Assembly: GCF_018140925.1 (NCBI RefSeq) | Contig: NZ_CP073315.1 | Coordinates: 1,612,001-1,676,000, forward strand | Length of the DNA: 64,000 nt | Source of the DNA: Psychrobacillus sp. INOP01 | GTDB taxonomy: Bacteria; Bacillota; Bacilli; Bacillales_A; Planococcaceae | Direction: 5' to 3' | Shown: positions 1 to 64,000 of the stretch, one piece after another | Layout: each line of letters starts with the position of its first letter | Position numbering within the stretch: the stretch's first letter is position 1 | Position numbers and translations under genes: made by a program | Notes under the pieces: model-generated | The model's input: only the letters and a program-made list of their open reading frames with translations | The model's database searches: none | What the model was told of the DNA's origin: nothing

Positions 1-3380
<3,380 letters not shown>

Positions 3381-3475
3381 AGAGAACTTAAAAAGCTCAT
3401 TTGTTTTGCTGGCATCATCATTAAATGATGTCAAAATTGTTTTGCTATCAAACTAACAAAGTTAGTCGATAAGCT

Positions 3476-3514
3476 GTATGTCTTAACGTTTTGCATGTTC
3501 AGTTTTCAATGTTC
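3476..3514 (-). other. Upstream arm of the pre-16S processing stem
   Basis: In the transcript this leader segment pairs over about 36 bases, with few mismatches, with the spacer segment at 1758-1793 on the other side of 16S. This is the usual arrangement of a 16S processing stalk cut by RNase III. Confidence 0.7.
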
Positions 3515-3529
3515 AATAGTATTAAATAA

Positions 3530-3603
3530 TGGAGCGGGTGAAGAGAATCGAACTCTCATCATCAGCTTGGAAGGCTGAGGTTTTACCACTAAACTACACC
3601 CGC
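3530..3603 (-). tRNA. tRNA-Gly(TCC)
   Basis: The reverse complement folds as a 74-nt cloverleaf with anticodon TCC in the loop CTTCCAA. The 3' CCA is encoded. It is the last tRNA before 16S rRNA in the operon. Confidence 0.95.
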
Positions 3604-3631
3604 ATTTAATTATGTTAAATTGTTATGTGAC

Positions 3632-3718
<87 letters not shown>

Positions 3719-3782
3719 TTAGTAATTAATAGGACAAGGTTGATTATACTCTCTTACACCTTAAATGTCAATAACAATTTGA

Positions 3783-3855
3783 TGAGCCATGTAGGATTCG
3801 AACCTACGACCCTCTGATTAAAAGTCAGATGCTCTACCAACTGAGCTAATGGCTC
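3783..3855 (-). tRNA. tRNA-Lys(TTT)
   Basis: A 73-nt cloverleaf with acceptor GAGCCAT paired to ATGGCTC and anticodon loop CTTTTAA. CCA is not encoded and must be added enzymatically. Confidence 0.95.
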
Positions 3856-3860
3856 AAAAA

Positions 3861-3935
3861 TGGCTGGGGTACCTGGATTCGAACCAGGGCATGATGGAAT
3901 CAAAATCCATTGCCTTACCGCTTGGCTATACCCCA
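3861..3935 (-). tRNA. tRNA-Gln(TTG)
   Basis: A 75-nt cloverleaf with acceptor TGGGGTA, anticodon loop TTTTGAT giving TTG, and encoded GCCA at the 3' end. Confidence 0.95.
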
Positions 3936-3938
3936 ACA

Positions 3939-4014
3939 TGGCGGTCCCGACCGGGATCGAACCGGCGATCTCCTGCGTGACAGGCAGGCATGTTAACCGC
4001 TACACCACGGGACC
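3939..4014 (-). tRNA. tRNA-Asp(GTC)
   Basis: A 76-nt cloverleaf with acceptor GGTCCCG paired to CGGGACC, anticodon loop TGTCACG giving GTC, and encoded CCA. Confidence 0.95.
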
Positions 4015-4042
4015 GTTAAAGATATGAATTTATAAATGGTAA

Positions 4043-4114
4043 TGACCCCTACGGGATTCGAACCCGTGTTACCGCCGTGAAAGGGCGGTGTCTTAACCGC
4101 TTGACCAAGGGGCC
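4043..4114 (-). tRNA. tRNA-Glu(TTC)
   Basis: A 72-nt cloverleaf with anticodon loop CTTTCAC giving TTC and discriminator A. CCA is not encoded directly after the discriminator. Confidence 0.95.
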
Positions 4115-4118
4115 ATAA

Positions 4119-4193
4119 TGGCTCCGAAGGTAGGACTCGAACCTACGACCAATCGATTAACAGTCGATTGCTCTACCACTGAGCTACTTCGGA
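4119..4193 (-). tRNA. tRNA-Asn(GTT)
   Basis: A 75-nt cloverleaf with acceptor TCCGAAG paired to CTTCGGA, anticodon loop CTGTTAA giving GTT, and encoded CCA. It is the first gene of the tRNA-rRNA transcription unit. Confidence 0.95.
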
Positions 4194-4229
4194 ATAATTT
4201 TTGTCGTTTTGTTTTACTCGACTTTTTCT

Positions 4230-4258
4230 ATTATAGAGAGGGTTTTGCAAAACGTCAA
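4230..4258 (-). promoter_or_regulatory. Sigma-A promoter of the tRNA-rrn operon
   Basis: On the minus strand TTGACG (4253-4258) and TATAAT (4230-4235) are separated by exactly 17 nt. This near-consensus promoter lies about 37 nt upstream of tRNA-Asn. No comparably good promoter was seen between the tRNAs and 16S, so the seven tRNAs and the rRNAs are probably one transcript. Confidence 0.85.
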
Positions 4259-4273
4259 CTACTTTTCGGAAAT

Positions 4274-4744
4274 TTATTTCAGTTTTTCTAAAGAAACTAA
4301 TATCAAATCCCCGTAACACTTGCCACAACGGTATTTCTTCGTATTTAAACGAATTTTCCGATTATATAAAAGGGAGCATTTTGCGCATTTATACGTATAC
4401 TTCTTTGTAGTCTTGCTTACTTTTCTCTCCATTAATGTAGAGCAAAATCTAGGTGAGTTTGTTATTTGGAGTAGCGCTCGAAAGTCAGCATCCCGATGTT
4501 GATAGCCTTTTCCTTCTATATGTAAATGATAATGACAAAGTTCATGTTTGATAACCCCGACCAATTCATCCATTCCATATTTTTCGAATACTAAGGGATT
4601 TATTTCTATATGATGTGATCTCAACATATATCTTCCACCAGTAGTTCTAAGTCGTTTGTTAAAATACGCGCTATGTAGAAAGTCTTTCCCAAAGATCTCG
4701 TTCGATACATGACATACTAGTTCGTACAGTTTTTCATCTGACAA
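4274..4744 (-). CDS. ydcK: SprT-like zinc metalloprotease-fold protein
   Basis: This 156-residue protein has the SprT family zinc motif HELCH at residues 67-71, with further histidines just after it. A C-terminal zinc ribbon is formed by Cys120/Cys123 and Cys140/Cys143. It starts with TTG, set by AGGGG nine bases upstream. SprT-like proteins are cytoplasmic predicted metallopeptidases related to the Spartan protease; the bacterial substrate is not known to me. It lies between tex and the tRNA cluster, as ydcK does in B. subtilis. The family call is firm and the function is inferred. Confidence 0.9.
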   Translation of the reverse strand: MSDEKLYELVCHVSNEIFGKDFLHSAYFNKRLRTTGGRYMLRSHHIEINPLVFEKYGMDELVGVIKHELCHYHLHIEGKGYQHRDADFRALLQITNSPRFCSTLMERKVSKTTKKYTYKCAKCSLLYNRKIRLNTKKYRCGKCYGDLILVSLEKLK

Positions 4745-4767
4745 ATTAACTCACCCCTATTTAAAAA

Positions 4768-4803
4768 GAGGTTGTCCAACGACATATCTCCATTGGACAA
4801 CTC
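4768..4803 (-). terminator. Intrinsic terminator of tex
   Basis: On the minus strand the stem GTTGTCCAA/TTGGACAAC is followed by CTCTTTTTAAA. It lies between the tex stop and the sprT-like start. Confidence 0.8.
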
Positions 4804-4809
4804 TATTAG

Positions 4810-6984
4810 TTACATTTGTTGTTCTGGAGGAAGCATCGTTAATGCAATTCTTCCTTTATTGGCATCGAACTGTTCTACCCATACAGTGACTATATCTCCA
4901 AGCGAAACAACATCTAAAGGATGTTTGACAAAACCTTTTTTCAGTTTAGAAATATGCACTAAGCCATCTTGTTTTACGCCGATATCGACAAATGCACCAA
5001 AATCGACTACATTTCGTACTGTTCCTTGCAGTTCCATCCCCGTTTTTAAGTCCTCTAATTTGAGTACATCTTTTTTCAGGATCGGCTGTGGGAATGCTTC
5101 ACGAGGATCACGTGCCGGCTTGATCAATGTTTCTACTATATCTATTAATGTGATTTCGCCTATTTCTAATTCTCTACTGACTTCTTCTATTGAAATTTCC
5201 TTTAATGCCTCTTCTGCTTCTCTTGTGCCGATTTGCGTTTTCTTTAGACCCGCAATTTCCAGTACCTGCTCTGCACCTTTATAGCTTTCAGGATGGATAC
5301 CAGTTGCATCGAATGGATTTTTTGCATCTGGTATGCGTAAGAATCCAATTGCTTGCTCATATGTTTTAGCGCCAAGGCGTGGAATTTTCTTCAGTTGTGC
5401 TCGAGAAGTAAATCTTCCTTGCTCATTCCTCATATTCACAACGTTTTCTGCAACTGTTTTTGAAAGTCCAGAAACGTATTGTAATAGAGATGCTGATGCT
5501 GTGTTTACATTTACTCCGACTTGGTTAACTGCAGTTTCTACTATAAAGGATAGGGAATCCGATAATTTTTTTTGTGAAACGTCATGCTGGTATTGCCCTA
5601 CTCCTACTGCTTTTGGATCTATTTTCACTAATTCTGCCAAAGGATCCTGTAGCCTTCTTGCAATAGATACCGCACTACGCTGCTCTACTTGTAAGTCAGG
5701 AAACTCGTTACGTGCAGTTTCGGAAGCTGAATACACACTGGCACCTGCTTCGTTCACTATTACATATGCGACTTCTCCCTCAGCTTCTTGCAAACAGTCC
5801 ACGATAAATTGCTCTGTTTCGCGGGAGGCTGTTCCATTTCCGATTGCAACTAAAGAAATAGGATAATTCTTTAAGTAAGCAAGCACTTTTTTCTTTGAGC
5901 CTTCTACATCCATTTTGGGTGCATGTGGATAAATAGCAGAAACCTCTAAAAGCTTTCCTGTATCATCTACAACCGCTAGCTTACACCCAGTACGATAAGC
6001 TGGATCGACGCCTAGAATGACTTTACCTTTTAAAGGTGGTTGCAATAGTAGATTTCGTAGGTTTTCAGAGAAAATATGAATAGCCTGCGCTTCTGCTTTT
6101 TCTGTAAGCTCTGCTCGAATCTCTCGCTCTACAGAAGGTTGTATTAGTCGCTTATACGAATCTTCTACTGCCATTTCAATCTGATCTATCGCGTTACTAG
6201 AAGAGGATTTTATCCATTGAGCTTTCATCACATTAGTAGCTTTCTCCATTGGAACCTGAAGACCTACTTTTAGAATATCCTCTTTTTCTCCTCGGTTTAA
6301 CGCTAAAATACGATGAGGAACAATCTTTTTCACAGGTTCTTCGTACTCGTAATACATCTCAAATACATTCTTTTCGTCTAGCTCTGCTTTTTTAACAGAT
6401 GCAATAATTTTGCCGTCTGCACGGGTAATATTTCTAATTTGCTCTCGTATTTTGGCATCATCAGCGAATTGCTCTGCTAGGATATCCCTAGCTCCTAGTA
6501 ATGCGTCCTCCACAGATAGCACTTCTAAATCCTCATTCAGAAAGTCTTCTGCTAATAGAGCTACGGACTCCTTAGGGAAAGTCATTATTAAAGTAGCCAG
6601 CGGTTCTAATCCTTTTTCTTTTGCAATAGTAGCTTTCGTTCTACGTTTTTGTTTATAAGGGCGATATAAATCTTCTACTCGCTGAAGCACTGTCGCATTA
6701 TTAATTGAAGTTGCCAACTCTTCGGTTAATTTACCTTGTTCTTCGATTAAGCGGAGAATTTCTTCTTTTCTTTGTTCTAGTTGTTGTATGTAGTTATAGC
6801 GATCTTCGACGGCTTTTATTTGAACTTCGTCTAAAGACCCTGTTTGTTCTTTTCTATATCGAGCGATGAAGGGAACCGTATTCCCCTCTTCAAGTAATTT
6901 TATAACCTGTTCTGCTTGCGATGATTTGACACCCGTATCTTTTGAAACTAGTTGGAGCATCTTCTTTATTTCCAAAACAAACAC
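4810..6984 (-). CDS. tex: Tex-family S1 RNA-binding protein
   Basis: At 724 residues this is a full-length Tex (YdcI type). It has an N-terminal helical domain beginning near MLQLVSKDTGV, a YqgF/RNase H-like domain around residues 320-450 (VILGVDPAYRTGCKLAVVDD), helix-hairpin-helix motifs near 490-580, and a C-terminal S1 domain near 645-720 (GTVRNVVDFGAFVDIGVKQD). Tex proteins bind nucleic acid and associate with transcription complexes; the precise role in Bacillales is unsettled. The start is GTG with AAGGA six bases upstream; an internal ATG at codon 9 is the alternative. It is transcribed alone, between two terminators. Confidence 0.95.
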   Translation of the reverse strand: MFVLEIKKMLQLVSKDTGVKSSQAEQVIKLLEEGNTVPFIARYRKEQTGSLDEVQIKAVEDRYNYIQQLEQRKEEILRLIEEQGKLTEELATSINNATVLQRVEDLYRPYKQKRRTKATIAKEKGLEPLATLIMTFPKESVALLAEDFLNEDLEVLSVEDALLGARDILAEQFADDAKIREQIRNITRADGKIIASVKKAELDEKNVFEMYYEYEEPVKKIVPHRILALNRGEKEDILKVGLQVPMEKATNVMKAQWIKSSSSNAIDQIEMAVEDSYKRLIQPSVEREIRAELTEKAEAQAIHIFSENLRNLLLQPPLKGKVILGVDPAYRTGCKLAVVDDTGKLLEVSAIYPHAPKMDVEGSKKKVLAYLKNYPISLVAIGNGTASRETEQFIVDCLQEAEGEVAYVIVNEAGASVYSASETARNEFPDLQVEQRSAVSIARRLQDPLAELVKIDPKAVGVGQYQHDVSQKKLSDSLSFIVETAVNQVGVNVNTASASLLQYVSGLSKTVAENVVNMRNEQGRFTSRAQLKKIPRLGAKTYEQAIGFLRIPDAKNPFDATGIHPESYKGAEQVLEIAGLKKTQIGTREAEEALKEISIEEVSRELEIGEITLIDIVETLIKPARDPREAFPQPILKKDVLKLEDLKTGMELQGTVRNVVDFGAFVDIGVKQDGLVHISKLKKGFVKHPLDVVSLGDIVTVWVEQFDANKGRIALTMLPPEQQM

Positions 6985-7067
6985 GTCCTTTCCTTATAGT
7001 ACTCATTTTACCATATGTGTCATCTTCTTTTTATTAGAGAACTATCGAAGAATATAGAAAAAGAGCA

Positions 7068-7101
7068 ACAAAAAAAGCTTACCCTAGATTAGAGTAAGCT
7101 T
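7068..7101 (-). terminator. Intrinsic terminator of the rsb-sigB operon
   Basis: The hairpin AAGCTTACTCTA...TAGGGTAAGCTT is followed by a T tract on the minus strand. Its 5' arm overlaps the last codons of rsbX. Confidence 0.85.
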
Positions 7102-7685
7102 CCAACTATAAATGTAGAGTCGTCGCCATGTTCGATTTCCTTAAAAACCGTGTCATAGAGACATCGAGCATTTGCCGAAGCTTTAATAGTAGATTTTGGA
7201 CTACTCATCACAACACCATCAGAGTGTAGCATGAATAAGTCATTTTTTTCGCATGCGTACGTTTGGGTATTAATCCTTTGTTTTCTTCCAGACAAATAGC
7301 CCATTACTGGTAAAGGATAAATCATTTTGTCGGTAACGCGTTTATACATATAAAACTTCACATTTCCTACACAGCTATAGGATATAGTTTGATTTTTATA
7401 ATCTATTTTAACTAAGGCTACTGCCGCACCTCGTTTTTGAATCATCAAATCATTGCAACGTAATAATAATTCATCTAACGTTTCTTCTTTATATTGCTCT
7501 AAAATTTCTGGGATAATATCAGCAGACTCTTTAGCCACTGGTCCATTTCCCAATCCATCTGCTATAGCACAAAGCATAAAATCATCTGTCTTTGTAATGT
7601 AATAGGTATCTCCAGATTCTAAATTTCCACTTTTGGCTTCTTGGTATACAAACAATTCTACTTTGTCATCTGAAAAATCCATCAT
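7089..7685 (-). CDS. rsbX: RsbX, PP2C-type serine phosphatase
   Basis: This 198-residue protein is a minimal PP2C phosphatase domain with the metal-binding motif IADGLGNGP near residues 37-45 and a second acidic motif HSDGV. In B. subtilis RsbX dephosphorylates RsbS and RsbR, resetting the stressosome after activation (established). Its ATG overlaps the sigB stop, with GGTGGAG upstream, so the two are translationally coupled. It is the last gene of the operon. Confidence 0.93.
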   Translation of the reverse strand: MMDFSDDKVELFVYQEAKSGNLESGDTYYITKTDDFMLCAIADGLGNGPVAKESADIIPEILEQYKEETLDELLLRCNDLMIQKRGAAVALVKIDYKNQTISYSCVGNVKFYMYKRVTDKMIYPLPVMGYLSGRKQRINTQTYACEKNDLFMLHSDGVVMSSPKSTIKASANARCLYDTVFKEIEHGDDSTFIVGSLL

Positions 7686-8467
7686 TTTACTACTCCACCT
7701 GACGATAAAATGGTCTCTTGTAATTTCTTTATAGCTTTGCGTTGAATTCTAGATACGTGCATTTGGGATATACCGAGACGATCTCCCGTTTCTTTTTGAC
7801 TAAGCTGCTCCATATATGTAAGTTGAATTATTTCTTTCTCTCGTTCAGATAAAACACTAAGTGCATTAGCTACAAGTAGACGTTGATCAGTTTTCTCGTA
7901 TTCGCCATCCGTTTTACCTATTACGTCAAATAATGTAATTGTACTTCCATCCGAATCTGATTCAAGGGAATGATCCATAGATAGCGCTTGATAACTTTTA
8001 CCCATTTCCATAGCTTCTAGTACATCTTCTACTTCTACCCCTAGAAAATCAGCTATTTCAGGGATAATAGGTGAACGTTGAAATTCAACTGTTAGTGTTT
8101 CAACCGCTGCTCGGATACGTGGTCCTAGCTCTTTAATCCTTCTTGGAACATGAATAGCCCACGTTTTATCTCTCAAAAAGCGTTTTATCTCGCCTATAAT
8201 TGTCGGAATTGCAAAAGCTTCAAAGTTTTTACCGAAAGATGGATCATATCTTCGAATAGCACCAAGGAGTCCAAGCATGCCTACTTGCGCGATATCCTCA
8301 TGATGCGATTTACCATTAGAATATTTTCGAGCAATAGATTCAACCAACCTAGTATAATTTAGCACTAAATTTGTTTGAGCCTCTTCACTTTCTGTCTCTT
8401 GATATTCCTTGATCCATTCCAATATTTTCTCTTTCGATTCTTTATTAGGAAGGGACGTGTTCGACAT
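7682..8467 (-). CDS. sigB: RNA polymerase general stress sigma factor SigB
   Basis: This sigma-70 family group 3 factor has region 2 at about residues 35-100 (HEDIAQVGMLGLLGAIRRYD) and a region 4 helix-turn-helix at the C-terminus (QKETGDRLGISQMHVSRIQR). I chose ATG at 8467 because AGGTGG lies six bases upstream; an ATG two codons earlier is possible. It is sequestered by RsbW and released when RsbV is dephosphorylated (established). Likely targets are visible here: promoters of the GTTTAA-N14-GGGTA type precede rsbV and two small genes at 49,676 and 54,533. Confidence 0.97.
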   Translation of the reverse strand: MSNTSLPNKESKEKILEWIKEYQETESEEAQTNLVLNYTRLVESIARKYSNGKSHHEDIAQVGMLGLLGAIRRYDPSFGKNFEAFAIPTIIGEIKRFLRDKTWAIHVPRRIKELGPRIRAAVETLTVEFQRSPIIPEIADFLGVEVEDVLEAMEMGKSYQALSMDHSLESDSDGSTITLFDVIGKTDGEYEKTDQRLLVANALSVLSEREKEIIQLTYMEQLSQKETGDRLGISQMHVSRIQRKAIKKLQETILSSGGVVK

Positions 8468-8915
8468 TTTCATCCACCTGCTCTACTCCGACATGTTTCG
8501 TCATAAATACAGTAACACCTTCTTGGTGATGGACTTTCACTTCATCCATTAACGTCTCGATTAAATATAACCCAAGACCGCCTTCTCTTAAAAAAGAAAT
8601 TTCTTCTAACTCGTGGTATGGTCCTACTTTTGCTTTCGTTTCTTCAAAGTTAAAACTTTTCCCATGATCAGCTACCATGATTTCCATTTTTTCTTCGTAC
8701 AACGCGCAGCCAATGACCACTTCGCCTTCCTCATTATCCGCATAAGCATGTTGTACAGCATTTGTAATGGCTTCGCTTGCAGCAATTTTTAAGTCTTCTA
8801 TATCGTCATACGTAAATCCGATGCGATTGGCCAAACCAGAAATTGTGAGTCGAGCAACACTAACATACTGTGGCTTTGCCGGCACCCGGATTTCTACATA
8901 ATCAAACGGTTTCAT
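8445..8915 (-). CDS. rsbW: RsbW, anti-sigma-B factor and serine kinase
   Basis: This 156-residue GHKL-fold kinase has the N-box ASEAITNAVQHAY near residues 47-59, the ATP-lid motif DHGKSF and the glycine motif EGGLGLYL. In unstressed cells RsbW binds SigB and phosphorylates RsbV (established). The start overlaps the rsbV stop and the gene overlaps sigB by about 23 bp, indicating coupled translation of the partner-switch proteins. Confidence 0.95.
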   Translation of the reverse strand: MKPFDYVEIRVPAKPQYVSVARLTISGLANRIGFTYDDIEDLKIAASEAITNAVQHAYADNEEGEVVIGCALYEEKMEIMVADHGKSFNFEETKAKVGPYHELEEISFLREGGLGLYLIETLMDEVKVHHQEGVTVFMTKHVGVEQVDENVEHVPS

Positions 8916-9249
8916 CTATTTTCACCTCTTTATCTGTAGCCTGGATATCCATAATCTCAACTAAACCAGTTATATCGAATAAGCGCTTCAATCTAGATGA
9001 AAGTCCCGTTAACTCCATATGACCATTTGCAGCATTTATACTTTTATAAAAGCCAACAAAAACACCTAGTCCTGTACTATCCATATATGAAACGTCCATT
9101 AAATTCAATTCAACATGCGTATTTTCTTGTAAGGTTATCTCCATAAGTTTCTCTCTTAGAATTGGTGCTGTAAAAGCATCAATCTCTCCACCTATTAATC
9201 CTTTAACGTGTAACTCATCTAATGTATGTAATTCAACTGATATATTCAT
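8902..9249 (-). CDS. rsbV: RsbV, anti-anti-sigma factor (STAS)
   Basis: This 115-residue STAS-domain protein carries the phosphorylation site in the motif MDSTGLG, at Ser58 in this numbering. The unphosphorylated form binds RsbW and frees SigB (established). The ATG has GGGGG eight bases upstream. A sigma-B-type promoter lies just before the gene, so rsbV-rsbW-sigB-rsbX is probably autoregulated as in B. subtilis. Confidence 0.95.
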   Translation of the reverse strand: MNISVELHTLDELHVKGLIGGEIDAFTAPILREKLMEITLQENTHVELNLMDVSYMDSTGLGVFVGFYKSINAANGHMELTGLSSRLKRLFDITGLVEIMDIQATDKEVKIDETV

Positions 9250-9284
9250 TTACTGTTCCCCCGTTTTCGCTATATATAGTCTAT

Positions 9285-9310
9285 ATACCACCAATTAGCT
9301 TTTGATAAAC
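9285..9310 (-). promoter_or_regulatory. Sigma-B-type promoter upstream of rsbV
   Basis: The minus strand has GTTTAT (9305-9310), a 14-nt spacer and TGGTAT (9285-9290), close to the sigma-B consensus GTTTAA-N14-GGGTAT. It sits in the short rsbU-rsbV gap, the place of the autoregulatory promoter in B. subtilis. Confidence 0.75.
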
Positions 9311-9316
9311 CTTAAA

Positions 9317-10315
9317 TTACTTCTTTTTGAAAATAACGAGCGTAAAATCATCTCGTTGTTCAAACTCCTGTAATTCCTCCAGCTTATGAAATACATATTC
9401 CACCATTTCTTGAGCGGACTGATCTCTTACGCTTTCAATAATATCCATCACGGTATTTTGGTCAATGAATCCATCTTTTGAACGACATTCAGTTACGCCA
9501 TCGGTCATCATAACGATAAAATCGTCTTTTTCTAAGGAAATAGAATGTTGTTCATATTTAACATTGGAAATAACGCCTAATAACAATCCTTTTGCTTGTA
9601 ATTCTGAAAAACTATTAGATTTAGCACAATAAAATAAAGGTGGTTCGTGTCCAGCTGATGCATATGTAAACACACTTTTCGAAGTGTCGTAGGTTCCATA
9701 AAACATAGAAATAAACATCGAATCACTTACACTTTTCTCAACAATTCTATTAATGACGTCTAGTACAATGATAGGTTCGGTTTCTGCCCCATTCAAACTA
9801 TCCATCCCATATTTAATCATGGACATGCATAGGGCAGCTGGAATTCCTTTCCCGATTACATCAGCAACAGCGATACCTACTGTAGTATCGTCATTTAGAA
9901 AATGCGTATAATCACCATTCATTTCTTTTGCAGGAACAGAGATCATTCCTATATCCAAATCGTTCATCTCTGGCACCTTTGTTTTCAACAAGGTTTGTTG
10001 AACATTAGACGCCAGCTCCATTTCCATTTTAAAGTTTTCCTGTTTTTTTATTAACGTTTGATGTTCTTTTAATGCTAGTCCATATCTAATCATCACTTCT
10101 ATTAATAAGTCAAAAGAATGCCAAACATCTTTCGGCAAATCAGGCATAAGTTCTTCTAAAGAAGCCTTATGTATGCTTATAACTTCCTCCGGAGAAATAT
10201 TCTTTTGAATGAGTTGTCTGCTGAAATTTTGACCCTCATATAAATTATGTTCCGTTTGTCTCTGTGTATATTGTCCTAAAATTTCTTTGTATTGTCTCTT
10301 AAACTCTTGAGGCAT
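9317..10315 (-). CDS. rsbU: RsbU, PP2C phosphatase activating RsbV
   Basis: This 332-residue protein has an N-terminal helical RsbT-binding domain (about residues 1-85), a linker helix and a C-terminal PP2C domain with metal-site motifs ADVIGKGIPAA and MMTDGVTE. When RsbT binds it dephosphorylates RsbV-P and so switches on SigB (established). The start ATG follows AGGAGG at a rather long 12-nt spacing. Confidence 0.95.
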   Translation of the reverse strand: MPQEFKRQYKEILGQYTQRQTEHNLYEGQNFSRQLIQKNISPEEVISIHKASLEELMPDLPKDVWHSFDLLIEVMIRYGLALKEHQTLIKKQENFKMEMELASNVQQTLLKTKVPEMNDLDIGMISVPAKEMNGDYTHFLNDDTTVGIAVADVIGKGIPAALCMSMIKYGMDSLNGAETEPIIVLDVINRIVEKSVSDSMFISMFYGTYDTSKSVFTYASAGHEPPLFYCAKSNSFSELQAKGLLLGVISNVKYEQHSISLEKDDFIVMMTDGVTECRSKDGFIDQNTVMDIIESVRDQSAQEMVEYVFHKLEELQEFEQRDDFTLVIFKKK

Positions 10316-10331
10316 ACTTTAAATTTACCTC

Positions 10332-10733
10332 CTATCTTAATAACTTAGATGCGCTAATTGTAGTACCTTCTCCTAGTACAGTTTCAATTTTAAAGTCATC
10401 CATTAGTCTCTTTACACCTGGTAGACCGGCACCTAGACCGCCTGATGTCGTATAGCCATCTTCCATGACTTTTCGAACATCTACAATTCCAGGCCCTTTA
10501 TCAGATGCGATTACTAGTAGACCTCTATGATTACCTTCTGTAATTTGTCTAATTTCTATTTTACCTTTACCTGCATATAAATATATATTTCGAGCGAGTT
10601 CACTAATCGCTGTCGTAATTCTCGCTTGGTCAACTGTACCGAAGCCAACATCTTTCGCTTCATTTCTTCCAAGTTGCCTTGCAGCAACGATATCCCACTC
10701 AGTTATTATATCAACAGAAGACCTTAAGTTCAT
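10332..10733 (-). CDS. rsbT: RsbT, switch serine kinase
   Basis: This 133-residue GHKL kinase has the N-box ISELARNI, G1 box DKGPGI and G2 box GLGAGLPG. RsbT phosphorylates RsbS and RsbR in the stressosome, then leaves to activate RsbU (established). The gene follows rsbS by a few bases, with TTGGAGGA as ribosome site. Confidence 0.95.
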   Translation of the reverse strand: MNLRSSVDIITEWDIVAARQLGRNEAKDVGFGTVDQARITTAISELARNIYLYAGKGKIEIRQITEGNHRGLLVIASDKGPGIVDVRKVMEDGYTTSGGLGAGLPGVKRLMDDFKIETVLGEGTTISASKLLR

Positions 10734-10738
10734 ATGGA

Positions 10739-11101
10739 TTAGTCCTCCAATTCTCGTTCTAATTTTTCCAATCCATTTTCTAAGTCTAGAGCTGTGACTA
10801 CATTCTCAAGCCTAATTCCTAATTCTATGAGGGTAATAGCTACTGCAGGTTGAATGCCTGTAATCACTACCTTCGCACCCATTAGACCGGACATACTAAT
10901 AACATCACCCAGTACCTTAGCGATGAATGAGTCGATAAAGTCAATCGGAGTAAGATCAAGTACTACTCCTCTTGCTGAGGTTGTATGAAGCTTATCAAGT
11001 AAATCTTCTTGAAAAGCAAGTGCAGTTTGATCATCTAACTCCCATTGGATGGAAACGATTAAACAATCTCTCAGTTTTAAAATCGGTATTCTTGCCATCA
11101 T
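10739..11101 (-). CDS. rsbS: RsbS, stressosome STAS scaffold
   Basis: This 120-residue single STAS domain keeps the phosphorylatable serine in the motif DFIDSFIAK (Ser58 here). RsbS and RsbR form the large stressosome that holds RsbT (established). Its ATG overlaps the rsbRA stop as TAATG, with GAGGTG eight bases upstream. Confidence 0.94.
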
Positions 11102-11928
11102 TATATATTCACCTCTACTATTGCACGATTTGTCATTGCTAAGGCTTGTTCAACCCCTTTTTGTAAAGTGCTTGTTGTTGTGAAATCATTTAGATTAATG
11201 CCTAGAGTGACGATAGTTTGTGCAATTTCTGGTCGGATTCCAACTAACATACATTTGGCTCCGACTAAACGTACGGCATCTGCCGCTTGAATTATATGAT
11301 GCGCAACCATCGTATCTACTACAGGAACTCCTGTAATGTCTAGTAATACTACTTCTGCACGATGCTTAACTACTCCCTGTAGTAGGTTTTCCATTATTAG
11401 TTTTGCTCTTTCCGTATCTATTGTACCCACTAAAGGCATTACTGAAATTTTTTCAAAAACAGGAATTAATGAAGCAGAAAGTTCTTGTAACGCAATTTTT
11501 TGTAAGCTCACTGTTTTTTCCCAAACAACAGAATAAGCATCCACAATACTATGATTTAAAGGAGTAATCCAATTAGTTAATATTTCTCTGTGTGATTTGA
11601 AATTACCTTCGTTTAAATACTCTACTTCGTCCATTTTTTCATAAATTACTTCCGTAAAGTTGGTTAGTGCCTTTAATACAAAAGAAATAGACCATCCATA
11701 TCGTACAATTTGAACGGAGAAATCATTTAACTTTGCCGTATATGTTGCTCGTTCTTCCGTTAGATTCGAAATCATTAACTCTCCGAATTCACGAACTGTA
11801 TTGTCAACAACTTTATCCGACATAATTTGGAAGAAACGATCATCCTTTTCTTCTTCCATTTTGACTCTCCAATTTTCTAAAATTTCATCAATATTTTCGT
11901 GGATATACGAAGCAATTCTTTTATTCAT
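11101..11928 (-). CDS. rsbRA: RsbRA, stressosome sensor protein
   Basis: This 275-residue protein has an N-terminal non-haem globin-like helical domain (about 1-140), a linker helix and a C-terminal STAS domain (about 155-270). The two threonines phosphorylated by RsbT are conserved: Thr172 in GTIDTERAK and Thr206 in VVDTMVAH. It is the first gene of the eight-gene operon and the only RsbR paralogue in the window. Further paralogues may lie elsewhere. Confidence 0.95.
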
Positions 11929-12191
11929 CGTTTACCATACATCTCCTCGTTGAATATTAGTAATTATATTGTACAGAATTTCATCTTACATTACATCTTT
12001 TATACACGGTTTACGTGATCTTTTAAACTTGTCCACATTTAAAAAAGCACAGACGCCGCAGTGTAACTACAACGTTTTTCTACATTGAGCAAGCACGAAC
12101 GGTAATGTTTTCCGCCCACTGTAACCTCATTAAAATTATTAATAGATGTTATTCAGATCTTCTATTTAATAACAAAAGATTTCTAGCTATT
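11929..12191. other. Intergenic region between ndoA and rsbRA
   Basis: I see the rsbRA ribosome site (GAGGAG) and an AT-rich stretch with TATAAT-like hexamers on the minus strand that may hold the operon promoter, but no convincing -35 box. The remaining ~180 nt show no gene, repeat or known riboswitch. Confidence 0.5.
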
Positions 12192-12234
12192 AAAAAACAC
12201 AATGTGTCTTTGTCGGCTACACATTGTGTTCTTA
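12192..12234 (-). terminator. Intrinsic terminator of alr-ndoAI-ndoA
   Basis: The stem AACACAATGTGTA/TACACATTGTGTT (loop sequence differs slightly) is followed by TTTTTAATAG on the minus strand, directly after the toxin stop. Confidence 0.85.
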
Positions 12235-12241
12235 CTATGTA

Positions 12242-12592
12242 TTAAAATTTAACGATCCCTAAGCTAATCCCTAATGCATGATCCACATTTTCCATCACGT
12301 CTACGTCTAGGTGGGTGATTTTATCCGTGAGTCGAGATTTATCAATTGTTCTTAACTGTTCCAATAAAATAACCGAATCACGTTCAAAATCATATTCTTT
12401 TGCATTTATCTCTACATGCGTTGGTAATTTTGCCTTTTGAATTTGAGCTGTGATAGCTGCCACAATGACAGTTGGACTGAATCTATTACCGATATCATTT
12501 TGTATCACCAAAACGGGTCTGGTTCCACCTTGCTCAGACCCGATTACTGGTGATAAATCCGCAAAAAAAACGTCTCCACGTTTTACGATCAA
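12242..12592 (-). CDS. ndoA: EndoA/MazF-type mRNA interferase toxin
   Basis: This MazF/PemK-family endoribonuclease begins [16 protein letters not shown] and contains [15 protein letters not shown]. It is very close to B. subtilis EndoA, which cuts RNA at U^ACAU (established). I place the start at TTG 12592 because GGAGG lies eight bases upstream; a GTG five codons earlier would use up the ribosome site. That gives 116 residues, the usual length. It sits four bases after the antitoxin stop. Confidence 0.95.
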
Positions 12593-12596
12593 ATTT

Positions 12597-12878
12597 TCAT
12601 CCTCCACTTACGAGTCGCTCTGTTGTATGTTGAGCTTCGTATTCTGCATGTAAACACTCCGTACAAATGGATAGATTTATATGAGACATCTCAACATAGC
12701 CCTTCATCATCGCTTCTCTTATAAGATTTGCCTGACCATTTTTTATATATTCATTTGCTTGGACACGAACGAAACTTTCTACGCCAGTTAATGATTGTTT
12801 TACGGTTTTTACTCCTTCATTAACCAATTGATGTGGAAGCTGAATAATCGCTTCCTTTTTCTTTTTATCACTTACCAC
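12597..12878 (-). CDS. ndoAI: EndoAI antitoxin (ribbon-helix-helix type)
   Basis: This protein binds and neutralises EndoA and precedes it in the same transcript. The C-terminal half ([17 protein letters not shown]...TTERLVSGG) resembles B. subtilis EndoAI as I remember it. The N-terminal DNA-binding half ([20 protein letters not shown]) is much more divergent. The start at GTG 12878 is set by GGAGG eight bases upstream and gives 93 residues; a TTG at 12896 would overlap the ribosome site. Confidence 0.88.
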
Positions 12879-13011
12879 AGCAAACACCTCCGACAAAACA
12901 TTTCCCTATATGACAATATACTTCATCTTACCATTTCTCAAGATGAAATAAAAGACATTACGAGAAATGGTTAGACAAATTATGCATATATTCTTAAATT
13001 TTGTCGAAAGT

Positions 13012-14118
13012 TTATTTGCTATATATTCTAGGGATTCTATTGGAAAATGTGCAGCAAACTTCATATGGGATAGTTTGCAGTGCTTCAGCCCATTCTTCTA
13101 TAAGGATCTCCTCTGTTTCTTGTTTACCTATTAATACAACTTTTTCACCAATCTTCACTTTTTCATCGAGACGAACCATGCATTGATCCATACAAATTTT
13201 CCCGACGATTGGCATCTTTTTTCCTTTTATCAATACAGATTGATTGTGTAGTTTTCTTAATAAGCCATCTGCATAACCAATCGGAATTGTTGCAATCCAC
13301 TCATCTGATGGAGCTACATATGTAGCTCCGTAACCAATGGTAGAGCCCTTTGGAACCTTTTTTACATGCGCAACCTCCGTGTGCAACGTAAGTGCTTTTT
13401 CTAACGGAAATGGAAGTTCCCCATTAACCCAAGGGGATGGTGATATCCCATACATAGATATACCAAAACGCACAGCATTCCAGTGTTGCTCAGGATGTAT
13501 CAAAGCCGTTGCACTATTAGAGGTGTGTACTAGGGTAGGTCTTTGCTCAAATACATTTAATAACTTTTCAAATCTTGTAACTTGTTGTTGGAATAGTGTT
13601 TGTTCTTCCTCATCCGCGGTTGCAAAATGCGTGAAAACGCCCGTAATATGCAACCAATTTCTTTCACGAATGAAAGCAAGTGCCTGCTGTAGCTCTGTTT
13701 CTTCCGTAAAACCAATTCTGCCCATACCGCTATCAATCTTTATATGCAGCTTCAAAGGACTTTGGAAATTCCGAGTAGCATTTAGCCAATCATATGAATA
13801 TGCTGTAAGTGTAATGTTCTGTTTGGAAGCCTCCTCCAAGAAAGAGAGCGGGGATGTACCTAGTAAAAGTATATCCGCTTGAATACCCGCTTCCCTTAAG
13901 CGCAATGCCTCTTCCGGCGTGGCAACCGCCAAGAGAATGGCTCCTGCTTTTAATGCAGCTCGCGCAACAGCAATATCTCCATGGCCGTACCCATTTGCCT
14001 TAACTACTGCAATCACTTCTGTATGTGCTGGAAGTGTTTCCTTGAGTCGTTTTATATTATCTTGTATGGCTTGTAAATTTACCTTGATGAATGTAGGTCG
14101 GTAATGCTCTTGCGACAT
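13012..14118 (-). CDS. alr: Alanine racemase
   Basis: This 368-residue PLP enzyme (fold type III) interconverts L- and D-alanine for peptidoglycan. The PLP lysine is Lys40 in AVVKANGYGHG; the catalytic tyrosine lies in the motif IPIGYADG. The length is normal for Bacillales Alr. The ATG has AGAGGG upstream. It lies between the ydcC-like lipoprotein gene and the ndoAI-ndoA pair, as dal/alrA does in B. subtilis, and its D-Ala feeds the Ddl encoded at 23.2 kb. Confidence 0.96.
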   Translation of the reverse strand: MSQEHYRPTFIKVNLQAIQDNIKRLKETLPAHTEVIAVVKANGYGHGDIAVARAALKAGAILLAVATPEEALRLREAGIQADILLLGTSPLSFLEEASKQNITLTAYSYDWLNATRNFQSPLKLHIKIDSGMGRIGFTEETELQQALAFIRERNWLHITGVFTHFATADEEEQTLFQQQVTRFEKLLNVFEQRPTLVHTSNSATALIHPEQHWNAVRFGISMYGISPSPWVNGELPFPLEKALTLHTEVAHVKKVPKGSTIGYGATYVAPSDEWIATIPIGYADGLLRKLHNQSVLIKGKKMPIVGKICMDQCMVRLDEKVKIGEKVVLIGKQETEEILIEEWAEALQTIPYEVCCTFSNRIPRIYSK

Positions 14119-14184
14119 ATAGTTCCCTCTTTTAATCAGTTTAAATCGATTATCCTACTAGTGTAATGAAGTAGTCAACCCTAA

Positions 14185-15210
14185 TCACTTTAAACCACCA
14201 GTAGTCATTGATGCCGCAACTTCAATCATTTCTTCTTTTGTTAAAGTAGAAGAAGCAATAAAGAATGACATTCCGTCTTGTTCCCAAGAAAGAGATTGGT
14301 CTGTTATCGCACCAATTGCAACTCCTAGATCAACTGGATCTCCAGGTGAAAATACAGGAATGATAGAAGAATCGCCTTGTTCACTACGATGTTGAATAAT
14401 TGTAAATTCTTTGTCTCCGCTATAGGTTAAAATAATTCTTTTTTCTCCGTCGACTTCCATTACTTTTTCATCAATGTTATGCACTTGATCCCATTTTAAC
14501 ATTGGATAATACGTTTCAAATTCAGCATCATCGATCTCCGCTGATGTCTCTACTGTTTCTTCCGTGCCTTCTGCTTTACCAGTAGGTTTTTGTTCAATCT
14601 TATATTCCGCTGCTGCACGTGTTTTTCCTAGCGATACTTTGTTGAATTTAATGTGAATTTGTTCTTCTTTGTTTTCATTCATGATAGAAACATCTGTTGG
14701 TAGTAATGTCTTTTTATTTATATAAATTTTTTGATGCGGCAGCATGTTTTTATGATTATTACTAGTTTTTGTTTCAAAGACATAATTGTCTCCTTCTTCT
14801 TTGAAGGTTGCTGTTTTATCTTTTTTGATGTCGTTAGCTAGCGAACCGATCAAATATGCTTGGCTATTTTCAGTTGGCCATTTGCTTTGAAACTTATACG
14901 TTTTGTTTAGTGCTGGTGTTACGACAAATACGCCTTCTGTGTTACGAATTATCATTTGCGTATTCTCAGCATTTGTATCCGACACCTCTACTCGGTAAAA
15001 ATCTGGTTTAGTATGCCAAACTTCCACACCGTACACTCTTGGTTCATCCCCAGTCAAGATGCTCATCTCAGCTGTGAGTTCATATCCCTTTGTATCCACC
15101 CACTTGTTACTTAGTTTTTTCACAACGTCTTCTTTCGAATCGGCTCCACATGCAGATAGTACTAAGATTGTTACAAATAAAAATAATAGTTTAGCCACTC
15201 GGCTCTTCAA
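14185..15210 (-). CDS. ydcC: LolA-like lipoprotein, YdcC type
   Basis: This 341-residue protein has a lipoprotein signal peptide with lipobox LSAC (Cys at about residue 21), followed by a beta-rich domain of the LolA/LppX-like outer-membrane-carrier fold seen in YdcC-type proteins. It is predicted to be anchored on the outside of the membrane. The start is TTG with AAGGA eight bases upstream. It lies in the acpS-ydcC-alr order known from B. subtilis, where ydcC has been linked to sporulation. The molecular function is unknown. Confidence 0.88.
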   Translation of the reverse strand: MKSRVAKLLFLFVTILVLSACGADSKEDVVKKLSNKWVDTKGYELTAEMSILTGDEPRVYGVEVWHTKPDFYRVEVSDTNAENTQMIIRNTEGVFVVTPALNKTYKFQSKWPTENSQAYLIGSLANDIKKDKTATFKEEGDNYVFETKTSNNHKNMLPHQKIYINKKTLLPTDVSIMNENKEEQIHIKFNKVSLGKTRAAAEYKIEQKPTGKAEGTEETVETSAEIDDAEFETYYPMLKWDQVHNIDEKVMEVDGEKRIILTYSGDKEFTIIQHRSEQGDSSIIPVFSPGDPVDLGVAIGAITDQSLSWEQDGMSFFIASSTLTKEEMIEVAASMTTGGLK

Positions 15211-15268
15211 TCAGTCCATCCTTTCTATTATCACTGCGTTCATTCATTGTATGTAGATGGACGACCGG

Positions 15269-15622
15269 TTATGATTGTAGAATTACCTGAGCAGCCGCAT
15301 AAACTTTTGTATGAGTTATAGAAACAAATCCATTAACTTCTATTCCCTTAAAATACAGGATTGGCTTACCAGAAGGTTCTTTAAGAATTTCAATGTCTTG
15401 AAAACTGCAATCTTTCCCTATTCCAGTTCCTCGCGCTTTAGAAAATGCTTCTTTTGCTGCAAATCTTCCTGCTAAATATTCTATTTGTCTTGCCTCTGAT
15501 AATTCGTTTAATTGAACTCTTTCTTTGTCGGTAAGTATACGCTCTTCAAATTTACGTGTTTTAGCTTGAATTAATTTTATTCTTTCTATTTCAGTTATAT
15601 CTAATCCTATTCCAGTAATCAC
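15269..15622 (-). CDS. acpS: Holo-[acyl-carrier-protein] synthase
   Basis: This 117-residue AcpS transfers 4'-phosphopantetheine from CoA to apo-ACP. The magnesium ligands are in GIGLDITEIERI (Asp8) and GRFAAKEAFSKA. The start is GTG with AAGGAG eight bases upstream. It is divergent from the rhomboid gene, with only ~70 bp for both promoters. Confidence 0.95.
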   Translation of the reverse strand: MITGIGLDITEIERIKLIQAKTRKFEERILTDKERVQLNELSEARQIEYLAGRFAAKEAFSKARGTGIGKDCSFQDIEILKEPSGKPILYFKGIEVNGFVSITHTKVYAAAQVILQS

Positions 15623-15690
15623 GAATGTTTCTCCTTTCCAAATATCCTTCTTACAGGATATACTATTAGTAGAAAACTTGAGGTGAAATA

Positions 15691-16317
15691 ATGTTTAGTA
15701 GAACAGAAAATTTTAAACAATACATAAAACTATATCCAGTTGTTTCTTCACTGCTCGCATTAAATATAGTTATTCACTTGTTAACTTTGGTTCCAATACT
15801 TGGATCGCAACTTTTTAATTTTGGCGTTCATTTCAACTTATTAATCAGTGAGGGGGAATACTGGCGTTTACTAACTCCTATATTCTTGCACGCTAACTTT
15901 GCTCATTTATTATTTAATATGTTTTCTTTATACATATTTGGACCAGAGTTGGAGCAATTAGCTGGGAAAGCTCGTTTCCTTACTATCTATATACTAGCGG
16001 GATTAGTCGGTAATATTGCCACATACTTACTGCAGGACTGGAATTATACGAGTGTCGGGGCTAGTGGCGCGATTTATGGTATATTCGGTGCTTTTGGGGC
16101 TTTAGTATATTATACGAGAAATTTCATGCCACAGCTAAAACAAATCATTATTCCGATTATTGTCATTGGTGTCATTATGACATTCTTACAGCCACAGATT
16201 AATGTTACTGCCCATATTGCAGGGTTAATAACCGGTTTTATACTTGGAATGGTTTACTTCCACCCAAAACGGATTGCCGCATGGAAAAAACGTAAACGTA
16301 AGCTTAAATCTGTGTAA
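15691..16317 (+). CDS. ydcA: Rhomboid-family intramembrane serine protease
   Basis: This 208-residue protein has six predicted membrane segments and the rhomboid catalytic pair: Ser125 in GASGAIYG and His175 in TAHIAG, with the oxyanion-region motif HLLFN (His72, Asn76). It is shorter than YqgP-type rhomboids and resembles YdcA. Substrates are unknown. It is the only plus-strand gene in the conserved block. Confidence 0.93.
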   Translation: MFSRTENFKQYIKLYPVVSSLLALNIVIHLLTLVPILGSQLFNFGVHFNLLISEGEYWRLLTPIFLHANFAHLLFNMFSLYIFGPELEQLAGKARFLTIYILAGLVGNIATYLLQDWNYTSVGASGAIYGIFGAFGALVYYTRNFMPQLKQIIIPIIVIGVIMTFLQPQINVTAHIAGLITGFILGMVYFHPKRIAAWKKRKRKLKSV

Positions 16318-16325
16318 CATAATAG

Positions 16326-16356
16326 AGACCGGGCAAAAAAGATGCCCGGTCCTTTT
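16326..16356 (+). terminator. Intrinsic terminator of the rhomboid gene
   Basis: The stem GACCGGGC/GCCCGGTC is followed by CTTTT. A similar hairpin follows the MFS gene at 47,055. Confidence 0.8.
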
Positions 16357-16364
16357 AGTTCAAA

Positions 16365-16895
16365 ACTTGTTTCTAGCGTTTTCAGTAGGCTCTGAACAGA
16401 CTTTTGGCTACATTATTATCGATTGATTTTTTGGAGTTGCTGGTCGTGACTAACGTCACGACCAGCAACTCTTTTCTCGGTAATCTTATCGCGTTGTCTG
16501 TCCGTCGCCCTCCTACAACTTTAGGAACTGGTTTAGTGCATTCTTATCTAATGAAAGAAACGATACTTTCTAATCCATAAGATAAGCTCACGAAGATGCA
16601 ATTTCGTTCGCTATTTCGCTTCTTTATTTGGTAAACACTTACTATTCCTTTATATTTCCACTTCTAATTCAGATAGCTATTACAGGAGATCTAATCCTAT
16701 TATCTTAGCGATAAGCTATGCTAATTCCTCCCGATAGGTACTAATCACTTTATTAATTGAAGTGAAAGGCGACGACTCCGGAGGGATCATTGAGACTGAC
16801 GGAACTTCACAACGAAAGCGAAGCGGCGGTGAAGGTTCATCGCTCACACCTCAGAAAGCGTCCGCCTGAAACGGAAATCAATACACTTTCTAATC
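16365..16895 (+). repeat. Composite intergenic repeat, copy 1 (~530 bp)
   Basis: This near full-length copy of a repeat also occurs at 47,745-48,345, with partial copies at 42,093 and 63,195. Its parts, in order, are: a left end TTTCTAGCGTTTTCAGTAGG; a 17-bp perfect hairpin with TAAC loop at 16434-16471 followed by CTCTTTTCTCGGTAATCTTAT; a middle block containing AAGATGCAATTTCGTTCGCT; and a right module with GGCGACGACTCCGGAGGGAT and GCGTCCGCCTGAAACGGAAA. The outer ends form an imperfect inverted repeat (CGTTTTCAG with CTGAAACG). No protein is encoded. Confidence 0.85.
16434..16471 (+). other. Conserved hairpin of composite repeat, copy 1
   Basis: A 17-bp perfect stem (GAGTTGCTGGTCGTGAC with its complement) closes a TAAC loop and is followed by CTCTTTTCTC. 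The stem sequence differs from the copies at 42,159 and 47,819, yet the 47,819 stem is also perfect. Confidence 0.85.
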
Positions 16896-16902
16896 TTCAA
16901 AA

Positions 16903-16936
16903 AAGAACAGCCACTACAAAGGCTGTTCTTTTTCTA
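16903..16936 (-). terminator. Intrinsic terminator of ydbS-ydbT
   Basis: The minus strand has the stem GAACAGCC/GGCTGTTC followed by TTTTTTGAAG. The 5' arm lies in the last codons of ydbT. A T-rich tract on both sides would let it act in both directions. Confidence 0.85.
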
Positions 16937-18422
16937 TATCTATAGGTTCTATTCTAGCTGGTTCATACCATTCCATTAGACTTTCTGCATCAGTTTTTTC
17001 AATATGCTGGATAGTAGTAGCCGATCCAGACACACCAGACTTGATAGTAGTCATAATAGAAGAAACGTCTGCTTTTTTTTGAAAATACGTAGTACGTTCT
17101 GTCATTGCCTGAATACGTTTCTTTTCCATCCATATAGATACTCTACTAAATAGGCGATACTGCACAACTAGCTGTTTTTCATCCATCCAAAATCCAGCAG
17201 TCTTGTGCTGCCATGCCCCAAATAGAAAGCTTAGCGGAAATAGTAATAGAGAGAACAATCCAAACGGATAAAAGAAATAACTAACAACTGCCGCCACTGG
17301 TATCATCCACAAGAAATCTAAACGATAGAAAAACTTTCTAGAGCGCTTCGGAACTCGTGTAAAACTAGGTTCAAAGTCGTAATTAGGAAAGATTTGAACG
17401 AGAATAGGATTAATTTGGTCCTTTTTAATAAGAGGGATTAATCTAATTTTCTCGTCCTTCTCAGCTAAAGACCCCCCAGCACTGTCAACGATGACTGTCG
17501 CGTGCCCTGTAAGCTGACGTAGCGGATTTTCTACAATACGTACTCCTTGTATACGAGATAAAGGAATTGTAATCTTTTTCTTTTCGAGTAATCCTCTAGT
17601 TATTATGATTTCCTCATCTTCTACCCGAATAGTAAACTCATAGTAATTAATAAAAGTAATCGCCACTGATACAATCCAAGCAACAAGTAGTACAAAGAAT
17701 ACAGATAAAGCGATTAAGAGCGCCCCAAACCTGATAAACATAATAATTTCATTATAAATAGTTTCGTATGGGATTAATTCCGAGAATTGCGAGACAAACA
17801 CAGCTAAACCCGAGAAAAAGACACCTACTCCCCCAGATGTACTAGCGAGAATGAGTAAGTCCTTTTGTGACATACGGAACAAAGGCTTTCGTTGTTCTAT
17901 TACCTGATCTTCTAGTTGAAGCGTTTCATCAAGCATATCTGATTGCTTATTTTTGGCGAAATTCATTTCTTTTTTTATTTGTTCGGCTGCTTCTTTGGAA
18001 ATTGCTGTCAATTCTGCATCCGCCTCTTTAGTTGCTCCCCCACCAGCCGTTTCTACCTTCACCTTTACTAACCCGAATGGTCTATGAAAGATACCCTCCG
18101 TGTAATTTAAGCTTTGAATGCGCTCAAATGGGATATATCTTTTTTTCTTCACGAAAAGACCATATTCAATGCGGAGCTCTTCCTCTTCGAACCAGTAACG
18201 AAATCTTTTCCATTTAATAATTCCGCTAACCAACATTGCGACTAATACTACTGCATAAATAATATAGATTATATAGGAGCTCCAGCCATCAGAGTCCCTA
18301 CCTCCTCCAAATCCATTTACTGCAATGACTACAACTAATGGAACAATCATTTCTTTTAATACTTTTACAAAGTTAATAACTGCAGATATAGGATGTAAAG
18401 TAAATTTTTCTTTAGACATCAT
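16914..18422 (-). CDS. ydbT: PH-domain (bPH2) membrane protein, YdbT type
   Basis: This ~502-residue protein has repeated units of paired membrane segments followed by bacterial PH-like (DUF304/bPH2) domains; FVKKKRYIPFERIQSLNYTE, LLEKKKITIPLSRIQGVRIV and RVSIWMEKKRIQAMTE mark three of them. The start ATG at 18422 overlaps the ydbS stop by about 11 bp. B. subtilis YdbS and YdbT are paired membrane proteins reported to give resistance to some bacteriocins such as amylocyclicin. That link comes from memory of the family, not from this sequence. Confidence 0.88.
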   Translation of the reverse strand: MMSKEKFTLHPISAVINFVKVLKEMIVPLVVVIAVNGFGGGRDSDGWSSYIIYIIYAVVLVAMLVSGIIKWKRFRYWFEEEELRIEYGLFVKKKRYIPFERIQSLNYTEGIFHRPFGLVKVKVETAGGGATKEADAELTAISKEAAEQIKKEMNFAKNKQSDMLDETLQLEDQVIEQRKPLFRMSQKDLLILASTSGGVGVFFSGLAVFVSQFSELIPYETIYNEIIMFIRFGALLIALSVFFVLLVAWIVSVAITFINYYEFTIRVEDEEIIITRGLLEKKKITIPLSRIQGVRIVENPLRQLTGHATVIVDSAGGSLAEKDEKIRLIPLIKKDQINPILVQIFPNYDFEPSFTRVPKRSRKFFYRLDFLWMIPVAAVVSYFFYPFGLFSLLLFPLSFLFGAWQHKTAGFWMDEKQLVVQYRLFSRVSIWMEKKRIQAMTERTTYFQKKADVSSIMTTIKSGVSGSATTIQHIEKTDAESLMEWYEPARIEPIDIEKEQPL

Positions 18423-18891
18423 CTTCCGCCACCCTTGCAAGTACAGAAATTCTGCCTCGAAGTTCATCTGCCTCTGAAGTTATGAGTGCAGGAATTGTAT
18501 GACTAGTTGCAGCAGTCGAAATAGTAATCGACGATAAATCATACTTTCTCAAAATAGGTCCCTGTTCTGTATCTACATGCTGTACACGAACCATTGGCAC
18601 AAGCGTTCTTTTGACGATAAACAAACCATGTTGCAATTCGATTTCTTGTTCACGCACTTCGTATCTCCAACGAGTCCATCTAATTTTCGGAAATAAATAA
18701 ATTAATAAATATCCAACGAGTAATATCACTACTCCATCTACTATGTATAGCCATATATATTCCCCTGTGAAATAATTGATAACCCCTACTCCAATACCTA
18801 CTAGTAAGGCAATTAAGGATTGAAATATTCCATAAATTCTCCATACACGTAACCCTTTTTCAGATAACCGATTGATTGGTTCTTGTCTCAT
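18412..18891 (-). CDS. ydbS: PH-domain membrane protein, YdbS type
   Basis: This 159-residue protein has two adjacent membrane segments (about residues 20-65) and one C-terminal bPH2 domain (FIVKRTLVPMVRVQHVDTEQ). It is translationally coupled to ydbT, and the two probably form one membrane complex. It follows cshA on the same strand, but a terminator and repeat lie between. Confidence 0.88.
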   Translation of the reverse strand: MRQEPINRLSEKGLRVWRIYGIFQSLIALLVGIGVGVINYFTGEYIWLYIVDGVVILLVGYLLIYLFPKIRWTRWRYEVREQEIELQHGLFIVKRTLVPMVRVQHVDTEQGPILRKYDLSSITISTAATSHTIPALITSEADELRGRISVLARVAEDDV

Positions 18892-19019
18892 ATTAACCCC
18901 CCTCTTTCATCATTGTATACGAAACCAACAATAAAATGTTTCAATATATTACAACTTTCTACTAGTCTTCAAAAATGAAGTCCACTTTCTTAATAGCCTA
19001 CAGTTTAGTTTTCCAAAAT

Positions 19020-19061
19020 AAAAAGGATGAGCTTACATTGAAATGTAAGCTCATCCTTTGA
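19020..19061 (-). terminator. Intrinsic terminator of cshA
   Basis: The minus strand has the stem GGATGAGCTTACATT/AATGTAAGCTCATCC followed by TTTTTATTTT. It is separated from the cshA stop by a ~105-bp REP-like repeat. Confidence 0.9.
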
Positions 19062-19066
19062 AATTT

Positions 19067-19172
19067 TGTCCAGTTTCAGCACCTAACCTTGCGAGTCGCT
19101 TCAGAATATTTCGCTAAAGGAAGCCTTTACACGAAATGTCTCAGCGCTTGCATAGGTGCTTACGCTTTTCTT
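19067..19172 (-). repeat. REP-like element of the AAAAGCGTAAGCACC family
   Basis: On the minus strand it begins AAAAGCGTAAGCACCTA right after the cshA stop and ends TAGGTGCTGAAACTGGACA. The GCACCTA and TAGGTGC arms are complementary. A shorter relative with the same ends lies at 43,622-43,670, and a fragment at 42,056-42,080. It sits inside the 3' untranslated region of cshA, ahead of the terminator. Confidence 0.65.
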
Positions 19173-19173
19173 T

Positions 19174-20727
19174 TTAGTTTTCGCTACGTGATGAACGAGT
19201 TCTTGTGCTACGTTGTGTAGAACCATCACGGGGACCACTGCTACGACGTCCGCTTGAACTTGGGCGTGAACCGCCACCTGAACGAGGTCCGCGATCGCTG
19301 CTTCCACCACGACTACCTGATGAACTACGTCCGCCTCCGCCGCTACGGTTACCTTTGTAACCACCGCCGGAACGAGAACCGCCTCCACCACTACGTTCTC
19401 TACGAGCAGGTAGTGGACGTTCTTCAGAAAGAGAAATCGGAGTATCATCCGGTTCTTTCGTCATTGATTTTAAAGCTGCAGCAATTACATCCACTGCTTC
19501 ATATTTCTCAAGCATTTCTTGTGCTAATGGACGGTAATCGCCTAAATCATTTTTGTTTACAATTTCAGATAAAGATTCTACTGCTACACGTTTAAGTCCA
19601 ACTAGAGCTTCATCTGAGCTTGGAGGGATTAAAGCTTCCATACGTTTTTTCGTTGTATTCTCAACGATACGTAAGTATCCCATTTCTCTAGGTGTTACGA
19701 ATGTAGTAGCGATACCACTTTTACCCGCACGACCTGTACGACCGATACGGTGAACATAGCTTTCAGGATCTTGTGGAATATCAAAGTTATATACATGCGT
19801 TACGCCAGAGATATCTAATCCACGTGCAGCTACATCCGTCGCAACAAGAATATCAATTTTATTTGATTTGAATTGTTTTAGTACAGACATACGTTTCGCT
19901 TGGCTTAAATCACCATGAATTCCTTCTGCAAGGTAACCACGAATGCTTAGAGCATGTGCTAATTCGTCAACTCTACGTTTTGTACGACCAAAGATAATCG
20001 CAAGTTCTGGTTGGTGTACATTTAATATTCTTGAAAGAACATCAAATTTTTCACGTTCAGTAGCTTTTACGTAGAACTGTTCAATGTTTTCAACAGTCAT
20101 TTCTTTAGACTTAATCTTTACTTCAACTGGATCTTTCATGAAGCGATCAGCAATTTTACGAATCGGTCCTGGCATTGTAGCAGAGAATAATAATGTTTGG
20201 CGATCAGCAGGAACGCTTTCCAAAATTGTGTTGATATCTTCAATGAATCCCATGTTAAGCATTTCATCTGCTTCGTCTAAGATAAGTGTTTGAACTTGAT
20301 CAAGTTTTAACGTACGACGGTTGATATGGTCAAGAATACGACCAGGTGTCCCTACGATAACTTGTGGTTTGTTTTTAAGTGCACGGATTTGACGGCTAAT
20401 TTCTTGCCCACCGTATACTGATAATAGACGAACCTTTTTGTCATACCCTAATTTGTAAAGCTCTTCCGAAACTTGGATTGCAAGTTCACGTGTTGGAGCG
20501 ATGATTAATGCTTGGATGTTCGGGTTTTTAGTATCAATTTTTTCAATCATAGGGATACCAAATGCAGCAGTTTTACCTGTACCAGTCTGTGCTTGACCGA
20601 TAACGTCGCGTCCACCCATAGCATGTGTAATAGTACCTTCTTGGATTGGTGTTGCTTCTTCAAACCCCATACGTTGTACGGATTTTAATGTAGAAGCGCT
20701 AATATTTAATTCTGAAAAATTTGTCAA
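19174..20727 (-). CDS. cshA: DEAD-box RNA helicase CshA
   Basis: This ~517-residue helicase has all core motifs: Q motif ([12 protein letters not shown]), Walker [25 protein letters not shown], and [13 protein letters not shown]. The C-terminal ~80 residues are rich in Gly, Ser and Arg (RSGGGG, RGGSSD), a flexible RNA-binding tail. The family remodels RNA, helps in cold adaptation and associates with the RNA degradosome (established). The start is TTG 20727 with AAGGAG eight bases upstream; longer frames consume the ribosome site. A leader of about 275 nt with hairpins precedes it. Confidence 0.96.
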
Positions 20728-20872
20728 AATTTTAATCTCCTTTTTGTTCTGTTTTGACAAATGGTTACATTTTCAGATGAAATTGCGGCAAATTCGAGCC
20801 TATACGAGGAACGTTTCCGTTACTTAAAATTCTCTGTGGTTTTAGATCAGAGGGGTCTTATATAAAGGGAAA

Positions 20873-20891
20873 GCCCGGTCTTTTGCCGAGC
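20873..20891 (-). other. Second hairpin in the cshA leader
   Basis: On the minus strand GCTCGG pairs with CCGGGC (one G-U pair) around a seven-base loop, followed by TTTCCC. It lies between the attenuator-like hairpin and the cshA start. Confidence 0.5.
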
Positions 20892-20942
20892 GGTCTGTTA
20901 ATGAGTGATCATGCAATACTACTTCAACAAACCGTTATGTTC

Positions 20943-20976
20943 AAAAAAAAGTACTCTTCAATAAACGCTGAAGAGT
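20943..20976 (-). terminator. Terminator-like hairpin in the cshA leader
   Basis: On the minus strand ACTCTTCA pairs with TGAAGAGT (loop of eight), then AC and eight T residues. It lies about 25 nt downstream of the likely cshA start point. It could attenuate cshA, or simply end the upstream ddl-murF-esterase transcript. Confidence 0.7.
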
Positions 20977-21009
20977 CTTCACACAAAATGTATCCATTGC
21001 TCTAAACGT

Positions 21010-21038
21010 AGTATATCATGCAACAAACTCAGTTGCAA
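21010..21038 (-). promoter_or_regulatory. Sigma-A promoter of cshA
   Basis: The minus strand has TTGCAA (21033-21038), a 17-nt spacer and TATACT (21010-21015). The start point would be near 21003, giving a cshA leader of about 275 nt. Confidence 0.65.
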
Positions 21039-21065
21039 TGAATAAGCAACTGTTATAATTATTAG

Positions 21066-21779
21066 TTAATTAATAGTCTCTTCCTCCTCCTCTTTCCCTA
21101 AAAAATTTAGTGCCGTGCTAAACCAATCTTCGCAGTCCTCGCTATAGCAAATATGGTGTTTCCCTAATTCCGAATAGACAATTTCCTTTTTCAAAGATCC
21201 AATTTCATCGTAGATAAACTGGGCAGTGGCATAAGGGACAATACCATCTTTTTTACCTTGGACTATATAGACTGGTACTGTAATTTGACCATAATAGGGC
21301 TGAACTATACGTACTAATCGAATAAATTCTAACGTCGCTGGAAATGGAGTACCCTTTACTTTATAACTGTATTGTTTATATAGAGAATTTTCCTCAAGCT
21401 TACCGACAACTGCTTCCTTTGCTATATCCTTTATATCTTGTAAAAGCTGTGCCGGATATATATACTTCGCTGCAGCACTCAATAAAACAAGCTTGTGTAT
21501 TGGATAACGATTCGCTAAGTACATTGCAATAATTCCACCCATTGAAAATCCCACAATAATTACACGGTCCACTTCATTTTGCAGCTGTCTAAGAGTTTGT
21601 TCTGCCGCCATCATCCACGATTCTGCCGTTACATTTCTTAACTCCAATGTTTCGCCATGACCAGGTAATGTAGGAACAACAATATGCCAGTCAGTATGTT
21701 CTTGTAAATAGTCAACAAATGGTTGAATTTCATATGGTCCACCTGTAAAACCGTGAATACCTAATACTCCTGTTTTCAT
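21066..21779 (-). CDS. Alpha/beta hydrolase, carboxylesterase type
   Basis: This ~237-residue serine hydrolase resembles the Est30/YvaK carboxylesterases. It begins MKTGVLGIHGFTGGPYE (oxyanion motif HGFTGG), has the nucleophile elbow GFSMGG and ends with a likely catalytic His in GKHHICY; the Asp is in QGKKDGIVP. The ATG at 21779 is preferred to longer frames because it follows the murF stop by 20 bases with AGGTG in front. It is the last gene after ddl-murF. The physiological ester is unknown. Confidence 0.88.
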   Translation of the reverse strand: MKTGVLGIHGFTGGPYEIQPFVDYLQEHTDWHIVVPTLPGHGETLELRNVTAESWMMAAEQTLRQLQNEVDRVIIVGFSMGGIIAMYLANRYPIHKLVLLSAAAKYIYPAQLLQDIKDIAKEAVVGKLEENSLYKQYSYKVKGTPFPATLEFIRLVRIVQPYYGQITVPVYIVQGKKDGIVPYATAQFIYDEIGSLKKEIVYSELGKHHICYSEDCEDWFSTALNFLGKEEEEETIN

Positions 21780-21798
21780 TGTCCCCACACCTGTCATA

Positions 21799-23169
21799 TT
21801 ATTTTCGGAACGGCTCAATAACTCTTTCTAACTGCATTCCCCTTGAGCCCTTCACTAAAACAATAGAGCGATCATTTATTTTTTTTGCTAAAAAAGCAAC
21901 GAGTTTTTCTGCGTCGTCATTGACCCAAATAAGTTGTTCAGCTGTAAATTTTTTGACTAGCTTGTTATATAGCCACTCCATACGAGGCCCATATAAGCAA
22001 ACTCCGTCAAAGACCTTATTGGAAATCGATTTGCTCATCTCTTCATGGTATTGCTGCTCATTATCTCCAAGTTCGAGCATATCACCTAGTACTAGCCACC
22101 TTACTGGCTTAATAGAAGACTTTTCAAGGAAGGAAATTGCCGCACGCATGGAAGTCGGAGCAGCATTATAAGCATCATTAATGAAAATCGCACCATTATT
22201 TCCTTCGATCACCTGCATACGCATATCCGTCAAAACTATTTGTTTTAACGCTTCACGCATCTGCCCTGCAGTCAATCCAATTTCTTTTCCGATCAACAGC
22301 GCAGCAAGTGTATTTTTCACTTGATGCTCACCTAACACAGGGATAGACATTTCCTCGTTTAGCTCTCCCTCTACACGGAAGGTACTCCCTTGCTCGGTAA
22401 AGCCCACTTCAGAAATACGCAAATCATTTTGCTCCTGAACACCAAAAGATTTTGCCTTTATATTAGGAGCATTTTCTACAAATGGACGAAGTAATGGTTC
22501 ATCCCCATCATAGAATAATTCCCCCTCATTATCTAATCCTTCAATGATTTCAAATTTCGCTTTTGCAATCCCTTCACGAGAGCCAAGATCCTGCATATGT
22601 GCTTCCCCAATATTCGTAATGACTACATATTTTGGCTTAGCTAAATTGGATAAAAATTCGATTTCTCCAAAGGAGCTCATACCCATTTCGAGTACCGCAA
22701 ACTCCGTATCTTCTTCTAGAGAAAGAATAGTTAAAGGTAAGCCTAGCTCATTATTAAAGTTACCCTCTGTCTTTTTTACACGGAAATAAGGTGACAACAT
22801 GCCTGCCACTAAATCTTTTGTGGACGTTTTGCCATTAGATCCAGTAATGCCAATAAACACCGACTTCAGTTCAGCTCGATAAGCCTCTGCCATTTGCTGA
22901 AGTGCATCTTCCCCACTTTCTACAAATAAAAGCGGAACGTCCTCAGGTGGATTCGGTTCGTCCTTCAGCCAAAGTGATGCCGCTGCTCCTTTTGCAAAAG
23001 CATCCTGAACAAATCGATGACCATTGACTTGTTCTCCACGAAACGGGATAAATAAATCGCCTGGTTGAATCGTTCTCGTATTTATGGAAACTCCCGTAAC
23101 AACGGGATTATCAGCTGTTTTCTTTTGAATGTGTAACCAATCTGCTATATGCGCTAATGTTTTTTTCAC
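21799..23169 (-). CDS. murF: UDP-N-acetylmuramoyl-tripeptide:D-Ala-D-Ala ligase
   Basis: MurF joins D-Ala-D-Ala to the UDP-MurNAc tripeptide, the last cytoplasmic step of the nucleotide precursor. The ATP loop GITGSNGKTSTKD and the Mur ligase motifs FINDAYNAAPTSM and LVKGSRGMQLE are present. I place the start at GTG 23169, four bases after the ddl stop, giving ~456 residues; longer frames would overlap ddl by more than 50 bp. It is coupled to ddl, which makes its substrate. Confidence 0.95.
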   Translation of the reverse strand: MKKTLAHIADWLHIQKKTADNPVVTGVSINTRTIQPGDLFIPFRGEQVNGHRFVQDAFAKGAAASLWLKDEPNPPEDVPLLFVESGEDALQQMAEAYRAELKSVFIGITGSNGKTSTKDLVAGMLSPYFRVKKTEGNFNNELGLPLTILSLEEDTEFAVLEMGMSSFGEIEFLSNLAKPKYVVITNIGEAHMQDLGSREGIAKAKFEIIEGLDNEGELFYDGDEPLLRPFVENAPNIKAKSFGVQEQNDLRISEVGFTEQGSTFRVEGELNEEMSIPVLGEHQVKNTLAALLIGKEIGLTAGQMREALKQIVLTDMRMQVIEGNNGAIFINDAYNAAPTSMRAAISFLEKSSIKPVRWLVLGDMLELGDNEQQYHEEMSKSISNKVFDGVCLYGPRMEWLYNKLVKKFTAEQLIWVNDDAEKLVAFLAKKINDRSIVLVKGSRGMQLERVIEPFRK

Positions 23170-23173
23170 TTGA

Positions 23174-24256
23174 TCACTTCCCGTCTTTCGAGTGTTCAAG
23201 CTGCTGTTTTTCTTCATGGCGTTCAATTGCCAAACGTATAAGTTCTTCTATTAAGCTCGGATAAGAAAGTCCTGATTCCATCCAAAGCTTTGGATACATG
23301 CTGATTGGTGTAAAGCCAGGCATTGTATTTACTTCATTGATAATAACTTCATCTAAATCCGTTACAAAAAAGTCTGCCCTAACAAGGCCTGAACAATCCA
23401 ATACTTTAAACGCACGAATAGCAGCATCCTCTAACTTTGCTTGAAGATCCCCGGAAATTTCAGCAGGAATTGCGTAATTCGTTGTACCATCCTCATATTT
23501 TGCTTCGTAATCATAGAAATCCTTGGTCGGTAGTACTTCCCCTGCAACGGAGCATCTTGGTTCATCATTTCCAATGACACTCATTTCAATTTCACGCGCA
23601 AAAATCCCTTGCTCCACTATAATTTTACGGTCATATTTAAAAGCATATTCCACCGCTTTGATAAGCTCTTCTCGATTTTTAACCCTACTAATACCAACAC
23701 TTGAACCAAGATTGGCAGGCTTTACAAATAATGGCCATTGTAGATTTTCCTCCATTTTTTGAAGTAAAGCATCTTGATTCTTTTTCCACTCTTTACTTAT
23801 GAAGTAGACATAAGGAACTTGAGATAAGCCAGCCTGTGCAAATAATTGCTTCATCACCACTTTATCCATCCCAGCAGCAGATGCCAATACGCCATTACCT
23901 ACATATGGTAAGTTCAATACTTCTAACAATCCTTGTACCGTTCCATCTTCCCCATTTGGTCCGTGCAAAAGAGGGAAAATCACATCAAGCTGAGTTGTAT
24001 CGTCCCCTTGTTCCGGTAGAAAACTAGAAATGGTATTCGGATTTGTGATTTCGCTGCCGAATTTTAGAGATTCAAGTGACTCTACTGGTGCAGTTAACTG
24101 CCCCTCTTTTCTCCATTCACCTGTTTTCGTTATGAAAATTGGATATACTTCATATTTATCAAAATTGATCGCTTGAGAAACTGCTCTCGCTGTAAGTAGC
24201 GACACTTCATGCTCTGCAGATTTCCCACCGTATAATAAGCCCACTTTAATTTTCAT
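23174..24256 (-). CDS. ddl: D-alanine--D-alanine ligase
   Basis: This 360-residue ATP-grasp ligase makes D-Ala-D-Ala. Motifs are LLYGGKSAEHEVSL (N-terminus), LHGPNGEDGTVQG, KPANLGSSVGISR and INEVNTMPGFTPISMYP. The Tyr-type active-site loop is not obviously altered to D-lactate or D-serine specificity, though I cannot test this by eye. It is the first gene of the ddl-murF-esterase unit. Confidence 0.96.
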   Translation of the reverse strand: MKIKVGLLYGGKSAEHEVSLLTARAVSQAINFDKYEVYPIFITKTGEWRKEGQLTAPVESLESLKFGSEITNPNTISSFLPEQGDDTTQLDVIFPLLHGPNGEDGTVQGLLEVLNLPYVGNGVLASAAGMDKVVMKQLFAQAGLSQVPYVYFISKEWKKNQDALLQKMEENLQWPLFVKPANLGSSVGISRVKNREELIKAVEYAFKYDRKIIVEQGIFAREIEMSVIGNDEPRCSVAGEVLPTKDFYDYEAKYEDGTTNYAIPAEISGDLQAKLEDAAIRAFKVLDCSGLVRADFFVTDLDEVIINEVNTMPGFTPISMYPKLWMESGLSYPSLIEELIRLAIERHEEKQQLEHSKDGK

Positions 24257-24322
24257 TAGTTAAGTTACCTCCATGTTTTGGATACTATTAGTTTATCACG
24301 GACAGCCTCAATAGTTGAGTAA

Positions 24323-24637
24323 TTACCCAAACAATTTTAGACCCACTACTCCCATGATAATACAGCTTAGAAAGAATAATTTCTTTCTACTTTTTTTCTC
24401 CTGAAATAAATACATCCCCAGAAGAACGCTTCCTGCAGCCCCAATTCCTGTCCATACAGCATAACCAGTACCGACTGCAATTTCTTTTAACGCTAAAGAC
24501 AATAAGAAAAAACTTAAAGAAGCAGAGATAACTGTGAGAATTGTAAATTTCACTTTTTTGAAGCCATCAGATAACTTCATACAAATAACAAATGCCACTT
24601 CAAATAGCCCAGCGATTATTAATAAAATCCACTCCAT
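24323..24637 (-). CDS. SMR-family exporter subunit (second of pair)
   Basis: This 104-residue protein has four predicted membrane helices, the essential glutamate in the first helix (LFEVAFVICMKLSDGF) and the SMR signature GTGYAVWTGIGAAGS. Its ATG overlaps the stop of the other SMR gene as TAATG, so the two are made together, the usual sign of a heterodimeric SMR pump of the YkkCD/EbrAB kind. The substrate could be quaternary ammonium compounds or guanidinium and cannot be decided here. Confidence 0.9.
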   Translation of the reverse strand: MEWILLIIAGLFEVAFVICMKLSDGFKKVKFTILTVISASLSFFLLSLALKEIAVGTGYAVWTGIGAAGSVLLGMYLFQEKKSRKKLFFLSCIIMGVVGLKLFG

Positions 24638-24972
24638 TATCTCGCCTCCTCTTCATCATCATCCACTAATTTTAGACCGATGATCCCAAATAGTAGGACA
24701 AACAAAAAGAAGAGCTTACCAAAGCCTACCTCTTCCCCAAACCAAATAATCCCTACAATAGCCGTGCCTGCTGCTCCAATGCCTGTGAATATAGCATATG
24801 CTGTACCGATCGGAATCGTCTTCATAGCTTTAGCAAACAGGAAAAAACTTACGATTAAGAATATAATCGTAACAATAGAAGGGACAAGCTCCGTAAATCC
24901 ATGAGCCTCTTTTAAACCAATTGCCCATATTATTTCTGTCAGTCCTGCAATTATTAATAAAATCCAAGCCAT
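24637..24972 (-). CDS. SMR-family exporter subunit (first of pair)
   Basis: This ~111-residue protein has four predicted helices, with the membrane glutamate in GLTEIIWAIGLKEA and the signature GTAYAIFTGIGAAGT. It resembles YkkC. I place the start at ATG 24972, six bases after GAGGTG, rather than at the GTG three codons earlier. It ends in the acidic tail DDDEEEAR. The upstream gap is only ~60 bp and is filled by a terminator, so a guanidine-I riboswitch does not fit. Confidence 0.9.
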   Translation of the reverse strand: MAWILLIIAGLTEIIWAIGLKEAHGFTELVPSIVTIIFLIVSFFLFAKAMKTIPIGTAYAIFTGIGAAGTAIVGIIWFGEEVGFGKLFFLFVLLFGIIGLKLVDDDEEEAR

Positions 24973-24985
24973 ATATTTCACCTCA

Positions 24986-25031
24986 TTAAATAATAAACGC
25001 CCCTGCCCCTTCTTCGTGGCAAAAGCGTCCT
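24986..25031 (-). terminator. Intrinsic terminator after the 25.0-25.8 kb gene
   Basis: On the minus strand ACGCTTTTGCC pairs with GGCAGGGGCGT (11 bp, three G-U pairs), followed by TTATTATTT. It lies between the uncharacterised gene and the SMR pair. Confidence 0.65.
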
Positions 25032-25033
25032 AT

Positions 25034-25777
25034 TTATACTTCTATCAAGACATCAAAAGGCCTAGCCATATGTAACTTTAAATCCTCCAAAACTTCATCT
25101 GGGAAAATATTCTCAGGGAGAATGCGAATTTCAATACCATAATTAGATTTATCTGTTTTGAACAAAGACATAAGCACACCATCTTCAAACATTTCGTTAT
25201 GTTCTGTCATCTTTTCTGCAGACAATCTTGGTAATACGATATTGTTTTTTTTACGCCAAAAAGCGGTTGACTTTGACTTTTCAGCAATCAGTTGGGTAAA
25301 GACACTTGCAACTAAATGGTTGAAGTCTTCCATATCTCGGAAATATATTTTTGTAATTTTCTCACCTTCGTCCGATAGATAGACAAATCTATTTTGTAGG
25401 TGATGATAAAAAGGCGATCGAAAAGATTCTTTTTTATGTGCAATGTATAGTAGCTCCGCTTGTTCTTGAGGAGAAAGCATATTTAATTTGCGCTCATCTT
25501 CAAAATCCATGAAGCAAACTTCAAAAGGTCCTTCTGCAAATTCCTTTATAAAGTGGTTGTATTGCTCGGGAACTATAAATTCAAGCTGTGTATGCATATT
25601 AAAAGAAGCATCATCATACCTATGCTTTAGCAATAAAAGAGCGGACAAGTCAGAGAAATTCCTTATAAATTGTTGAACCGTAATCCCGCTAAACAAAGCA
25701 AAGTGCTCTACCTCATTCACGTGAACATATAAATGAGTTAAATACTCATCTGTATCTCTCATTTCTTTTTTTGCCAC
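25034..25777 (-). CDS. Uncharacterised protein, 247 residues
   Basis: I do not recognise this family. The protein is soluble by eye (no long hydrophobic segment), acidic and rich in aromatic residues. The GTG start at 25777 has AAGGAG eight bases upstream, and codon use looks like that of its neighbours, so it is probably a real gene. It lies alone between divergent rodA and the SMR pair. No motif suggests a catalytic role. Confidence 0.75.
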   Translation of the reverse strand: MAKKEMRDTDEYLTHLYVHVNEVEHFALFSGITVQQFIRNFSDLSALLLLKHRYDDASFNMHTQLEFIVPEQYNHFIKEFAEGPFEVCFMDFEDERKLNMLSPQEQAELLYIAHKKESFRSPFYHHLQNRFVYLSDEGEKITKIYFRDMEDFNHLVASVFTQLIAEKSKSTAFWRKKNNIVLPRLSAEKMTEHNEMFEDGVLMSLFKTDKSNYGIEIRILPENIFPDEVLEDLKLHMARPFDVLIEV

Positions 25778-25931
25778 TAAACTCACTCCTTTATCTGTTC
25801 ATAATAATAGCATGAATTATCCTAGGAAACATCTTTATTTCCCCGACGTCTCTATTAAACCATCAAGCAAAAAATATCATTATACGCTATAATAAGTGAA
25901 TGAAATTTGAAGGAAATATAGGTGACTTTAC

Positions 25932-27113
25932 ATGGAGAACAAAAAAGGCTTTGCTGATCGTTTCGATTGGACACTTGCTTTTATCATATTATTATTTCTA
26001 ATCATTAGTTTACTTGCTATTTCGTCCGCACAAACATCTGGACAATATGCAATAAATTTTATACCAAAACAGCTATTTTGGTATGTTGTCGGTATCGTTA
26101 TTATTGGCATTGTTATGTTTTTTGAACCAGAGCAATATAAAAAATTATCCTGGTATATTTACGGAATCGGGGTAGTTCTACTACTTATCCTTTTCCTTTT
26201 GCCTGATAGTTTAGCTTTAGTAAAACCACGAAATGGGGCAAAGAGTTGGTTCCACTTGCCTGTAGGTGATATTCAGCCTGCTGAATTTATGAAGACCTTC
26301 TATATACTAGGACTTGCCCGATTAATCACGATTCATAATGAGAGAAATCTTATTAAAACAGTAAAGACAGATATAATTTTGCTAGTAAAAATTGGGGTTA
26401 CACTAATTATCCCTCTAGCATTTATCCTTACTCAGCCCGACCTTGGCACCTCGTTAGTGTTCCTAGCAATCACTGCGGCACTTATTATAGTCGCTGGAAT
26501 TACATGGAAGATAATTCTACCCATCTTTTTAGGAGGGATAGGAATTGGTGGTCTACTATTGTGGATGGCCGTCTATATGCAAGATTTTTTGAGTGACAAG
26601 TTTGGTTTTAATCCATACCAATTTGCACGTATTTATTCTTGGTTGGATCCCTACTCTTATGCAAATGATGAAGGGATGCATTTAATCACTTCTTTGAATG
26701 CAATTGGCTCTGGAGAGATTTTTGGCAAAGGCTATGGCGAGCGTATTGTATATGTTCCGGAAAATCATACCGACTTTATATTTGCTGTAATTGGAGAGGA
26801 ATATGGTTTTGTAGGAGCAAGCATTGTTGTAAGTCTTTACTTCTTACTTATTTTTCATTTGACGAAAATTACACTTCAATTAAAAGATGCGTATAGTACG
26901 TATGTCTGTGCGGGAATTATCGCAATGATTACATTCCATGTATTTGAAAATATTGGTATGACCATTCAATTATTGCCTATTACGGGTATACCTCTTCCAT
27001 TTATAAGTTATGGTGGTAGTTCTCTCATGGGGAATATGTTAGCTATTGGTTTAGTATTTGGTATGAAGTTTCATCATCGAACTTATATGTTTGCGAAAAA
27101 CGAAGACGATTAA
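25932..27113 (+). CDS. rodA: RodA/FtsW-type SEDS glycosyltransferase
   Basis: This 393-residue polytopic membrane protein has about ten helices and the SEDS signatures NHTDFIFAVIGEEYGFVG and PLPFISYGGSSLMGNMLAIG. SEDS proteins polymerise lipid II into glycan strands together with a class B penicillin-binding protein (established). Features such as GMHLITSLNAIGSGEIFGKG favour RodA over FtsW or SpoVE, so it probably serves cell elongation. It is followed by its own terminator. Confidence 0.9.
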   Translation: MENKKGFADRFDWTLAFIILLFLIISLLAISSAQTSGQYAINFIPKQLFWYVVGIVIIGIVMFFEPEQYKKLSWYIYGIGVVLLLILFLLPDSLALVKPRNGAKSWFHLPVGDIQPAEFMKTFYILGLARLITIHNERNLIKTVKTDIILLVKIGVTLIIPLAFILTQPDLGTSLVFLAITAALIIVAGITWKIILPIFLGGIGIGGLLLWMAVYMQDFLSDKFGFNPYQFARIYSWLDPYSYANDEGMHLITSLNAIGSGEIFGKGYGERIVYVPENHTDFIFAVIGEEYGFVGASIVVSLYFLLIFHLTKITLQLKDAYSTYVCAGIIAMITFHVFENIGMTIQLLPITGIPLPFISYGGSSLMGNMLAIGLVFGMKFHHRTYMFAKNEDD

Positions 27114-27118
27114 TTTAG

Positions 27119-27170
27119 TTAAAGCGTGTGGAGAAAGAGACTTATGTCCATTCTCTACACGCTTTTTATA
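27119..27170 (+). terminator. Intrinsic terminator of rodA
   Basis: The stem AAGCGTGTGGAGAA/TTCTCTACACGCTT (a few mismatches) is followed by TTTTAT, directly after the rodA stop. Confidence 0.8.
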
Positions 27171-27184
27171 GGTGGGACAGGATA

Positions 27185-27372
27185 AGAAAAAACGGGCCGT
27201 TGATTTCCGCTCCGAGCGGACGCTTTCCGTGGGCACGGCTTCAGCCGCTTCCTGCGCTCCAATCAACAAACGTTCCATTTATAAAACGGATAAAGCAGGA
27301 TTATTGATTCTGGAGAGTTCCGTGAACCCAGTTTTCACGGTACATTTTTATATACTTTATTCCCTTTTTAAA
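27185..27372 (-). repeat. Interspersed repeat, reversed right module plus tail
   Basis: Read on the minus strand, 27190-27270 matches the right module of the composite repeats, including CGGAAAGCGTCCGCTCGG, with AATCAAC/GTTGATT ends that can pair. It is followed at 27318-27372 by a tail containing TTTTCACGGTACATTTTTAT and a TTTAAAAAAAG end. The same module-tail order occurs at 47,100-47,240. Confidence 0.7.
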
Positions 27373-27428
27373 AAAAGAAGATGACTCTAACTTCATTTAC
27401 TAACGAAGTTTCAAGTCACCTTCTTTTT
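27368..27428. terminator. Bidirectional terminator beside the 45-residue ORF
   Basis: The arms AAGATGACTCTAACTTC and GAAGTTTCAAGTCACCTT pair imperfectly; the stem is flanked by A-rich and T-rich tracts on both strands. It would end the small minus-strand gene. Confidence 0.75.
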
Positions 27429-27564
27429 AGTTTTGTGCGTGAGGACTTTGTGCTGGTGGTGCTAAAGCTTTAAGTAGGTCAAGTCTAGATTTCGTCATTG
27501 TAACAGTAACACCAAGCTTTGAAAGATTACTTACAATTTTCTTCAAATCAACTTCCTTTGCCAT
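27427..27564 (-). CDS. Small uncharacterised protein, 45 residues
   Basis: This short frame begins MAKEVDLKKIVSNLSKLGVT and ends PPAQSPHAQN. The ATG is preceded by GAGGTGG at five bases, and a strong terminator follows directly, so it looks like a real gene. The N-terminal two thirds could form an amphipathic helix; the tail is Pro/Ala rich. I do not recognise the family. Confidence 0.7.
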   Translation of the reverse strand: MAKEVDLKKIVSNLSKLGVTVTMTKSRLDLLKALAPPAQSPHAQN

Positions 27565-27738
27565 TGAATCCACCTCGTCCTTCTATTTAATAATTACGTT
27601 TTTCTTTAATAAAAGTTTCTTTTTTTTAACTAATTTCTTCATTTTATTATACCACTTATTACCTAAGTTGAATCTTTCAATTTTGTTACATATATTATGG
27701 ACTTGTAAACCATGCTATTTCCTAAAGGAGTGAATGGT

Positions 27739-28152
27739 TTGAATATAAAAGATGTAATGAGTAAAGAAGTAGTAACCTGCAATCCTCAGGATTATGTAAG
27801 TGAAGTGGCAGATCAAATGCGAACACTAGACATTGGATGTTTACCCGTAGTCAGTAACAATAAATTAGTTGGAATGATAACGGATCGGGACATCGTGACA
27901 AGGTCGGTTGCCAAAGATATGAAAAGCAAAGTGGAGGATGTCATGACTAAGTCCGTTATCTCCGTTTCTCCAGAAGATTCCACATCCGACGCTTCTATTG
28001 TTATGGCACGCAATCAAGTTCGACGACTCCCCGTAATGGACGATGGCAAACTCGTTGGCTTCGTCTCCTTAGCGGATTTAGCTTTCCCTTTCCCACATGT
28101 CCAAGAAATTTCTAATGCTATGGAAAGTATATCCGAACCACGGCAATTCTAA
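27739..28152 (+). CDS. Tandem CBS-domain protein, YhcV type
   Basis: This ~137-residue protein consists of two CBS domains: residues 1-60 begin MNIKDVMSKEVVTCNP and contain PVVSNNKLVGMITDRDIV; residues 65-125 contain PVMDDGKLVGFVSLADLA. Paired CBS domains bind adenine nucleotides and usually regulate another protein (established). The TTG start at 27739 has AAGGAG eight bases upstream. It resembles B. subtilis YhcV. No enzyme domain is attached, and the partner is unknown. Confidence 0.9.
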   Translation: MNIKDVMSKEVVTCNPQDYVSEVADQMRTLDIGCLPVVSNNKLVGMITDRDIVTRSVAKDMKSKVEDVMTKSVISVSPEDSTSDASIVMARNQVRRLPVMDDGKLVGFVSLADLAFPFPHVQEISNAMESISEPRQF

Positions 28153-28159
28153 ACATACG

Positions 28160-28188
28160 AGCTATCCTAAATTAGGATGGCTTTTTAC
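28160..28188 (+). terminator. Intrinsic terminator of the CBS gene
   Basis: The stem AGCTATCCTAA/TTAGGATGGCT is followed by TTTTACAT. Confidence 0.8.
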
Positions 28189-28332
28189 ATTTCACCACCG
28201 AGCGTTGCTAGTGCTTCAATGGCACTTAACTCGGTTTCTGCTGTCTTAAATGCTATCCGATTACAACGTGTCAAACAGGGTAAAAACGTGTAGTATAGAG
28301 GATAGAAGATTTGCAGAAAGCAGGTTTGATGC

Positions 28333-29496
28333 ATGAATAAGATTATGTTTATATTAATGTCTATCCAATTTTTGGTTTATCTTGGCTTTGGAATTATCAT
28401 TCCAGTATTGCCAGAGGTTATTTTAGAGCAAAATTATAATGAAATTCACGTTGGTGGTCTATTGACGGTCTACTCTTTAGCTTCCTTTTTCACTGCTCCA
28501 TTATGGGGAATGCTATCAGATCGTATTGGACGAAAAACGCTTATTTTAATCGGTTTAGTGGGCTTCAGTTTAAGCTTTTGGTTGTTTTCTTTATTTTTTG
28601 ATTCTCTCTTTATGCTCTACTTGTCTCGTGTAGTTGGTGGATTATTTTCCGGTGCTCTTTACACAGCAGTTACTGGATTTGCGGCTGATTTATCCAATGA
28701 AGAGAACCGAAATAAGTATATGGGATTCCTCGGCATGTCGATTGGTTTAGGGTTTATTTTTGGTCCAGCAATCGGCGGAGTATTAGGGCATATAGACTTG
28801 GCACTTCCGTTTACAGCTTCCGCGATTTTATTGCTCGTGATTTTTGTTTATGCTTTAATTATTTTAAAGGAACCAAAACGTACGGGTGAAGCAAATAAAC
28901 GTGCACTCCTTCCGAAAGGAGCAGCAAGTCTATGGAGCTATCGCATTAAATATCTATTCCTATTTTCGTTCATGGTAACGTTTTTACTAGCAGGTCTTGA
29001 AGCTACATTCCAGCTGTTTCAAATCGAAAGAATCGAAATTACTCCACTACAAATCGGCTATCTGTTTATGTTCAGTGGATTTGTCGATGCAGCAATTCAA
29101 GGTGGTGTTGTCCGCCGCATTAAAAATGGTACAGAAACAAAGTGGCTATTATATGCGCAAATTGTTACAGCGGTTGGATTATTCATGACTGTCTTCACTC
29201 AAAGTATTTTCTGGGCAGGACTGTCCCTATGTGTGTTCACCGCAGGAAATGCGCTAGCGCGAACTACAATTGTTTCGCTAACTACGAAAGAATCTGGCGG
29301 ACGCTATGGTACAGCCGCCGGGATGTCCTACTCGATGGATAACCTAGGTCGCATTATCGGTCCATTATTGTTCGCTTGGCTGTTTACAATGCAACCTGAC
29401 AATATTTATATGTTATCTGGGGTGCTTGCCGTTCTTTCTATTGGTTTAATCTTCGCATATCGCAAGTCAACGAAGTCACTGAAGAATGTTGCGTAG
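28333..29496 (+). CDS. MFS drug:H+ antiporter, NorA/Bmr-like
   Basis: This 387-residue protein has twelve predicted membrane helices and the drug:H+ antiporter motif A, GMLSDRIGRKTLILIG, between helices 2 and 3; GLGFIFGPAIGGVLG matches the antiporter motif C. The length and motifs fit the DHA1 subfamily that includes NorA, Bmr and TetA(L)-like pumps. The substrate cannot be read from the sequence. It stands alone, with a terminator after it. Confidence 0.88.
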   Translation: MNKIMFILMSIQFLVYLGFGIIIPVLPEVILEQNYNEIHVGGLLTVYSLASFFTAPLWGMLSDRIGRKTLILIGLVGFSLSFWLFSLFFDSLFMLYLSRVVGGLFSGALYTAVTGFAADLSNEENRNKYMGFLGMSIGLGFIFGPAIGGVLGHIDLALPFTASAILLLVIFVYALIILKEPKRTGEANKRALLPKGAASLWSYRIKYLFLFSFMVTFLLAGLEATFQLFQIERIEITPLQIGYLFMFSGFVDAAIQGGVVRRIKNGTETKWLLYAQIVTAVGLFMTVFTQSIFWAGLSLCVFTAGNALARTTIVSLTTKESGGRYGTAAGMSYSMDNLGRIIGPLLFAWLFTMQPDNIYMLSGVLAVLSIGLIFAYRKSTKSLKNVA

Positions 29497-29512
29497 AATT
29501 GCGCTTTAATAG

Positions 29513-29557
29513 GAAACAGGTGAAAGAAAACGTATTGTTTTCTCTCACCTGTTTTTT
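29513..29557 (+). terminator. Intrinsic terminator of the MFS gene
   Basis: The stem AACAGGTGA...TCACCTGTT, with further pairing inside (AAAGAAAAC with GTTTTCT), is followed by TTTTTTG. Confidence 0.85.
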
Positions 29558-29570
29558 TGTGGATTAAGTT

Positions 29571-29725
29571 CTCTCGTATAAGAGTTAATCCCTCTCGAAT
29601 AGGTTTCATTCTCTCTCGTATCACTGGTAGTCCCTCTCGTATATGCCATGCTCTCTCGTATAGGCATGGATCTCTCTCGTATAAGGGCTATTCATTCTCG
29701 TATAGGATAGTTTCTCTCTCCCACC
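29571..29725. repeat. 21-nt-period tandem array with CTCTCGTATA core
   Basis: Seven clear cores of CTCTCGTATA or close variants start at 29571, 29592, 29613, 29634, 29653, 29674 and 29695, with an eighth decayed unit (CTCTCC) at 29716. Six of the seven spacings are exactly 21 nt and one is 19. The ~11 bases between cores are not conserved. It lies between two convergent MFS genes, after the first gene's terminator. Confidence 0.9.
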
Positions 29726-29736
29726 ACAAAACCTGA

Positions 29737-31032
29737 TCAACTTTCCGTTTTCAGATAACCCACTTTTTTCTGTCCAAGTTCTGGATGGGCTGATCTGACT
29801 ACAGAAGGTCTTGCCAAGAATAGAGTTACTAATATCAGCAAAATACTAGAGACAATTAAAATACCTTCTGCTGGGAAGACATCGTATAAGAATCCAAACA
29901 AAACCATTCCAAGAGGCATAAGAGCCAACGCGCAAGTTTCAATTATAGAAAATACACGCCCTTTATAATCATCTTCTATCATTTTCTGCATCATTACCTG
30001 TATCGGCGTGTTTGTCACAATCATTGATACTCCAAAGAAGAACATTAGTACAATATAAAATACAACTATCACTATATAGGACATATTGATTAACAATGGC
30101 AAAGCAACTGCTCCCATAAGAACTCCCAAGACAATAATTCCCCATTTAGATACTAGAAACGGAAATTTCAATTCCTTCCGTGCAGAGAAATAGATAGACA
30201 GTAGAAGCATCCCAATCGCAAATGCCCCCTCAGTAAAACCGAAGTGTTGAGCACTAACCTTCAATTTTTCAATTAGAATAAATGAGTATCCTACCTGATA
30301 GGCACCAAACAAGAAGTTGATAAATAAGGAGATAACAACCATTGTTTTTAAAATAGGTTTCTTCATCAAGTAACGGAAGCCCGCTTTCATACTCTCTAGC
30401 ATTGATTCCTTAGGTTCCCCTTCAACAACTACTTTTCGTTTAGCAAATAGTTTAAAGTCCATCGTAGATTCCAAAATAACCGCTATAACGGAAGCAACCA
30501 TATACATAATTAAAAATACAGGCATAGATACCGCTCCGTAAAGAAGTCCTCCTACTGCTGGGCTTCCAATAGCTGCAAAAGAGATGGACATTTGATTGAG
30601 CGACATCGCTTTTTGAATTCGTCCCTCGTCAACTAATCCTGTAATAGACGAACTAAAAGTCACTCCGGAAAATAAAGAAGTTAACGATAGGATCACAGTC
30701 GTACTATAAATAGCTACTAATGATAAACCCGCCGTCAAACTCACAATAAGTAAGCCACTAATTGCAAGTGTCGTAGCAATCTGCGATACGATGACAATCA
30801 TTTTACGAGAATACTTGTCAGCAGCATATCCTGCAAACGGAGCAACCAATGTCCTCGGTAAAATGCTACAAATCAGATTTAGCGCAAAACTCGACGCAGA
30901 TCCCGTTAACTGCAAAATGTAAAAACTAATAGCAAATGAATACACCTGTGCACCAAAAGTGGAAACAAGCTTACTAACCGTGAACGTCCACAAGTGATAT
31001 GTTGCTTTTTTAAGCTTTAATACTTCATCCAT
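29737..31032 (-). CDS. MFS exporter, macrolide-efflux (MefA)-like
   Basis: This 431-residue protein has twelve predicted helices, with an MFS motif in GYAADKYSRKMIVIVSQI. The overall pattern resembles the MefA/YfiS-type group of exporters. The gene is divergent from the XRE-TPR regulator at 31,159, with two palindromes between them, so it is probably the regulated target. The substrate is unknown. Confidence 0.87.
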   Translation of the reverse strand: MDEVLKLKKATYHLWTFTVSKLVSTFGAQVYSFAISFYILQLTGSASSFALNLICSILPRTLVAPFAGYAADKYSRKMIVIVSQIATTLAISGLLIVSLTAGLSLVAIYSTTVILSLTSLFSGVTFSSSITGLVDEGRIQKAMSLNQMSISFAAIGSPAVGGLLYGAVSMPVFLIMYMVASVIAVILESTMDFKLFAKRKVVVEGEPKESMLESMKAGFRYLMKKPILKTMVVISLFINFLFGAYQVGYSFILIEKLKVSAQHFGFTEGAFAIGMLLLSIYFSARKELKFPFLVSKWGIIVLGVLMGAVALPLLINMSYIVIVVFYIVLMFFFGVSMIVTNTPIQVMMQKMIEDDYKGRVFSIIETCALALMPLGMVLFGFLYDVFPAEGILIVSSILLILVTLFLARPSVVRSAHPELGQKKVGYLKTES

Positions 31033-31067
31033 CTTCCCTACCCCTTTGTTTTAAGAATTATCAAAAA

Positions 31068-31138
31068 GTTTAATTTAATTAAACAAATAATACCATAGTT
31101 TTCCTTCCTTTTCAACAAAAAGTTTAATATAATTAAAC
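31068..31138. promoter_or_regulatory. Two palindromic operators between MFS and XRE genes
   Basis: GTTTAATTTAATTAAAC at 31068-31084 is a perfect 8-1-8 palindrome. GTTTAATATAATTAAAC at 31122-31138 differs in one base. They lie 54 nt apart in the divergent promoter region, each close to one gene. They are the natural candidates for binding by the neighbouring XRE regulator. Confidence 0.7.
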
Positions 31139-31158
31139 TAAATAAAGAGGTGAAAAAG

Positions 31159-32385
31159 TTGTCCACATTAGGCGAACGAATTCGTACATTACGTAAACAG
31201 CAGAAAATGACGCTTGAAGCGTTAGCTGGCACAGAGTTAACAAAGGGCATGCTCAGTTTAATAGAAAACAACAAAGCAAATCCTTCCATGGAAAGCTTAA
31301 ATTATATCGCATCACAGCTAGGTGTTGAAGTAACTGAGTTACTGGAAGAAATAAGCGGACAAGAGTTGCGAAAGATATTGGATCAAGCAGAATTACTGTT
31401 CAATACAAAGTACGATGAACACAAAGATGAGTTTAAACGCGTGATGAATCTAATAGAACCCTTAATTCCAAAACTAACTCAAGGATATGAGGCAACGCGC
31501 TTACTCGAGTTATATGGAAGATGTTTATCTTATTCTTCCCCAAATGAATCAGTTGTTCTATTGCAAAAGGTTTCTAAAATGTATGAAGACTTGAACTTGA
31601 TAACAAAAAGAGCTGAAATAGGAACATATCTTGCAATAATTCCATTTATGAATCATCAATATCAAGAAGCGTTAGATATTCTGTTAGCAGAACGAAAAAA
31701 ACTGGAAGCAAATCCTTTATGGATTGATCCGTTATCAAGAATGGATTATGACTATTACGAAGCCGCGTTTTACTTTGCAGTCGGGAAATACGAGGACGCC
31801 ATTCGAATGATGAACGAAGCCATTCAGTATTCCAATGAACATAAAATATTTAATCACATAGACAATCTATTTAGGTTGGCAGCAGCGCAAGCAATGATGG
31901 AAGAAGATGTAGAGAAAATGGATTATTATTTGAAAAAACTTGAAGCCTACAGCGAATTTGCTGATGACGAGGATTCTAGAGTTTTTATCCATTATGCTAA
32001 TATTCATTACTTAAACACGTTTAAGAAAAGGTACGAAGAGGCAGACGCTTTATACCATAAGTTTTCCATTGACCAGTTAAATGTAAAGTTATTCACTCCG
32101 TACTTCCTGCTTGAAAGAGGTAAGACTTTATACGGTTTAGGACGTTTGGAGGAAGCATTTGTTCAATTGGATAAAGTAACGATTCCCGAAATCACCCACC
32201 ATCCAATCGATTTATCCATTTTCTATGAAAAGGATGCATACATTGCATTATGCTACCTAGAACAAAACCAAATAGAAAAGGCAATAAGAGCAGTAAAAGT
32301 AGCAATGACCAATGTTAAAGAAATGCCGGACACACCTTATAAAATATTTATCCAAAATGTATATGAGAAAGTGATGAAACATTGA
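31159..32385 (+). CDS. XRE-family regulator with TPR-like domain
   Basis: This ~408-residue protein has an N-terminal XRE helix-turn-helix (about residues 1-62, LGERIRTLRKQQKMTLEALA, then LSLIENNKANPSMESLNYIA) and a long helical tetratricopeptide-like domain (about 75-400). This layout is shared with peptide-responsive regulators such as PlcR, Rgg and AimR, but also with others. The TTG start at 31159 has AAAGAGG eight bases upstream; the earlier GTG lies in the ribosome site. No small peptide gene was seen beside it, so peptide sensing is only a possibility. Confidence 0.9.
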   Translation: MSTLGERIRTLRKQQKMTLEALAGTELTKGMLSLIENNKANPSMESLNYIASQLGVEVTELLEEISGQELRKILDQAELLFNTKYDEHKDEFKRVMNLIEPLIPKLTQGYEATRLLELYGRCLSYSSPNESVVLLQKVSKMYEDLNLITKRAEIGTYLAIIPFMNHQYQEALDILLAERKKLEANPLWIDPLSRMDYDYYEAAFYFAVGKYEDAIRMMNEAIQYSNEHKIFNHIDNLFRLAAAQAMMEEDVEKMDYYLKKLEAYSEFADDEDSRVFIHYANIHYLNTFKKRYEEADALYHKFSIDQLNVKLFTPYFLLERGKTLYGLGRLEEAFVQLDKVTIPEITHHPIDLSIFYEKDAYIALCYLEQNQIEKAIRAVKVAMTNVKEMPDTPYKIFIQNVYEKVMKH

Positions 32386-32402
32386 TAGGGGGGATCGGAT
32401 AA

Positions 32403-33290
32403 TTGAAGAAAAATTGGTTTTTAGGAATACTAATTATCATATTAATAAGTTGGATTGTTAATATAATTTACTTTGAACTACATCAATTAGAAGAGCCTGT
32501 CATATTAGATGCTTACATTGACATTCCTGCCTCCGAAAACACTATTTTCTCTTTATTTTATTTGACTAACAGCAGTGAAGTGGTGGAGTTAGAATCCCTA
32601 ATTGCTGATGGATATACCTACAGCAATGAACAAAACTTTTTCCCATGGTTTGGAGATGTGACTGCTCAATCGTACAGACAAGAATTTACACATCAATATT
32701 TAAAACAGGCAAGTTTTACATTTGATGATGAATCATTGAAACAAGTGTTAAAAGGATTTCAGGCCAATGAACTATACGCACGTTTTACAAATGGTCAGGT
32801 TGTATCTGTCCAATTGGAGAAACTGAATTTCCGAACACCACATAACGAACAGAACTTCATATCGAGTAAAGCTGGATTCGGAAGCAACCAAGGGATTGAA
32901 GGAAACCTTCTTGAGGCATCGGAAACTGTTAGGATGGATGCGATTGCACTTCCAGATTCACTACTAAATCATGTTGACCTCAAGGTGCAGTTATTATCCG
33001 ACACTTCCTCCGTCGAAGCAAAGGTTGATAAACTAGCGAGCATGAATTGGGAGGATATCGCCGCTCCACTATACGATGATATAGAGTGGCCTTTAGAAAT
33101 TCAGAAAGGTGATTCGGTCGGACTAATATTTCAAATAAAGGATAGCGATTCTTATATAGATATTGTCAATGATTGGTCGGGTATAACTGAATCCGGAGAA
33201 ACCTTTACTCATACTTTTCCTCTTCTAATTGAACCCAATCTTTCAAAACAGGATGTTGTTGATATCGTTCAGAAAGCAAGAGGTGAATGA
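32403..33290 (+). CDS. Membrane-anchored extracytoplasmic protein, unknown
   Basis: This 295-residue protein has one N-terminal membrane segment (about residues 5-25, FLGILIIILISWIVNIIYF) and a long acidic domain predicted to lie outside the cell. I do not recognise it. The start is TTG with GGGGGG nine bases upstream. The gene begins 17 bases after the XRE regulator and overlaps the following membrane-protein gene, so the three probably form one operon. Confidence 0.8.
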   Translation: MKKNWFLGILIIILISWIVNIIYFELHQLEEPVILDAYIDIPASENTIFSLFYLTNSSEVVELESLIADGYTYSNEQNFFPWFGDVTAQSYRQEFTHQYLKQASFTFDDESLKQVLKGFQANELYARFTNGQVVSVQLEKLNFRTPHNEQNFISSKAGFGSNQGIEGNLLEASETVRMDAIALPDSLLNHVDLKVQLLSDTSSVEAKVDKLASMNWEDIAAPLYDDIEWPLEIQKGDSVGLIFQIKDSDSYIDIVNDWSGITESGETFTHTFPLLIEPNLSKQDVVDIVQKARGE

Positions 33291-33292
33291 AA

Positions 33293-33856
33293 ATGAAACA
33301 AGGATTCCAACAACTCTTTATCGGCTTTCTATTCGTCTTTCTTAAAATCCAAATTATTGTGGATATTTTACCAGATTTTATTGGCTATATTTTTATATAT
33401 AACGGTATTAAGCAAATCTCGACTTTATCAAATCAGTCATATGACAAACTAAAAACACTTTGCATTGTTTTAGCAATTATATCTGTCCCTAATTTCTTCT
33501 TGAACGATCAGATGATTCAGCAAATCGAATGGCTTATATATTACCCAAGTTTGTTAAACCTGATCAAAATTGTGCTTGTTTATTACTTATTTGATTTACT
33601 GCGGGTTGTTGCTAAATTGCTTCCCACGGAGGAAGCGATTTATAGGACAAATCGTATATTCTCCTGGTATATGGTCGTAACGCTTAGTACACTATTAACT
33701 CAATCTTTTTTGATGAACATTTCAATGGATATAAGTATTCAACTAATGATTATCGTTATTGTCGCTTCTTTCATTATCGAGATTGCATTTCTTGTGTACT
33801 TACGTAATATACAAAAACAGTTCCCAAAAGATAGTGTGATTGAGAAATTTGTATAG
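33293..33856 (+). CDS. Polytopic membrane protein, unknown
   Basis: This ~187-residue protein has about five hydrophobic segments (for example FIGFLFVFLKIQIIVDILP and LMIIVIVASFIIEIAFLVYL). The ATG at 33293 is favoured by GAGGTG seven bases upstream; an ATG two codons earlier overlaps the stop of the preceding gene. It is the third gene of the probable XRE operon. No family was recognised. Confidence 0.8.
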   Translation: MKQGFQQLFIGFLFVFLKIQIIVDILPDFIGYIFIYNGIKQISTLSNQSYDKLKTLCIVLAIISVPNFFLNDQMIQQIEWLIYYPSLLNLIKIVLVYYLFDLLRVVAKLLPTEEAIYRTNRIFSWYMVVTLSTLLTQSFLMNISMDISIQLMIIVIVASFIIEIAFLVYLRNIQKQFPKDSVIEKFV

Positions 33857-33859
33857 CAA

Positions 33860-33902
33860 AAGGGCTGACATCTATTCATTTTTTGATAGAATCAGCCCTT
33901 TC
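33860..33902. terminator. Bidirectional terminator between convergent operons
   Basis: The stem AAAGGGCTGA/TCAGCCCTTT is flanked by T-rich tracts in both directions. It lies between the XRE operon (plus) and the ABC/GNAT-aminotransferase operon (minus). Confidence 0.85.
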
Positions 33903-33945
33903 TCTATTAGATTTTCACAATTAAGATCTGACGAGACGCTAAAAG

Positions 33946-35505
33946 TTACCCTTGGTATAAACGATAGTTGTCTAGCCAATCCATGAACTTTACCCAGGCA
34001 TCTTCAAAATCTGGTTGAATACAGGATACCTGCAGTAAGCCCTTTTCCATTAAATAATCGCTTTTATAGTGAAGGTCGAATCCGGACATTCTTGCATCCT
34101 CCGATAGATAAGGAAATTTTTCCTCTTTCCATGTGAAAATCATCGGATAGTGGTTTTCCGAAAGCAATTCAATCCCATGCTTGGAAACTTCCCCTTCTAT
34201 AAATCGCATTCGACTATGTAACAAATTGTACCTTGCTCCATTTTCATAGGATTTTAACGCAACCTCTAAACTATGTACAAACTGGGAAGGCATCGTAAAA
34301 GGTATTACATTATTCGCGCTTAATCCCAGATCTAAATATGAAGGAATATTACTACTCGATGTTATTTCTGTGTTAGCGAATACAAAGGCTAATCCGCTCA
34401 TAGTCCCAATGGCTTTCCCACTCACACCTGTAGCAAGATATACTCCTTCTAAGTTAAATGGAAGTGCCCCAAACGAGCTTACACAATCCATGCATAACAG
34501 CACATTATATCGGTTACATAATAACTTCATTTCTTCCATGCTATTTAACATTCCTGTAGACGTTTCACCATGTACCATTAAGAGCCAACTATATGCCCCA
34601 GTAGCCAATTTTTCTTCAATATACTTCAGGTTATAGGACTGCCCCCAATCAAAAGGAGCAACATCAAAAGATATCTGCCAACGTTTCGCTTGTTTTTCCA
34701 AGCGGTCACCAAAAGCTCCGTTTTTGACGATCAGGCCATTCTCTCCTAATACGTGTATCTGCGCTATCATAGCTTCATTTGCAAGCGTACCACTACCTAA
34801 TAACAAGTGGACATATGCTGCACCACTCATCGATAATAGGTCTTTCCTTACTCGTTCTAGCATGACTTTAAACTCATGTGTTCGATGAGACACAGGTCTC
34901 ACAGAAAATGCTTGCTGAATTGCTTCAGACTGTTGCACTGGCCCCGGATAAAACGAATATCTTTTCTGTTTAAATCGGGCTGCAACGGAAAGGTCGAAAC
35001 GATCTCTAGTTAGTACCATAGGGATAAATTTGGCTTCCTCTGTACCCACTGGATCTGCAAAAGGTTCAAAGCCAAGCTGATTATATAATTTCTGTTCCCT
35101 TACTGTTCCCGATATTACAGCTGCCCCATATCCATTTTCATAAGCGTAATCGGATAGAGCACGTGCTAAGTAATAAAACACTCGTCCGTTTCGATGTGCC
35201 TTATCAACAGCCATTAATCGTACTTCACATAACAATCCGGTTAATGCATCCTTTGGAAGAAATTCTTCCACCGGACCAAGCTTTAAATCGAGAGAAAAGG
35301 GACGCGCAGCTCGAAACGCCACCATCCCCGCTAACTCCTGATCCTTTAGTACAATGACATATACATTTTCATGATGAAACGCATCGACCCGCATCCCACT
35401 AGGATCCGGCTCATGCTGTGGTATCTCCTCCACAAACGTTTCATAATTTAGTCGTGCAATAGCTTCAAATTCTTTTTCTGTTCGTGCAATTTTACACCAA
35501 TACAT
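33946..35505 (-). CDS. GNAT-acyltransferase / class V aminotransferase fusion
   Basis: This ~519-residue protein joins two enzymes. Residues ~1-165 look like a GNAT/acyl-homoserine-lactone-synthase-type acyltransferase (RLNYETFVEEIPQHEPD, then CEVRLMAVDKAHRNGRVFYY). Residues ~175-519 are a class V (alanine-glyoxylate type) PLP aminotransferase with SFYPGPV, LLLGSGTLANEA, the PLP Asp in CMDCVSSFGA and the lysine in VSGKAIGTMSG. The ATG at 35505 has GGGGGAG six bases upstream. It is the last gene of an operon with a complete ABC exporter. The substrate is unknown; production of an acylated amino compound for export is a guess. Confidence 0.88.
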   Translation of the reverse strand: MYWCKIARTEKEFEAIARLNYETFVEEIPQHEPDPSGMRVDAFHHENVYVIVLKDQELAGMVAFRAARPFSLDLKLGPVEEFLPKDALTGLLCEVRLMAVDKAHRNGRVFYYLARALSDYAYENGYGAAVISGTVREQKLYNQLGFEPFADPVGTEEAKFIPMVLTRDRFDLSVAARFKQKRYSFYPGPVQQSEAIQQAFSVRPVSHRTHEFKVMLERVRKDLLSMSGAAYVHLLLGSGTLANEAMIAQIHVLGENGLIVKNGAFGDRLEKQAKRWQISFDVAPFDWGQSYNLKYIEEKLATGAYSWLLMVHGETSTGMLNSMEEMKLLCNRYNVLLCMDCVSSFGALPFNLEGVYLATGVSGKAIGTMSGLAFVFANTEITSSSNIPSYLDLGLSANNVIPFTMPSQFVHSLEVALKSYENGARYNLLHSRMRFIEGEVSKHGIELLSENHYPMIFTWKEEKFPYLSEDARMSGFDLHYKSDYLMEKGLLQVSCIQPDFEDAWVKFMDWLDNYRLYQG

Positions 35506-35520
35506 CCGCGTCTCCCCCAT

Positions 35521-36630
35521 CTATTCACTGGAATGATAGCGTTCTGTTCTTTTTTCCAATAAAGTAATCCCTACTACCAACAGTAATAGTGCAATAACGA
35601 CCATCATACTTACATACGTCCAAACACTACTTAAAGTTCCCTCGTAAACCGTCACTCGTTTCATAGACTCCATCGCATAATAAATAGGGGAAATCCATTT
35701 CATCGCAAGCAACCCTTCCGACTGAACAATTTCCAGAGGCCAGTACGCTCCACCAATCATTGCAAATGCCACCGCTACAAGTGAAATGACAACACTGCTC
35801 TGACTTACTGTTTTCACTAAAGAGATTACAAAAACAGAGAACGCCATTACAAGCAATACATAGAAAGCAGCAATGATCACTACTTTCCAAAAACCATCGT
35901 ACATATTAGTCCCTAACACATATCGGAAAACGAACAGGACTAGCAGCACTTGCACAAGCCCAATAATATAACTAAAAGAAAGATGTCCAAAGTATAATTG
36001 GAATCTACTAATAGATGCTAGCTTCAAACGATTCCATACACCCGAACGCTTATCATCTAATATAAATTGAACATTAATAGACACCGTATAAAAAACAAAG
36101 AATAACATAAAACCAAACAAGCTTTGAAGAGCATTATCGTAACGAAAGACCTCTGACTCATCCATTGCCTCTGTTTGAATAAGGAATGCTTGGTTTTCTT
36201 TCAAACTCACTTCTAACTTTGCCCATGCACCCTCTCCTCCTGCCTGTATTACTTGTTGTTTAAAACTAATATCACTATAAGCTGATTCAACTATTAGAGA
36301 TAGATTTCTCACACTATCTGAATCCGAGGCAGAAAAAATGGTATAGGATGTTTCTTTCAAAGCAATACCGACCATTCGAATATCTTCTTTTGCTTGTTGT
36401 TGTAACTCTTCTTCTGTAGTTTCTCGAAGGGAATATCCTTCCTCTTCCTTTAATCTTTCTAGTACGGCTTGAGTCGTTTCAGAGCCATCCACAGACACTG
36501 ATATACTCATCTTTCCATTACTAGTGCCTCCTACCAAATATGCCATTACTAAAGTCATTACCGTCATCATTATTAAAACGGTAGGCTTACGTACCAAATT
36601 TTGAAATCTAGCAATCCATATTCCCGTCAT
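35521..36630 (-). CDS. ABC-2 type transporter permease, second
   Basis: This 369-residue protein has an N-terminal membrane helix, an extracytoplasmic loop of about 150 residues and five C-terminal helices, the YhfI/LagD-like ABC-2 permease layout. The ATG at 36630 overlaps the stop of the preceding permease (ATGA), with AGAGGTG upstream; a longer frame exists but has no ribosome site. It probably pairs with the other permease and the ATPase at 37.9-38.8 kb. Confidence 0.88.
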   Translation of the reverse strand: MTGIWIARFQNLVRKPTVLIMMTVMTLVMAYLVGGTSNGKMSISVSVDGSETTQAVLERLKEEEGYSLRETTEEELQQQAKEDIRMVGIALKETSYTIFSASDSDSVRNLSLIVESAYSDISFKQQVIQAGGEGAWAKLEVSLKENQAFLIQTEAMDESEVFRYDNALQSLFGFMLFFVFYTVSINVQFILDDKRSGVWNRLKLASISRFQLYFGHLSFSYIIGLVQVLLVLFVFRYVLGTNMYDGFWKVVIIAAFYVLLVMAFSVFVISLVKTVSQSSVVISLVAVAFAMIGGAYWPLEIVQSEGLLAMKWISPIYYAMESMKRVTVYEGTLSSVWTYVSMMVVIALLLLVVGITLLEKRTERYHSSE

Positions 36631-37901
36631 TCTGCCACACCTCTTCTCGGAAAGAAAACAATGGAAAGTAACACACAAACAACGACAAGTATATATAGAG
36701 CAAACATAAAGGGCCAAATAACAGATAAATCCTGACCTTTTTGTATAGATAGTATGGCAGACATCGTTGCTCCATTGGGAGTTAAATCTCCAATTTTCCC
36801 AAGCATTTCAGAAATATCTCGAATGTTAAAGAATGATCCGCCTAGGAAGGAAAATACCGTTATGAATAACCCGTTGAATATATTCGCAATACCATCTGTT
36901 TTAGTTCGAAACTGGAGCGTTGTCATTAAAGCGGATAACGCACCAACAAATAAACTATAGCTAACAATAATTACGGTCATGCCTTCTAAACTAATCCATT
37001 CTATTCCTAATACAAACATACCAAATAATAGCATAATCACTTGTTGGGTAAAGGCCACGAGTGTTCCTGTAAAGAAAATCGAAAGTGTATATAAAATAGG
37101 CGAGACTCCAGCCAATAAAATACGGTCATATACTTTCCACTGTACTTCCTGCAGAGCAAAGCCTGCTAGAAAAGCAGGAATATATAACGCGAACATCACC
37201 AACATCCCAACTGTGTAGTAAATAGATGCAGGGATTTTACGCTCATTTGCCTCTAAAACCTGCTCTATTTTCTCAACACCTTCGAGATTACTCATTATCT
37301 CCTGAGGTGATAAATTAGCCTCTAAAAGTGCTGCCGATTGCGTATACCCACTTTGCCAATCTGCTAGAACAGATTGGATTATGGACGCACGAATGTCATT
37401 ATCTTGGTTTAAGTATAATGATAGTTCTGCAAAGTTTGCATTGTTAAAGTACGCTGTTTTAATATAATTCAGACGAAAATCAGTCGGAATATTTAGTATC
37501 CCATCTATGTTTTCATCCTGTCGAACAGCCTTTAAATCAACTGTCTGTTTATAGTCCACTGCAATATACTTTTTCATTTCATCGGAAGCCAGAATTGTAT
37601 CTTTTAATAATTCAACTGGATCACTACTTTTAAACTGTTTGAGCAAAGCATCCAAGGCTGGACCAGTAACTCCTTCTCGTTCTAGAAAAAGCTTAATCGC
37701 TTCTTCCTCTTGAGTCCATGATGAATCATCTACTATGAGTAAATTTGCTTGAATAGCCGCTCCTTCTCCACCATCCATTATACTTCCTAACGCATTTGAA
37801 AGAATCGTTATTAAAACGAGTGGCATGACTAACAAAATAATTAACGGTTGCTTATTTCGGATAAGCATTTTCATTTGCTTTGCAATTAAACTAAACAGCA
37901 T
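36627..37901 (-). CDS. ABC-2 type transporter permease, first
   Basis: This 424-residue permease has one helix near residues 18-40, a large extracytoplasmic region (about 45-225) and five or six C-terminal helices. The ATG has GGGGAG eight bases upstream and lies 15 bases after the ATPase stop. With the next permease it would make a heterodimeric exporter. Confidence 0.88.
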   Translation of the reverse strand: MLFSLIAKQMKMLIRNKQPLIILLVMPLVLITILSNALGSIMDGGEGAAIQANLLIVDDSSWTQEEEAIKLFLEREGVTGPALDALLKQFKSSDPVELLKDTILASDEMKKYIAVDYKQTVDLKAVRQDENIDGILNIPTDFRLNYIKTAYFNNANFAELSLYLNQDNDIRASIIQSVLADWQSGYTQSAALLEANLSPQEIMSNLEGVEKIEQVLEANERKIPASIYYTVGMLVMFALYIPAFLAGFALQEVQWKVYDRILLAGVSPILYTLSIFFTGTLVAFTQQVIMLLFGMFVLGIEWISLEGMTVIIVSYSLFVGALSALMTTLQFRTKTDGIANIFNGLFITVFSFLGGSFFNIRDISEMLGKIGDLTPNGATMSAILSIQKGQDLSVIWPFMFALYILVVVCVLLSIVFFPRRGVAE

Positions 37902-37916
37902 GACTCAATCTCCCCT

Positions 37917-38846
37917 CTAATCTCTCAGTGCTTTTCCGGTCAAATGCAAAAACACATCTTCCAGAGATGGCACTTTGACAATCGCAGAGGTAATCACTAC
38001 ATTGTTTGCCGCGGCAATCGCAAAAATAGTCGCCAGTGGTTCTTCACTTTTGGACATCGAAATCGTTAGTATCTCTTCTTCTATTCGAAGAGTTGCTTTT
38101 GGGAACTGTTCACCCAAGGCTTTTTCAAAATTCTCCGTAAGTAAATTCGCTTTCAATTCAATTGTTTGGTTGTCAGAGACTAGCGCTTTAAGCTCTTCTT
38201 TTGTACCGCGTGCAATTATTTCTCCTTGATCCATAATGTAAATTCTGTCACATAGCATTTCTACTTCTTCCATATAGTGACTGGTATATAAAAGGGTCAT
38301 CCCCTCTTCTACAAACTGTTTTACCGTTTCTAAAATATACGTCCTCGATTGAGGGTCTATCCCGACAGTCGGTTCGTCCATGATTAACATAGAAGGCTTG
38401 TGCAGAAGAGCTGCCCCAATGTTTAGACGTCTTTTCATCCCACCAGAAAATGTTTTAACTATATCCTTTTGTCTTTCAGACAATCCAATTTTCATAAGCA
38501 CTTCCGTTATCCGTGTTTCTAAAAGTTCACCTTTTAACCCATATATTCTTCCGAAAAAAGCTAGATTTTCTCTTGCGGAAAGCTCGGGATATAATGCGAT
38601 TTCTTGAGGAACCACACCTAGTGTTTTACGCAAAGGCTCCGGATCTTTCGCGATGGATTTTTCATCCCATAATATTTCACCACTTGTCGGTATGACTAGA
38701 GAAGAAAGCATAGAAATAGTTGTCGATTTCCCTGCTCCATTTGGACCTAATAGTCCAACTGATTCCCCTGCCAACAGTTCCATATTGATTGCTCTTACCA
38801 CTTCCTTTGTTTTAAATTTTTTGGAAAGATTTTTTGCTTGAAGCAT
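37917..38846 (-). CDS. ABC transporter ATP-binding protein
   Basis: This 309-residue ATPase has Walker A GPNGAGKST, the ABC signature FSGGMKRRLNIGAAL, Walker B MLIMDEPTVGIDP and switch His in YTSHYMEEVE. It belongs to the DrrA/CcmA-like exporters with a ~75-residue C-terminal extension. It is the first gene of the operon ATPase-permease-permease-GNAT/aminotransferase. An extended -10 (TGCTATAAT, 38878-38886 on the minus strand) upstream may be its promoter. Confidence 0.93.
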   Translation of the reverse strand: MLQAKNLSKKFKTKEVVRAINMELLAGESVGLLGPNGAGKSTTISMLSSLVIPTSGEILWDEKSIAKDPEPLRKTLGVVPQEIALYPELSARENLAFFGRIYGLKGELLETRITEVLMKIGLSERQKDIVKTFSGGMKRRLNIGAALLHKPSMLIMDEPTVGIDPQSRTYILETVKQFVEEGMTLLYTSHYMEEVEMLCDRIYIMDQGEIIARGTKEELKALVSDNQTIELKANLLTENFEKALGEQFPKATLRIEEEILTISMSKSEEPLATIFAIAAANNVVITSAIVKVPSLEDVFLHLTGKALRD

Positions 38847-38976
38847 TCTCCCATCTCCTTACAACCTAGTTAAAACGATTATAGCAAACTACTACACCAG
38901 TTTATGTAAAAATATTTTTAATATTTTGTATTCACAAGGATTAACGGTTGCCTCCGAGAGAGCGTATTTTTAAATA

Positions 38977-39011
38977 CAAAAAAGCCGCCCTTTAAAGGAC
39001 AGCTTTTTTAT
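38977..39011 (-). terminator. Intrinsic terminator of tcyP
   Basis: The minus strand has AAGCTGTCCTTT/AAAGGGCGGCTT followed by TTTTGTATTT, directly after the tcyP stop. Confidence 0.85.
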
Positions 39012-39016
39012 TGATT

Positions 39017-40411
39017 TTATGCTTCGTCTGTTGCGATTTTGTTTAAAGGTGTATTGTATAGATCTTTATCTAGTTCACCAGTGATTTTCGCAGTTGCGAC
39101 ACCAGCTGTCATAGATCCACTTACATTTACTGCGGTACGTCCCATATCGATTAATGGTTCTACAGATACTAGAAGCCCTGCTAACGCAACTGGTAAATTT
39201 AATGCGGATAGAACTAGGATTGCAGCAAATGTTGCACCGCCTCCAACTCCTGCTACACCAAACGAGCTAATTGCTACTACTGCGACTACAGTTAAGATGA
39301 ACATTGGATCTAATGGATTGATACCTACTGATGGAGCTATCATAAATGCAAGCATCGCTGGGTAAATTCCTGCACATCCATTTTGTCCTATTGATAAACC
39401 GAACGAACCAGAGAAGTTTGCTACCCCTTCTGATACCCCCATTTTAGTTGTTTGTGTATTGATATTAATCGGTAGCGTACCAGCACTTGAACGTGAGGTG
39501 AACGCAAAGATTAATGGCTCTGCTGCTTTTTTCACATACGTTATTGGGTTTAATCCAGAAAGTGAAATGATCAATAAATGAATTGCGAACACTACCGCCA
39601 ACGCAACATATGAAGCAAGAACAAACTTACCTAAATTGTATATGGCACCAAAATCAGATGTTGCAACGGTTCTTGCAATAATTGCTAAAATTCCGTATGG
39701 AGTTAAGCGAAGTACAAGTGTTACTACTCGCATAATTAATTTGTAAATTGCATCAATGCCTGTTTTAATAATTGCTGCCGTTTCTTTCTCTTTACGAGCT
39801 ATTCCTAAATAAGCAAACCCTAAAAATGCCGCAAAGATAACTACACCGATAGTTGAAGTTGGACGTGCTCCCGTGAAATCTAAAAATGGATTTGCGGGTA
39901 ATAAGTCAAGCATTTGCTCTGGAAGTCCTTTATCTGCAACTTCTGCGGAGCGACCTTCATAATATTCTGCGCGTTCAGTTTCTGCATCCCCTTGAATGAT
40001 TTGGTCTGCATTCAAATCGAATAGTGCCGCGGAACTAATACCTATAACTGCAGCAATAGCAGTTGTCCCGATTAAGAAACTTAAAATGATTGCTGCCATT
40101 TTACCGAAGTTTTTACCAATCGTGATTTTTGTAAATGCCCCTAAAATAGAGATGAATACTAGAGGCATAACGATCATTTGTAGTAATTTCACATAACCAG
40201 TACCAATTAAGTTATACCAAGGTACGGTTTCTGCTAATACTTCCGAATCTACCCCGTAGGCAAGATTCAATACTAACCCTAGTACAATACCTAATCCTAG
40301 AGCTGTAAATACACGTTTCGAAAATGAAACATGTTTTTTCTGCATTATGATTAATACCCCAACTAATAGCAGTAAAGCTACTATGTTAAGAATAACAAAT
40401 AATAAATTCAT
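39017..40411 (-). CDS. tcyP: L-cystine:cation symporter TcyP
   Basis: This ~464-residue protein of the dicarboxylate/amino acid:cation symporter family opens MNLLFVILNIVALLLLVGVL and contains KLLQMIVMPLVFISILGAF and the serine-rich re-entrant loop FTSRSSAGTLP, as TcyP does. It imports cystine, a sulphur source. The ATG at 40411 has GGAGG seven bases upstream; the longer frame has no ribosome site. A sigma-A promoter with an inverted repeat around its -35 box lies just upstream. Confidence 0.92.
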   Translation of the reverse strand: MNLLFVILNIVALLLLVGVLIIMQKKHVSFSKRVFTALGLGIVLGLVLNLAYGVDSEVLAETVPWYNLIGTGYVKLLQMIVMPLVFISILGAFTKITIGKNFGKMAAIILSFLIGTTAIAAVIGISSAALFDLNADQIIQGDAETERAEYYEGRSAEVADKGLPEQMLDLLPANPFLDFTGARPTSTIGVVIFAAFLGFAYLGIARKEKETAAIIKTGIDAIYKLIMRVVTLVLRLTPYGILAIIARTVATSDFGAIYNLGKFVLASYVALAVVFAIHLLIISLSGLNPITYVKKAAEPLIFAFTSRSSAGTLPININTQTTKMGVSEGVANFSGSFGLSIGQNGCAGIYPAMLAFMIAPSVGINPLDPMFILTVVAVVAISSFGVAGVGGGATFAAILVLSALNLPVALAGLLVSVEPLIDMGRTAVNVSGSMTAGVATAKITGELDKDLYNTPLNKIATDEA

Positions 40412-40441
40412 ATAAATACCTCCATGTCTTGTGCTCATCAT

Positions 40442-40478
40442 ATAATAATACTTTTATCCCTATTGGTCAAGTAGGGAT
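40442..40478 (-). promoter_or_regulatory. tcyP promoter with overlapping dyad
   Basis: The minus strand has TTGACC (40465-40470), 17 nt, and TATTAT (40442-40447). A 7-bp dyad ATCCCTA-N9-TAGGGAT (40456-40478) encloses the -35 box. A repressor site such as CymR, the B. subtilis regulator of tcyP, would fit, but I cannot confirm the match to its motif. Confidence 0.6.
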
Positions 40479-40584
40479 TACTTTCTAATTAATATATGTC
40501 TTCCCTACTTTCTTTGAGACAAATCAGCTATACTAGAAATAAATAAATAAATGAATCATTAGACAGGCACCGGGGGGTGAAAAT

Positions 40585-42039
40585 TTGGTAGCAAGTTTTT
40601 ATGGCATTATCGTTTCCGGCATTCTTATTTTAAATATTTCTTTGGCGATTGCTCTAATATTTTTAGAGCGTCGAGATGCTTCCGCTACTTGGGCATGGAT
40701 TCTAGTCCTATTTTTTATACCTATTTTAGGATTTGGTATTTATTTATTGTTTGGTAGAAAGCTACGAAAAAAAACATTATTCCGTTGGGAAGGAAAAAGT
40801 AAGATTGGTATCGATAAACTCATTGAATTTCAAATGGAAGCTATTGAAGATGACTCGTTCGATTTTCGTTTAGATGATGCAATGCACTACAAAGAGTTAA
40901 TCGTCATGCATTTACATAATAACCAAGCTGTCTTAACCCAAGACAATAAAGTGGAAATTTTCACTGATGGACGAGAAAAATTTGATGCACTACTACACGA
41001 TATTGGACAAGCAAAGAATCATATCCACATTCAATACTATATCTTCCGATTAGATTCCCTAGGGCAGCAAATTTATCAGGCTTTGTTAGCAAAGGCAAAA
41101 CAAGGGGTAAAAGTAAGAATTTTATACGATGATACTGGATCACGCTCCTTAAGAAAGAGACATTTTCATGAACTAATTGCGTTAGGTGGACGTGTAGAAG
41201 CATTTTTCCCTGCTATCTTTCCACTAATCAATCCACGCATGAATTATAGGAACCACCGGAAAATAGTCGTAATAGATGGACGGATCGGATATATCGGAGG
41301 ATTTAATGTTGGCGATGAATATCTTGGTCTAAAAAAGAAATTTGGTTATTGGCGTGATACGCATTTACGTATTGAAGGTAGTTCTGTGCATCCTCTTCAA
41401 ACTCGATTCATTCTAGATTGGAACCAAGCCTCAGCAGAGCATGATATCGAGTATTCTGATATATATTTCCCAGCTATTCCGATGAAGGGTTCCGTTGGTT
41501 TACAAATTGTTTCTAGTGGACCCGATTCCGAATGGGAGCAAATAAAAAATGGATACCTTAAGTTAATTATGATGGCCAAAAAGTATATTTATATTCAATC
41601 TCCATACTTCATCCCAGATGCTAGCTTCATGGATACGTTACGTATCGCATGTCTTTCCGGCATTGATGTAAGAATCATGATCCCAAATAAACCTGATCAT
41701 ATTTTTGTTTACTGGGCAACGTACTCATATGTAGGCGATTTAATAAAAGCAGGAGCTAAAGTGTATATTTACCAAAATGGATTTTTGCATACAAAAATGA
41801 TTGTAATTGATGATGAAGCTTCTACAGTGGGCACGGCAAATATTGATGTGCGAAGTTTTAAATTGAATTTTGAAGTAAATGCATTTATATATGATCGTGA
41901 AACTTCTCATCAGTTAGCAGAGACATTTGAAGAGGATATGAAGTTATCTACAGAGATGACAGCAGAGATATATGAAGAAAGAACAAGAATGATTAAATTT
42001 AAAGAGTCATTAGCTCGTTTGATTTCACCAATACTTTAA
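40585..42039 (+). CDS. cls: Cardiolipin synthase
   Basis: This 484-residue phospholipase-D family enzyme condenses two phosphatidylglycerols to cardiolipin. Two N-terminal membrane helices (about 5-60, including WAWILVLFFIPILGFGIYLL) are followed by two HKD motifs, HRKIVVIDG near 226 and HTKMIVIDD near 404. The length is typical of ClsA. The start is TTG with GGGGGG eight bases upstream. It is monocistronic and followed by a partial composite repeat. Confidence 0.95.
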   Translation: MVASFYGIIVSGILILNISLAIALIFLERRDASATWAWILVLFFIPILGFGIYLLFGRKLRKKTLFRWEGKSKIGIDKLIEFQMEAIEDDSFDFRLDDAMHYKELIVMHLHNNQAVLTQDNKVEIFTDGREKFDALLHDIGQAKNHIHIQYYIFRLDSLGQQIYQALLAKAKQGVKVRILYDDTGSRSLRKRHFHELIALGGRVEAFFPAIFPLINPRMNYRNHRKIVVIDGRIGYIGGFNVGDEYLGLKKKFGYWRDTHLRIEGSSVHPLQTRFILDWNQASAEHDIEYSDIYFPAIPMKGSVGLQIVSSGPDSEWEQIKNGYLKLIMMAKKYIYIQSPYFIPDASFMDTLRIACLSGIDVRIMIPNKPDHIFVYWATYSYVGDLIKAGAKVYIYQNGFLHTKMIVIDDEASTVGTANIDVRSFKLNFEVNAFIYDRETSHQLAETFEEDMKLSTEMTAEIYEERTRMIKFKESLARLISPIL

Positions 42040-42055
42040 TAAAACTATGACTTAT

Positions 42056-42080
42056 AAGAAAAGCGGATGCGCCCTTTTAA
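42056..42080 (+). repeat. Fragment of the AAAAGCG...GCGCC REP-like element
   Basis: GAAAAGCGGATGCGCCCTTT resembles the start of the elements at 19,172 (minus) and 43,622, but the rest of the element is missing. Confidence 0.4.
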
Positions 42081-42092
42081 GTTAAAAACCTA

Positions 42093-42235
42093 ATTTGTAT
42101 CGTTTTCGGAGAACTTTGTACAGGCTTGCTGCTATATTATTACCGACTGATTTTTTTAAGAGGCTGGTCGTGACTGACGTCACAACCTGTCTCTCTTTTT
42201 TCGGTAATCTTATGGCGTTTGTCTCGTTAGGATAT
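42093..42235 (+). repeat. Composite intergenic repeat, copy 3 (left part only)
   Basis: It begins TTGTATCGTTTTCGGAGAA, contains the hairpin at 42159-42194 with loop TGAC, and runs to TCGGTAATCTTATGGCGTTT. ATTACCGA before the hairpin pairs with TCGGTAAT after it. The middle block and right module are absent. Confidence 0.75.
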
Positions 42236-42283
42236 GCTAAATCTTCTGATTCAAGACACAAAATTTTATACTTACTTCTCTCA

Positions 42284-42323
42284 TAAAAAAAGTGGTTTCC
42301 ATTTCTGGAAACCACTTTTTTAT
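42284..42323. terminator. Bidirectional terminator between cls and peptidase
   Basis: The arms AAAAAAGTGGTTTCCA and TGGAAACCACTTTTTT form a nearly perfect stem with T tracts on both strands. Confidence 0.9.
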
Positions 42324-42339
42324 ATCCTAATCCCGTCTG

Positions 42340-43185
42340 TTAGAGATTCAGGAATTCTTCTAATGTTACGTTAGCTTCGTATACTTTAAGAGCTAGTTCT
42401 TCACCAATGTAACGGAAGTGCCACGGCTCATACATATAGCCTGTAATTTTTTCTGACCCTTTAGGATAGCGCATGATAAATCCGTACTTATGGGCATTAG
42501 CAGCCACCCATTTTCCAGCCTCTGTTTCACCAAAGCTTTCCCGTGCAAAATGTTGCTCAAAAAGCTGTTCTCCGATATCAAAGGCTAATCCTGTTTGATG
42601 TTCAGAGTATCCAGGACGCGCACTATAACGATCCGCTGCATCTTGACCATCATTCGTTACGTAGCGGTCATACAACTGAGTTTGATAGTCAAATGATCGG
42701 TACGTACTGAACGCTATAAGTTCATATCCAGACAAAGTAGCCTCTGCTGCCATTTCTTGAAATGCTGCTCTTGCTTCTTTGCTTTCACCAGGTGCATAAG
42801 TTGAGGGAAGAGGATATTTTTTACTAGCAATTATTACCCCTTCTACTACTGTCGGTTCCTGAGGTAATGTTTCATTTCCAATATAGCCCTTTGCCCCAGA
42901 CATATCTACTTCTTCCACAACAGGCTCCTCCTTAACAGGGATTTCCTGTACCGGCTCTTCTACGATAGGTTCCTCTACATTAGATTCTCCTGCTTTGTCT
43001 ACTTCAACCGTTTGTTTAACCTCTGTCAGATTACGAAGTTCCTCTATACTCTTATCTATATTCCAATCATTCATCCCTATCCACACTACCATTACTCCAA
43101 TTAGTAGTCCTGCAGTAGTTCCAGAAACAATATATGGCCATTTTTTCTTCTTTTTTCCTTGTAACAAATTATATCTTGATTGCAT
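42340..43185 (-). CDS. M15-family D-Ala-D-Ala carboxypeptidase, VanY-like
   Basis: This 281-residue protein has a cytoplasmic lysine cluster, one membrane anchor (about 18-37), a Glu/Val/Pro-rich spacer (about 60-95) and a C-terminal M15B peptidase domain. The zinc ligands are visible: His196 and Asp203 in SEHQTGLAFDIG and His256 in EPWHFRYIG. It should trim D-alanine or related bonds in wall peptides outside the membrane. It resembles VanY/LdcB-type enzymes; the exact bond cut is not determined. Confidence 0.9.
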   Translation of the reverse strand: MQSRYNLLQGKKKKKWPYIVSGTTAGLLIGVMVVWIGMNDWNIDKSIEELRNLTEVKQTVEVDKAGESNVEEPIVEEPVQEIPVKEEPVVEEVDMSGAKGYIGNETLPQEPTVVEGVIIASKKYPLPSTYAPGESKEARAAFQEMAAEATLSGYELIAFSTYRSFDYQTQLYDRYVTNDGQDAADRYSARPGYSEHQTGLAFDIGEQLFEQHFARESFGETEAGKWVAANAHKYGFIMRYPKGSEKITGYMYEPWHFRYIGEELALKVYEANVTLEEFLNL

Positions 43186-43322
43186 TTTTTTGGACTTCCT
43201 TCTTTCTTATTACGTTATTTCTAGTTTACCATTTTTCCGATAACTATTCTCCTATTCAAATTGAACTTTAACAAAATAATTATAACCATCGTTACCGATA
43301 AAAGAATCCTCCTAAATAAGTA

Positions 43323-43354
43323 AAAGCGTATTTACCTGTTATAGGTAAATACGC
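43323..43354 (-). terminator. Intrinsic terminator of the 80-residue gene
   Basis: The stem AGCGTATTTACCT/AGGTAAATACGCT is followed by TTTAC on the minus strand. Confidence 0.8.
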
Positions 43355-43359
43355 TCTAA

Positions 43360-43605
43360 TTAAAAAAATAATAAAAATAAAACGACAAAAAATAGGACTG
43401 CAAACAAAATGGACATACCCTTCATCCATTTTGCCTCTTTGACGAACCCTTTTTCTTTAAAGCTCATCGCTCGAAAGCCGTTACTAAGTGCAAAGATTGC
43501 CGTCATAAATAAAACAGCCATATTAATATTTCCTTTAATGATAAATACCAATGCAGAAATACTCACTGCAGCGATTAATAATCCAAAAATCCAATTTCTT
43601 TTCAT
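43360..43605 (-). CDS. Small membrane protein, 81 residues
   Basis: This protein has three hydrophobic stretches (WIFGLLIAAVSISALVFI, MAVLFMTAIFALSNGF, ILFAVLFFVVLFLLFF). The ATG at 43605 has AGGAGG eight bases upstream. The layout recalls small Bacillales membrane proteins such as DUF3953, but I am not sure of the family. It is monocistronic, with its own terminator. Confidence 0.75.
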   Translation of the reverse strand: MKRNWIFGLLIAAVSISALVFIIKGNINMAVLFMTAIFALSNGFRAMSFKEKGFVKEAKWMKGMSILFAVLFFVVLFLLFF

Positions 43606-43621
43606 CAATTACACCTCCTAA

Positions 43622-43670
43622 GAAAAGCGTAAGCACCTGTATTTTGAAAGGTACTGGAGTCTGGACACTC
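43622..43670 (+). repeat. Short REP-like element of the AAAAGCGTAAGCACC family
   Basis: It begins AAAAGCGTAAGCACCTG and ends AAGGTACTGGAGTCTGGACA; GCACCT and AGGTaC arms can pair. It shares both ends with the longer element at 19,067-19,172. Confidence 0.6.
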
Positions 43671-43673
43671 AAG

Positions 43674-43702
43674 AAAAAAACGAAGCAGCAAGCGCTTCGT
43701 TT
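43674..43702 (-). terminator. Intrinsic terminator of the yidC-like gene
   Basis: The minus strand has ACGAAGCGCTTGCTGCTTCGT followed by seven or more T residues. Confidence 0.85.
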
Positions 43703-43707
43703 TCATG

Positions 43708-44475
43708 TTATACAGATTCTTCTGCTTTTTCCGGATGATTTGAGTAGAATTTACGGCCCAAATATGTTTGGAATATTAGTAATAGTCCTCCGACTGCCCA
43801 ATATACTGGCAATGCTGCCATAGAACTGAAGGAAATAAACATAATCATAATAGGCGAAATATAAATCATCATCTTCATTTGTTTCTGTTGCTGCTCAGGG
43901 ACTGTCCATAATGAGACTTTTGCTTGTATGAAATAAACTGCTCCAGCAATAAGTGTCATCGCAATATCAGGAGAACCTAAGTTAAACCATAAAAATGGAT
44001 GCGCTTTAATTTCGGCAGAATAAAGAATCGCAAAATACAATCCCATAACTATAGGCATCTGAATAATCATCGGCAGACAACCCATGTTTAGTGGGTTTAC
44101 CCCATGCTTACGATATAATCCCATCATTTCTTGTTGTAGAGCCATTTGCTGTTCTTTATCTTTTGTCTCTTTTAGTCTCTTTTGGATATCGTCCATTTCT
44201 GGTTTCAGCTTGTCCATTTTTTGTTTCATGCCTTGTTGATTTTTATAATTTTTAAGCATTAAAGGCATAAGAGCAAGTCGAATCAGCACGGTAATAGCGA
44301 TAATAGCTAATCCGTAACTACCATTGAACATTTCTCCAAAGAAATGTATAAGAAATTCAAAAGGTCGAACAAAAATATTATAAAAAGTACCTTCTTTGTT
44401 TTCTACTCCAGAACATCCACTAAGCACTAATGCCGCAAATACAAGGATAGAAAATAAACTAATCTTCTTTTTCAA
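43708..44475 (-). CDS. yidC: YidC/Oxa1-family membrane protein insertase
   Basis: This 255-residue Gram-positive YidC has a lipoprotein signal with lipobox LSGC, five further hydrophobic segments, the conserved positive residue in the first core helix (ITVLIRLALMPLMLKNY) and the charged cytoplasmic hairpin before GCLPMIIQMPIV. It inserts proteins into the membrane with or without Sec. Bacillales often carry two paralogues; this one is not next to rpmH-rnpA here, so it is probably the second copy (YqjG-like). The start is TTG with AAGGTG upstream. Confidence 0.92.
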   Translation of the reverse strand: MKKKISLFSILVFAALVLSGCSGVENKEGTFYNIFVRPFEFLIHFFGEMFNGSYGLAIIAITVLIRLALMPLMLKNYKNQQGMKQKMDKLKPEMDDIQKRLKETKDKEQQMALQQEMMGLYRKHGVNPLNMGCLPMIIQMPIVMGLYFAILYSAEIKAHPFLWFNLGSPDIAMTLIAGAVYFIQAKVSLWTVPEQQQKQMKMMIYISPIMIMFISFSSMAALPVYWAVGGLLLIFQTYLGRKFYSNHPEKAEESV

Positions 44476-44553
44476 ATCTATTCACCTTCACTCATCAAAC
44501 TATAAGAAGTATACCTTACTATGAAGCTATTTATCAAATTTAACCCTAAATTT

Positions 44554-45345
44554 TTAAACAGACTGTTGTTCATTAGGAAAATTATATTTAAAACTTGGAT
44601 ATTCTTGGTTATCCCGATATTGCTTCGGAGTTAGTCCCGTATACTTTTTGAATATGCGGGTGAAATAGCTTTGATTACAAAAATGGAAACTATTCGAAAT
44701 ATCGGATATAGCTTTATTCGTATTTCTTAAAAAATATTGACATTCTTCCACTTTACGAATGTTTAGATATTCCACGAGAGTCACACCCGTATGTTCTCTA
44801 AAGATACGAGAAAGATGACTAGTGCTTATGTTAAAGTGTTTAGCAATATCCTCTACCGTTAGATTTAACTCTATTTCATCATTAATATAGAGGATTACTT
44901 TGTTAACAGTTTGATGTCCAAATGATGGTTTTTTCCTTTCGGTTATTACCATCACAAAAAACTCTACCAGCTCATCTGCGCATAGTAAAAATTGTGCATC
45001 ACTCATTTTCGTCTCGATCGTTTCTACACATGCAATATTAAAAGCCATCACTTTATCAGCTGGTACTTGACTTTCATTTAACTTTCTTGCCATAACAGCT
45101 GATAATTGTATGTAGTAATACTTTACGTTTAGAATCATATTCTTACGTGTTCTAGCTATTAATATATCAATCATGCTTCTTAAAATTTGTTTTGCTTCAG
45201 TTATTTCAAAGGAAAACATTTTTTGAAATAGCTGTTCTTCTAGTTCTAGGAAAGAATCAAAACCCTCTAATTTTATTATCGCACCTATTTCTCTATTATA
45301 TACTTTGGAGAAATTCTCTAAAAATTGCTTCTCTACAGTCTTCAT
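44554..45345 (-). CDS. AraC-family transcriptional regulator
   Basis: This 263-residue protein has an N-terminal helical domain of no recognised type (about 1-160) and a C-terminal AraC DNA-binding domain with two helix-turn-helix units (LTVEDIAKHFNISTSHLSRI, then AISDISNSFHFCNQSYFTRI and the signature KKYTGLTPKQYR). It stands alone, with a ~575-bp non-coding region upstream. The ligand and targets are not evident. Confidence 0.9.
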   Translation of the reverse strand: MKTVEKQFLENFSKVYNREIGAIIKLEGFDSFLELEEQLFQKMFSFEITEAKQILRSMIDILIARTRKNMILNVKYYYIQLSAVMARKLNESQVPADKVMAFNIACVETIETKMSDAQFLLCADELVEFFVMVITERKKPSFGHQTVNKVILYINDEIELNLTVEDIAKHFNISTSHLSRIFREHTGVTLVEYLNIRKVEECQYFLRNTNKAISDISNSFHFCNQSYFTRIFKKYTGLTPKQYRDNQEYPSFKYNFPNEQQSV

Positions 45346-45631
45346 ATGTCCCTCTTTTTCTCTTTTGTTAGGCCTTATTGATTATATAACCCTATTAGGT
45401 ATGTTGTATTATTCTATATCATTATCCTGGAAATTAAGAGTTTTTTCAACTGTTAAGTTTCAATTTTTTTGGGTAAATAGCATTTTTATATGTTTGGGTA
45501 ATACTTTTCTTTGCAAATGTGTACAATCTCCCTTTTTCCCCATCTACAGTAGAATATAGAGGTTTTCTAATTCGATTAATTTATGGTTCGATTCAATCAC
45601 TTCAACTCCATTATCGTTTCTATGGCTCCAA
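45346..45631. other. Non-coding region upstream of the AraC gene
   Basis: This AT-rich stretch holds the AraC ribosome site (AAGAGGG) and presumably its promoter, but I see no convincing promoter pair, operator or hairpin. The remnant of a lipid-kinase gene follows from 45,632. Confidence 0.45.
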
Positions 45632-45880
45632 TTAAAATTTTGCACCCATTCTAGCTATAGAAGCTAATCCTGCTTGTTTTATAATATAAATATGTAATTT
45701 CCCATCATTTATCTCGACGGAATTTACCATTTTTTCAAATCCTCCTACTATATTCGCTAAGGCAACAGTAAAGGAAACAGTGCACCCTTCCAAATACCTA
45801 AATCATACATCTCCATTTCTTCAGTAGATATTCGATATAGTTGTTCTGCAAGACTATACCGTTTTACTACAAATAAATGC
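45632..45880 (-). pseudogene. Remnant of a YegS/DgkB-type lipid kinase gene
   Basis: On the minus strand, 45632-45775 encodes FTVALANIVGGFEK, then INDGKLHIYIIK, which resembles the C-terminal part of diacylglycerol-kinase-family proteins (the GGFEK...DGKLHV region). A further ~100 bases upstream read on in a different frame (MEMYDLGIWKG), implying a frameshift. The catalytic N-terminal domain is absent. I judge it a decayed gene; no homology search was possible. Confidence 0.5.
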
Positions 45881-45921
45881 TAAACTATAAGTAATGTTCA
45901 TTATAGAAATGAGGAGCAACA

Positions 45922-47049
45922 ATGCGCTTTTTCGTATATATTATTATTTTTTTCTCGTTTTTCGACTTATTTTCCCAGCTACCAATAATGAGTCCCTTTG
46001 CAGAATCACTTGGTGCTACCCCCTTTATAACCGGTTTAGTTGTAGGAATGTACTCTCTTTCGAATACAATTGGTAATATTGTTTCTGGATTTTTAACCGA
46101 TAGAAAAGGACCATTTTATATATTAATCATCGGTTTGTTTGCAACGAGCTTTTCATTATTCCTTTACCAATTTGCCGGAGATCCTATTGGGTTATTAGTT
46201 ATACGATTTTTACATGGTTTAGTTGCCGGACTAATAGTACCAGCAGCGTTTACCTATTCAGCCAATAAAACTTCAAAGGATAAACGTGGTAAGGGAGTTG
46301 CCCTTTCTGGTGCATTTGTTGGACTAGCTGCAATCATAGGACCAGCTACAAGTGGAATTCTCGCTAGTAAAAAAAGTGAGGTATTTGTTTTAGGGATGAC
46401 AGGTTCCATTATGCTTGTATTAAGTATATTGTCATTAGTTTTTTTAAGAAAAATAGCTATTGAAAGAAGGGATAAGGAGGCTTCCTCTCCTCATTCAGTT
46501 CGTTCTATTTTTCAACAGAATGGAATAGTTAAATCATTTGCAGGTGCTTTTTTCTTAATGTTTTCGCAAGGGGTTTTAGCATATATGCTGCCTTTAAAGG
46601 TATTACATCTTGGATTTGACACTAAAACAAGTGGGTTACTTTTAAGTACGTTTGGTTTTGTGGCAATTTTAGTATTTATTCTACCAATCAATCGAATATT
46701 TGATCGAGTGAAGCCTGTCTACACGCTTGCTTTTGGGATGTGCATCATGGGAATCAGTATGCTATTACTTGGACATAATGAATCCCTGAACTTTCTTTAC
46801 ATCTGCATGGGGTTATATGGAATTGGGTTTGCGTTTCTATTTCCTTCTATTAACTCACTTTTAATCGATTCCAGCGAACAGTCATACCGTGGTAAGGCAT
46901 ACGGTTATTTCTACGCATTCTTCTCTATTGGTGTCGTTGTGGGATCAAGTATTACTGGTTTTCTTGAACTAGATGCCACGGGCGGATTTACGATGACAGG
47001 AGTTATATTGATCATCGTGTCTATCTTGGCACTTGCCTGGAGGAAATAA
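45922..47049 (+). CDS. MFS transporter
   Basis: This 375-residue protein has about twelve membrane helices and MFS motifs (SGFLTDRKGPFYILIIG after helix 2 and the glycine-rich GAFVGLAAIIGPATSG in helix 5). It is a little shorter than typical drug exporters. The ATG has GAGGAG upstream. It is monocistronic, with a terminator, and is not close to a matching regulator; the AraC gene is divergent but ~575 bp away. Confidence 0.87.
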   Translation: MRFFVYIIIFFSFFDLFSQLPIMSPFAESLGATPFITGLVVGMYSLSNTIGNIVSGFLTDRKGPFYILIIGLFATSFSLFLYQFAGDPIGLLVIRFLHGLVAGLIVPAAFTYSANKTSKDKRGKGVALSGAFVGLAAIIGPATSGILASKKSEVFVLGMTGSIMLVLSILSLVFLRKIAIERRDKEASSPHSVRSIFQQNGIVKSFAGAFFLMFSQGVLAYMLPLKVLHLGFDTKTSGLLLSTFGFVAILVFILPINRIFDRVKPVYTLAFGMCIMGISMLLLGHNESLNFLYICMGLYGIGFAFLFPSINSLLIDSSEQSYRGKAYGYFYAFFSIGVVVGSSITGFLELDATGGFTMTGVILIIVSILALAWRK

Positions 47050-47054
47050 TAAGA

Positions 47055-47085
47055 AAAACCGGGCAAAAGACGCCTGGTCCTTTAA
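47055..47085 (+). terminator. Intrinsic terminator of the MFS gene
   Basis: The stem ACCGGGC/GCCTGGT (one G-U pair) is followed by CCTTTAAG. It is nearly the same hairpin as the one at 16,326. Confidence 0.65.
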
Positions 47086-47099
47086 GAACAGAAACATAG

Positions 47100-47240
47100 A
47101 TATGCCGTTAATTTCCGCTCCGGGCGGACGCTTTCGGTGCAGAAAACATTTGCTGTTCCCACTGGAGTCGCCGCCCTGCACTCCAATCAACCCAAGAAAC
47201 CAGTGTTCACCGGACATTTTCATATAATGTCTTTAAAAAA
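47100..47240 (-). repeat. Interspersed repeat, reversed right module plus tail
   Basis: Read on the minus strand, 47105-47195 matches the right module (GCGTCCGCCCGGAGCGGAAA and GTTGATTGGAGTGC ends). A tail with CAGTGTTCACCGGACATTTT and CTTTAAAAAAC follows, as at 27,318 and 58,640. Confidence 0.7.
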
Positions 47241-47276
47241 CAGGAATGTGGCAATTTGCCCATTCCTGTTTTTATT
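47235..47276. terminator. Bidirectional terminator
   Basis: AAAACAGGAATG pairs with CATTCCTGTTTT, with a further inner stem (GGCA/TGCC) and T tracts on both strands. It lies at the end of the minus-strand gene at 47,282. Confidence 0.85.
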
Positions 47277-47281
47277 ATGCA

Positions 47282-47620
47282 TTATAATGTTATTTGCTCA
47301 TTAAGATTAGGTTTCTTTTCTGCATCTGCAGTATCCTTAGAAGACTTCTTAGACTTGTCCTGTACCTCTTCATTATAGTACTGAACACTTGTCATAGCCC
47401 CTTCATCCACCATTTTATTATCTGGTATATCATGAGGATCTGGATGCCCCGCTGAAGTTAAATCAGATTTTTGATGCTTCTGTGAGTCTATGTAAGCATT
47501 CACTTTAGATTTTGTATTATTAAATGCTACTATTGCTTTATCACGATTCTCTTTTTTACTAAAATATGCATAAGCTCCTGCTGCTAATCCTGCCAATAAA
47601 AGTGATTTGTTTTTTGCCAT
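47282..47620 (-). CDS. Small stress-type protein, YtxH-like, 112 residues
   Basis: This protein begins MAKNKSLLLAGLAAGAYAYF, a glycine/alanine-rich hydrophobic segment, followed by a Lys/Asp-rich hydrophilic region without Cys. Such a layout is seen in YtxH-like Bacillales proteins. Two adjacent ATG codons follow GGAGG; I prefer the second (eight-base spacing). A possible sigma-B promoter lies ~40 bp upstream (perfect -10, weak -35), which would fit a general-stress role. The function is unknown. Confidence 0.75.
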   Translation of the reverse strand: MAKNKSLLLAGLAAGAYAYFSKKENRDKAIVAFNNTKSKVNAYIDSQKHQKSDLTSAGHPDPHDIPDNKMVDEGAMTSVQYYNEEVQDKSKKSSKDTADAEKKPNLNEQITL

Positions 47621-47654
47621 CATAATTACCTCCAATTTTATATATATAGTTTAT

Positions 47655-47680
47655 ATACCCTACTTTAAATAAGTTCACAC
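47655..47680 (-). promoter_or_regulatory. Possible sigma-B promoter of the YtxH-like gene
   Basis: The minus strand has GGGTAT (47655-47660) preceded at 14 nt by GTGTGA (47675-47680), which matches GTTTAA at four of six positions. The -10 is perfect and the -35 is weak. Confidence 0.4.
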
Positions 47681-47744
47681 CTATTAAACAAACTAATTTT
47701 GAGAGAGATTTAAGTATTAAAAAAAGTGAAAATAACCTTTAGGT

Positions 47745-48345
47745 CAAAATCTGTTTCTATCGTTTTCAGTGGGCTTTGGACAGATCTGTTGCAATAATAT
47801 GACCGGTTTATTTTTCACAGAGGCTTCTCATGACTAACGTCATGAGAAGCCTCTCTTTTTTCAGTAATCTTATACGGTTAGTCTCTCCGTAGCCCTCTTA
47901 CAAAAACTCAAAACAGATTTAACATATTTATGGGAAGAAGGGAAGAAATTCTTTCCTACACATAGAGTAAGCGCCCGAAGATACAATTTCGGTCGCTACT
48001 CTCCTTCTCTATTGGATAGCTACTCACTATTTCTTTATAACTCCACTACTATATGAAAATTTCAGCAGAATTTATAAAGGATAATAGCATCCCTTCGATG
48101 ATTTCAGGATGATTTTTCCTTACATTATATTAAATTAATTCTTTATCTTGGCGATATGCTACGCAAATCTTATCGTTGAGTACTGCTCCCTTAGTTGATT
48201 GTAGTGGAAGGTGGCGACTCCGGCGGGATGAGTGAGACAGATGAGACGTCACAACGAAGCGTAGCTCGGTGACGGCTCATCGCTCACCCCGCGGAATGCG
48301 TCCGCCTGAAACGAAAATCAGCAGTGTTTATTGACTAGATTTTAA
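47745..48345 (+). repeat. Composite intergenic repeat, copy 2 (~600 bp)
   Basis: This is the longest copy. In order it has: the left end TTTCTATCGTTTTCAGTGGG; a 16-bp perfect hairpin with TAAC loop (47819-47854) followed by CTTTTTTCAGTAATCTTAT; the middle block with AAGATACAATTTCGGTCGCT and GGCGATATGCTACGC; and the right module with GGCGACTCCGGCGGGAT and TGCGTCCGCCTGAAACGAAA. It lies between two divergent genes. It aligns with 16,365-16,895 along its whole length but is about 70 bp longer in the middle. Confidence 0.85.
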
Positions 48346-48529
48346 TCTTCAAAATATCGGCAACACTACAATTATGGCAGCGAAAATTTATACTTTGTTG
48401 TTCTGTAAAAGAATAGTTTTTCCATTTTATATTACATTTTGATTTCTAATTGATTTTAATTCTATATATTTGTAGAAGATTATAGTTATTTTTGTTATGA
48501 TTACAAAAAGAATTCAGAGGTGATTTCAA

Positions 48530-49021
48530 ATGATTAGGGCGACTACGTTAGATGATATTTCGATGATTCAACAGATCGCAAAGGTCAGTTGGAACGATAC
48601 ATATAAAAATATTATACCTATTGACATACAATCGCTTTTTTTAGAAAAGGCTTATTCCCCTATGATGCTAGTTAAAAGAATAGAAAAGACTATTTTCTTA
48701 GTTGCTGAGTATGAAGGTAAGCCTATTGGTTTTGCCAATTTTACATATGTGGACGAAGATGGTGATGCAGAACTAACTGCAATTTATGTATTACCGGAGT
48801 ACAAACACATTGGATATGGAAAAAAGCTATTATTAGCCGGGCTAAATGAAATGCCAGCTGGTCGACAACTATTTGTTTACGTTGAAAGCGAAAATGATAG
48901 CGCTCGTCATTTTTATGAAAATTTCGGCTTTGAGTGTTTAGAAGAATTCGATGAATATTTTGAAGGACATCCTTTAACTACAGCTAAATATGTATATCTA
49001 TTGAAAACACCGGCCTATTAG
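48530..49021 (+). CDS. GNAT-family N-acetyltransferase
   Basis: This 163-residue protein is a single GNAT domain. The acetyl-CoA loop is YVLPEYKHIGYGKKLL (motif A, near residues 85-100), and VESENDSARHFYENFGFE is motif B. The ATG has AGAGGTG upstream. The substrate is unknown. It is monocistronic with a strong terminator. Confidence 0.9.
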   Translation: MIRATTLDDISMIQQIAKVSWNDTYKNIIPIDIQSLFLEKAYSPMMLVKRIEKTIFLVAEYEGKPIGFANFTYVDEDGDAELTAIYVLPEYKHIGYGKKLLLAGLNEMPAGRQLFVYVESENDSARHFYENFGFECLEEFDEYFEGHPLTTAKYVYLLKTPAY

Positions 49022-49034
49022 GTCGGTGTTTTTG
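49006..49034 (+). terminator. Intrinsic terminator of the GNAT gene
   Basis: AACACCGGCC/GGTCGGTGTT is followed by TTTGTG; the 5' arm lies within the last codons of the gene. Confidence 0.85.
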
Positions 49035-49038
49035 TGAA

Positions 49039-49506
49039 TTAAAGTGTCTTCTCTGTTGTATAGAATTCCTCTTGGAGTTGAACTGGTGGTTTACGGACAA
49101 AGCACATGATTGCCGCGATATACAATAGAAGAGATGTTGGCGATAGTATGCCAGCAAATAGACCTGCTATGATGAACATAATTCCTGCTAACTTAGGGTT
49201 TTTATTTTTTGAAATAGAAACTATTCCGATAATATTCAAGATCAAGCTAATTACAAGAATGATGACAAATACCCAGCCAAATATATTGAACGCATCAATA
49301 ACTAAGTCCATATTATCGTCTATAATTTGCAAATCCGCTTCCGTCATGGTTGGTTCCTCGGCAATGACGTTCTGGAATTCGGTTGTGAAAGCTTCATCTT
49401 TCAATACGTTGCTTCCACTTATCACTAAAATTGTTACTAAAATGATGCTAAGTAATGTCATAATTGCACTAATGACACCTAATACTATTTCTCCTGTACG
49501 TGACAT
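49039..49506 (-). CDS. DUF4064-type membrane protein
   Basis: This ~155-residue protein has an N-terminal helix (IVLGVISAIMTLLSIILVTI), an acidic external loop (about 35-70) and two or three C-terminal helices, with SISKNKNPKLAGIMFIIAGL as in DUF4064 proteins. The ATG at 49506 is preceded by GAGGGG at ten bases. The function is unknown. Confidence 0.78.
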   Translation of the reverse strand: MSRTGEIVLGVISAIMTLLSIILVTILVISGSNVLKDEAFTTEFQNVIAEEPTMTEADLQIIDDNMDLVIDAFNIFGWVFVIILVISLILNIIGIVSISKNKNPKLAGIMFIIAGLFAGILSPTSLLLYIAAIMCFVRKPPVQLQEEFYTTEKTL

Positions 49507-49612
49507 AGAATTCAGTCCCCTCATTTTTTATGTGTTCCTTTTAATTCTACGATAAATACTTGAAAAAGTTTCGTATAATTTTAATGTCCCCTTCATAATA
49601 TAGTTTAAACCT

Positions 49613-49638
49613 GTTTAAAAATCCAAGGACAAGGGTAT
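49613..49638 (+). promoter_or_regulatory. Sigma-B promoter of the 32-residue membrane protein
   Basis: GTTTAA (49613-49618), a 14-nt spacer and GGGTAT (49633-49638) match the B. subtilis sigma-B consensus at every position I know. The start codon lies 38 nt downstream. Confidence 0.8.
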
Positions 49639-49675
49639 TAATAAACTATTAACGAAAATAGAGAGGATGAGTTTC

Positions 49676-49774
49676 ATGGAAAAAAAATTAATTTTTAGCC
49701 AATCAGATTTCCTTTATACGTTGGCAGGTGCATCGGCATTAACAGGAATTTTAGTATTTTTTACACAAATTTAA
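49676..49774 (+). CDS. Tiny membrane protein, 32 residues
   Basis: This short frame begins MEKKLIFSQSDFLYTLAG and continues as a single hydrophobic helix ending FFTQI. GAGG lies nine bases before the ATG, a sigma-B-type promoter lies upstream and a terminator follows 10 bases after the stop. Together these make it a real gene despite its size. It would be a single-span general-stress membrane peptide. I do not recognise a family. Confidence 0.7.
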   Translation: MEKKLIFSQSDFLYTLAGASALTGILVFFTQI

Positions 49775-49783
49775 TAAGATTAT

Positions 49784-49830
49784 TATAAAAAGGCAATCCT
49801 TTTCTAAAAAGAAGCGGATTGCCTTTTTGT
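49784..49830. terminator. Bidirectional terminator
   Basis: AAAAAGGCAATCC pairs with GGATTGCCTTTTT, serving the tiny gene on the plus strand and the small GNAT gene on the minus strand. Confidence 0.85.
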
Positions 49831-49831
49831 T

Positions 49832-50113
49832 TTATGCTTTTACATCATCATATTCGTCAGATTTTGAGAAGGCTGCCACTACATACGAGCAAACTGGCTC
49901 CATCTTTAGCTCCTGCTCTCTCGCATAAGAAGCAGCGCTATCTAATAATTTCTTAGCAACTCCCTGGCCTCTCAATTTATCAGAAACATATGTGTGATCC
50001 ATCACCATTACATCCCCAAGTAACGTCCATGTAATTTCCCCTAGTCTTTCTCCGCCTTGTATATATTGATAAGCATAAACATCGTTTCCTAATTCTTTGA
50101 ATTGAAATTCCAT
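49832..50113 (-). CDS. Small GNAT acetyltransferase, YidJ/Gcn5-like
   Basis: This 93-residue protein of the short GNAT_2-like family contains DHTYVSDKLRGQGVAKKLLD (acetyl-CoA loop) and KMEPVCSYVVAAFSKSDEY with the family's conserved Cys/Tyr. Such proteins are about 90-100 residues. The ATG has AAGGAG upstream. The substrate is unknown. Confidence 0.88.
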   Translation of the reverse strand: MEFQFKELGNDVYAYQYIQGGERLGEITWTLLGDVMVMDHTYVSDKLRGQGVAKKLLDSAASYAREQELKMEPVCSYVVAAFSKSDEYDDVKA

Positions 50114-50146
50114 CTTTAACCACTCCTTTTCTGAATTTTAGCATAT

Positions 50147-51115
50147 TTATTTATTGATTGACAACGGACGCAACTTTGCTTCAATTTCTTCTCTTCTTGT
50201 TTCTAGAAAAGGTGGTAGTGCTAACCTTTCTCCCAAGGTCTCCATTGGTTCATCTGTATCGAATCCTGGCTCATCCGTAGACAGTTCAAATAAAATACCA
50301 TTCGGTTCTCTGAAATAGATTGCCTTGAAATAGTAACGGTCCACTAATCCAGACGTCGTAAAGCCATTTTCGCGTAAACGCTCCTCCCATTTTGGATAAT
50401 CCTCCATAGTGGGAATTCGAAATGCTACATGATGTACACTTCCGCGTCCAGGTCGCTCCATTGGTAAATCTGTACGTGTCTCTACATGAACTTCGCCAGC
50501 TGGACCGCCTTTTCCAGTCGTATAAACCTGGATATGTGGCATTTCATTGATGTCGGATGGGTAAGAACCTGCTAACTCAAATCCAAGTATTTCTATTAAT
50601 ACTTTTTTTGTAGCCGCTGGTTTTCGGACAGTTAGCTTTATTGGACCTAGGCCAACAATTGCATTATCAGCTGAAATCTCCTCCTTAACCCATGCTTCAC
50701 CATAGGGAATTCCAGTCCCATCGTCGACAACTAGCATATGCCGTGCCCCTTCAAAATCTTCAAAGTAAAGTGTACTACGACCAAATCGTTCTGTAATGGA
50801 ATCATGTGATATACCTAGCTTCTCAAATCTACTTTTCCAAAATTGCAGTGCTTCCTCACTTTTTACACGGAAACCTGTATTACTGATACTTGATACTCCT
50901 GGATATGTTCTTCCTGCTTGTGGTATGTCAAAGTATGTCATATCCGTTCCTGGTGAGCCTACCGCATCTGCGTAAAATAAATGATAGGAGGACGGATTAT
51001 CCTGATTTACACTTTTTTTCACTAATCGCATTCCTAAAATTCTTGTGTAGAAGTCGTGATTTTTATCAGCGTCAGCGGTAATTGCTGAGACGTGGTGGAT
51101 TCCTGCCAATTTCAT
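50147..51115 (-). CDS. mhqO: Ring-cleaving dioxygenase, MhqO-like (VOC fold)
   Basis: This 322-residue protein has two vicinal-oxygen-chelate modules (about 1-145 and 155-310). Likely metal ligands are His8 in IHHVSAITADADKNHDFY, His in GSVHHVAFRIP near 228 and Glu in GILFELSTDEPG near 278. In B. subtilis, MhqO-type enzymes are induced by quinones through MhqR and detoxify hydroquinones (established). No mhqR or hydrolase gene lies beside it here. The family is sure; the substrate is inferred. Confidence 0.88.
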   Translation of the reverse strand: MKLAGIHHVSAITADADKNHDFYTRILGMRLVKKSVNQDNPSSYHLFYADAVGSPGTDMTYFDIPQAGRTYPGVSSISNTGFRVKSEEALQFWKSRFEKLGISHDSITERFGRSTLYFEDFEGARHMLVVDDGTGIPYGEAWVKEEISADNAIVGLGPIKLTVRKPAATKKVLIEILGFELAGSYPSDINEMPHIQVYTTGKGGPAGEVHVETRTDLPMERPGRGSVHHVAFRIPTMEDYPKWEERLRENGFTTSGLVDRYYFKAIYFREPNGILFELSTDEPGFDTDEPMETLGERLALPPFLETRREEIEAKLRPLSINK

Positions 51116-51329
51116 TTGTTTTCCTCCTTTTGCTAATTACTTTGAATTCAAGATATATTATTTGTTATATTAACAAAGGGTTGGACCTTTTGCAAATAAA
51201 GTGAATAAGGGGAATAGATTTTATACTAGAGCCCCTCTCGCTATTCAAGAGGACAACAACTCTATATACATAGAATATATTCTATGCGGGAACAAGCATA
51301 TCCCCATTACTTTACTACATCAAACAAAA

Positions 51330-51357
51330 CCCTCCTGTCCAATAATAGACGGGAGGG
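51330..51357 (-). terminator. Intrinsic terminator of the ypuA-like gene
   Basis: The minus strand has CCCTCCCGTC/GACAGGAGGG followed by TTTTGTTTG. Confidence 0.85.
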
Positions 51358-51364
51358 CTACATA

Positions 51365-52279
51365 TCAGTTGAAGATAGAGCGAATCGAATCAATTAGATC
51401 TTTAAAGAAGTTTTTAACACCTTCCCAAAATCCTTCATTGTCGACAATTGCAGCAATTTTATCTTCAATTGTTTTACTTAAATCATTCAGTTCATCTGAC
51501 CATTTGCTGAAGTCGATATCTAATTGACGAATGCGGTCCATTAAATCGATTAATAGCTGGCGATCTTTTTCTGAAAGCTCAATGTTTAGATTGGTTAATT
51601 GCTCGGAAACAATTTTCTCCACTTCTTCACGGGAAACTGGATTTTGTTCAGCAATTTGCTTTTTGATTTCCGTTAGTAATTCACTTACTTTTGCTTCATC
51701 AATACCCGCATCTTTTGCTAAACTAGTAGCAATAGATAGTTCGTCATTTGCTACATCAGTACGCTCAGGGTCTAGTTTTTCACCTGTAACCTCATAAGCT
51801 TTGTATATTCCTACTAGAGCCGAATGGCCAGTCACAGGCTTGGGTGCAGCAATTTCTACTACTGCATCCGTAATTCCAGCAGTAAGCATAGCATTTGCAT
51901 ACATTTCAGATGTTACTTCGGTAATATCATCTGGCGTAACAATGCTTATGACCAGACCTTTTCCAGCATCTTTTCTTGTAATTTTAGCAGAAGAGAACAT
52001 TCTTGCAGATGCGTCTCCGTCCTGTAAATAAGTTGCTAGATCCTGACCAGTTACTTCTATTTCTTGAACATCTGATTTATCCGTTATTTTCAAGCTTTTC
52101 TTTACGCTATCTTTTTGTTCAGCAGTTAGGTTTCCACCATATACTACAATAGGTGCACCAAATTTTTCGTTTACAACTTCTTCAGTGGAGCCATCTGAAT
52201 CTGCCATTGAAGAAGTAGGTGCGATGACCATACCAATTAATAACATAGCTGTAATGAATGGCAAAAATAATTTCTTCAT
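51365..52279 (-). CDS. ypuA: DUF1002 secreted protein, YpuA-like
   Basis: This 304-residue protein has a signal peptide (cleavage likely after SSMA, near residue 26) and a DUF1002 domain (about 40-240, with FGAPIVVYGGNLT and ITDAVVEIAAPKPVTGHSAL). An amphipathic C-terminal tail ends FFKDLIDSIRSIFN. It matches YpuA in length and order. The protein should be exported; its role is unknown. It is monocistronic. Confidence 0.9.
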   Translation of the reverse strand: MKKLFLPFITAMLLIGMVIAPTSSMADSDGSTEEVVNEKFGAPIVVYGGNLTAEQKDSVKKSLKITDKSDVQEIEVTGQDLATYLQDGDASARMFSSAKITRKDAGKGLVISIVTPDDITEVTSEMYANAMLTAGITDAVVEIAAPKPVTGHSALVGIYKAYEVTGEKLDPERTDVANDELSIATSLAKDAGIDEAKVSELLTEIKKQIAEQNPVSREEVEKIVSEQLTNLNIELSEKDRQLLIDLMDRIRQLDIDFSKWSDELNDLSKTIEDKIAAIVDNEGFWEGVKNFFKDLIDSIRSIFN

Positions 52280-52324
52280 TCTATTAACCCCTTTCCCTTC
52301 TATTCCTTCAATAATACGAAAACA

Positions 52325-52363
52325 GGAGTAAAAAGTTCCGACTAATCGATTCCTTTTACTCCA
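52325..52363 (-). terminator. Intrinsic terminator of cvfB
   Basis: The minus strand has GGAGTAAAAGG/CTTTTTACTCC around a loop, followed by TGTTTTCG. Confidence 0.75.
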
Positions 52364-52369
52364 TATGAA

Positions 52370-53230
52370 TTACATTTTCAATTGTGTCCAACCATCTTCT
52401 TGAACAATTTTTTTATCTTTCATCAGTTTGCCTAGGGCACGTTTGAACGCCGCTTTACTCATGCTGAACATTTCTTGAATTTCATCTGGAGATGACTTAT
52501 CTGTAAATGGCATTTTACCGCCGACATCATTTAAATAACGGAATATAGATTCTGCATCGTCCTCTAAACGTTCATGTCTACGTGGTAGTAGTGAACCATT
52601 CAATGATCCATCCTCTTTCACATCAATAATTCGAACAGTCAAATCTTCCCCTAGTCTTGGTTCATTTAGTCGTTCTGACTCATGCACAAAAATACGATAG
52701 TTTTCTGGAACGCTTAACAAAAAAGTACCTACAGGTAGCAAACGATACGCACGCGCTTGAAGATTCTGATTGAATAATGTCGTTGGAGCGTCTATATATA
52801 ACTCCTCTACTCTATCCTCGGTAGCTAAACGTCCGAATAACTCACCATCTTTATCTGTACGAAGAGTCATATATAAATGATCACCAACAGCCGGCCATAA
52901 TTCTTTAATTTTCGGTAGATCGTCCTCTTTAACCTGAACTTCCTTGGACGTACCGATATCGACAAATACACCTTCTCTATCAGCTACTTTAATAACACGA
53001 GCCCAACCGTATGTGCCTTTTTGAATAGATGGAAGCTGCGTTGTGGCAGATAGATTCCCTCGTCTGTCCACAAACAAGAATGCTTCAATTGTGCCACCAA
53101 CCTCTAAGTCCTCTGGAGCCTCAGATGCATTTAACGGAATGTCCATTCCATCATATGTTAAAACCCATTTCGATCCGTCTTGTTCTTTCACTTGTAACTT
53201 TACTATTTCTCCTGATGCTGTTCCTATCAA
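52370..53230 (-). CDS. cvfB: CvfB-type S1 RNA-binding protein
   Basis: This ~286-residue protein has tandem S1-like OB domains (one near 70-130, YGWARVIKVADREGVFVDIG; another near 150-215) and a C-terminal winged helix (SSPDEIQEMFSMSKAAFKRA). CvfB binds RNA and affects virulence factors in S. aureus (established); the B. subtilis relative is YitL. The start TTG 53230 has AAGGAG upstream; an ATG eight codons earlier has no ribosome site. Confidence 0.9.
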   Translation of the reverse strand: MIGTASGEIVKLQVKEQDGSKWVLTYDGMDIPLNASEAPEDLEVGGTIEAFLFVDRRGNLSATTQLPSIQKGTYGWARVIKVADREGVFVDIGTSKEVQVKEDDLPKIKELWPAVGDHLYMTLRTDKDGELFGRLATEDRVEELYIDAPTTLFNQNLQARAYRLLPVGTFLLSVPENYRIFVHESERLNEPRLGEDLTVRIIDVKEDGSLNGSLLPRRHERLEDDAESIFRYLNDVGGKMPFTDKSSPDEIQEMFSMSKAAFKRALGKLMKDKKIVQEDGWTQLKM

Positions 53231-53288
53231 AATTACCGCTCTCCTTCTGACCATTTATGGTACTGATCTTTACCTGTTATTTTTGATT

Positions 53289-53540
53289 TTATAGAGCATT
53301 ATCAGCTCGGATAAATAATGACGCTTCACTATCCTCTAACTTTTGTAATATTGCTCCACCCTGACTTACCGACAATGTTATCCAAATTTCATCACAGGTA
53401 TAACTGTCCCTTATTTCATGAACTTTCACAAGAACATTATGTGCTACTTCCCCTATAACCGATTCATCTGAATCATAAACCATAGTTATAAATTCATGAA
53501 TACAAAAGCGCGTAATAAATCCTTTACTTTCAAAACTCAA
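53289..53540 (-). CDS. Uncharacterised protein, 83 residues
   Basis: This short acidic protein (ITMVYDSDESVIGEVAHNVL, then SYTCDEIWITLSVSQGGAIL) has no recognised motif. The TTG start at 53540 has AAGGA seven bases upstream. It ends 58 bases before cvfB on the same strand and may be cotranscribed. It could be spurious; the regular ribosome site and lack of overlap favour a gene. Confidence 0.5.
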   Translation of the reverse strand: MSFESKGFITRFCIHEFITMVYDSDESVIGEVAHNVLVKVHEIRDSYTCDEIWITLSVSQGGAILQKLEDSEASLFIRADNAL

Positions 53541-53604
53541 CCCCATATCCTTCTCAAAGGTTGTATGTATGTTGTATTTGTTATCTCAATAATTCTAATG
53601 AAAA

Positions 53605-54024
53605 TTACTCACTATCCCTGTCTTGTAATTCCAAAAGCTTTGACTGTAATGCTGGATTCTCTTCTAAAAATAATACTAAATCTGCAATACGGTCGATGGA
53701 GTTCCAACTTAAATGATGTTCGATTCCTTCTACATCATTGTAAATATTCTCTTCCTTCACACCAATGATCCGTAAGAAATTTTCTAAAAGTTCATGTCTT
53801 TTCACCAATCTCTTGCCAAGTTTCATCCCTTTTGCGGTAAGAGTTAGTCCTCGATACTTTTCATATATTAAGAAGCCATCTTTATCTAATTTTTGAACCA
53901 TTTTTGTTACGGAAGATGGTAATACAGACAATGCTTCTGCAATATCAGACACACGAGCATACCCTTTCTGCTCGATTAACAAATAAATTTGTTCGATATG
54001 GTCTTCCATGCTTGGTGTTGGCAT
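53605..54024 (-). CDS. mntR: Manganese-dependent repressor MntR (DtxR family)
   Basis: This 139-residue protein has an N-terminal winged helix ([20 protein letters not shown]) and a C-terminal dimerisation/metal domain. The metal ligands expected for MntR are visible: Asp8 in [11 protein letters not shown], Glu11, His77 ([10 protein letters not shown]), and the EGIEHHLS segment near residue 100. It represses manganese import genes when Mn(II) is sufficient (established). No Mn transporter gene lies nearby. Confidence 0.95.
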
Positions 54025-54117
54025 ATATATCTTCCTTTCATCTCTACTCTATATATTTTACTACAATGAAGACCCTATCACAATTATAGATATTTTTTCC
54101 TATATCTCGATACATAT

Positions 54118-54148
54118 GAAAAACCTTATCAAATACAGACAAGGTTCT
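54118..54148 (-). terminator. Intrinsic terminator of the comFB-like gene
   Basis: The minus strand has AACCTTGTC/GATAAGGTT around a short loop, followed by TTTCAT. Confidence 0.65.
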
Positions 54149-54416
54149 AGTGGCGATGCGGGTATTTTCCCACAACGTAAATGGAGTGGATAATTCTTTT
54201 ATTGATCCATTCTAAGTTTTCTTTTGTATTTAAGCGTTCGAAAACGGCGTTTCTTCCTTTTTCTGTTGTAACGTAATGCGCCGGTAATGTATTTAAACTC
54301 AATGCGATAATATCTCGCTCGCATTGTTCACATTTGCAGAAGGTTTGGTATTCCGGACCTCTCATCAATACACTGACAAGACTATGAACTATTTCTTGCA
54401 TCACATTCGTAAGCAA
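54147..54416 (-). CDS. ComFB-like late competence protein
   Basis: This 89-residue protein has the ComFB family pattern: a helix with EIVHSLV, then CKCEQCERDIIALSLNTLPAHY, with two cysteines for a possible zinc site. The start is TTG with AAAGGAG eight bases upstream. ComFB proteins occur in the comF operon of B. subtilis, where the role is unclear; related proteins bind cyclic dinucleotides in cyanobacteria. Here it stands alone, away from comFA/comFC. Confidence 0.88.
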   Translation of the reverse strand: MLTNVMQEIVHSLVSVLMRGPEYQTFCKCEQCERDIIALSLNTLPAHYVTTEKGRNAVFERLNTKENLEWINKRIIHSIYVVGKYPHRH

Positions 54417-54453
54417 TGACTACACTCCTTTCATGCATAGAAAATGGAAGCAT

Positions 54454-54479
54454 GTTTAATACTATACCCAAAAGGGTAA
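54454..54479 (+). promoter_or_regulatory. Sigma-B promoter of the 51-residue membrane protein
   Basis: GTTTAA (54454-54459), a 14-nt spacer and GGGTAA (54474-54479) match the sigma-B consensus. The start codon lies 54 nt downstream. Confidence 0.8.
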
Positions 54480-54532
54480 AATTTTAATATCAACATGACT
54501 AATAAATAAAATAAAGAGAGGATGAATATACT

Positions 54533-54688
54533 ATGGGTAAAATTTTATGGGGAATAATCGTCGTATTAATCGTACTTTGGTTACTTGGTTTAGTATTGAA
54601 GATTGGCGGAGGACTTATTCACGCACTATTAATTATTGCAGGTATTATTTTTGTTGTTCAATTAATCACTGGAAAAAGATCAGTGTAA
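54533..54688 (+). CDS. Lmo0937-family small membrane protein, 51 residues
   Basis: This frame begins MGKILWGIIVVLIVLWLLGL and has two hydrophobic helices joined by KIGGGLIHALL, the pattern of the lmo0937/DUF5670 small membrane proteins. It has a GAGAGG ribosome site, a sigma-B-type promoter upstream and an intrinsic terminator a few bases after the stop. Membrane stabilisation under general stress is a reasonable inference; the function is not known. Confidence 0.85.
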   Translation: MGKILWGIIVVLIVLWLLGLVLKIGGGLIHALLIIAGIIFVVQLITGKRSV

Positions 54689-54689
54689 A

Positions 54690-54716
54690 GAAAGGTGTTG
54701 CCGAACTGGCAACACC
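54690..54716 (+). terminator. Intrinsic terminator of the lmo0937-like gene
   Basis: AGGTGTTGCC/GGCAACACCT is followed by TTTTTCT. Confidence 0.9.
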
Positions 54717-54842
54717 TTTTTCTATCTTTAATTTACTTATAACTAGCACCTAAAAGATTAGAAGATTGAGTTAAATTAAACTATCTACTCTTACATTGTC
54801 AATATTGCTCCGTTTTTATCGAAACTTTTTAAACAATATTTC

Positions 54843-55967
54843 TTAGATGGACTCTTGCGATTGCCTAACTTTGGCGTATATGCATGTATCCCTCAGCTTT
54901 TTCCCATCCGCAGATAAAGAATCTTTTTGCAGTATGCCTTCCAATGTATATCCAGACCTTTCTGCAACAGAGCGGCTTCGGACATTTTCACTATCACAAC
55001 GAATTTCTACTCGATTGGCATGTAATTCCTCAAATGCAAATTGGGTAATACGTTCACAGGCTTCTGTCATTAAACCTTTTCCTTCAAACTTGCTATCGAT
55101 CCAATAGCCAATTTCAAATTTACGAACATCCCAATCTATTCGATGTAATCCAGAAGCACCTACAAACTCATCTGTGTCTCTTAAATATAACTGAAGTCGT
55201 AAATCCTTTCGGGTTATAAAATCCGCAACCGCTTGGCGCATATTAGTAGTTATCTGCTCCAATGACTGTTTTTTTTGCGCCCATGGCATCCATTCTTTTA
55301 ATGCTGAATCCGAATTGATTACCGCCTTCCAAATTTCCTCGGCGTCTTCCACTTTAGGTGCACGTATCAACAAACGCTCCGTGTAAAATTCCTCAGGAAA
55401 AGAAAGCTCTTCTTTAACAGGTAAAGGTTTATGAAAATCTTCATCCCATTTCACCGGAGTGGCAGTCCCTTTTAAGAAATCCTCTCTCGTCAGACCATAT
55501 GTTACTGCATCATAGTAGGAATCCTCTTTAGGTGAAAACCAAGCTTGTCGTAGTTGAGCTTCCTTTACAAATCCAGCTCGCTCAAACGTTTTTCGCATCG
55601 CGAAATTATCTTGTCGTGTATGACCTTCTAAACGAATTTTTGCTTCTGGCAGTTGGAATACATATTCTGCTACAAGCTTTAATGCATTTGGTCCATAGCC
55701 GCTACCCCTAGCATGATCAGCAATACGCAAGTCAAAAAGGGGAATCTCATCTTGTAAATCATAAATTTTAACGAACCCAACTTTTTCATTTGCTTCGTTT
55801 TCAATCCAAAAGGTTTTCACTTCATCCGATTGATATCCACCCTCTTCAATCGTTTTCTCTATTAGCTCCCTTGCTGGGTGTGAGTTTCCATGATAGGGCC
55901 AACTATTTGTCGTCATAAAGTGGATTAGCTGCTCTTGTTCTTCCATTGTCCATTCCGTAAGCTTCAT
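54843..55967 (-). CDS. Two-domain GNAT acetyltransferase
   Basis: This 374-residue protein has two RimJ/RimL-type GNAT domains. Residues ~1-165 contain ADHARGSGYGPNALKLVAEY and DNFAMRKTFERAGFVKEA. Residues ~195-370 contain IGYWIDSKFEGKGLMTEACE and NVRSRSVAERSGYTLEGIL. Both halves keep the acetyl-CoA loop, so both may be active. The C-terminal half resembles ribosomal-protein serine acetyltransferases. It lies downstream of cadA on the same strand. The substrates are unknown. Confidence 0.88.
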   Translation of the reverse strand: MKLTEWTMEEQEQLIHFMTTNSWPYHGNSHPARELIEKTIEEGGYQSDEVKTFWIENEANEKVGFVKIYDLQDEIPLFDLRIADHARGSGYGPNALKLVAEYVFQLPEAKIRLEGHTRQDNFAMRKTFERAGFVKEAQLRQAWFSPKEDSYYDAVTYGLTREDFLKGTATPVKWDEDFHKPLPVKEELSFPEEFYTERLLIRAPKVEDAEEIWKAVINSDSALKEWMPWAQKKQSLEQITTNMRQAVADFITRKDLRLQLYLRDTDEFVGASGLHRIDWDVRKFEIGYWIDSKFEGKGLMTEACERITQFAFEELHANRVEIRCDSENVRSRSVAERSGYTLEGILQKDSLSADGKKLRDTCIYAKVRQSQESI

Positions 55968-55987
55968 TTTTCCTGCCTCCGTACGTG

Positions 55988-58084
55988 CTATTTATTTACC
56001 TTTATAAGTCGTAAAGAATTCAGCACTACTAATAATGTAGCCCCCATATCTGCAAAGATAGCAATCCATAAAGTTAACCATCCAGGAATAATGAGGAGCA
56101 GTGCAATTACTTTTAATCCTAAAGCAAACATAATATTTTCTTTAATAATATGCAATGCTTTTCGACTTAATCGGATTGTATAAGGCAACTTTTCTAGGTC
56201 ATCGCCCATTAAAGCCACGTCTGCTGTTTCAAGTGCCGCGTCTGTTCCTGCTCCGCCCATTGCAATACCAACAGTTGCTGCTGCTAATGCAGGAGAATCA
56301 TTGACACCATCTCCAACCATTGCAACCGTCCCGTACTTATCTTTTAAGGCTTTTATAGCAGAAAGTTTTTGCTCTGGCATTAGCCCCGCCTCTATATCCG
56401 TCATTCCAAGCTTCGCTGCGATGGCGTTTGCAGTGCGTTTATCATCTCCTGTTAGCATTACAGTATGTTGTATACCTGCTTTTTTCAGCTTTTCAAGTAC
56501 GTTTTTACTTGTTGCGCGTATTGGATCTGCTACAGCTATAAACCCTTGATATACACCATCTGCTGATGCAAGCATGACAGTATTCCCTTCCGTTTGCAGC
56601 TGCTCAATTCTAGTAATGACTTCGGTTGAAACATTGCTTATAGAGGAAATCCAACTAACACTTCCGACTGACCATTTTGTTCCGTCAACTACACCCTCTG
56701 TCCCTTTACCAGTGACAGAATGGAATTGCTCGATTTCTACACGATGAATATGCTCTTTTGCACCATATTTTACAATAGACTGCGCCAGAGGATGCTGAGA
56801 GTAAGTTTCGATAGACATTACTTTTTGAATAAACTCTTTCGGAACTTCAGCCTCTACATGTGTGACCTCTGGATACCCTTTTGTTAGCGTGCCTGTTTTG
56901 TCAAATGCAATTGCTTGAAGTCGACCAATTTCCTCTAAGTGGATACCACCTTTGATCAATACGCCCTGTTTTGCTGCATTTCCGATTGCTGTCACTATGG
57001 CAACTGGAGTGGAAACTACTAATGCACATGGACAGCCTACTACTAAAACCGCAAGTCCTTGGTAAATCCATGTTTGCCAATCTGCTCCGAACAGCGGAGG
57101 AACTATAGCCACTAATATAGCAATGACTATAATGGCAGGTGTATAATACTTCGCAAACTTATCTACAAACTTTTGAGATGGTGCTTTTTCTGCCTGTGCT
57201 TCTTCAACAAGATGGATGATTTTTGCTATTGTTGTGTCTTCCACACGCTTTGTCACTTTTACTTCAAGTGACCCTTCTTCATTTAATGTACCAGCAAAAA
57301 CTTCATCATCTATCGACTTCATGACTGGCACTGACTCACCGGTAATTGATGCTTGATTCACTGCAGAAGTACCTTTTAATACAACTCCATCCATCGCAAT
57401 TTTTTGTCCTGGTTTTACAATTAGCACATCATTTATCTGTATAAAATCTGTATCAACCTCTACTAACTTCCCATTTTTGCGTATGGTTGCAGTCGGTGGT
57501 GCAATATCCATTAATTGACTGATTGACTGACGCGCTTTATTCATCGAGTAGGCTTCTAATGCCTCACTGACAGCGAATAAGAATACTACTACAGCACCCT
57601 CGCGCCATTCCCCAATAATCGCTGCTCCAATAATAGCAATCGTCATAAGCGTCTTCATATCGAAATAAAAACGAGATAAATTAACTAGCCCACCTCTAAA
57701 TAAATCAAAGCCTCCCACTAATATAGAAACGATAAATAATCCTATTGCGAGCGGGTGTGATTCCTCAAATGCAAATGATGCGATAATCCCTATTACTAAA
57801 AAAACAAAAGAAATAACCGTTAAGACATTTTCTTTTCTTTTGAAAAAAGGAACTTTTTCAATTTGACGTTTTTTGACAGTTGTCACCTTTATGCCATCGA
57901 ATGCTCCAGCTTTTTCAATATCCTCTATCGTTGCTTTTCCAATGACGGATACTTTAGATGCACCAAAATTAACCGTGGCATCCTCTACCTCAGGAAGATT
58001 TTTAATATTATTTTCAAATTTCATGGCACAATTGGCACATGAAAGATTTTCTAACCGATATTCTTGCTTAACTGCTTTCCCCAT
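55988..58084 (-). CDS. cadA: Cd/Zn/Pb-exporting P1B-type ATPase CadA
   Basis: This ~698-residue pump has an N-terminal HMA metal-binding domain (LSCANCAMKFENN), eight predicted helices with the transport motif GCPCALVVSTPVA, the actuator motif TGES, phosphorylation site DKTGTLTKG, the HP motif SQHPLA and hinge VGDGVNDSPALAA. These features define a P1B ATPase of the Zn/Cd/Pb class. The start at ATG 58084 overlaps the end of cadC, so the two are cotranscribed and coupled. A copper pump is unlikely because the gene follows a CadC-type regulator. Confidence 0.93.
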   Translation of the reverse strand: MGKAVKQEYRLENLSCANCAMKFENNIKNLPEVEDATVNFGASKVSVIGKATIEDIEKAGAFDGIKVTTVKKRQIEKVPFFKRKENVLTVISFVFLVIGIIASFAFEESHPLAIGLFIVSILVGGFDLFRGGLVNLSRFYFDMKTLMTIAIIGAAIIGEWREGAVVVFLFAVSEALEAYSMNKARQSISQLMDIAPPTATIRKNGKLVEVDTDFIQINDVLIVKPGQKIAMDGVVLKGTSAVNQASITGESVPVMKSIDDEVFAGTLNEEGSLEVKVTKRVEDTTIAKIIHLVEEAQAEKAPSQKFVDKFAKYYTPAIIVIAILVAIVPPLFGADWQTWIYQGLAVLVVGCPCALVVSTPVAIVTAIGNAAKQGVLIKGGIHLEEIGRLQAIAFDKTGTLTKGYPEVTHVEAEVPKEFIQKVMSIETYSQHPLAQSIVKYGAKEHIHRVEIEQFHSVTGKGTEGVVDGTKWSVGSVSWISSISNVSTEVITRIEQLQTEGNTVMLASADGVYQGFIAVADPIRATSKNVLEKLKKAGIQHTVMLTGDDKRTANAIAAKLGMTDIEAGLMPEQKLSAIKALKDKYGTVAMVGDGVNDSPALAAATVGIAMGGAGTDAALETADVALMGDDLEKLPYTIRLSRKALHIIKENIMFALGLKVIALLLIIPGWLTLWIAIFADMGATLLVVLNSLRLIKVNK

Positions 58085-58442
58085 CCTCTTCACCCTCTTC
58101 TATCGCATGTTCATATGCGAGTTTTACTAACGCATTCACATGATGGTCTGCTAACGAATAATAGACTAGTTTTCCCTTGCGCTGTGATTTGGCTAGAGAT
58201 AAATCACGTAAAAATCGTAAATGGTGAGATGCTGTCGCTGTAGATGAACCTATAATTTCTCCAACATCACAAACGCAAAGCTCTTCCTCTATTGTTAAGG
58301 CATACGCTATTTTTAATCTTGTTTCATCTGCTAGGGCTTTGAAAATTTGAGCAGCCTTCACTAATTCTGGCATTTGCTTCTTCACGGAAATTACTACATC
58401 TTCATGTACCTTTGTTACTTCACACATATCTTTCGCTTGCAT
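58068..58442 (-). CDS. cadC: ArsR/SmtB-family metal sensor CadC
   Basis: This 124-residue winged-helix repressor has the alpha3N cysteine site (ELCVCDVGEIIG), an N-terminal Cys (KDMCEVTKVHED), the recognition helix SSTATASHHLRFLRD and a C-terminal alpha5 region with His and Asp (LADHHVNALVKLAYEHA). This combination matches CadC, which releases DNA on binding Cd, Pb or Zn (established). Palindromes upstream fit its operator. It is the first gene of cadC-cadA. Confidence 0.92.
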   Translation of the reverse strand: MQAKDMCEVTKVHEDVVISVKKQMPELVKAAQIFKALADETRLKIAYALTIEEELCVCDVGEIIGSSTATASHHLRFLRDLSLAKSQRKGKLVYYSLADHHVNALVKLAYEHAIEEGEEDGESS

Positions 58443-58453
58443 ACTTTCACCTC

Positions 58454-58534
58454 ATTCAAATGTTCGTTTGATTGTTATTTTTAGTATATGTTCAAAATAT
58501 TTAAAATGCAACTTATTCAAATGGGCATTTGAAT
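58454..58534 (-). promoter_or_regulatory. CadC-type operators upstream of cadC
   Basis: ATTCAAATGGGCATTTGAAT at 58515-58534 is a perfect 9-2-9 palindrome and resembles the cad operator core ATTCAAAT/ATTTGAAT known from S. aureus. A weaker copy, with two mismatches between arms, lies at 58454-58473, just before the cadC start. Confidence 0.75.
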
Positions 58535-58589
58535 GTTTTTTTAGATTCTATTCATAGCTTTTGTTCCTGTATGTTTTAAAAAATGAGCA

Positions 58590-58690
58590 ATAAACGCGTG
58601 AGCGATGGCGGTGGTTCATCGCTAACTCCGTGGAACGCGTCCAGTGTTCACGGTACTTTTTAATATACTCTCTTATCTTTAAAAAAAGAA
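58590..58690 (+). repeat. Interspersed repeat fragment with tail
   Basis: GCGATGGCGGTGGTTCATCG and GTGGAACGCGTCC match part of the right module of the composite repeats. The segment then joins CAGTGTTCACGGTAC and a TCTTTAAAAAAAG end, the tail also seen at 27,318 and 47,205. Confidence 0.6.
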
Positions 58691-58726
58691 AAACGCTTAT
58701 CGGTTCGATAAGCGTTTCTCTTTATT
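58689..58726 (-). terminator. Intrinsic terminator of the permease-padR operon
   Basis: The minus strand has AAACGCTTATCG/CGATAAGCGTTT followed by TTCTTTTTTT. Confidence 0.85.
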
Positions 58727-58739
58727 GTACTTAGAGCAA

Positions 58740-59279
58740 TTAAATTTCATTTTGTTGAATACGTTTAATTAATTCTTTTAGCCAAAAAGTTGCATGTTCT
58801 ACTTTTGTCTCCATATATCCACCAATAAGTTCCAAAAGTTTTTCTTTATCGTTACCTACTTGCACGTGCGTATCATAATTTGTAATCTGTTCCCAACGTT
58901 CAATATAATTATCCAATTTCTTTTCTAGTATTTCTACTACTTTATCACGTTCTACATATTCAATACTTGCGATGCCAACGAGCATTTCACTAATCGTATC
59001 TGCAGTTTCAAACAACTGATAAATTTTTTTCGGTAATTCTTCACGACCTTTTGCAGTAATAGCAAATACTTGCTTATCTGGTCTATTTTCTTCTTTAATA
59101 GTTTCAAATGATTCGATTAAACCTTTTTTAGCTAACGTTTCGAAATGATAATACAGTTTGCTTTCTGTTAATCCCCCAAGCTTATCCAATGGAATTGGCT
59201 CTGAAAGCTCTTTTTTTAGTTTATATGGATAACTGTTATCCTTCATCAGTTTACTCAAAATATAAATTTGGATTGCCAT
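58740..59279 (-). CDS. PadR-family transcriptional regulator
   Basis: This 179-residue PadR protein has an N-terminal winged helix (YILSKLMKDNSYPYKLKKEL, then LTESKLYYHFETLAKKGLIE) and a C-terminal coiled dimerisation domain. The gene lies 43 bases after the permease gene on the same strand. Such pairs usually consist of a drug-responsive repressor and its exporter. AGTACT repeats upstream of the permease are candidate operators. Confidence 0.92.
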   Translation of the reverse strand: MAIQIYILSKLMKDNSYPYKLKKELSEPIPLDKLGGLTESKLYYHFETLAKKGLIESFETIKEENRPDKQVFAITAKGREELPKKIYQLFETADTISEMLVGIASIEYVERDKVVEILEKKLDNYIERWEQITNYDTHVQVGNDKEKLLELIGGYMETKVEHATFWLKELIKRIQQNEI

Positions 59280-59322
59280 GATTACGCCCCTTTTGGCGAG
59301 ATTTACTTCAATTGTAACAAAA

Positions 59323-60516
59323 CTAGGCTATTACTTCAGTACTAACCTTTTCATTTTCTACTTTGACGTTTGCTTCTAATTCCGTTACTGGTAAAGGTTT
59401 GTGGAAAATCCACACGATGAACATATTAATCAACATTGCCCCTAAACCAACAGCTATCATTCCCCAAATGTAGGGTGCTGGGCTTATGCTACCATACATA
59501 CTGGCAAAATACGCTTGTACAGAATAATACATTGGTGAAATGTAGCTCATCCATTCATACGGTGCGTACATCATGTCACGCGAGATAGTGGCCCCATTCG
59601 CTAATGTTTGTATTAATAAAATCGGTAGATTTAAAATCATACCGCCTTCACCTATTAGAAATATGAAAATTGCAGTGAAATTAAACGCTACCATGTAATT
59701 CAATACTTGGTGGGCTAGAAGACTTAGTAATATGTCGCCACTTGGCTCATTTACTAAATATGTAACACCAGCAGCAGCAAGTGAAGACACAACTCCAATT
59801 AATAATGCTGTTAATTGTACATATATAAATAACCGAGTTTTACTAGCTTTCCCACGGCTCGCTTTAAATGATCCAACTAACTGCATTGCACCGATCATTG
59901 CACCTGTATAACCAGCCATCGTTAAGAACATCGGTAGCATATTATTATGCATACCATCTGGAACTTCATTAATTGTTATGAAATTTCCTACATAGGAGTT
60001 CTCAATCATATCCGCCATTTCAACAGCTTGTTCTTCGGGAACGTTAAAATTCATTAACACACCTTGTGCTGTTTGTTGTGAAAACTGTGCACTTAGTTGG
60101 TTATTAATTTCTGTTACAATCGAAGTCATTGTTGAAGAAACAACTGTTGCTCCAGCCTCGTTAACCGTAAAGTCAATACTTGAGGATATTTCTCCGTTTT
60201 CCATATCCGCTGAGAATGTTTTAGGGATATGTACAACTAAAGCTATATCATTTTTTTCTAATTCTTTTAATGCTACTTTATTTGTTATATCTGTTTGGAT
60301 TTCTTCAAATGGTAGTTGCTCTCCTAGATTTTTTGCGATCATTTTACCATATTCACCTTCATCATCATTAACAATGGCTACCGGTAATTGATCAATATTC
60401 CCTGGTATAGCTGTATAACCTGGCAAGAAAATACCTAACATGGCAACTGCATAAAATATTGCCATAAAAATCGATGCAATTGCACCTTTAGTTTTTAAAA
60501 ACTCTACAAATTTCAT
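59323..60516 (-). CDS. YhgE/Pip-type ABC-2 membrane protein
   Basis: This 397-residue protein has an N-terminal helix (about 12-35), an extracytoplasmic domain of ~170 residues beginning LPVAIVNDDEGEYGKMIAKN (the YhgE/Pip signature) and five to six C-terminal helices. Pip-like proteins include a phage infection protein and type VII-associated membrane proteins; others act as exporters. No ATPase gene is next to it. It is probably controlled by the PadR protein encoded downstream. Confidence 0.87.
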   Translation of the reverse strand: MKFVEFLKTKGAIASIFMAIFYAVAMLGIFLPGYTAIPGNIDQLPVAIVNDDEGEYGKMIAKNLGEQLPFEEIQTDITNKVALKELEKNDIALVVHIPKTFSADMENGEISSSIDFTVNEAGATVVSSTMTSIVTEINNQLSAQFSQQTAQGVLMNFNVPEEQAVEMADMIENSYVGNFITINEVPDGMHNNMLPMFLTMAGYTGAMIGAMQLVGSFKASRGKASKTRLFIYVQLTALLIGVVSSLAAAGVTYLVNEPSGDILLSLLAHQVLNYMVAFNFTAIFIFLIGEGGMILNLPILLIQTLANGATISRDMMYAPYEWMSYISPMYYSVQAYFASMYGSISPAPYIWGMIAVGLGAMLINMFIVWIFHKPLPVTELEANVKVENEKVSTEVIA

Positions 60517-60564
60517 TCTTTGCTTCCTTCCTCATCTTAAACGGGTTTAGTTTAACACCCTCAC

Positions 60565-60590
60565 AAAAGTACTCTAATAAAAGTACTTTA
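60565..60590 (-). promoter_or_regulatory. Twin AGTACT motifs upstream of the permease gene
   Basis: The plus strand carries AAAAGTACTCTAATAAAAGT followed by ACTTT, with two AGTACT palindromes centred 14 nt apart (60568-60573 and 60582-60587). This is a plausible PadR operator, by position only. Confidence 0.5.
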
Positions 60591-60718
60591 ATTAAACCAT
60601 ATTGATACATTAATCTATTTTACTTTTAAAATCAAATATAAAATTTTTAAATTCATCTATTTGTAATATAAATATGTCTAAAAAGTGGAGGGAAGTGATA
60701 CTTTTTAGACACATTAAA

Positions 60719-60757
60719 TGAGGCAGCCGAAGATAGTTAATCTTCGGCTGCCTCATT
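60719..60757 (-). terminator. Intrinsic terminator of the penicillin-acylase gene
   Basis: The arms GAGGCAGCCGAAGAT and ATCTTCGGCTGCCTC form a perfect 15-bp stem followed by ATTT on the plus strand and ATTTAATG on the minus strand. It directly follows the gene's stop. Confidence 0.85.
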
Positions 60758-63153
60758 TAGTTTGCTTTCAGTAGTAATTCATATCCTTCTTTAATATTCC
60801 CATCTATTACAGTCGTGTGATAGTTACCTTTTGCCCAATCATCTACTTGGCTATGATACCATTCGGATTTCATGTGACCACTTTGTCCTGGCCCTACAAT
60901 ATGATATGTCTCATTTAAATTAGCCAAATCTGCAACAAATCGCCAGGACGCTCCGTGATCCACTTTTCCATCCTCTCCATAACCAGCTGCTTGAACGGTA
61001 ATATTGGATCCTCCAATTGGTACCGGGTCTGGATTTAGCAGATAAGCTAAAATGGGAGAAGCCCCTCCTAGTGGATGATCAAAGGTTAGCTGGTGGTAAT
61101 CTCCCCATTTCCATTTCTTTTCATTCGAACCAAATTCCTCAGATATTTCTTCTGTAGCTTCTACAAATGAATCATATACCCATTTGTCTACACCACCGTA
61201 CGATTCTAGCCAAGCACTTTGCTCGTTATTGTAGCCTTTTCTTAGTAATTGATCCGAAATATTACCTTTACCAGGTAGCATCGAATATACATCTTCAGGC
61301 ATTTCTTTCTCTAGCAAAGTTTGAGGTAGCTCCTTCATCCACCTATGAAATACGAGTGGCGCTGCTTGATCTTTATCATCGACTTGATCCCACTGCTTCA
61401 GCAAAGTAAGAATTTCTTTATATTTACCCTCGGCATCAAGGTTTTCAACTGATTCAAGCATTTGTGTCAAAAACTCTTTAGCGTATAAATTCGTTTGGTC
61501 CATTTGTAAAATCATCATATCTTCTTTAGTGAGGTCTGATTTACTTTCAAGTACCTCTGCTATTCGCTCATATCGATACGATTGAGCCCAAAAATTAGTA
61601 ATGTGATATGGATAGGAATTATCCACAACCTCATTGTTTGCAGTTGCTATAAAGCCTTCCTCTGGGTTCACAACTATTGGAAGTTCGTCATAAGGAACAA
61701 AGCCTTCCCAATCGTAGTCGGCAGAGTCTCCAGGTACGGGCAATTGACCATCCCCCGTCTTCCTTAGAGGTATCTTCCCATTCGCTTTATATGCAATCGT
61801 CCCATCTTTGGCAGCAAACACAAAGTTTTGCGCTGGTGCATGGAAGTCCTCCAAAGCTATTTCAAACTCTTCCCAGCTCGATGATTTATTCATTTTTATA
61901 ATTGCTTGTAATTCTAGCGTAGGTTCTAACGCGGTCCATTGCATGGAAAATAATGCAGATGCTTCCTCATCTTTGAATAAGACATCCGAAATAATAGGAC
62001 CATGTCTAGTCACTACTACTTCAAATGGTACATCCTCCTGTCCTTTAACTTTAATAGGGGAAGGACGAACTTCCGCCTGCTCCCATTCCCCTTCGTATAA
62101 GAATTGTGTACGGTCATTTGGATTTGGTGTTTCAATATAAAGATCCTGTACATCCGGTCCTACATTGGTCACACCCCAAGCAACCTCTTCGTTATGGCCC
62201 AGAATGATGCCGGGTATTCCAGCAAATATAACACCGCTCACATTTTGCTCTGGCGATTCTAAATGCATTTGATACCACACAGATGGTGTACTCAATCCTA
62301 AATGTGGGTCATCTGCAAGTAAAGGAAGCCCACTAGCTGTCTTTTCCCCACTCACTACCCAGTTATTACTACCATTAAATTCGTTCGGTAGAACCGACGA
62401 ATCAAAGTAATCACTTACATTTACTGGTTTACTTATATTCGCCTCTATAATTGATTGGGCATTATCGGGATAAGTTATAAAAAGCTCCTTCGCTTTTTCT
62501 TCATCCAATTCGTTTAAAGCCCAATGTCTTATTGCAAGTGTCGACCAGTTTCCACCTAAGTCATACGCCATGTACTTCCCAATCGCTAGTGAGTCAGTTG
62601 GAGTCCACTCTTCTGGTTCATAACCTAATAATTTAAATTCATAGCTTAATTTATTTTCTTCTTTTGCAAATTCAATGAAATCATTGACCCCTTCTGCATA
62701 GAACTTTAATACTTCTTTTGCTTCCTCACTATATCCATCATAAGATTTCTCGGCAGCATCACGTAAGCTGAAGGTTAAGAAAAACTTATCTGTATCTACA
62801 GCAGATTCCCCAACAACCTCTGCCAAACGCCCACTAGCCTGCCTTCTAGCCAAATCCATTTGAAAAAGCCTATCTTGTGCTTGCACAAATCCTTGCGCTC
62901 GGTAAAGATCAGCATCTGATTGAGCTGTAATATGCGGAACTCCGTCTGCATCACGTACTACTTTTACATCCGAGTCCAATACCTCCATCGCAAGTTCCCC
63001 TTCAATAATTGCTTTCGTGCTAGACAAATACATGTTCAACCCAATAACGACAATAACTGCTAAAGTAACAATAGTACCTATTATCCAAGCAGTTATCTTC
63101 CACCCTTTTCTCATATACCTTGCCCCCCTTTGTTCCTTTACAGTATTCGACAT
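60757..63153 (-). CDS. Penicillin acylase family (Ntn hydrolase) protein
   Basis: This ~798-residue protein has an N-terminal membrane anchor or signal (WKITAWIIGTIVTLAVIVVI), an A-chain-like segment (RDADGVPHITAQSDADLYRA, FVQAQDRLFQMDLARRQASG) and a B-chain beginning at the nucleophile Ser in NGSNNWVVSG (residue ~262), which would be exposed by autocleavage. The family hydrolyses amide bonds of penicillins, acyl-homoserine lactones or related acylated amines (established). I place the start at ATG 63153; an ATG 13 codons later, with GGGGGG upstream, is also possible. The natural substrate is unknown. Confidence 0.9.
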   Translation of the reverse strand: MSNTVKEQRGARYMRKGWKITAWIIGTIVTLAVIVVIGLNMYLSSTKAIIEGELAMEVLDSDVKVVRDADGVPHITAQSDADLYRAQGFVQAQDRLFQMDLARRQASGRLAEVVGESAVDTDKFFLTFSLRDAAEKSYDGYSEEAKEVLKFYAEGVNDFIEFAKEENKLSYEFKLLGYEPEEWTPTDSLAIGKYMAYDLGGNWSTLAIRHWALNELDEEKAKELFITYPDNAQSIIEANISKPVNVSDYFDSSVLPNEFNGSNNWVVSGEKTASGLPLLADDPHLGLSTPSVWYQMHLESPEQNVSGVIFAGIPGIILGHNEEVAWGVTNVGPDVQDLYIETPNPNDRTQFLYEGEWEQAEVRPSPIKVKGQEDVPFEVVVTRHGPIISDVLFKDEEASALFSMQWTALEPTLELQAIIKMNKSSSWEEFEIALEDFHAPAQNFVFAAKDGTIAYKANGKIPLRKTGDGQLPVPGDSADYDWEGFVPYDELPIVVNPEEGFIATANNEVVDNSYPYHITNFWAQSYRYERIAEVLESKSDLTKEDMMILQMDQTNLYAKEFLTQMLESVENLDAEGKYKEILTLLKQWDQVDDKDQAAPLVFHRWMKELPQTLLEKEMPEDVYSMLPGKGNISDQLLRKGYNNEQSAWLESYGGVDKWVYDSFVEATEEISEEFGSNEKKWKWGDYHQLTFDHPLGGASPILAYLLNPDPVPIGGSNITVQAAGYGEDGKVDHGASWRFVADLANLNETYHIVGPGQSGHMKSEWYHSQVDDWAKGNYHTTVIDGNIKEGYELLLKAN

Positions 63154-63194
63154 TATTAGAAATTCACCTTCCAATAATATTCTCGTATAGCACA

Positions 63195-63425
63195 AAAGCT
63201 GTTTCTATCGTTTCCAAAGTGCTTTGGAGATTTGTAGCTTATTATTAACAGTTAATTTTTGGAAATAAAAGATGTAAAAACTTCTAATAATAAATCTACT
63301 TACTAACTCATAAAATGGCTGTATTTAAATCTTGAGAAACACTTACACCATTGATTGCAGTGGATGGCGGTGAAGGTTCCTCTCTCCCCCCGTGGAAAGC
63401 GTCCGCCTGAAAAGGAAATCAGCAA
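63195..63425 (+). repeat. Composite intergenic repeat, copy 4 (internally deleted)
   Basis: The left end (GCTGTTTCTATCGTTTCC) and the right module (TTGATTGCAGTGGATGGCGG to GCGTCCGCCTGAAAAGGAAA) are present, separated by only ~130 nt. The conserved hairpin and most of the middle are missing. The region between murB and the acylase gene holds nothing else I can identify. Confidence 0.7.
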
Positions 63426-63490
63426 TATCGCTTTATTCTTTAAAGTACTATGAACACTCGTTTCCACACAATACCCTTATAATTTCTTAA

Positions 63491-63525
63491 TAAAAAAACC
63501 CATGAATAATTATATTCATGGGTCA
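63491..63525 (-). terminator. Intrinsic terminator of murB
   Basis: The minus strand has ACCCATGAATAT/ATTATTCATGGGT followed by TTTTTTATT. Confidence 0.9.
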
Positions 63526-63534
63526 GGGCTTGTA

Positions 63535-64000
63535 TTAGTCTATATTTTCTCCAACAATTTTCACTTCTAGCTCTAGCTCGACGCCAAAGTTTTCTTTTAC
63601 TGTTTCTTTGACCATTTCAATCGTACTAATATAATCAGTTGCAGTAGCATTATTTTTATTGACGATAAACCCGGCATGCTTCGTGGATACCTCTGCTCCA
63701 CCAAAGCCTTTACCCTGCAAGCCACTGTCTTGAATGAGCTTTCCTGCAAAATATCCTGGTGGTCGTTTGAATACACTACCAGCAGAAGGGTATTCTAATG
63801 GTTGTTTCGATTCTCGTTGAAAAGTAAGATCTGCAATTTTTGCATCGATCTCTTCTTGACTTCCTTTTTCCAATAAAAACTCAGTCGATAATACATAATA
63901 GCCTTTTTTCGTAATAATACTTTTTCGATATCCTAGCTCTAATTGCTCTTTGGAAAGAACAAGTTTTTCTCCTGCCGGAGTTAGCACTGTACATTGTACA
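63535..64000 (-). CDS. murB: UDP-N-acetylenolpyruvoylglucosamine reductase, C-terminal part
   Basis: The frame is open to the window edge, so the N-terminal FAD-binding part is missing. What remains (~155 residues) shows type IIb MurB features: [21 protein letters not shown], the catalytic serine segment [20 protein letters not shown], and [20 protein letters not shown] with a C-terminal acidic end. MurB reduces UDP-GlcNAc-enolpyruvate to UDP-MurNAc. The GTG at 63987 is an internal valine, not a start. Confidence 0.93.

What the first reader, a model, noticed from the sequence alone, without database searches (positions are those of the whole stretch)
16365..16895. Composite ~530-600 bp intergenic repeat with a structure-conserving hairpin
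Two near full-length copies (16365-16895 and 47745-48345) and two partial ones (42093-42235, 63195-63425) share a fixed order of modules but encode no protein. The hairpin stem differs in sequence between 16434 and 47819 but stays perfectly paired with the same TAAC loop, i.e. paired substitutions. In the copy at 42159 an additional outer pairing ATTACCGA/TCGGTAAT is visible. The ends form an imperfect inverted repeat (CGTTTTCAG with CTGAAACG). This fits a structured RNA or a non-autonomous mobile element with a built-in terminator-like hairpin. The covariation is seen directly; the role is inference.
Basis: partly seen in the sequence, partly recalled or inferred. Interest (0 to 1): 0.72.

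Follow-up and report, generated by a model that had tools for sequence, protein, structure and literature searches.

The report
Mobile hairpin elements landing behind terminators
In a cold-tolerant bacterium (Psychrobacillus) this repeat turns out to be one of about a hundred non-coding DNA elements, built of hairpins and apparently mobile, that settle right behind the stop signals of genes and nearly all point the same way relative to DNA replication.

Summary
The repeat is real and much larger than the two copies seen. A covariance model of its 5' part finds 97 copies in this 4.30-Mb genome, matches in all 19 Psychrobacillus genomes searched, and in 17 genomes of two other genera of the family. 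Young copies in P. antarcticus show the true ends: TAAGAAAA...CGCCCGG (hairpin) and ...TATATACTTTCTTATCTTT, 431-972 bp apart. Occupied/empty sites show insertion without visible target duplication. The 3' end abuts an intrinsic terminator on its U-tract side: a strict hairpin follows 24 of 41 ends, against 0.65 in shuffles and 0 of 41 at 5' ends. Orientation follows replication (56 of 59 good copies), also between convergent genes (37 of 44). No long ORF, no group II domain, and in this genome no IS605-type TnpA was found. Best reading: a non-autonomous, modular element moved as single-stranded DNA on the lagging-strand template (like a PATE of IS200/IS605), with the target choice of group IIC introns. 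Mobility and target are well supported; enzyme and intermediate are inference. No transcript evidence was available.

The parts
16320..16898 (+). Full copy of the element (the finding); 5' end TAATAGAGACCGGGC just after the stop codon of the ORF 15691-16317, 3' end CTAATCTTC
   Evidence: end motifs defined on P. antarcticus copies, read in the window; flanks nearly joined in G015, G013, G009, G017 and G010
16327..16351 (+). 5' subterminal hairpin GACCGGGC-AAAAAAGAT-GCCCGGTC
   Evidence: sequence
16359..16539 (+). 5' module: ~175-nt quasi-palindrome that can fold as one arm
   Evidence: profile hit; consensus fold and pair counts; only the tip part in RNAalifold
16434..16471 (+). Tip hairpin with TAAC loop, followed by a T-run (terminator-like in + sense)
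   Evidence: helix 8: 95% of cells paired, 8 of 12 pairs with a change on both sides
16756..16880 (+). 3' cassette GGCGACTCC...GGAAAGCGTCC(G/A)CCTGAAACGGAAATCA, a hairpin with imperfect inverted ends; also found without the 5' module and in another repeat of a relative
16899..16933 (.). Target: terminator-like hairpin AAAAAAGAACAGCC...GGCTGTTCTTTTT at the end of the convergent ORF 16914-18467 (-); it overlaps that ORF's stop codon
   Evidence: sequence and ORF list
27183..27367 (+). Degraded copy without 5' module, both ends kept, followed by an imperfect hairpin (not found by the strict test)
   Evidence: 3'-end profile hit, sequence
42055..42282 (+). Partial copy: 5' end and 5' module, internal deletion, degenerate 3' end, then hairpin AAAAAAAGTGGTTTCC...GGAAACCACTTTTTT
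47050..47234 (+). Short copy without 5' module, both ends kept, followed by hairpin AAAAAACAGGAATG...CATTCCTGTTTTT
47717..48349 (+). Full copy; G004 and G007 have no trace of it, G008 keeps a 3' remnant and G005 a 5' remnant; no clear hairpin after its 3' end
58588..58680 (+). 3' remnant of a copy followed by hairpin AAAAAAAGAAAAACGCTTATC...GATAAGCGTTTCTC
63193..63489 (+). Decayed copy (5' end lost), 3' end followed by hairpin AAAAAAACCCATGAATA...TATTCATGGG

Best explanation
The repeat is a copy of a non-coding, non-autonomous mobile element of about 0.4-1.0 kb. It inserts without visible target-site duplication at the U-tract side of intrinsic terminators. Read in the sense of the gene whose terminator it follows: gene - stem - TTTTT | AAAGATAAGAAAGTATATA - hairpin - cassettes - 175-nt arm - GGACCGGGC(GTTTTTT)GCCCGGTTTTTCTTA |. 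Most likely mechanism: a nicking-rejoining enzyme of the HUH/Y1 kind, supplied in trans, recognises the subterminal hairpins on one strand. It moves the element as single-stranded DNA into the exposed lagging-strand template, 3' of the T-run, as in IS200/IS605 and their PATEs. The element ends in its own hairpin plus T-run, so each copy offers a fresh target, which explains head-to-tail tandems. Shown: dispersed copies, occupied/empty sites, no duplication at the junctions read, terminator adjacency, orientation bias, conserved hairpins, no long ORF. Inferred: that the intermediate is ssDNA, the class of enzyme, and that the hairpins act at DNA level.
For: 97 non-overlapping 5' modules in the own genome. 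Origin at dnaA, 2.14 Mb, in line with the GC skew of the fetched fragments. Orientation fits one rule per replichore in 85 of 97 with the boundary at dnaA, and in 56 of 59 with 100 bits or more. ORFs of 150 aa or more in the fetched fragments are co-directional in 233 of 321; against that rate binomial p is 1.2e-5 for 56 of 59 and 2.9e-4 for 85 of 97. Between convergent genes, a symmetric setting, 37 of 44. Strict hairpin right after the 3' end in 24 of 41 against a mean of 0.65 in shuffles; 0 of 41 before 5' ends. No target duplication visible at the three occupied/empty comparisons that can be read at the base: site C, L194 (five empty relatives) and L283 (one). Tandem copies at the element's own 5' hairpin, at least five by eye. 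Less bias among degraded copies (24 of 31 under 100 bits against 56 of 59) speaks for bias at insertion. Subterminal hairpins at both ends, closer at one end, as described for PATEs (PMC3119063, passages). Longest ATG ORF 85 aa in 19 elements. 29 of 47 young copies have both ends by profile, 35 the 5' and 34 the 3' end, without a one-sided truncation pattern.
Against: No IS200/IS605-type TnpA was found: the only Y1 match of this genome is RAYT-like (54 bits against NCBIfam's cut-off of 80). Y1 presence does not track the element: G002, which has copies, has none, and G028, G125, G126, G211, G226 and G246 have copies but are not among the matches. No autonomous copy with a gene was seen. A short inverted match TAAGAAA/TTTCTTA exists near the ends. 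Five of 41 3' ends have no hairpin or second element beside them (by eye). At two of the polymorphic sites remnants in relatives leave room for loss instead of insertion. Duplications of up to about 3 bp cannot be excluded between diverged relatives. RNAalifold does not predict the lower arm. The strand test by G-U against A-C pairs was inconclusive.
Confidence: 0.55

Rival explanations
1. SINE-like retroelement: the RNA of the element (leading-strand sense), which ends at its own terminator U-tract, is reverse transcribed into terminator sites by a group IIC intron type machinery using lagging-strand primers.
For: Same target and sense as group II introns of the genus (RF02001/RF01998 type, which I take for group IIC), whose first bases GTGC follow a T-run in the five loci read. 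Class C introns are inserted right after rho-independent terminators and are strongly strand-biased (PMC8919778, passages); group IIC proteins lack the endonuclease and use lagging strands (PMC10190682, passages). The element's boundary coincides with the expected RNA 3' end.
Against: No group II domain in five young elements at E up to 1. The own genome's only RVT_1 match is a retron-like RT (my reading). Three genus genomes with copies (G001, G016, G018) have no RVT_1 match. No one-sided truncation pattern.
Confidence: 0.2
2. Classical MITE of a DDE transposase whose short terminal repeats and target duplication have eroded or are unusual; terminator adjacency reflects target preference plus purifying selection.
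For: TAAGAAA/TTTCTTA near the ends; nesting as in other bacterial MITE clusters (PMC10969869, passages).
Against: No duplication at the junctions read; orientation bias in symmetric convergent settings is not expected of double-strand insertion.
Confidence: 0.12
3. A functional structured RNA or 3' regulatory element, kept and moved for the host (terminator, 3' UTR, sRNA).
For: Covariation and a very stable consensus fold; terminator-like hairpins at both ends and in the tip.
Against: Occupancy differs widely between relatives at the same site, copies decay, cassettes swap. Conserved gene neighbours were not looked for copy by copy. No transcript data were available.
Confidence: 0.1
4. Not mobile: hairpin-rich spacer that evolves by local duplication, loss and quasi-palindrome correction between old copies.
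For: Several relatives carry different forms or remnants at the same site.
Against: P. antarcticus copies in unrelated places are very alike (17 of 20 have a neighbour at 95% or more) with the same ends, and their sites are empty in relatives.
Confidence: 0.03

Closest known systems
PATEs (palindrome-associated transposable elements, related to IS605-type transposons)
   Same: no coding capacity, palindromes close to both ends at unequal distance, no target duplication, short targeting sequence at one end; definition read in PMC3119063 (passages)
   Different: terminator hairpin as target, ~175-nt arm and exchangeable cassettes inside, no IS605-type TnpA found in this genome
Group IIC (bacterial class C) introns
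   Same: insertion right after rho-independent terminators, in the sense of the terminated gene, strand bias
   Different: no ribozyme domains, no GTGCG start, no intron-encoded protein
BOX / RUP / SPRITE repeats of Streptococcus pneumoniae
   Same: repeats, one of them terminator-like, that cluster and insert into one another (PMC10969869, passages)
   Different: no replication-strand rule in the passages read; sequences not compared here
Bacillus cereus group repeats bcr1-bcr18
   Same: 100-400 bp interspersed repeats, bcr1 up to 130 copies (PMC6542083, passages)
   Different: restricted to the B. cereus group, mobility tied to a TTTAT motif; no link to terminators in the passages read; sequences not compared here
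REP/REPIN with RAYT
   Same: intergenic palindromes; Y1 matches, one to three per genome, in 18 of 19 genus genomes, RAYT-like where tested
   Different: of 19 Y1 loci scanned only one has the element nearby; six have a GGTGCC(T/A)GGCAC palindrome upstream instead (by eye)

Membership tests
PATE of IS200/IS605 | Palindromes close to both termini | tested here: met
   CCGGGC...GCCCGG about 9 nt from one end; GTACC(R)TGAACAC...GTTCATGGTAC about 25 nt from the other
PATE of IS200/IS605 | No target-site duplication | tested here: met
   three comparisons readable at the base: site C, L194 and L283; 1-3 bp cannot be excluded
PATE of IS200/IS605 | No terminal inverted repeats | tested here: inconclusive
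   TAAGAAA at the 5' end, TTTCTTA 4-5 nt inside the 3' end
PATE of IS200/IS605 | Ends shared with an IS605-type transposon, or TnpA in the genome | tested here: not met
   own genome: one Y1 match only, RAYT-like; TnpB was not searched; not filed as a PATE for this reason
Group IIC intron | Insertion right after an intrinsic terminator | tested here: met
   24 of 41 strict hairpins, shuffles 0.65
Group IIC intron | Ribozyme domains (D1-D4, DV) | tested here: not met
   no group II family in five elements at E up to 1, while RF02001/RF01998/RF02005/RF00029 ring in introns of the genus
Group IIC intron | Starts GTGCG, own reverse transcriptase | tested here: not met
   element starts AAAGATAAG in that sense; no long ORF
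MITE (DDE) | Terminal inverted repeats and target duplication | tested here: not met
   only a 7-nt inverted match and no duplication at three sites
REP/REPIN | RAYT gene flanked by the repeat | tested here: not met
   profiles hit one Y1 locus of 19 (G008), about 1 kb away, with the middle and 3' parts only
Rfam families | Match at gathering score | tested here: not met
   window: only rRNA and tRNA; RF01690 in five relatives' copies is an inserted cassette
Structured RNA | Transcript | not testable with these tools
   no RNA-seq

The most novel reading that the evidence does not exclude
A class of bacterial elements without any enzyme gene of their own that hop from terminator to terminator, carrying their own landing pad: either a bacterial SINE copied through RNA by intron-type machinery, or a single-stranded DNA element that uses lagging-strand synthesis and a host or borrowed nickase. 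In both cases transcription terminators and replication direction would decide where it goes.
Probability: 0.2. Interest if true: 0.85.

Novelty: new variant of a known kind. Interest (0 to 1): 0.6.

Why it matters
Terminator targeting with a replication-strand rule is known from group IIC introns. Finding the same target choice in elements with no ribozyme and no transposase gene suggests that terminator hairpins on the lagging-strand template are a general safe harbour for selfish DNA. It gives a natural test system (about 100 copies in the window's genome, many very similar copies in P. antarcticus) for how non-autonomous elements are moved. It also suggests that Rfam's Bacillaceae-1 RNA travels as a mobile cassette.

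Tried and rejected
RNA function from covariation alone: not accepted, since hairpin DNA and palindrome correction give the same signal. RNAalifold on the alignment of 34 modules predicted 18 pairs (tip region and one small hairpin); the long arm rests on the fold of the majority consensus and on the pair counts, in which the lower helices are 77-90% paired and helix 1 has both-side changes in only 2 of 12 pairs. G-U against A-C test for the folded strand: among 60 pairs with a Watson-Crick majority 169 G-U and 241 A-C cells on the + strand, but 5 further pairs are mostly wobble on that strand; inconclusive. RAYT as mover: 18 of 19 Y1 loci scanned lack the element. Group II RT as mover: no RVT_1 match in three genomes with copies. 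Search for an autonomous copy through the 3' end: none seen, but at most 40 candidates per genome were scored and most places were not opened. Orientation explained by gene direction alone: disfavoured at the level, with the caveat that my gene calls are simple ORF calls in fragments chosen around the elements; 11 of 90 modules overlap such an ORF call. Literature: listings show no paper that describes this repeat; I saw titles and starts of abstracts there, and passages of seven papers; only the open PMC library was searched.

Errors of mine: one search aligned minus-strand loci without turning them (replaced); one search translated the Y1 genes one base off, its profile scan being unaffected (corrected). 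score only 40 candidates each and list pieces, not copies. The 97 modules come from 127 matches (E up to 0.01) after dropping overlaps; seven weak ones lacked flanks and were left out (90 used). The replichore boundary was first fitted (86 of 97); with dnaA it is 85 of 97. The 0.65 uses mononucleotide shuffles. Hairpins beyond the 24 strict ones were judged by eye.

Full report
What was checked. The window is G000:C1:1612001-1676000 of a 4,301,978-base chromosome. The named records that hold a conserved 24-base piece of the repeat are all Psychrobacillus (17 stretches, four strains). Rfam finds only rRNA and tRNA in the window at gathering score.

Extent of the family. BLAST with the two window copies gives 62 and 54 matching pieces in the own genome (only 40 candidates scored each). 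A covariance model built from 34 copies of the 5' module gives 127 matches, 97 after removing overlaps, which are mostly the reverse strand of the same palindrome. It hits all 19 genomes of the genus, and in the family 36 of 261: the 19, plus 6 of one and 11 of another genus; the 16 other genera have none (stricter filters and few candidates per genome there, so weak copies may be missed).

Structure. The majority consensus of the 5' module folds as a single arm, -97 kcal/mol with RNA parameters. On 34 copies 84.9% of cells pair, 26 of 66 pairs have a change on both sides (shuffles 16.2, SD 2.7), and sliding the partner by 1-3 columns drops pairing to 37-49%. The tip helix is 95% paired, with 8 of 12 pairs changed on both sides; the lower helices are 77-90% paired and covary less. 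RNAalifold on the same alignment predicts only 18 pairs, essentially the tip. On 96 modules from several genomes, 239 compensated cells against 91 (SD 7, maximum 111) in 200 shuffles. Relatedness of copies inflates such numbers. RNA, ssDNA hairpins and palindrome correction at replication can all produce this.

True ends. In P. antarcticus, 47 copies were read. By profile 35 carry the 5' end TAAGAAAAACCGGGCAAAAAAACGCCCGGTCC and 34 the 3' end TATTTTTATATACTTTCTTATCTTT, 29 both. Eleven measured copies span 431-972 bp. These copies are young: 20 modules have a median pairwise identity of 0.93 and 17 have a neighbour at 95% or more, against 0.76 and 2 of 48 in the window's genome. The interior is modular: copies with both ends but without the 175-nt arm exist, and the GGCGACTCC...GGAAAGCG cassette occurs inside another outer repeat of G004 and in either orientation. 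Five young elements carry Rfam RF01690 Bacillaceae-1 as a ~67-nt cassette. In 19 elements the longest ATG ORF is 85 aa.

Occupied and empty sites. At the finding's site the flanks are nearly joined (5-32 bp apart) in G015, G013, G009, G017 and G010, while G004, G007, G008, G014 and others hold different forms. The copy at 47.7 kb leaves no trace in G004 and G007, but G008 keeps a 3' and G005 a 5' remnant, so part of these differences may be losses. At window 38988-39003 the window is empty where G004 and G007 hold copies and G008, G014 and G005 hold other forms: AAATA|CAAAAAAGCC in the window against AAATA|AGAAAAACC...CTTATCTTT|CAAAAAAGC in G007. The L194 site of G007 is empty in five relatives and the L283 site in one. 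Site C, L194 and L283 can be read at the base and no duplication is seen; 1-3 bp cannot be excluded. The L276 site is contiguous but diverged in G000.

Target. Right of the 3' end in P. antarcticus stands an A-run plus stem, as of a terminator of the gene that reads toward the element (by eye 8 of 11 clear, two imperfect, one without). In the own genome a profile of the 3' end finds 41 ends in the fetched fragments. A strict hairpin follows in 24; shuffled flanks give 0.65 on average and the flanks before 5' ends give 0 of 41. By eye seven more have imperfect or long-loop hairpins, five run into the start of a second element, and five have neither. Six of the seven window copies abut such a hairpin by eye, one of them imperfect; the 47.7-kb copy does not. 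Head-to-tail tandems have the junction CTTATCTTT|TAAGAAAA (at least five by eye): the element's own 5' hairpin, read from the other side, is a terminator-like target.

Replication. dnaA lies at 2,143,703, and the GC skew of the fetched fragments changes sign near there and at the contig ends, so the origin is near 2.14 Mb. The strand that begins with the 5' hairpin is antisense to leading-strand genes in 85 of 97 copies, and in 56 of 59 with 100 bits or more. ORFs of 150 aa or more in the fetched fragments follow the leading strand in 233 of 321 (p 1.2e-5 for 56 of 59). Between convergent genes, where gene direction cannot decide, 37 of 44 follow the rule (p 5e-6). Of 90 copies with flanks, 75 have a gene reading toward their 3' side. 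All 10 exceptions to the strand rule among them have their upstream gene in the same sense. Degraded copies obey less often (24 of 31 against 56 of 59), as expected if the rule acts at insertion. Of the 41 3' ends 37 obey.

Mechanism. Absence of duplication, one-strand target, lagging-strand template orientation and subterminal hairpins fit single-strand transposition. IS605 is described as inserting 3' of a short sequence, without duplication, with a lagging-strand template bias, although that paper's own 22 elements showed no strand preference (PMC7290912, passages). PATEs are described as lacking inverted repeats and duplications and having near-terminal palindromes (PMC3119063, passages). 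The same target and sense are used by group IIC introns, in the literature (PMC8919778 and PMC10190682, passages) and, as I read them, by introns of this genus: four of the five loci read start GTGCG and one GTGCC after a T-run (the label IIC is mine). The strand labels of PMC8919778 are ambiguous to me, so I take from it only that the bias exists. Five young elements show no group II domain, and no long ORF was seen. The genome's Y1 match is RAYT-like and its RT match is retron-like by my reading. Neither family tracks the element across genomes. The mover is therefore unknown; the ssDNA route is my preferred inference, not a result.

Verdict. A real, unusual family: a terminator-targeting, replication-oriented, modular, non-autonomous element. 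It works like a PATE with the landing rule of a group IIC intron. I file it in neither family because a defining feature of each was tested and not met.

Noticed in passing
L283 2212-2278, L194 567-633, L268 1303-1369, L190 294-360, L185 1253-1320: Rfam RF01690 Bacillaceae-1 RNA sits inside five young elements as a ~67-nt cassette (52-75 bits; e.g. ...CCAACATCCTGTTGG), which suggests that this orphan RNA family is mobile.
   Followed up: partly
L245-L263 (19 Y1 loci of 18 genomes): RAYT-like Y1 proteins, one to three per genome; about eleven of the 19 loci look syntenic by their downstream sequence, and six have a GGTGCC(T/A)GGCAC palindrome upstream, a possible REP of their own (by eye).
   Followed up: partly
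L199, L200, L201, L202, L215: Group II introns of Psychrobacillus start GTGCG (GTGCC in L199) directly after a T-run; in L199 a complete terminator hairpin precedes it.
   Followed up: yes
G004 sites B and C (loci L230, L231): Another repeat, GGGACAGAAGTAG...GGTTCTGTCCCAG, carries the same GGCGACTCC...GGAAAGCG core as the 3' cassette.
   Followed up: no
L264 1615-2535 and 2853-4796 (own genome 1.47 Mb): Reverse transcriptase next to a large AAA/OLD-like ATPase gene, looks like a retron-type defence locus (my reading, no family search run).
   Followed up: no
window 1-4193: rRNA genes and seven tRNA genes on the minus strand, as expected for the leading strand on this side of the origin.
   Followed up: no
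G007 loci such as L179, L181, L186, L188: A further cassette (GATGACAGTCTAAGTACGCGACATCGTGGTGCTCCTGCGCAAAGCTCGTCGC...) is inserted in several copies at about the same place of the middle region.
   Followed up: no
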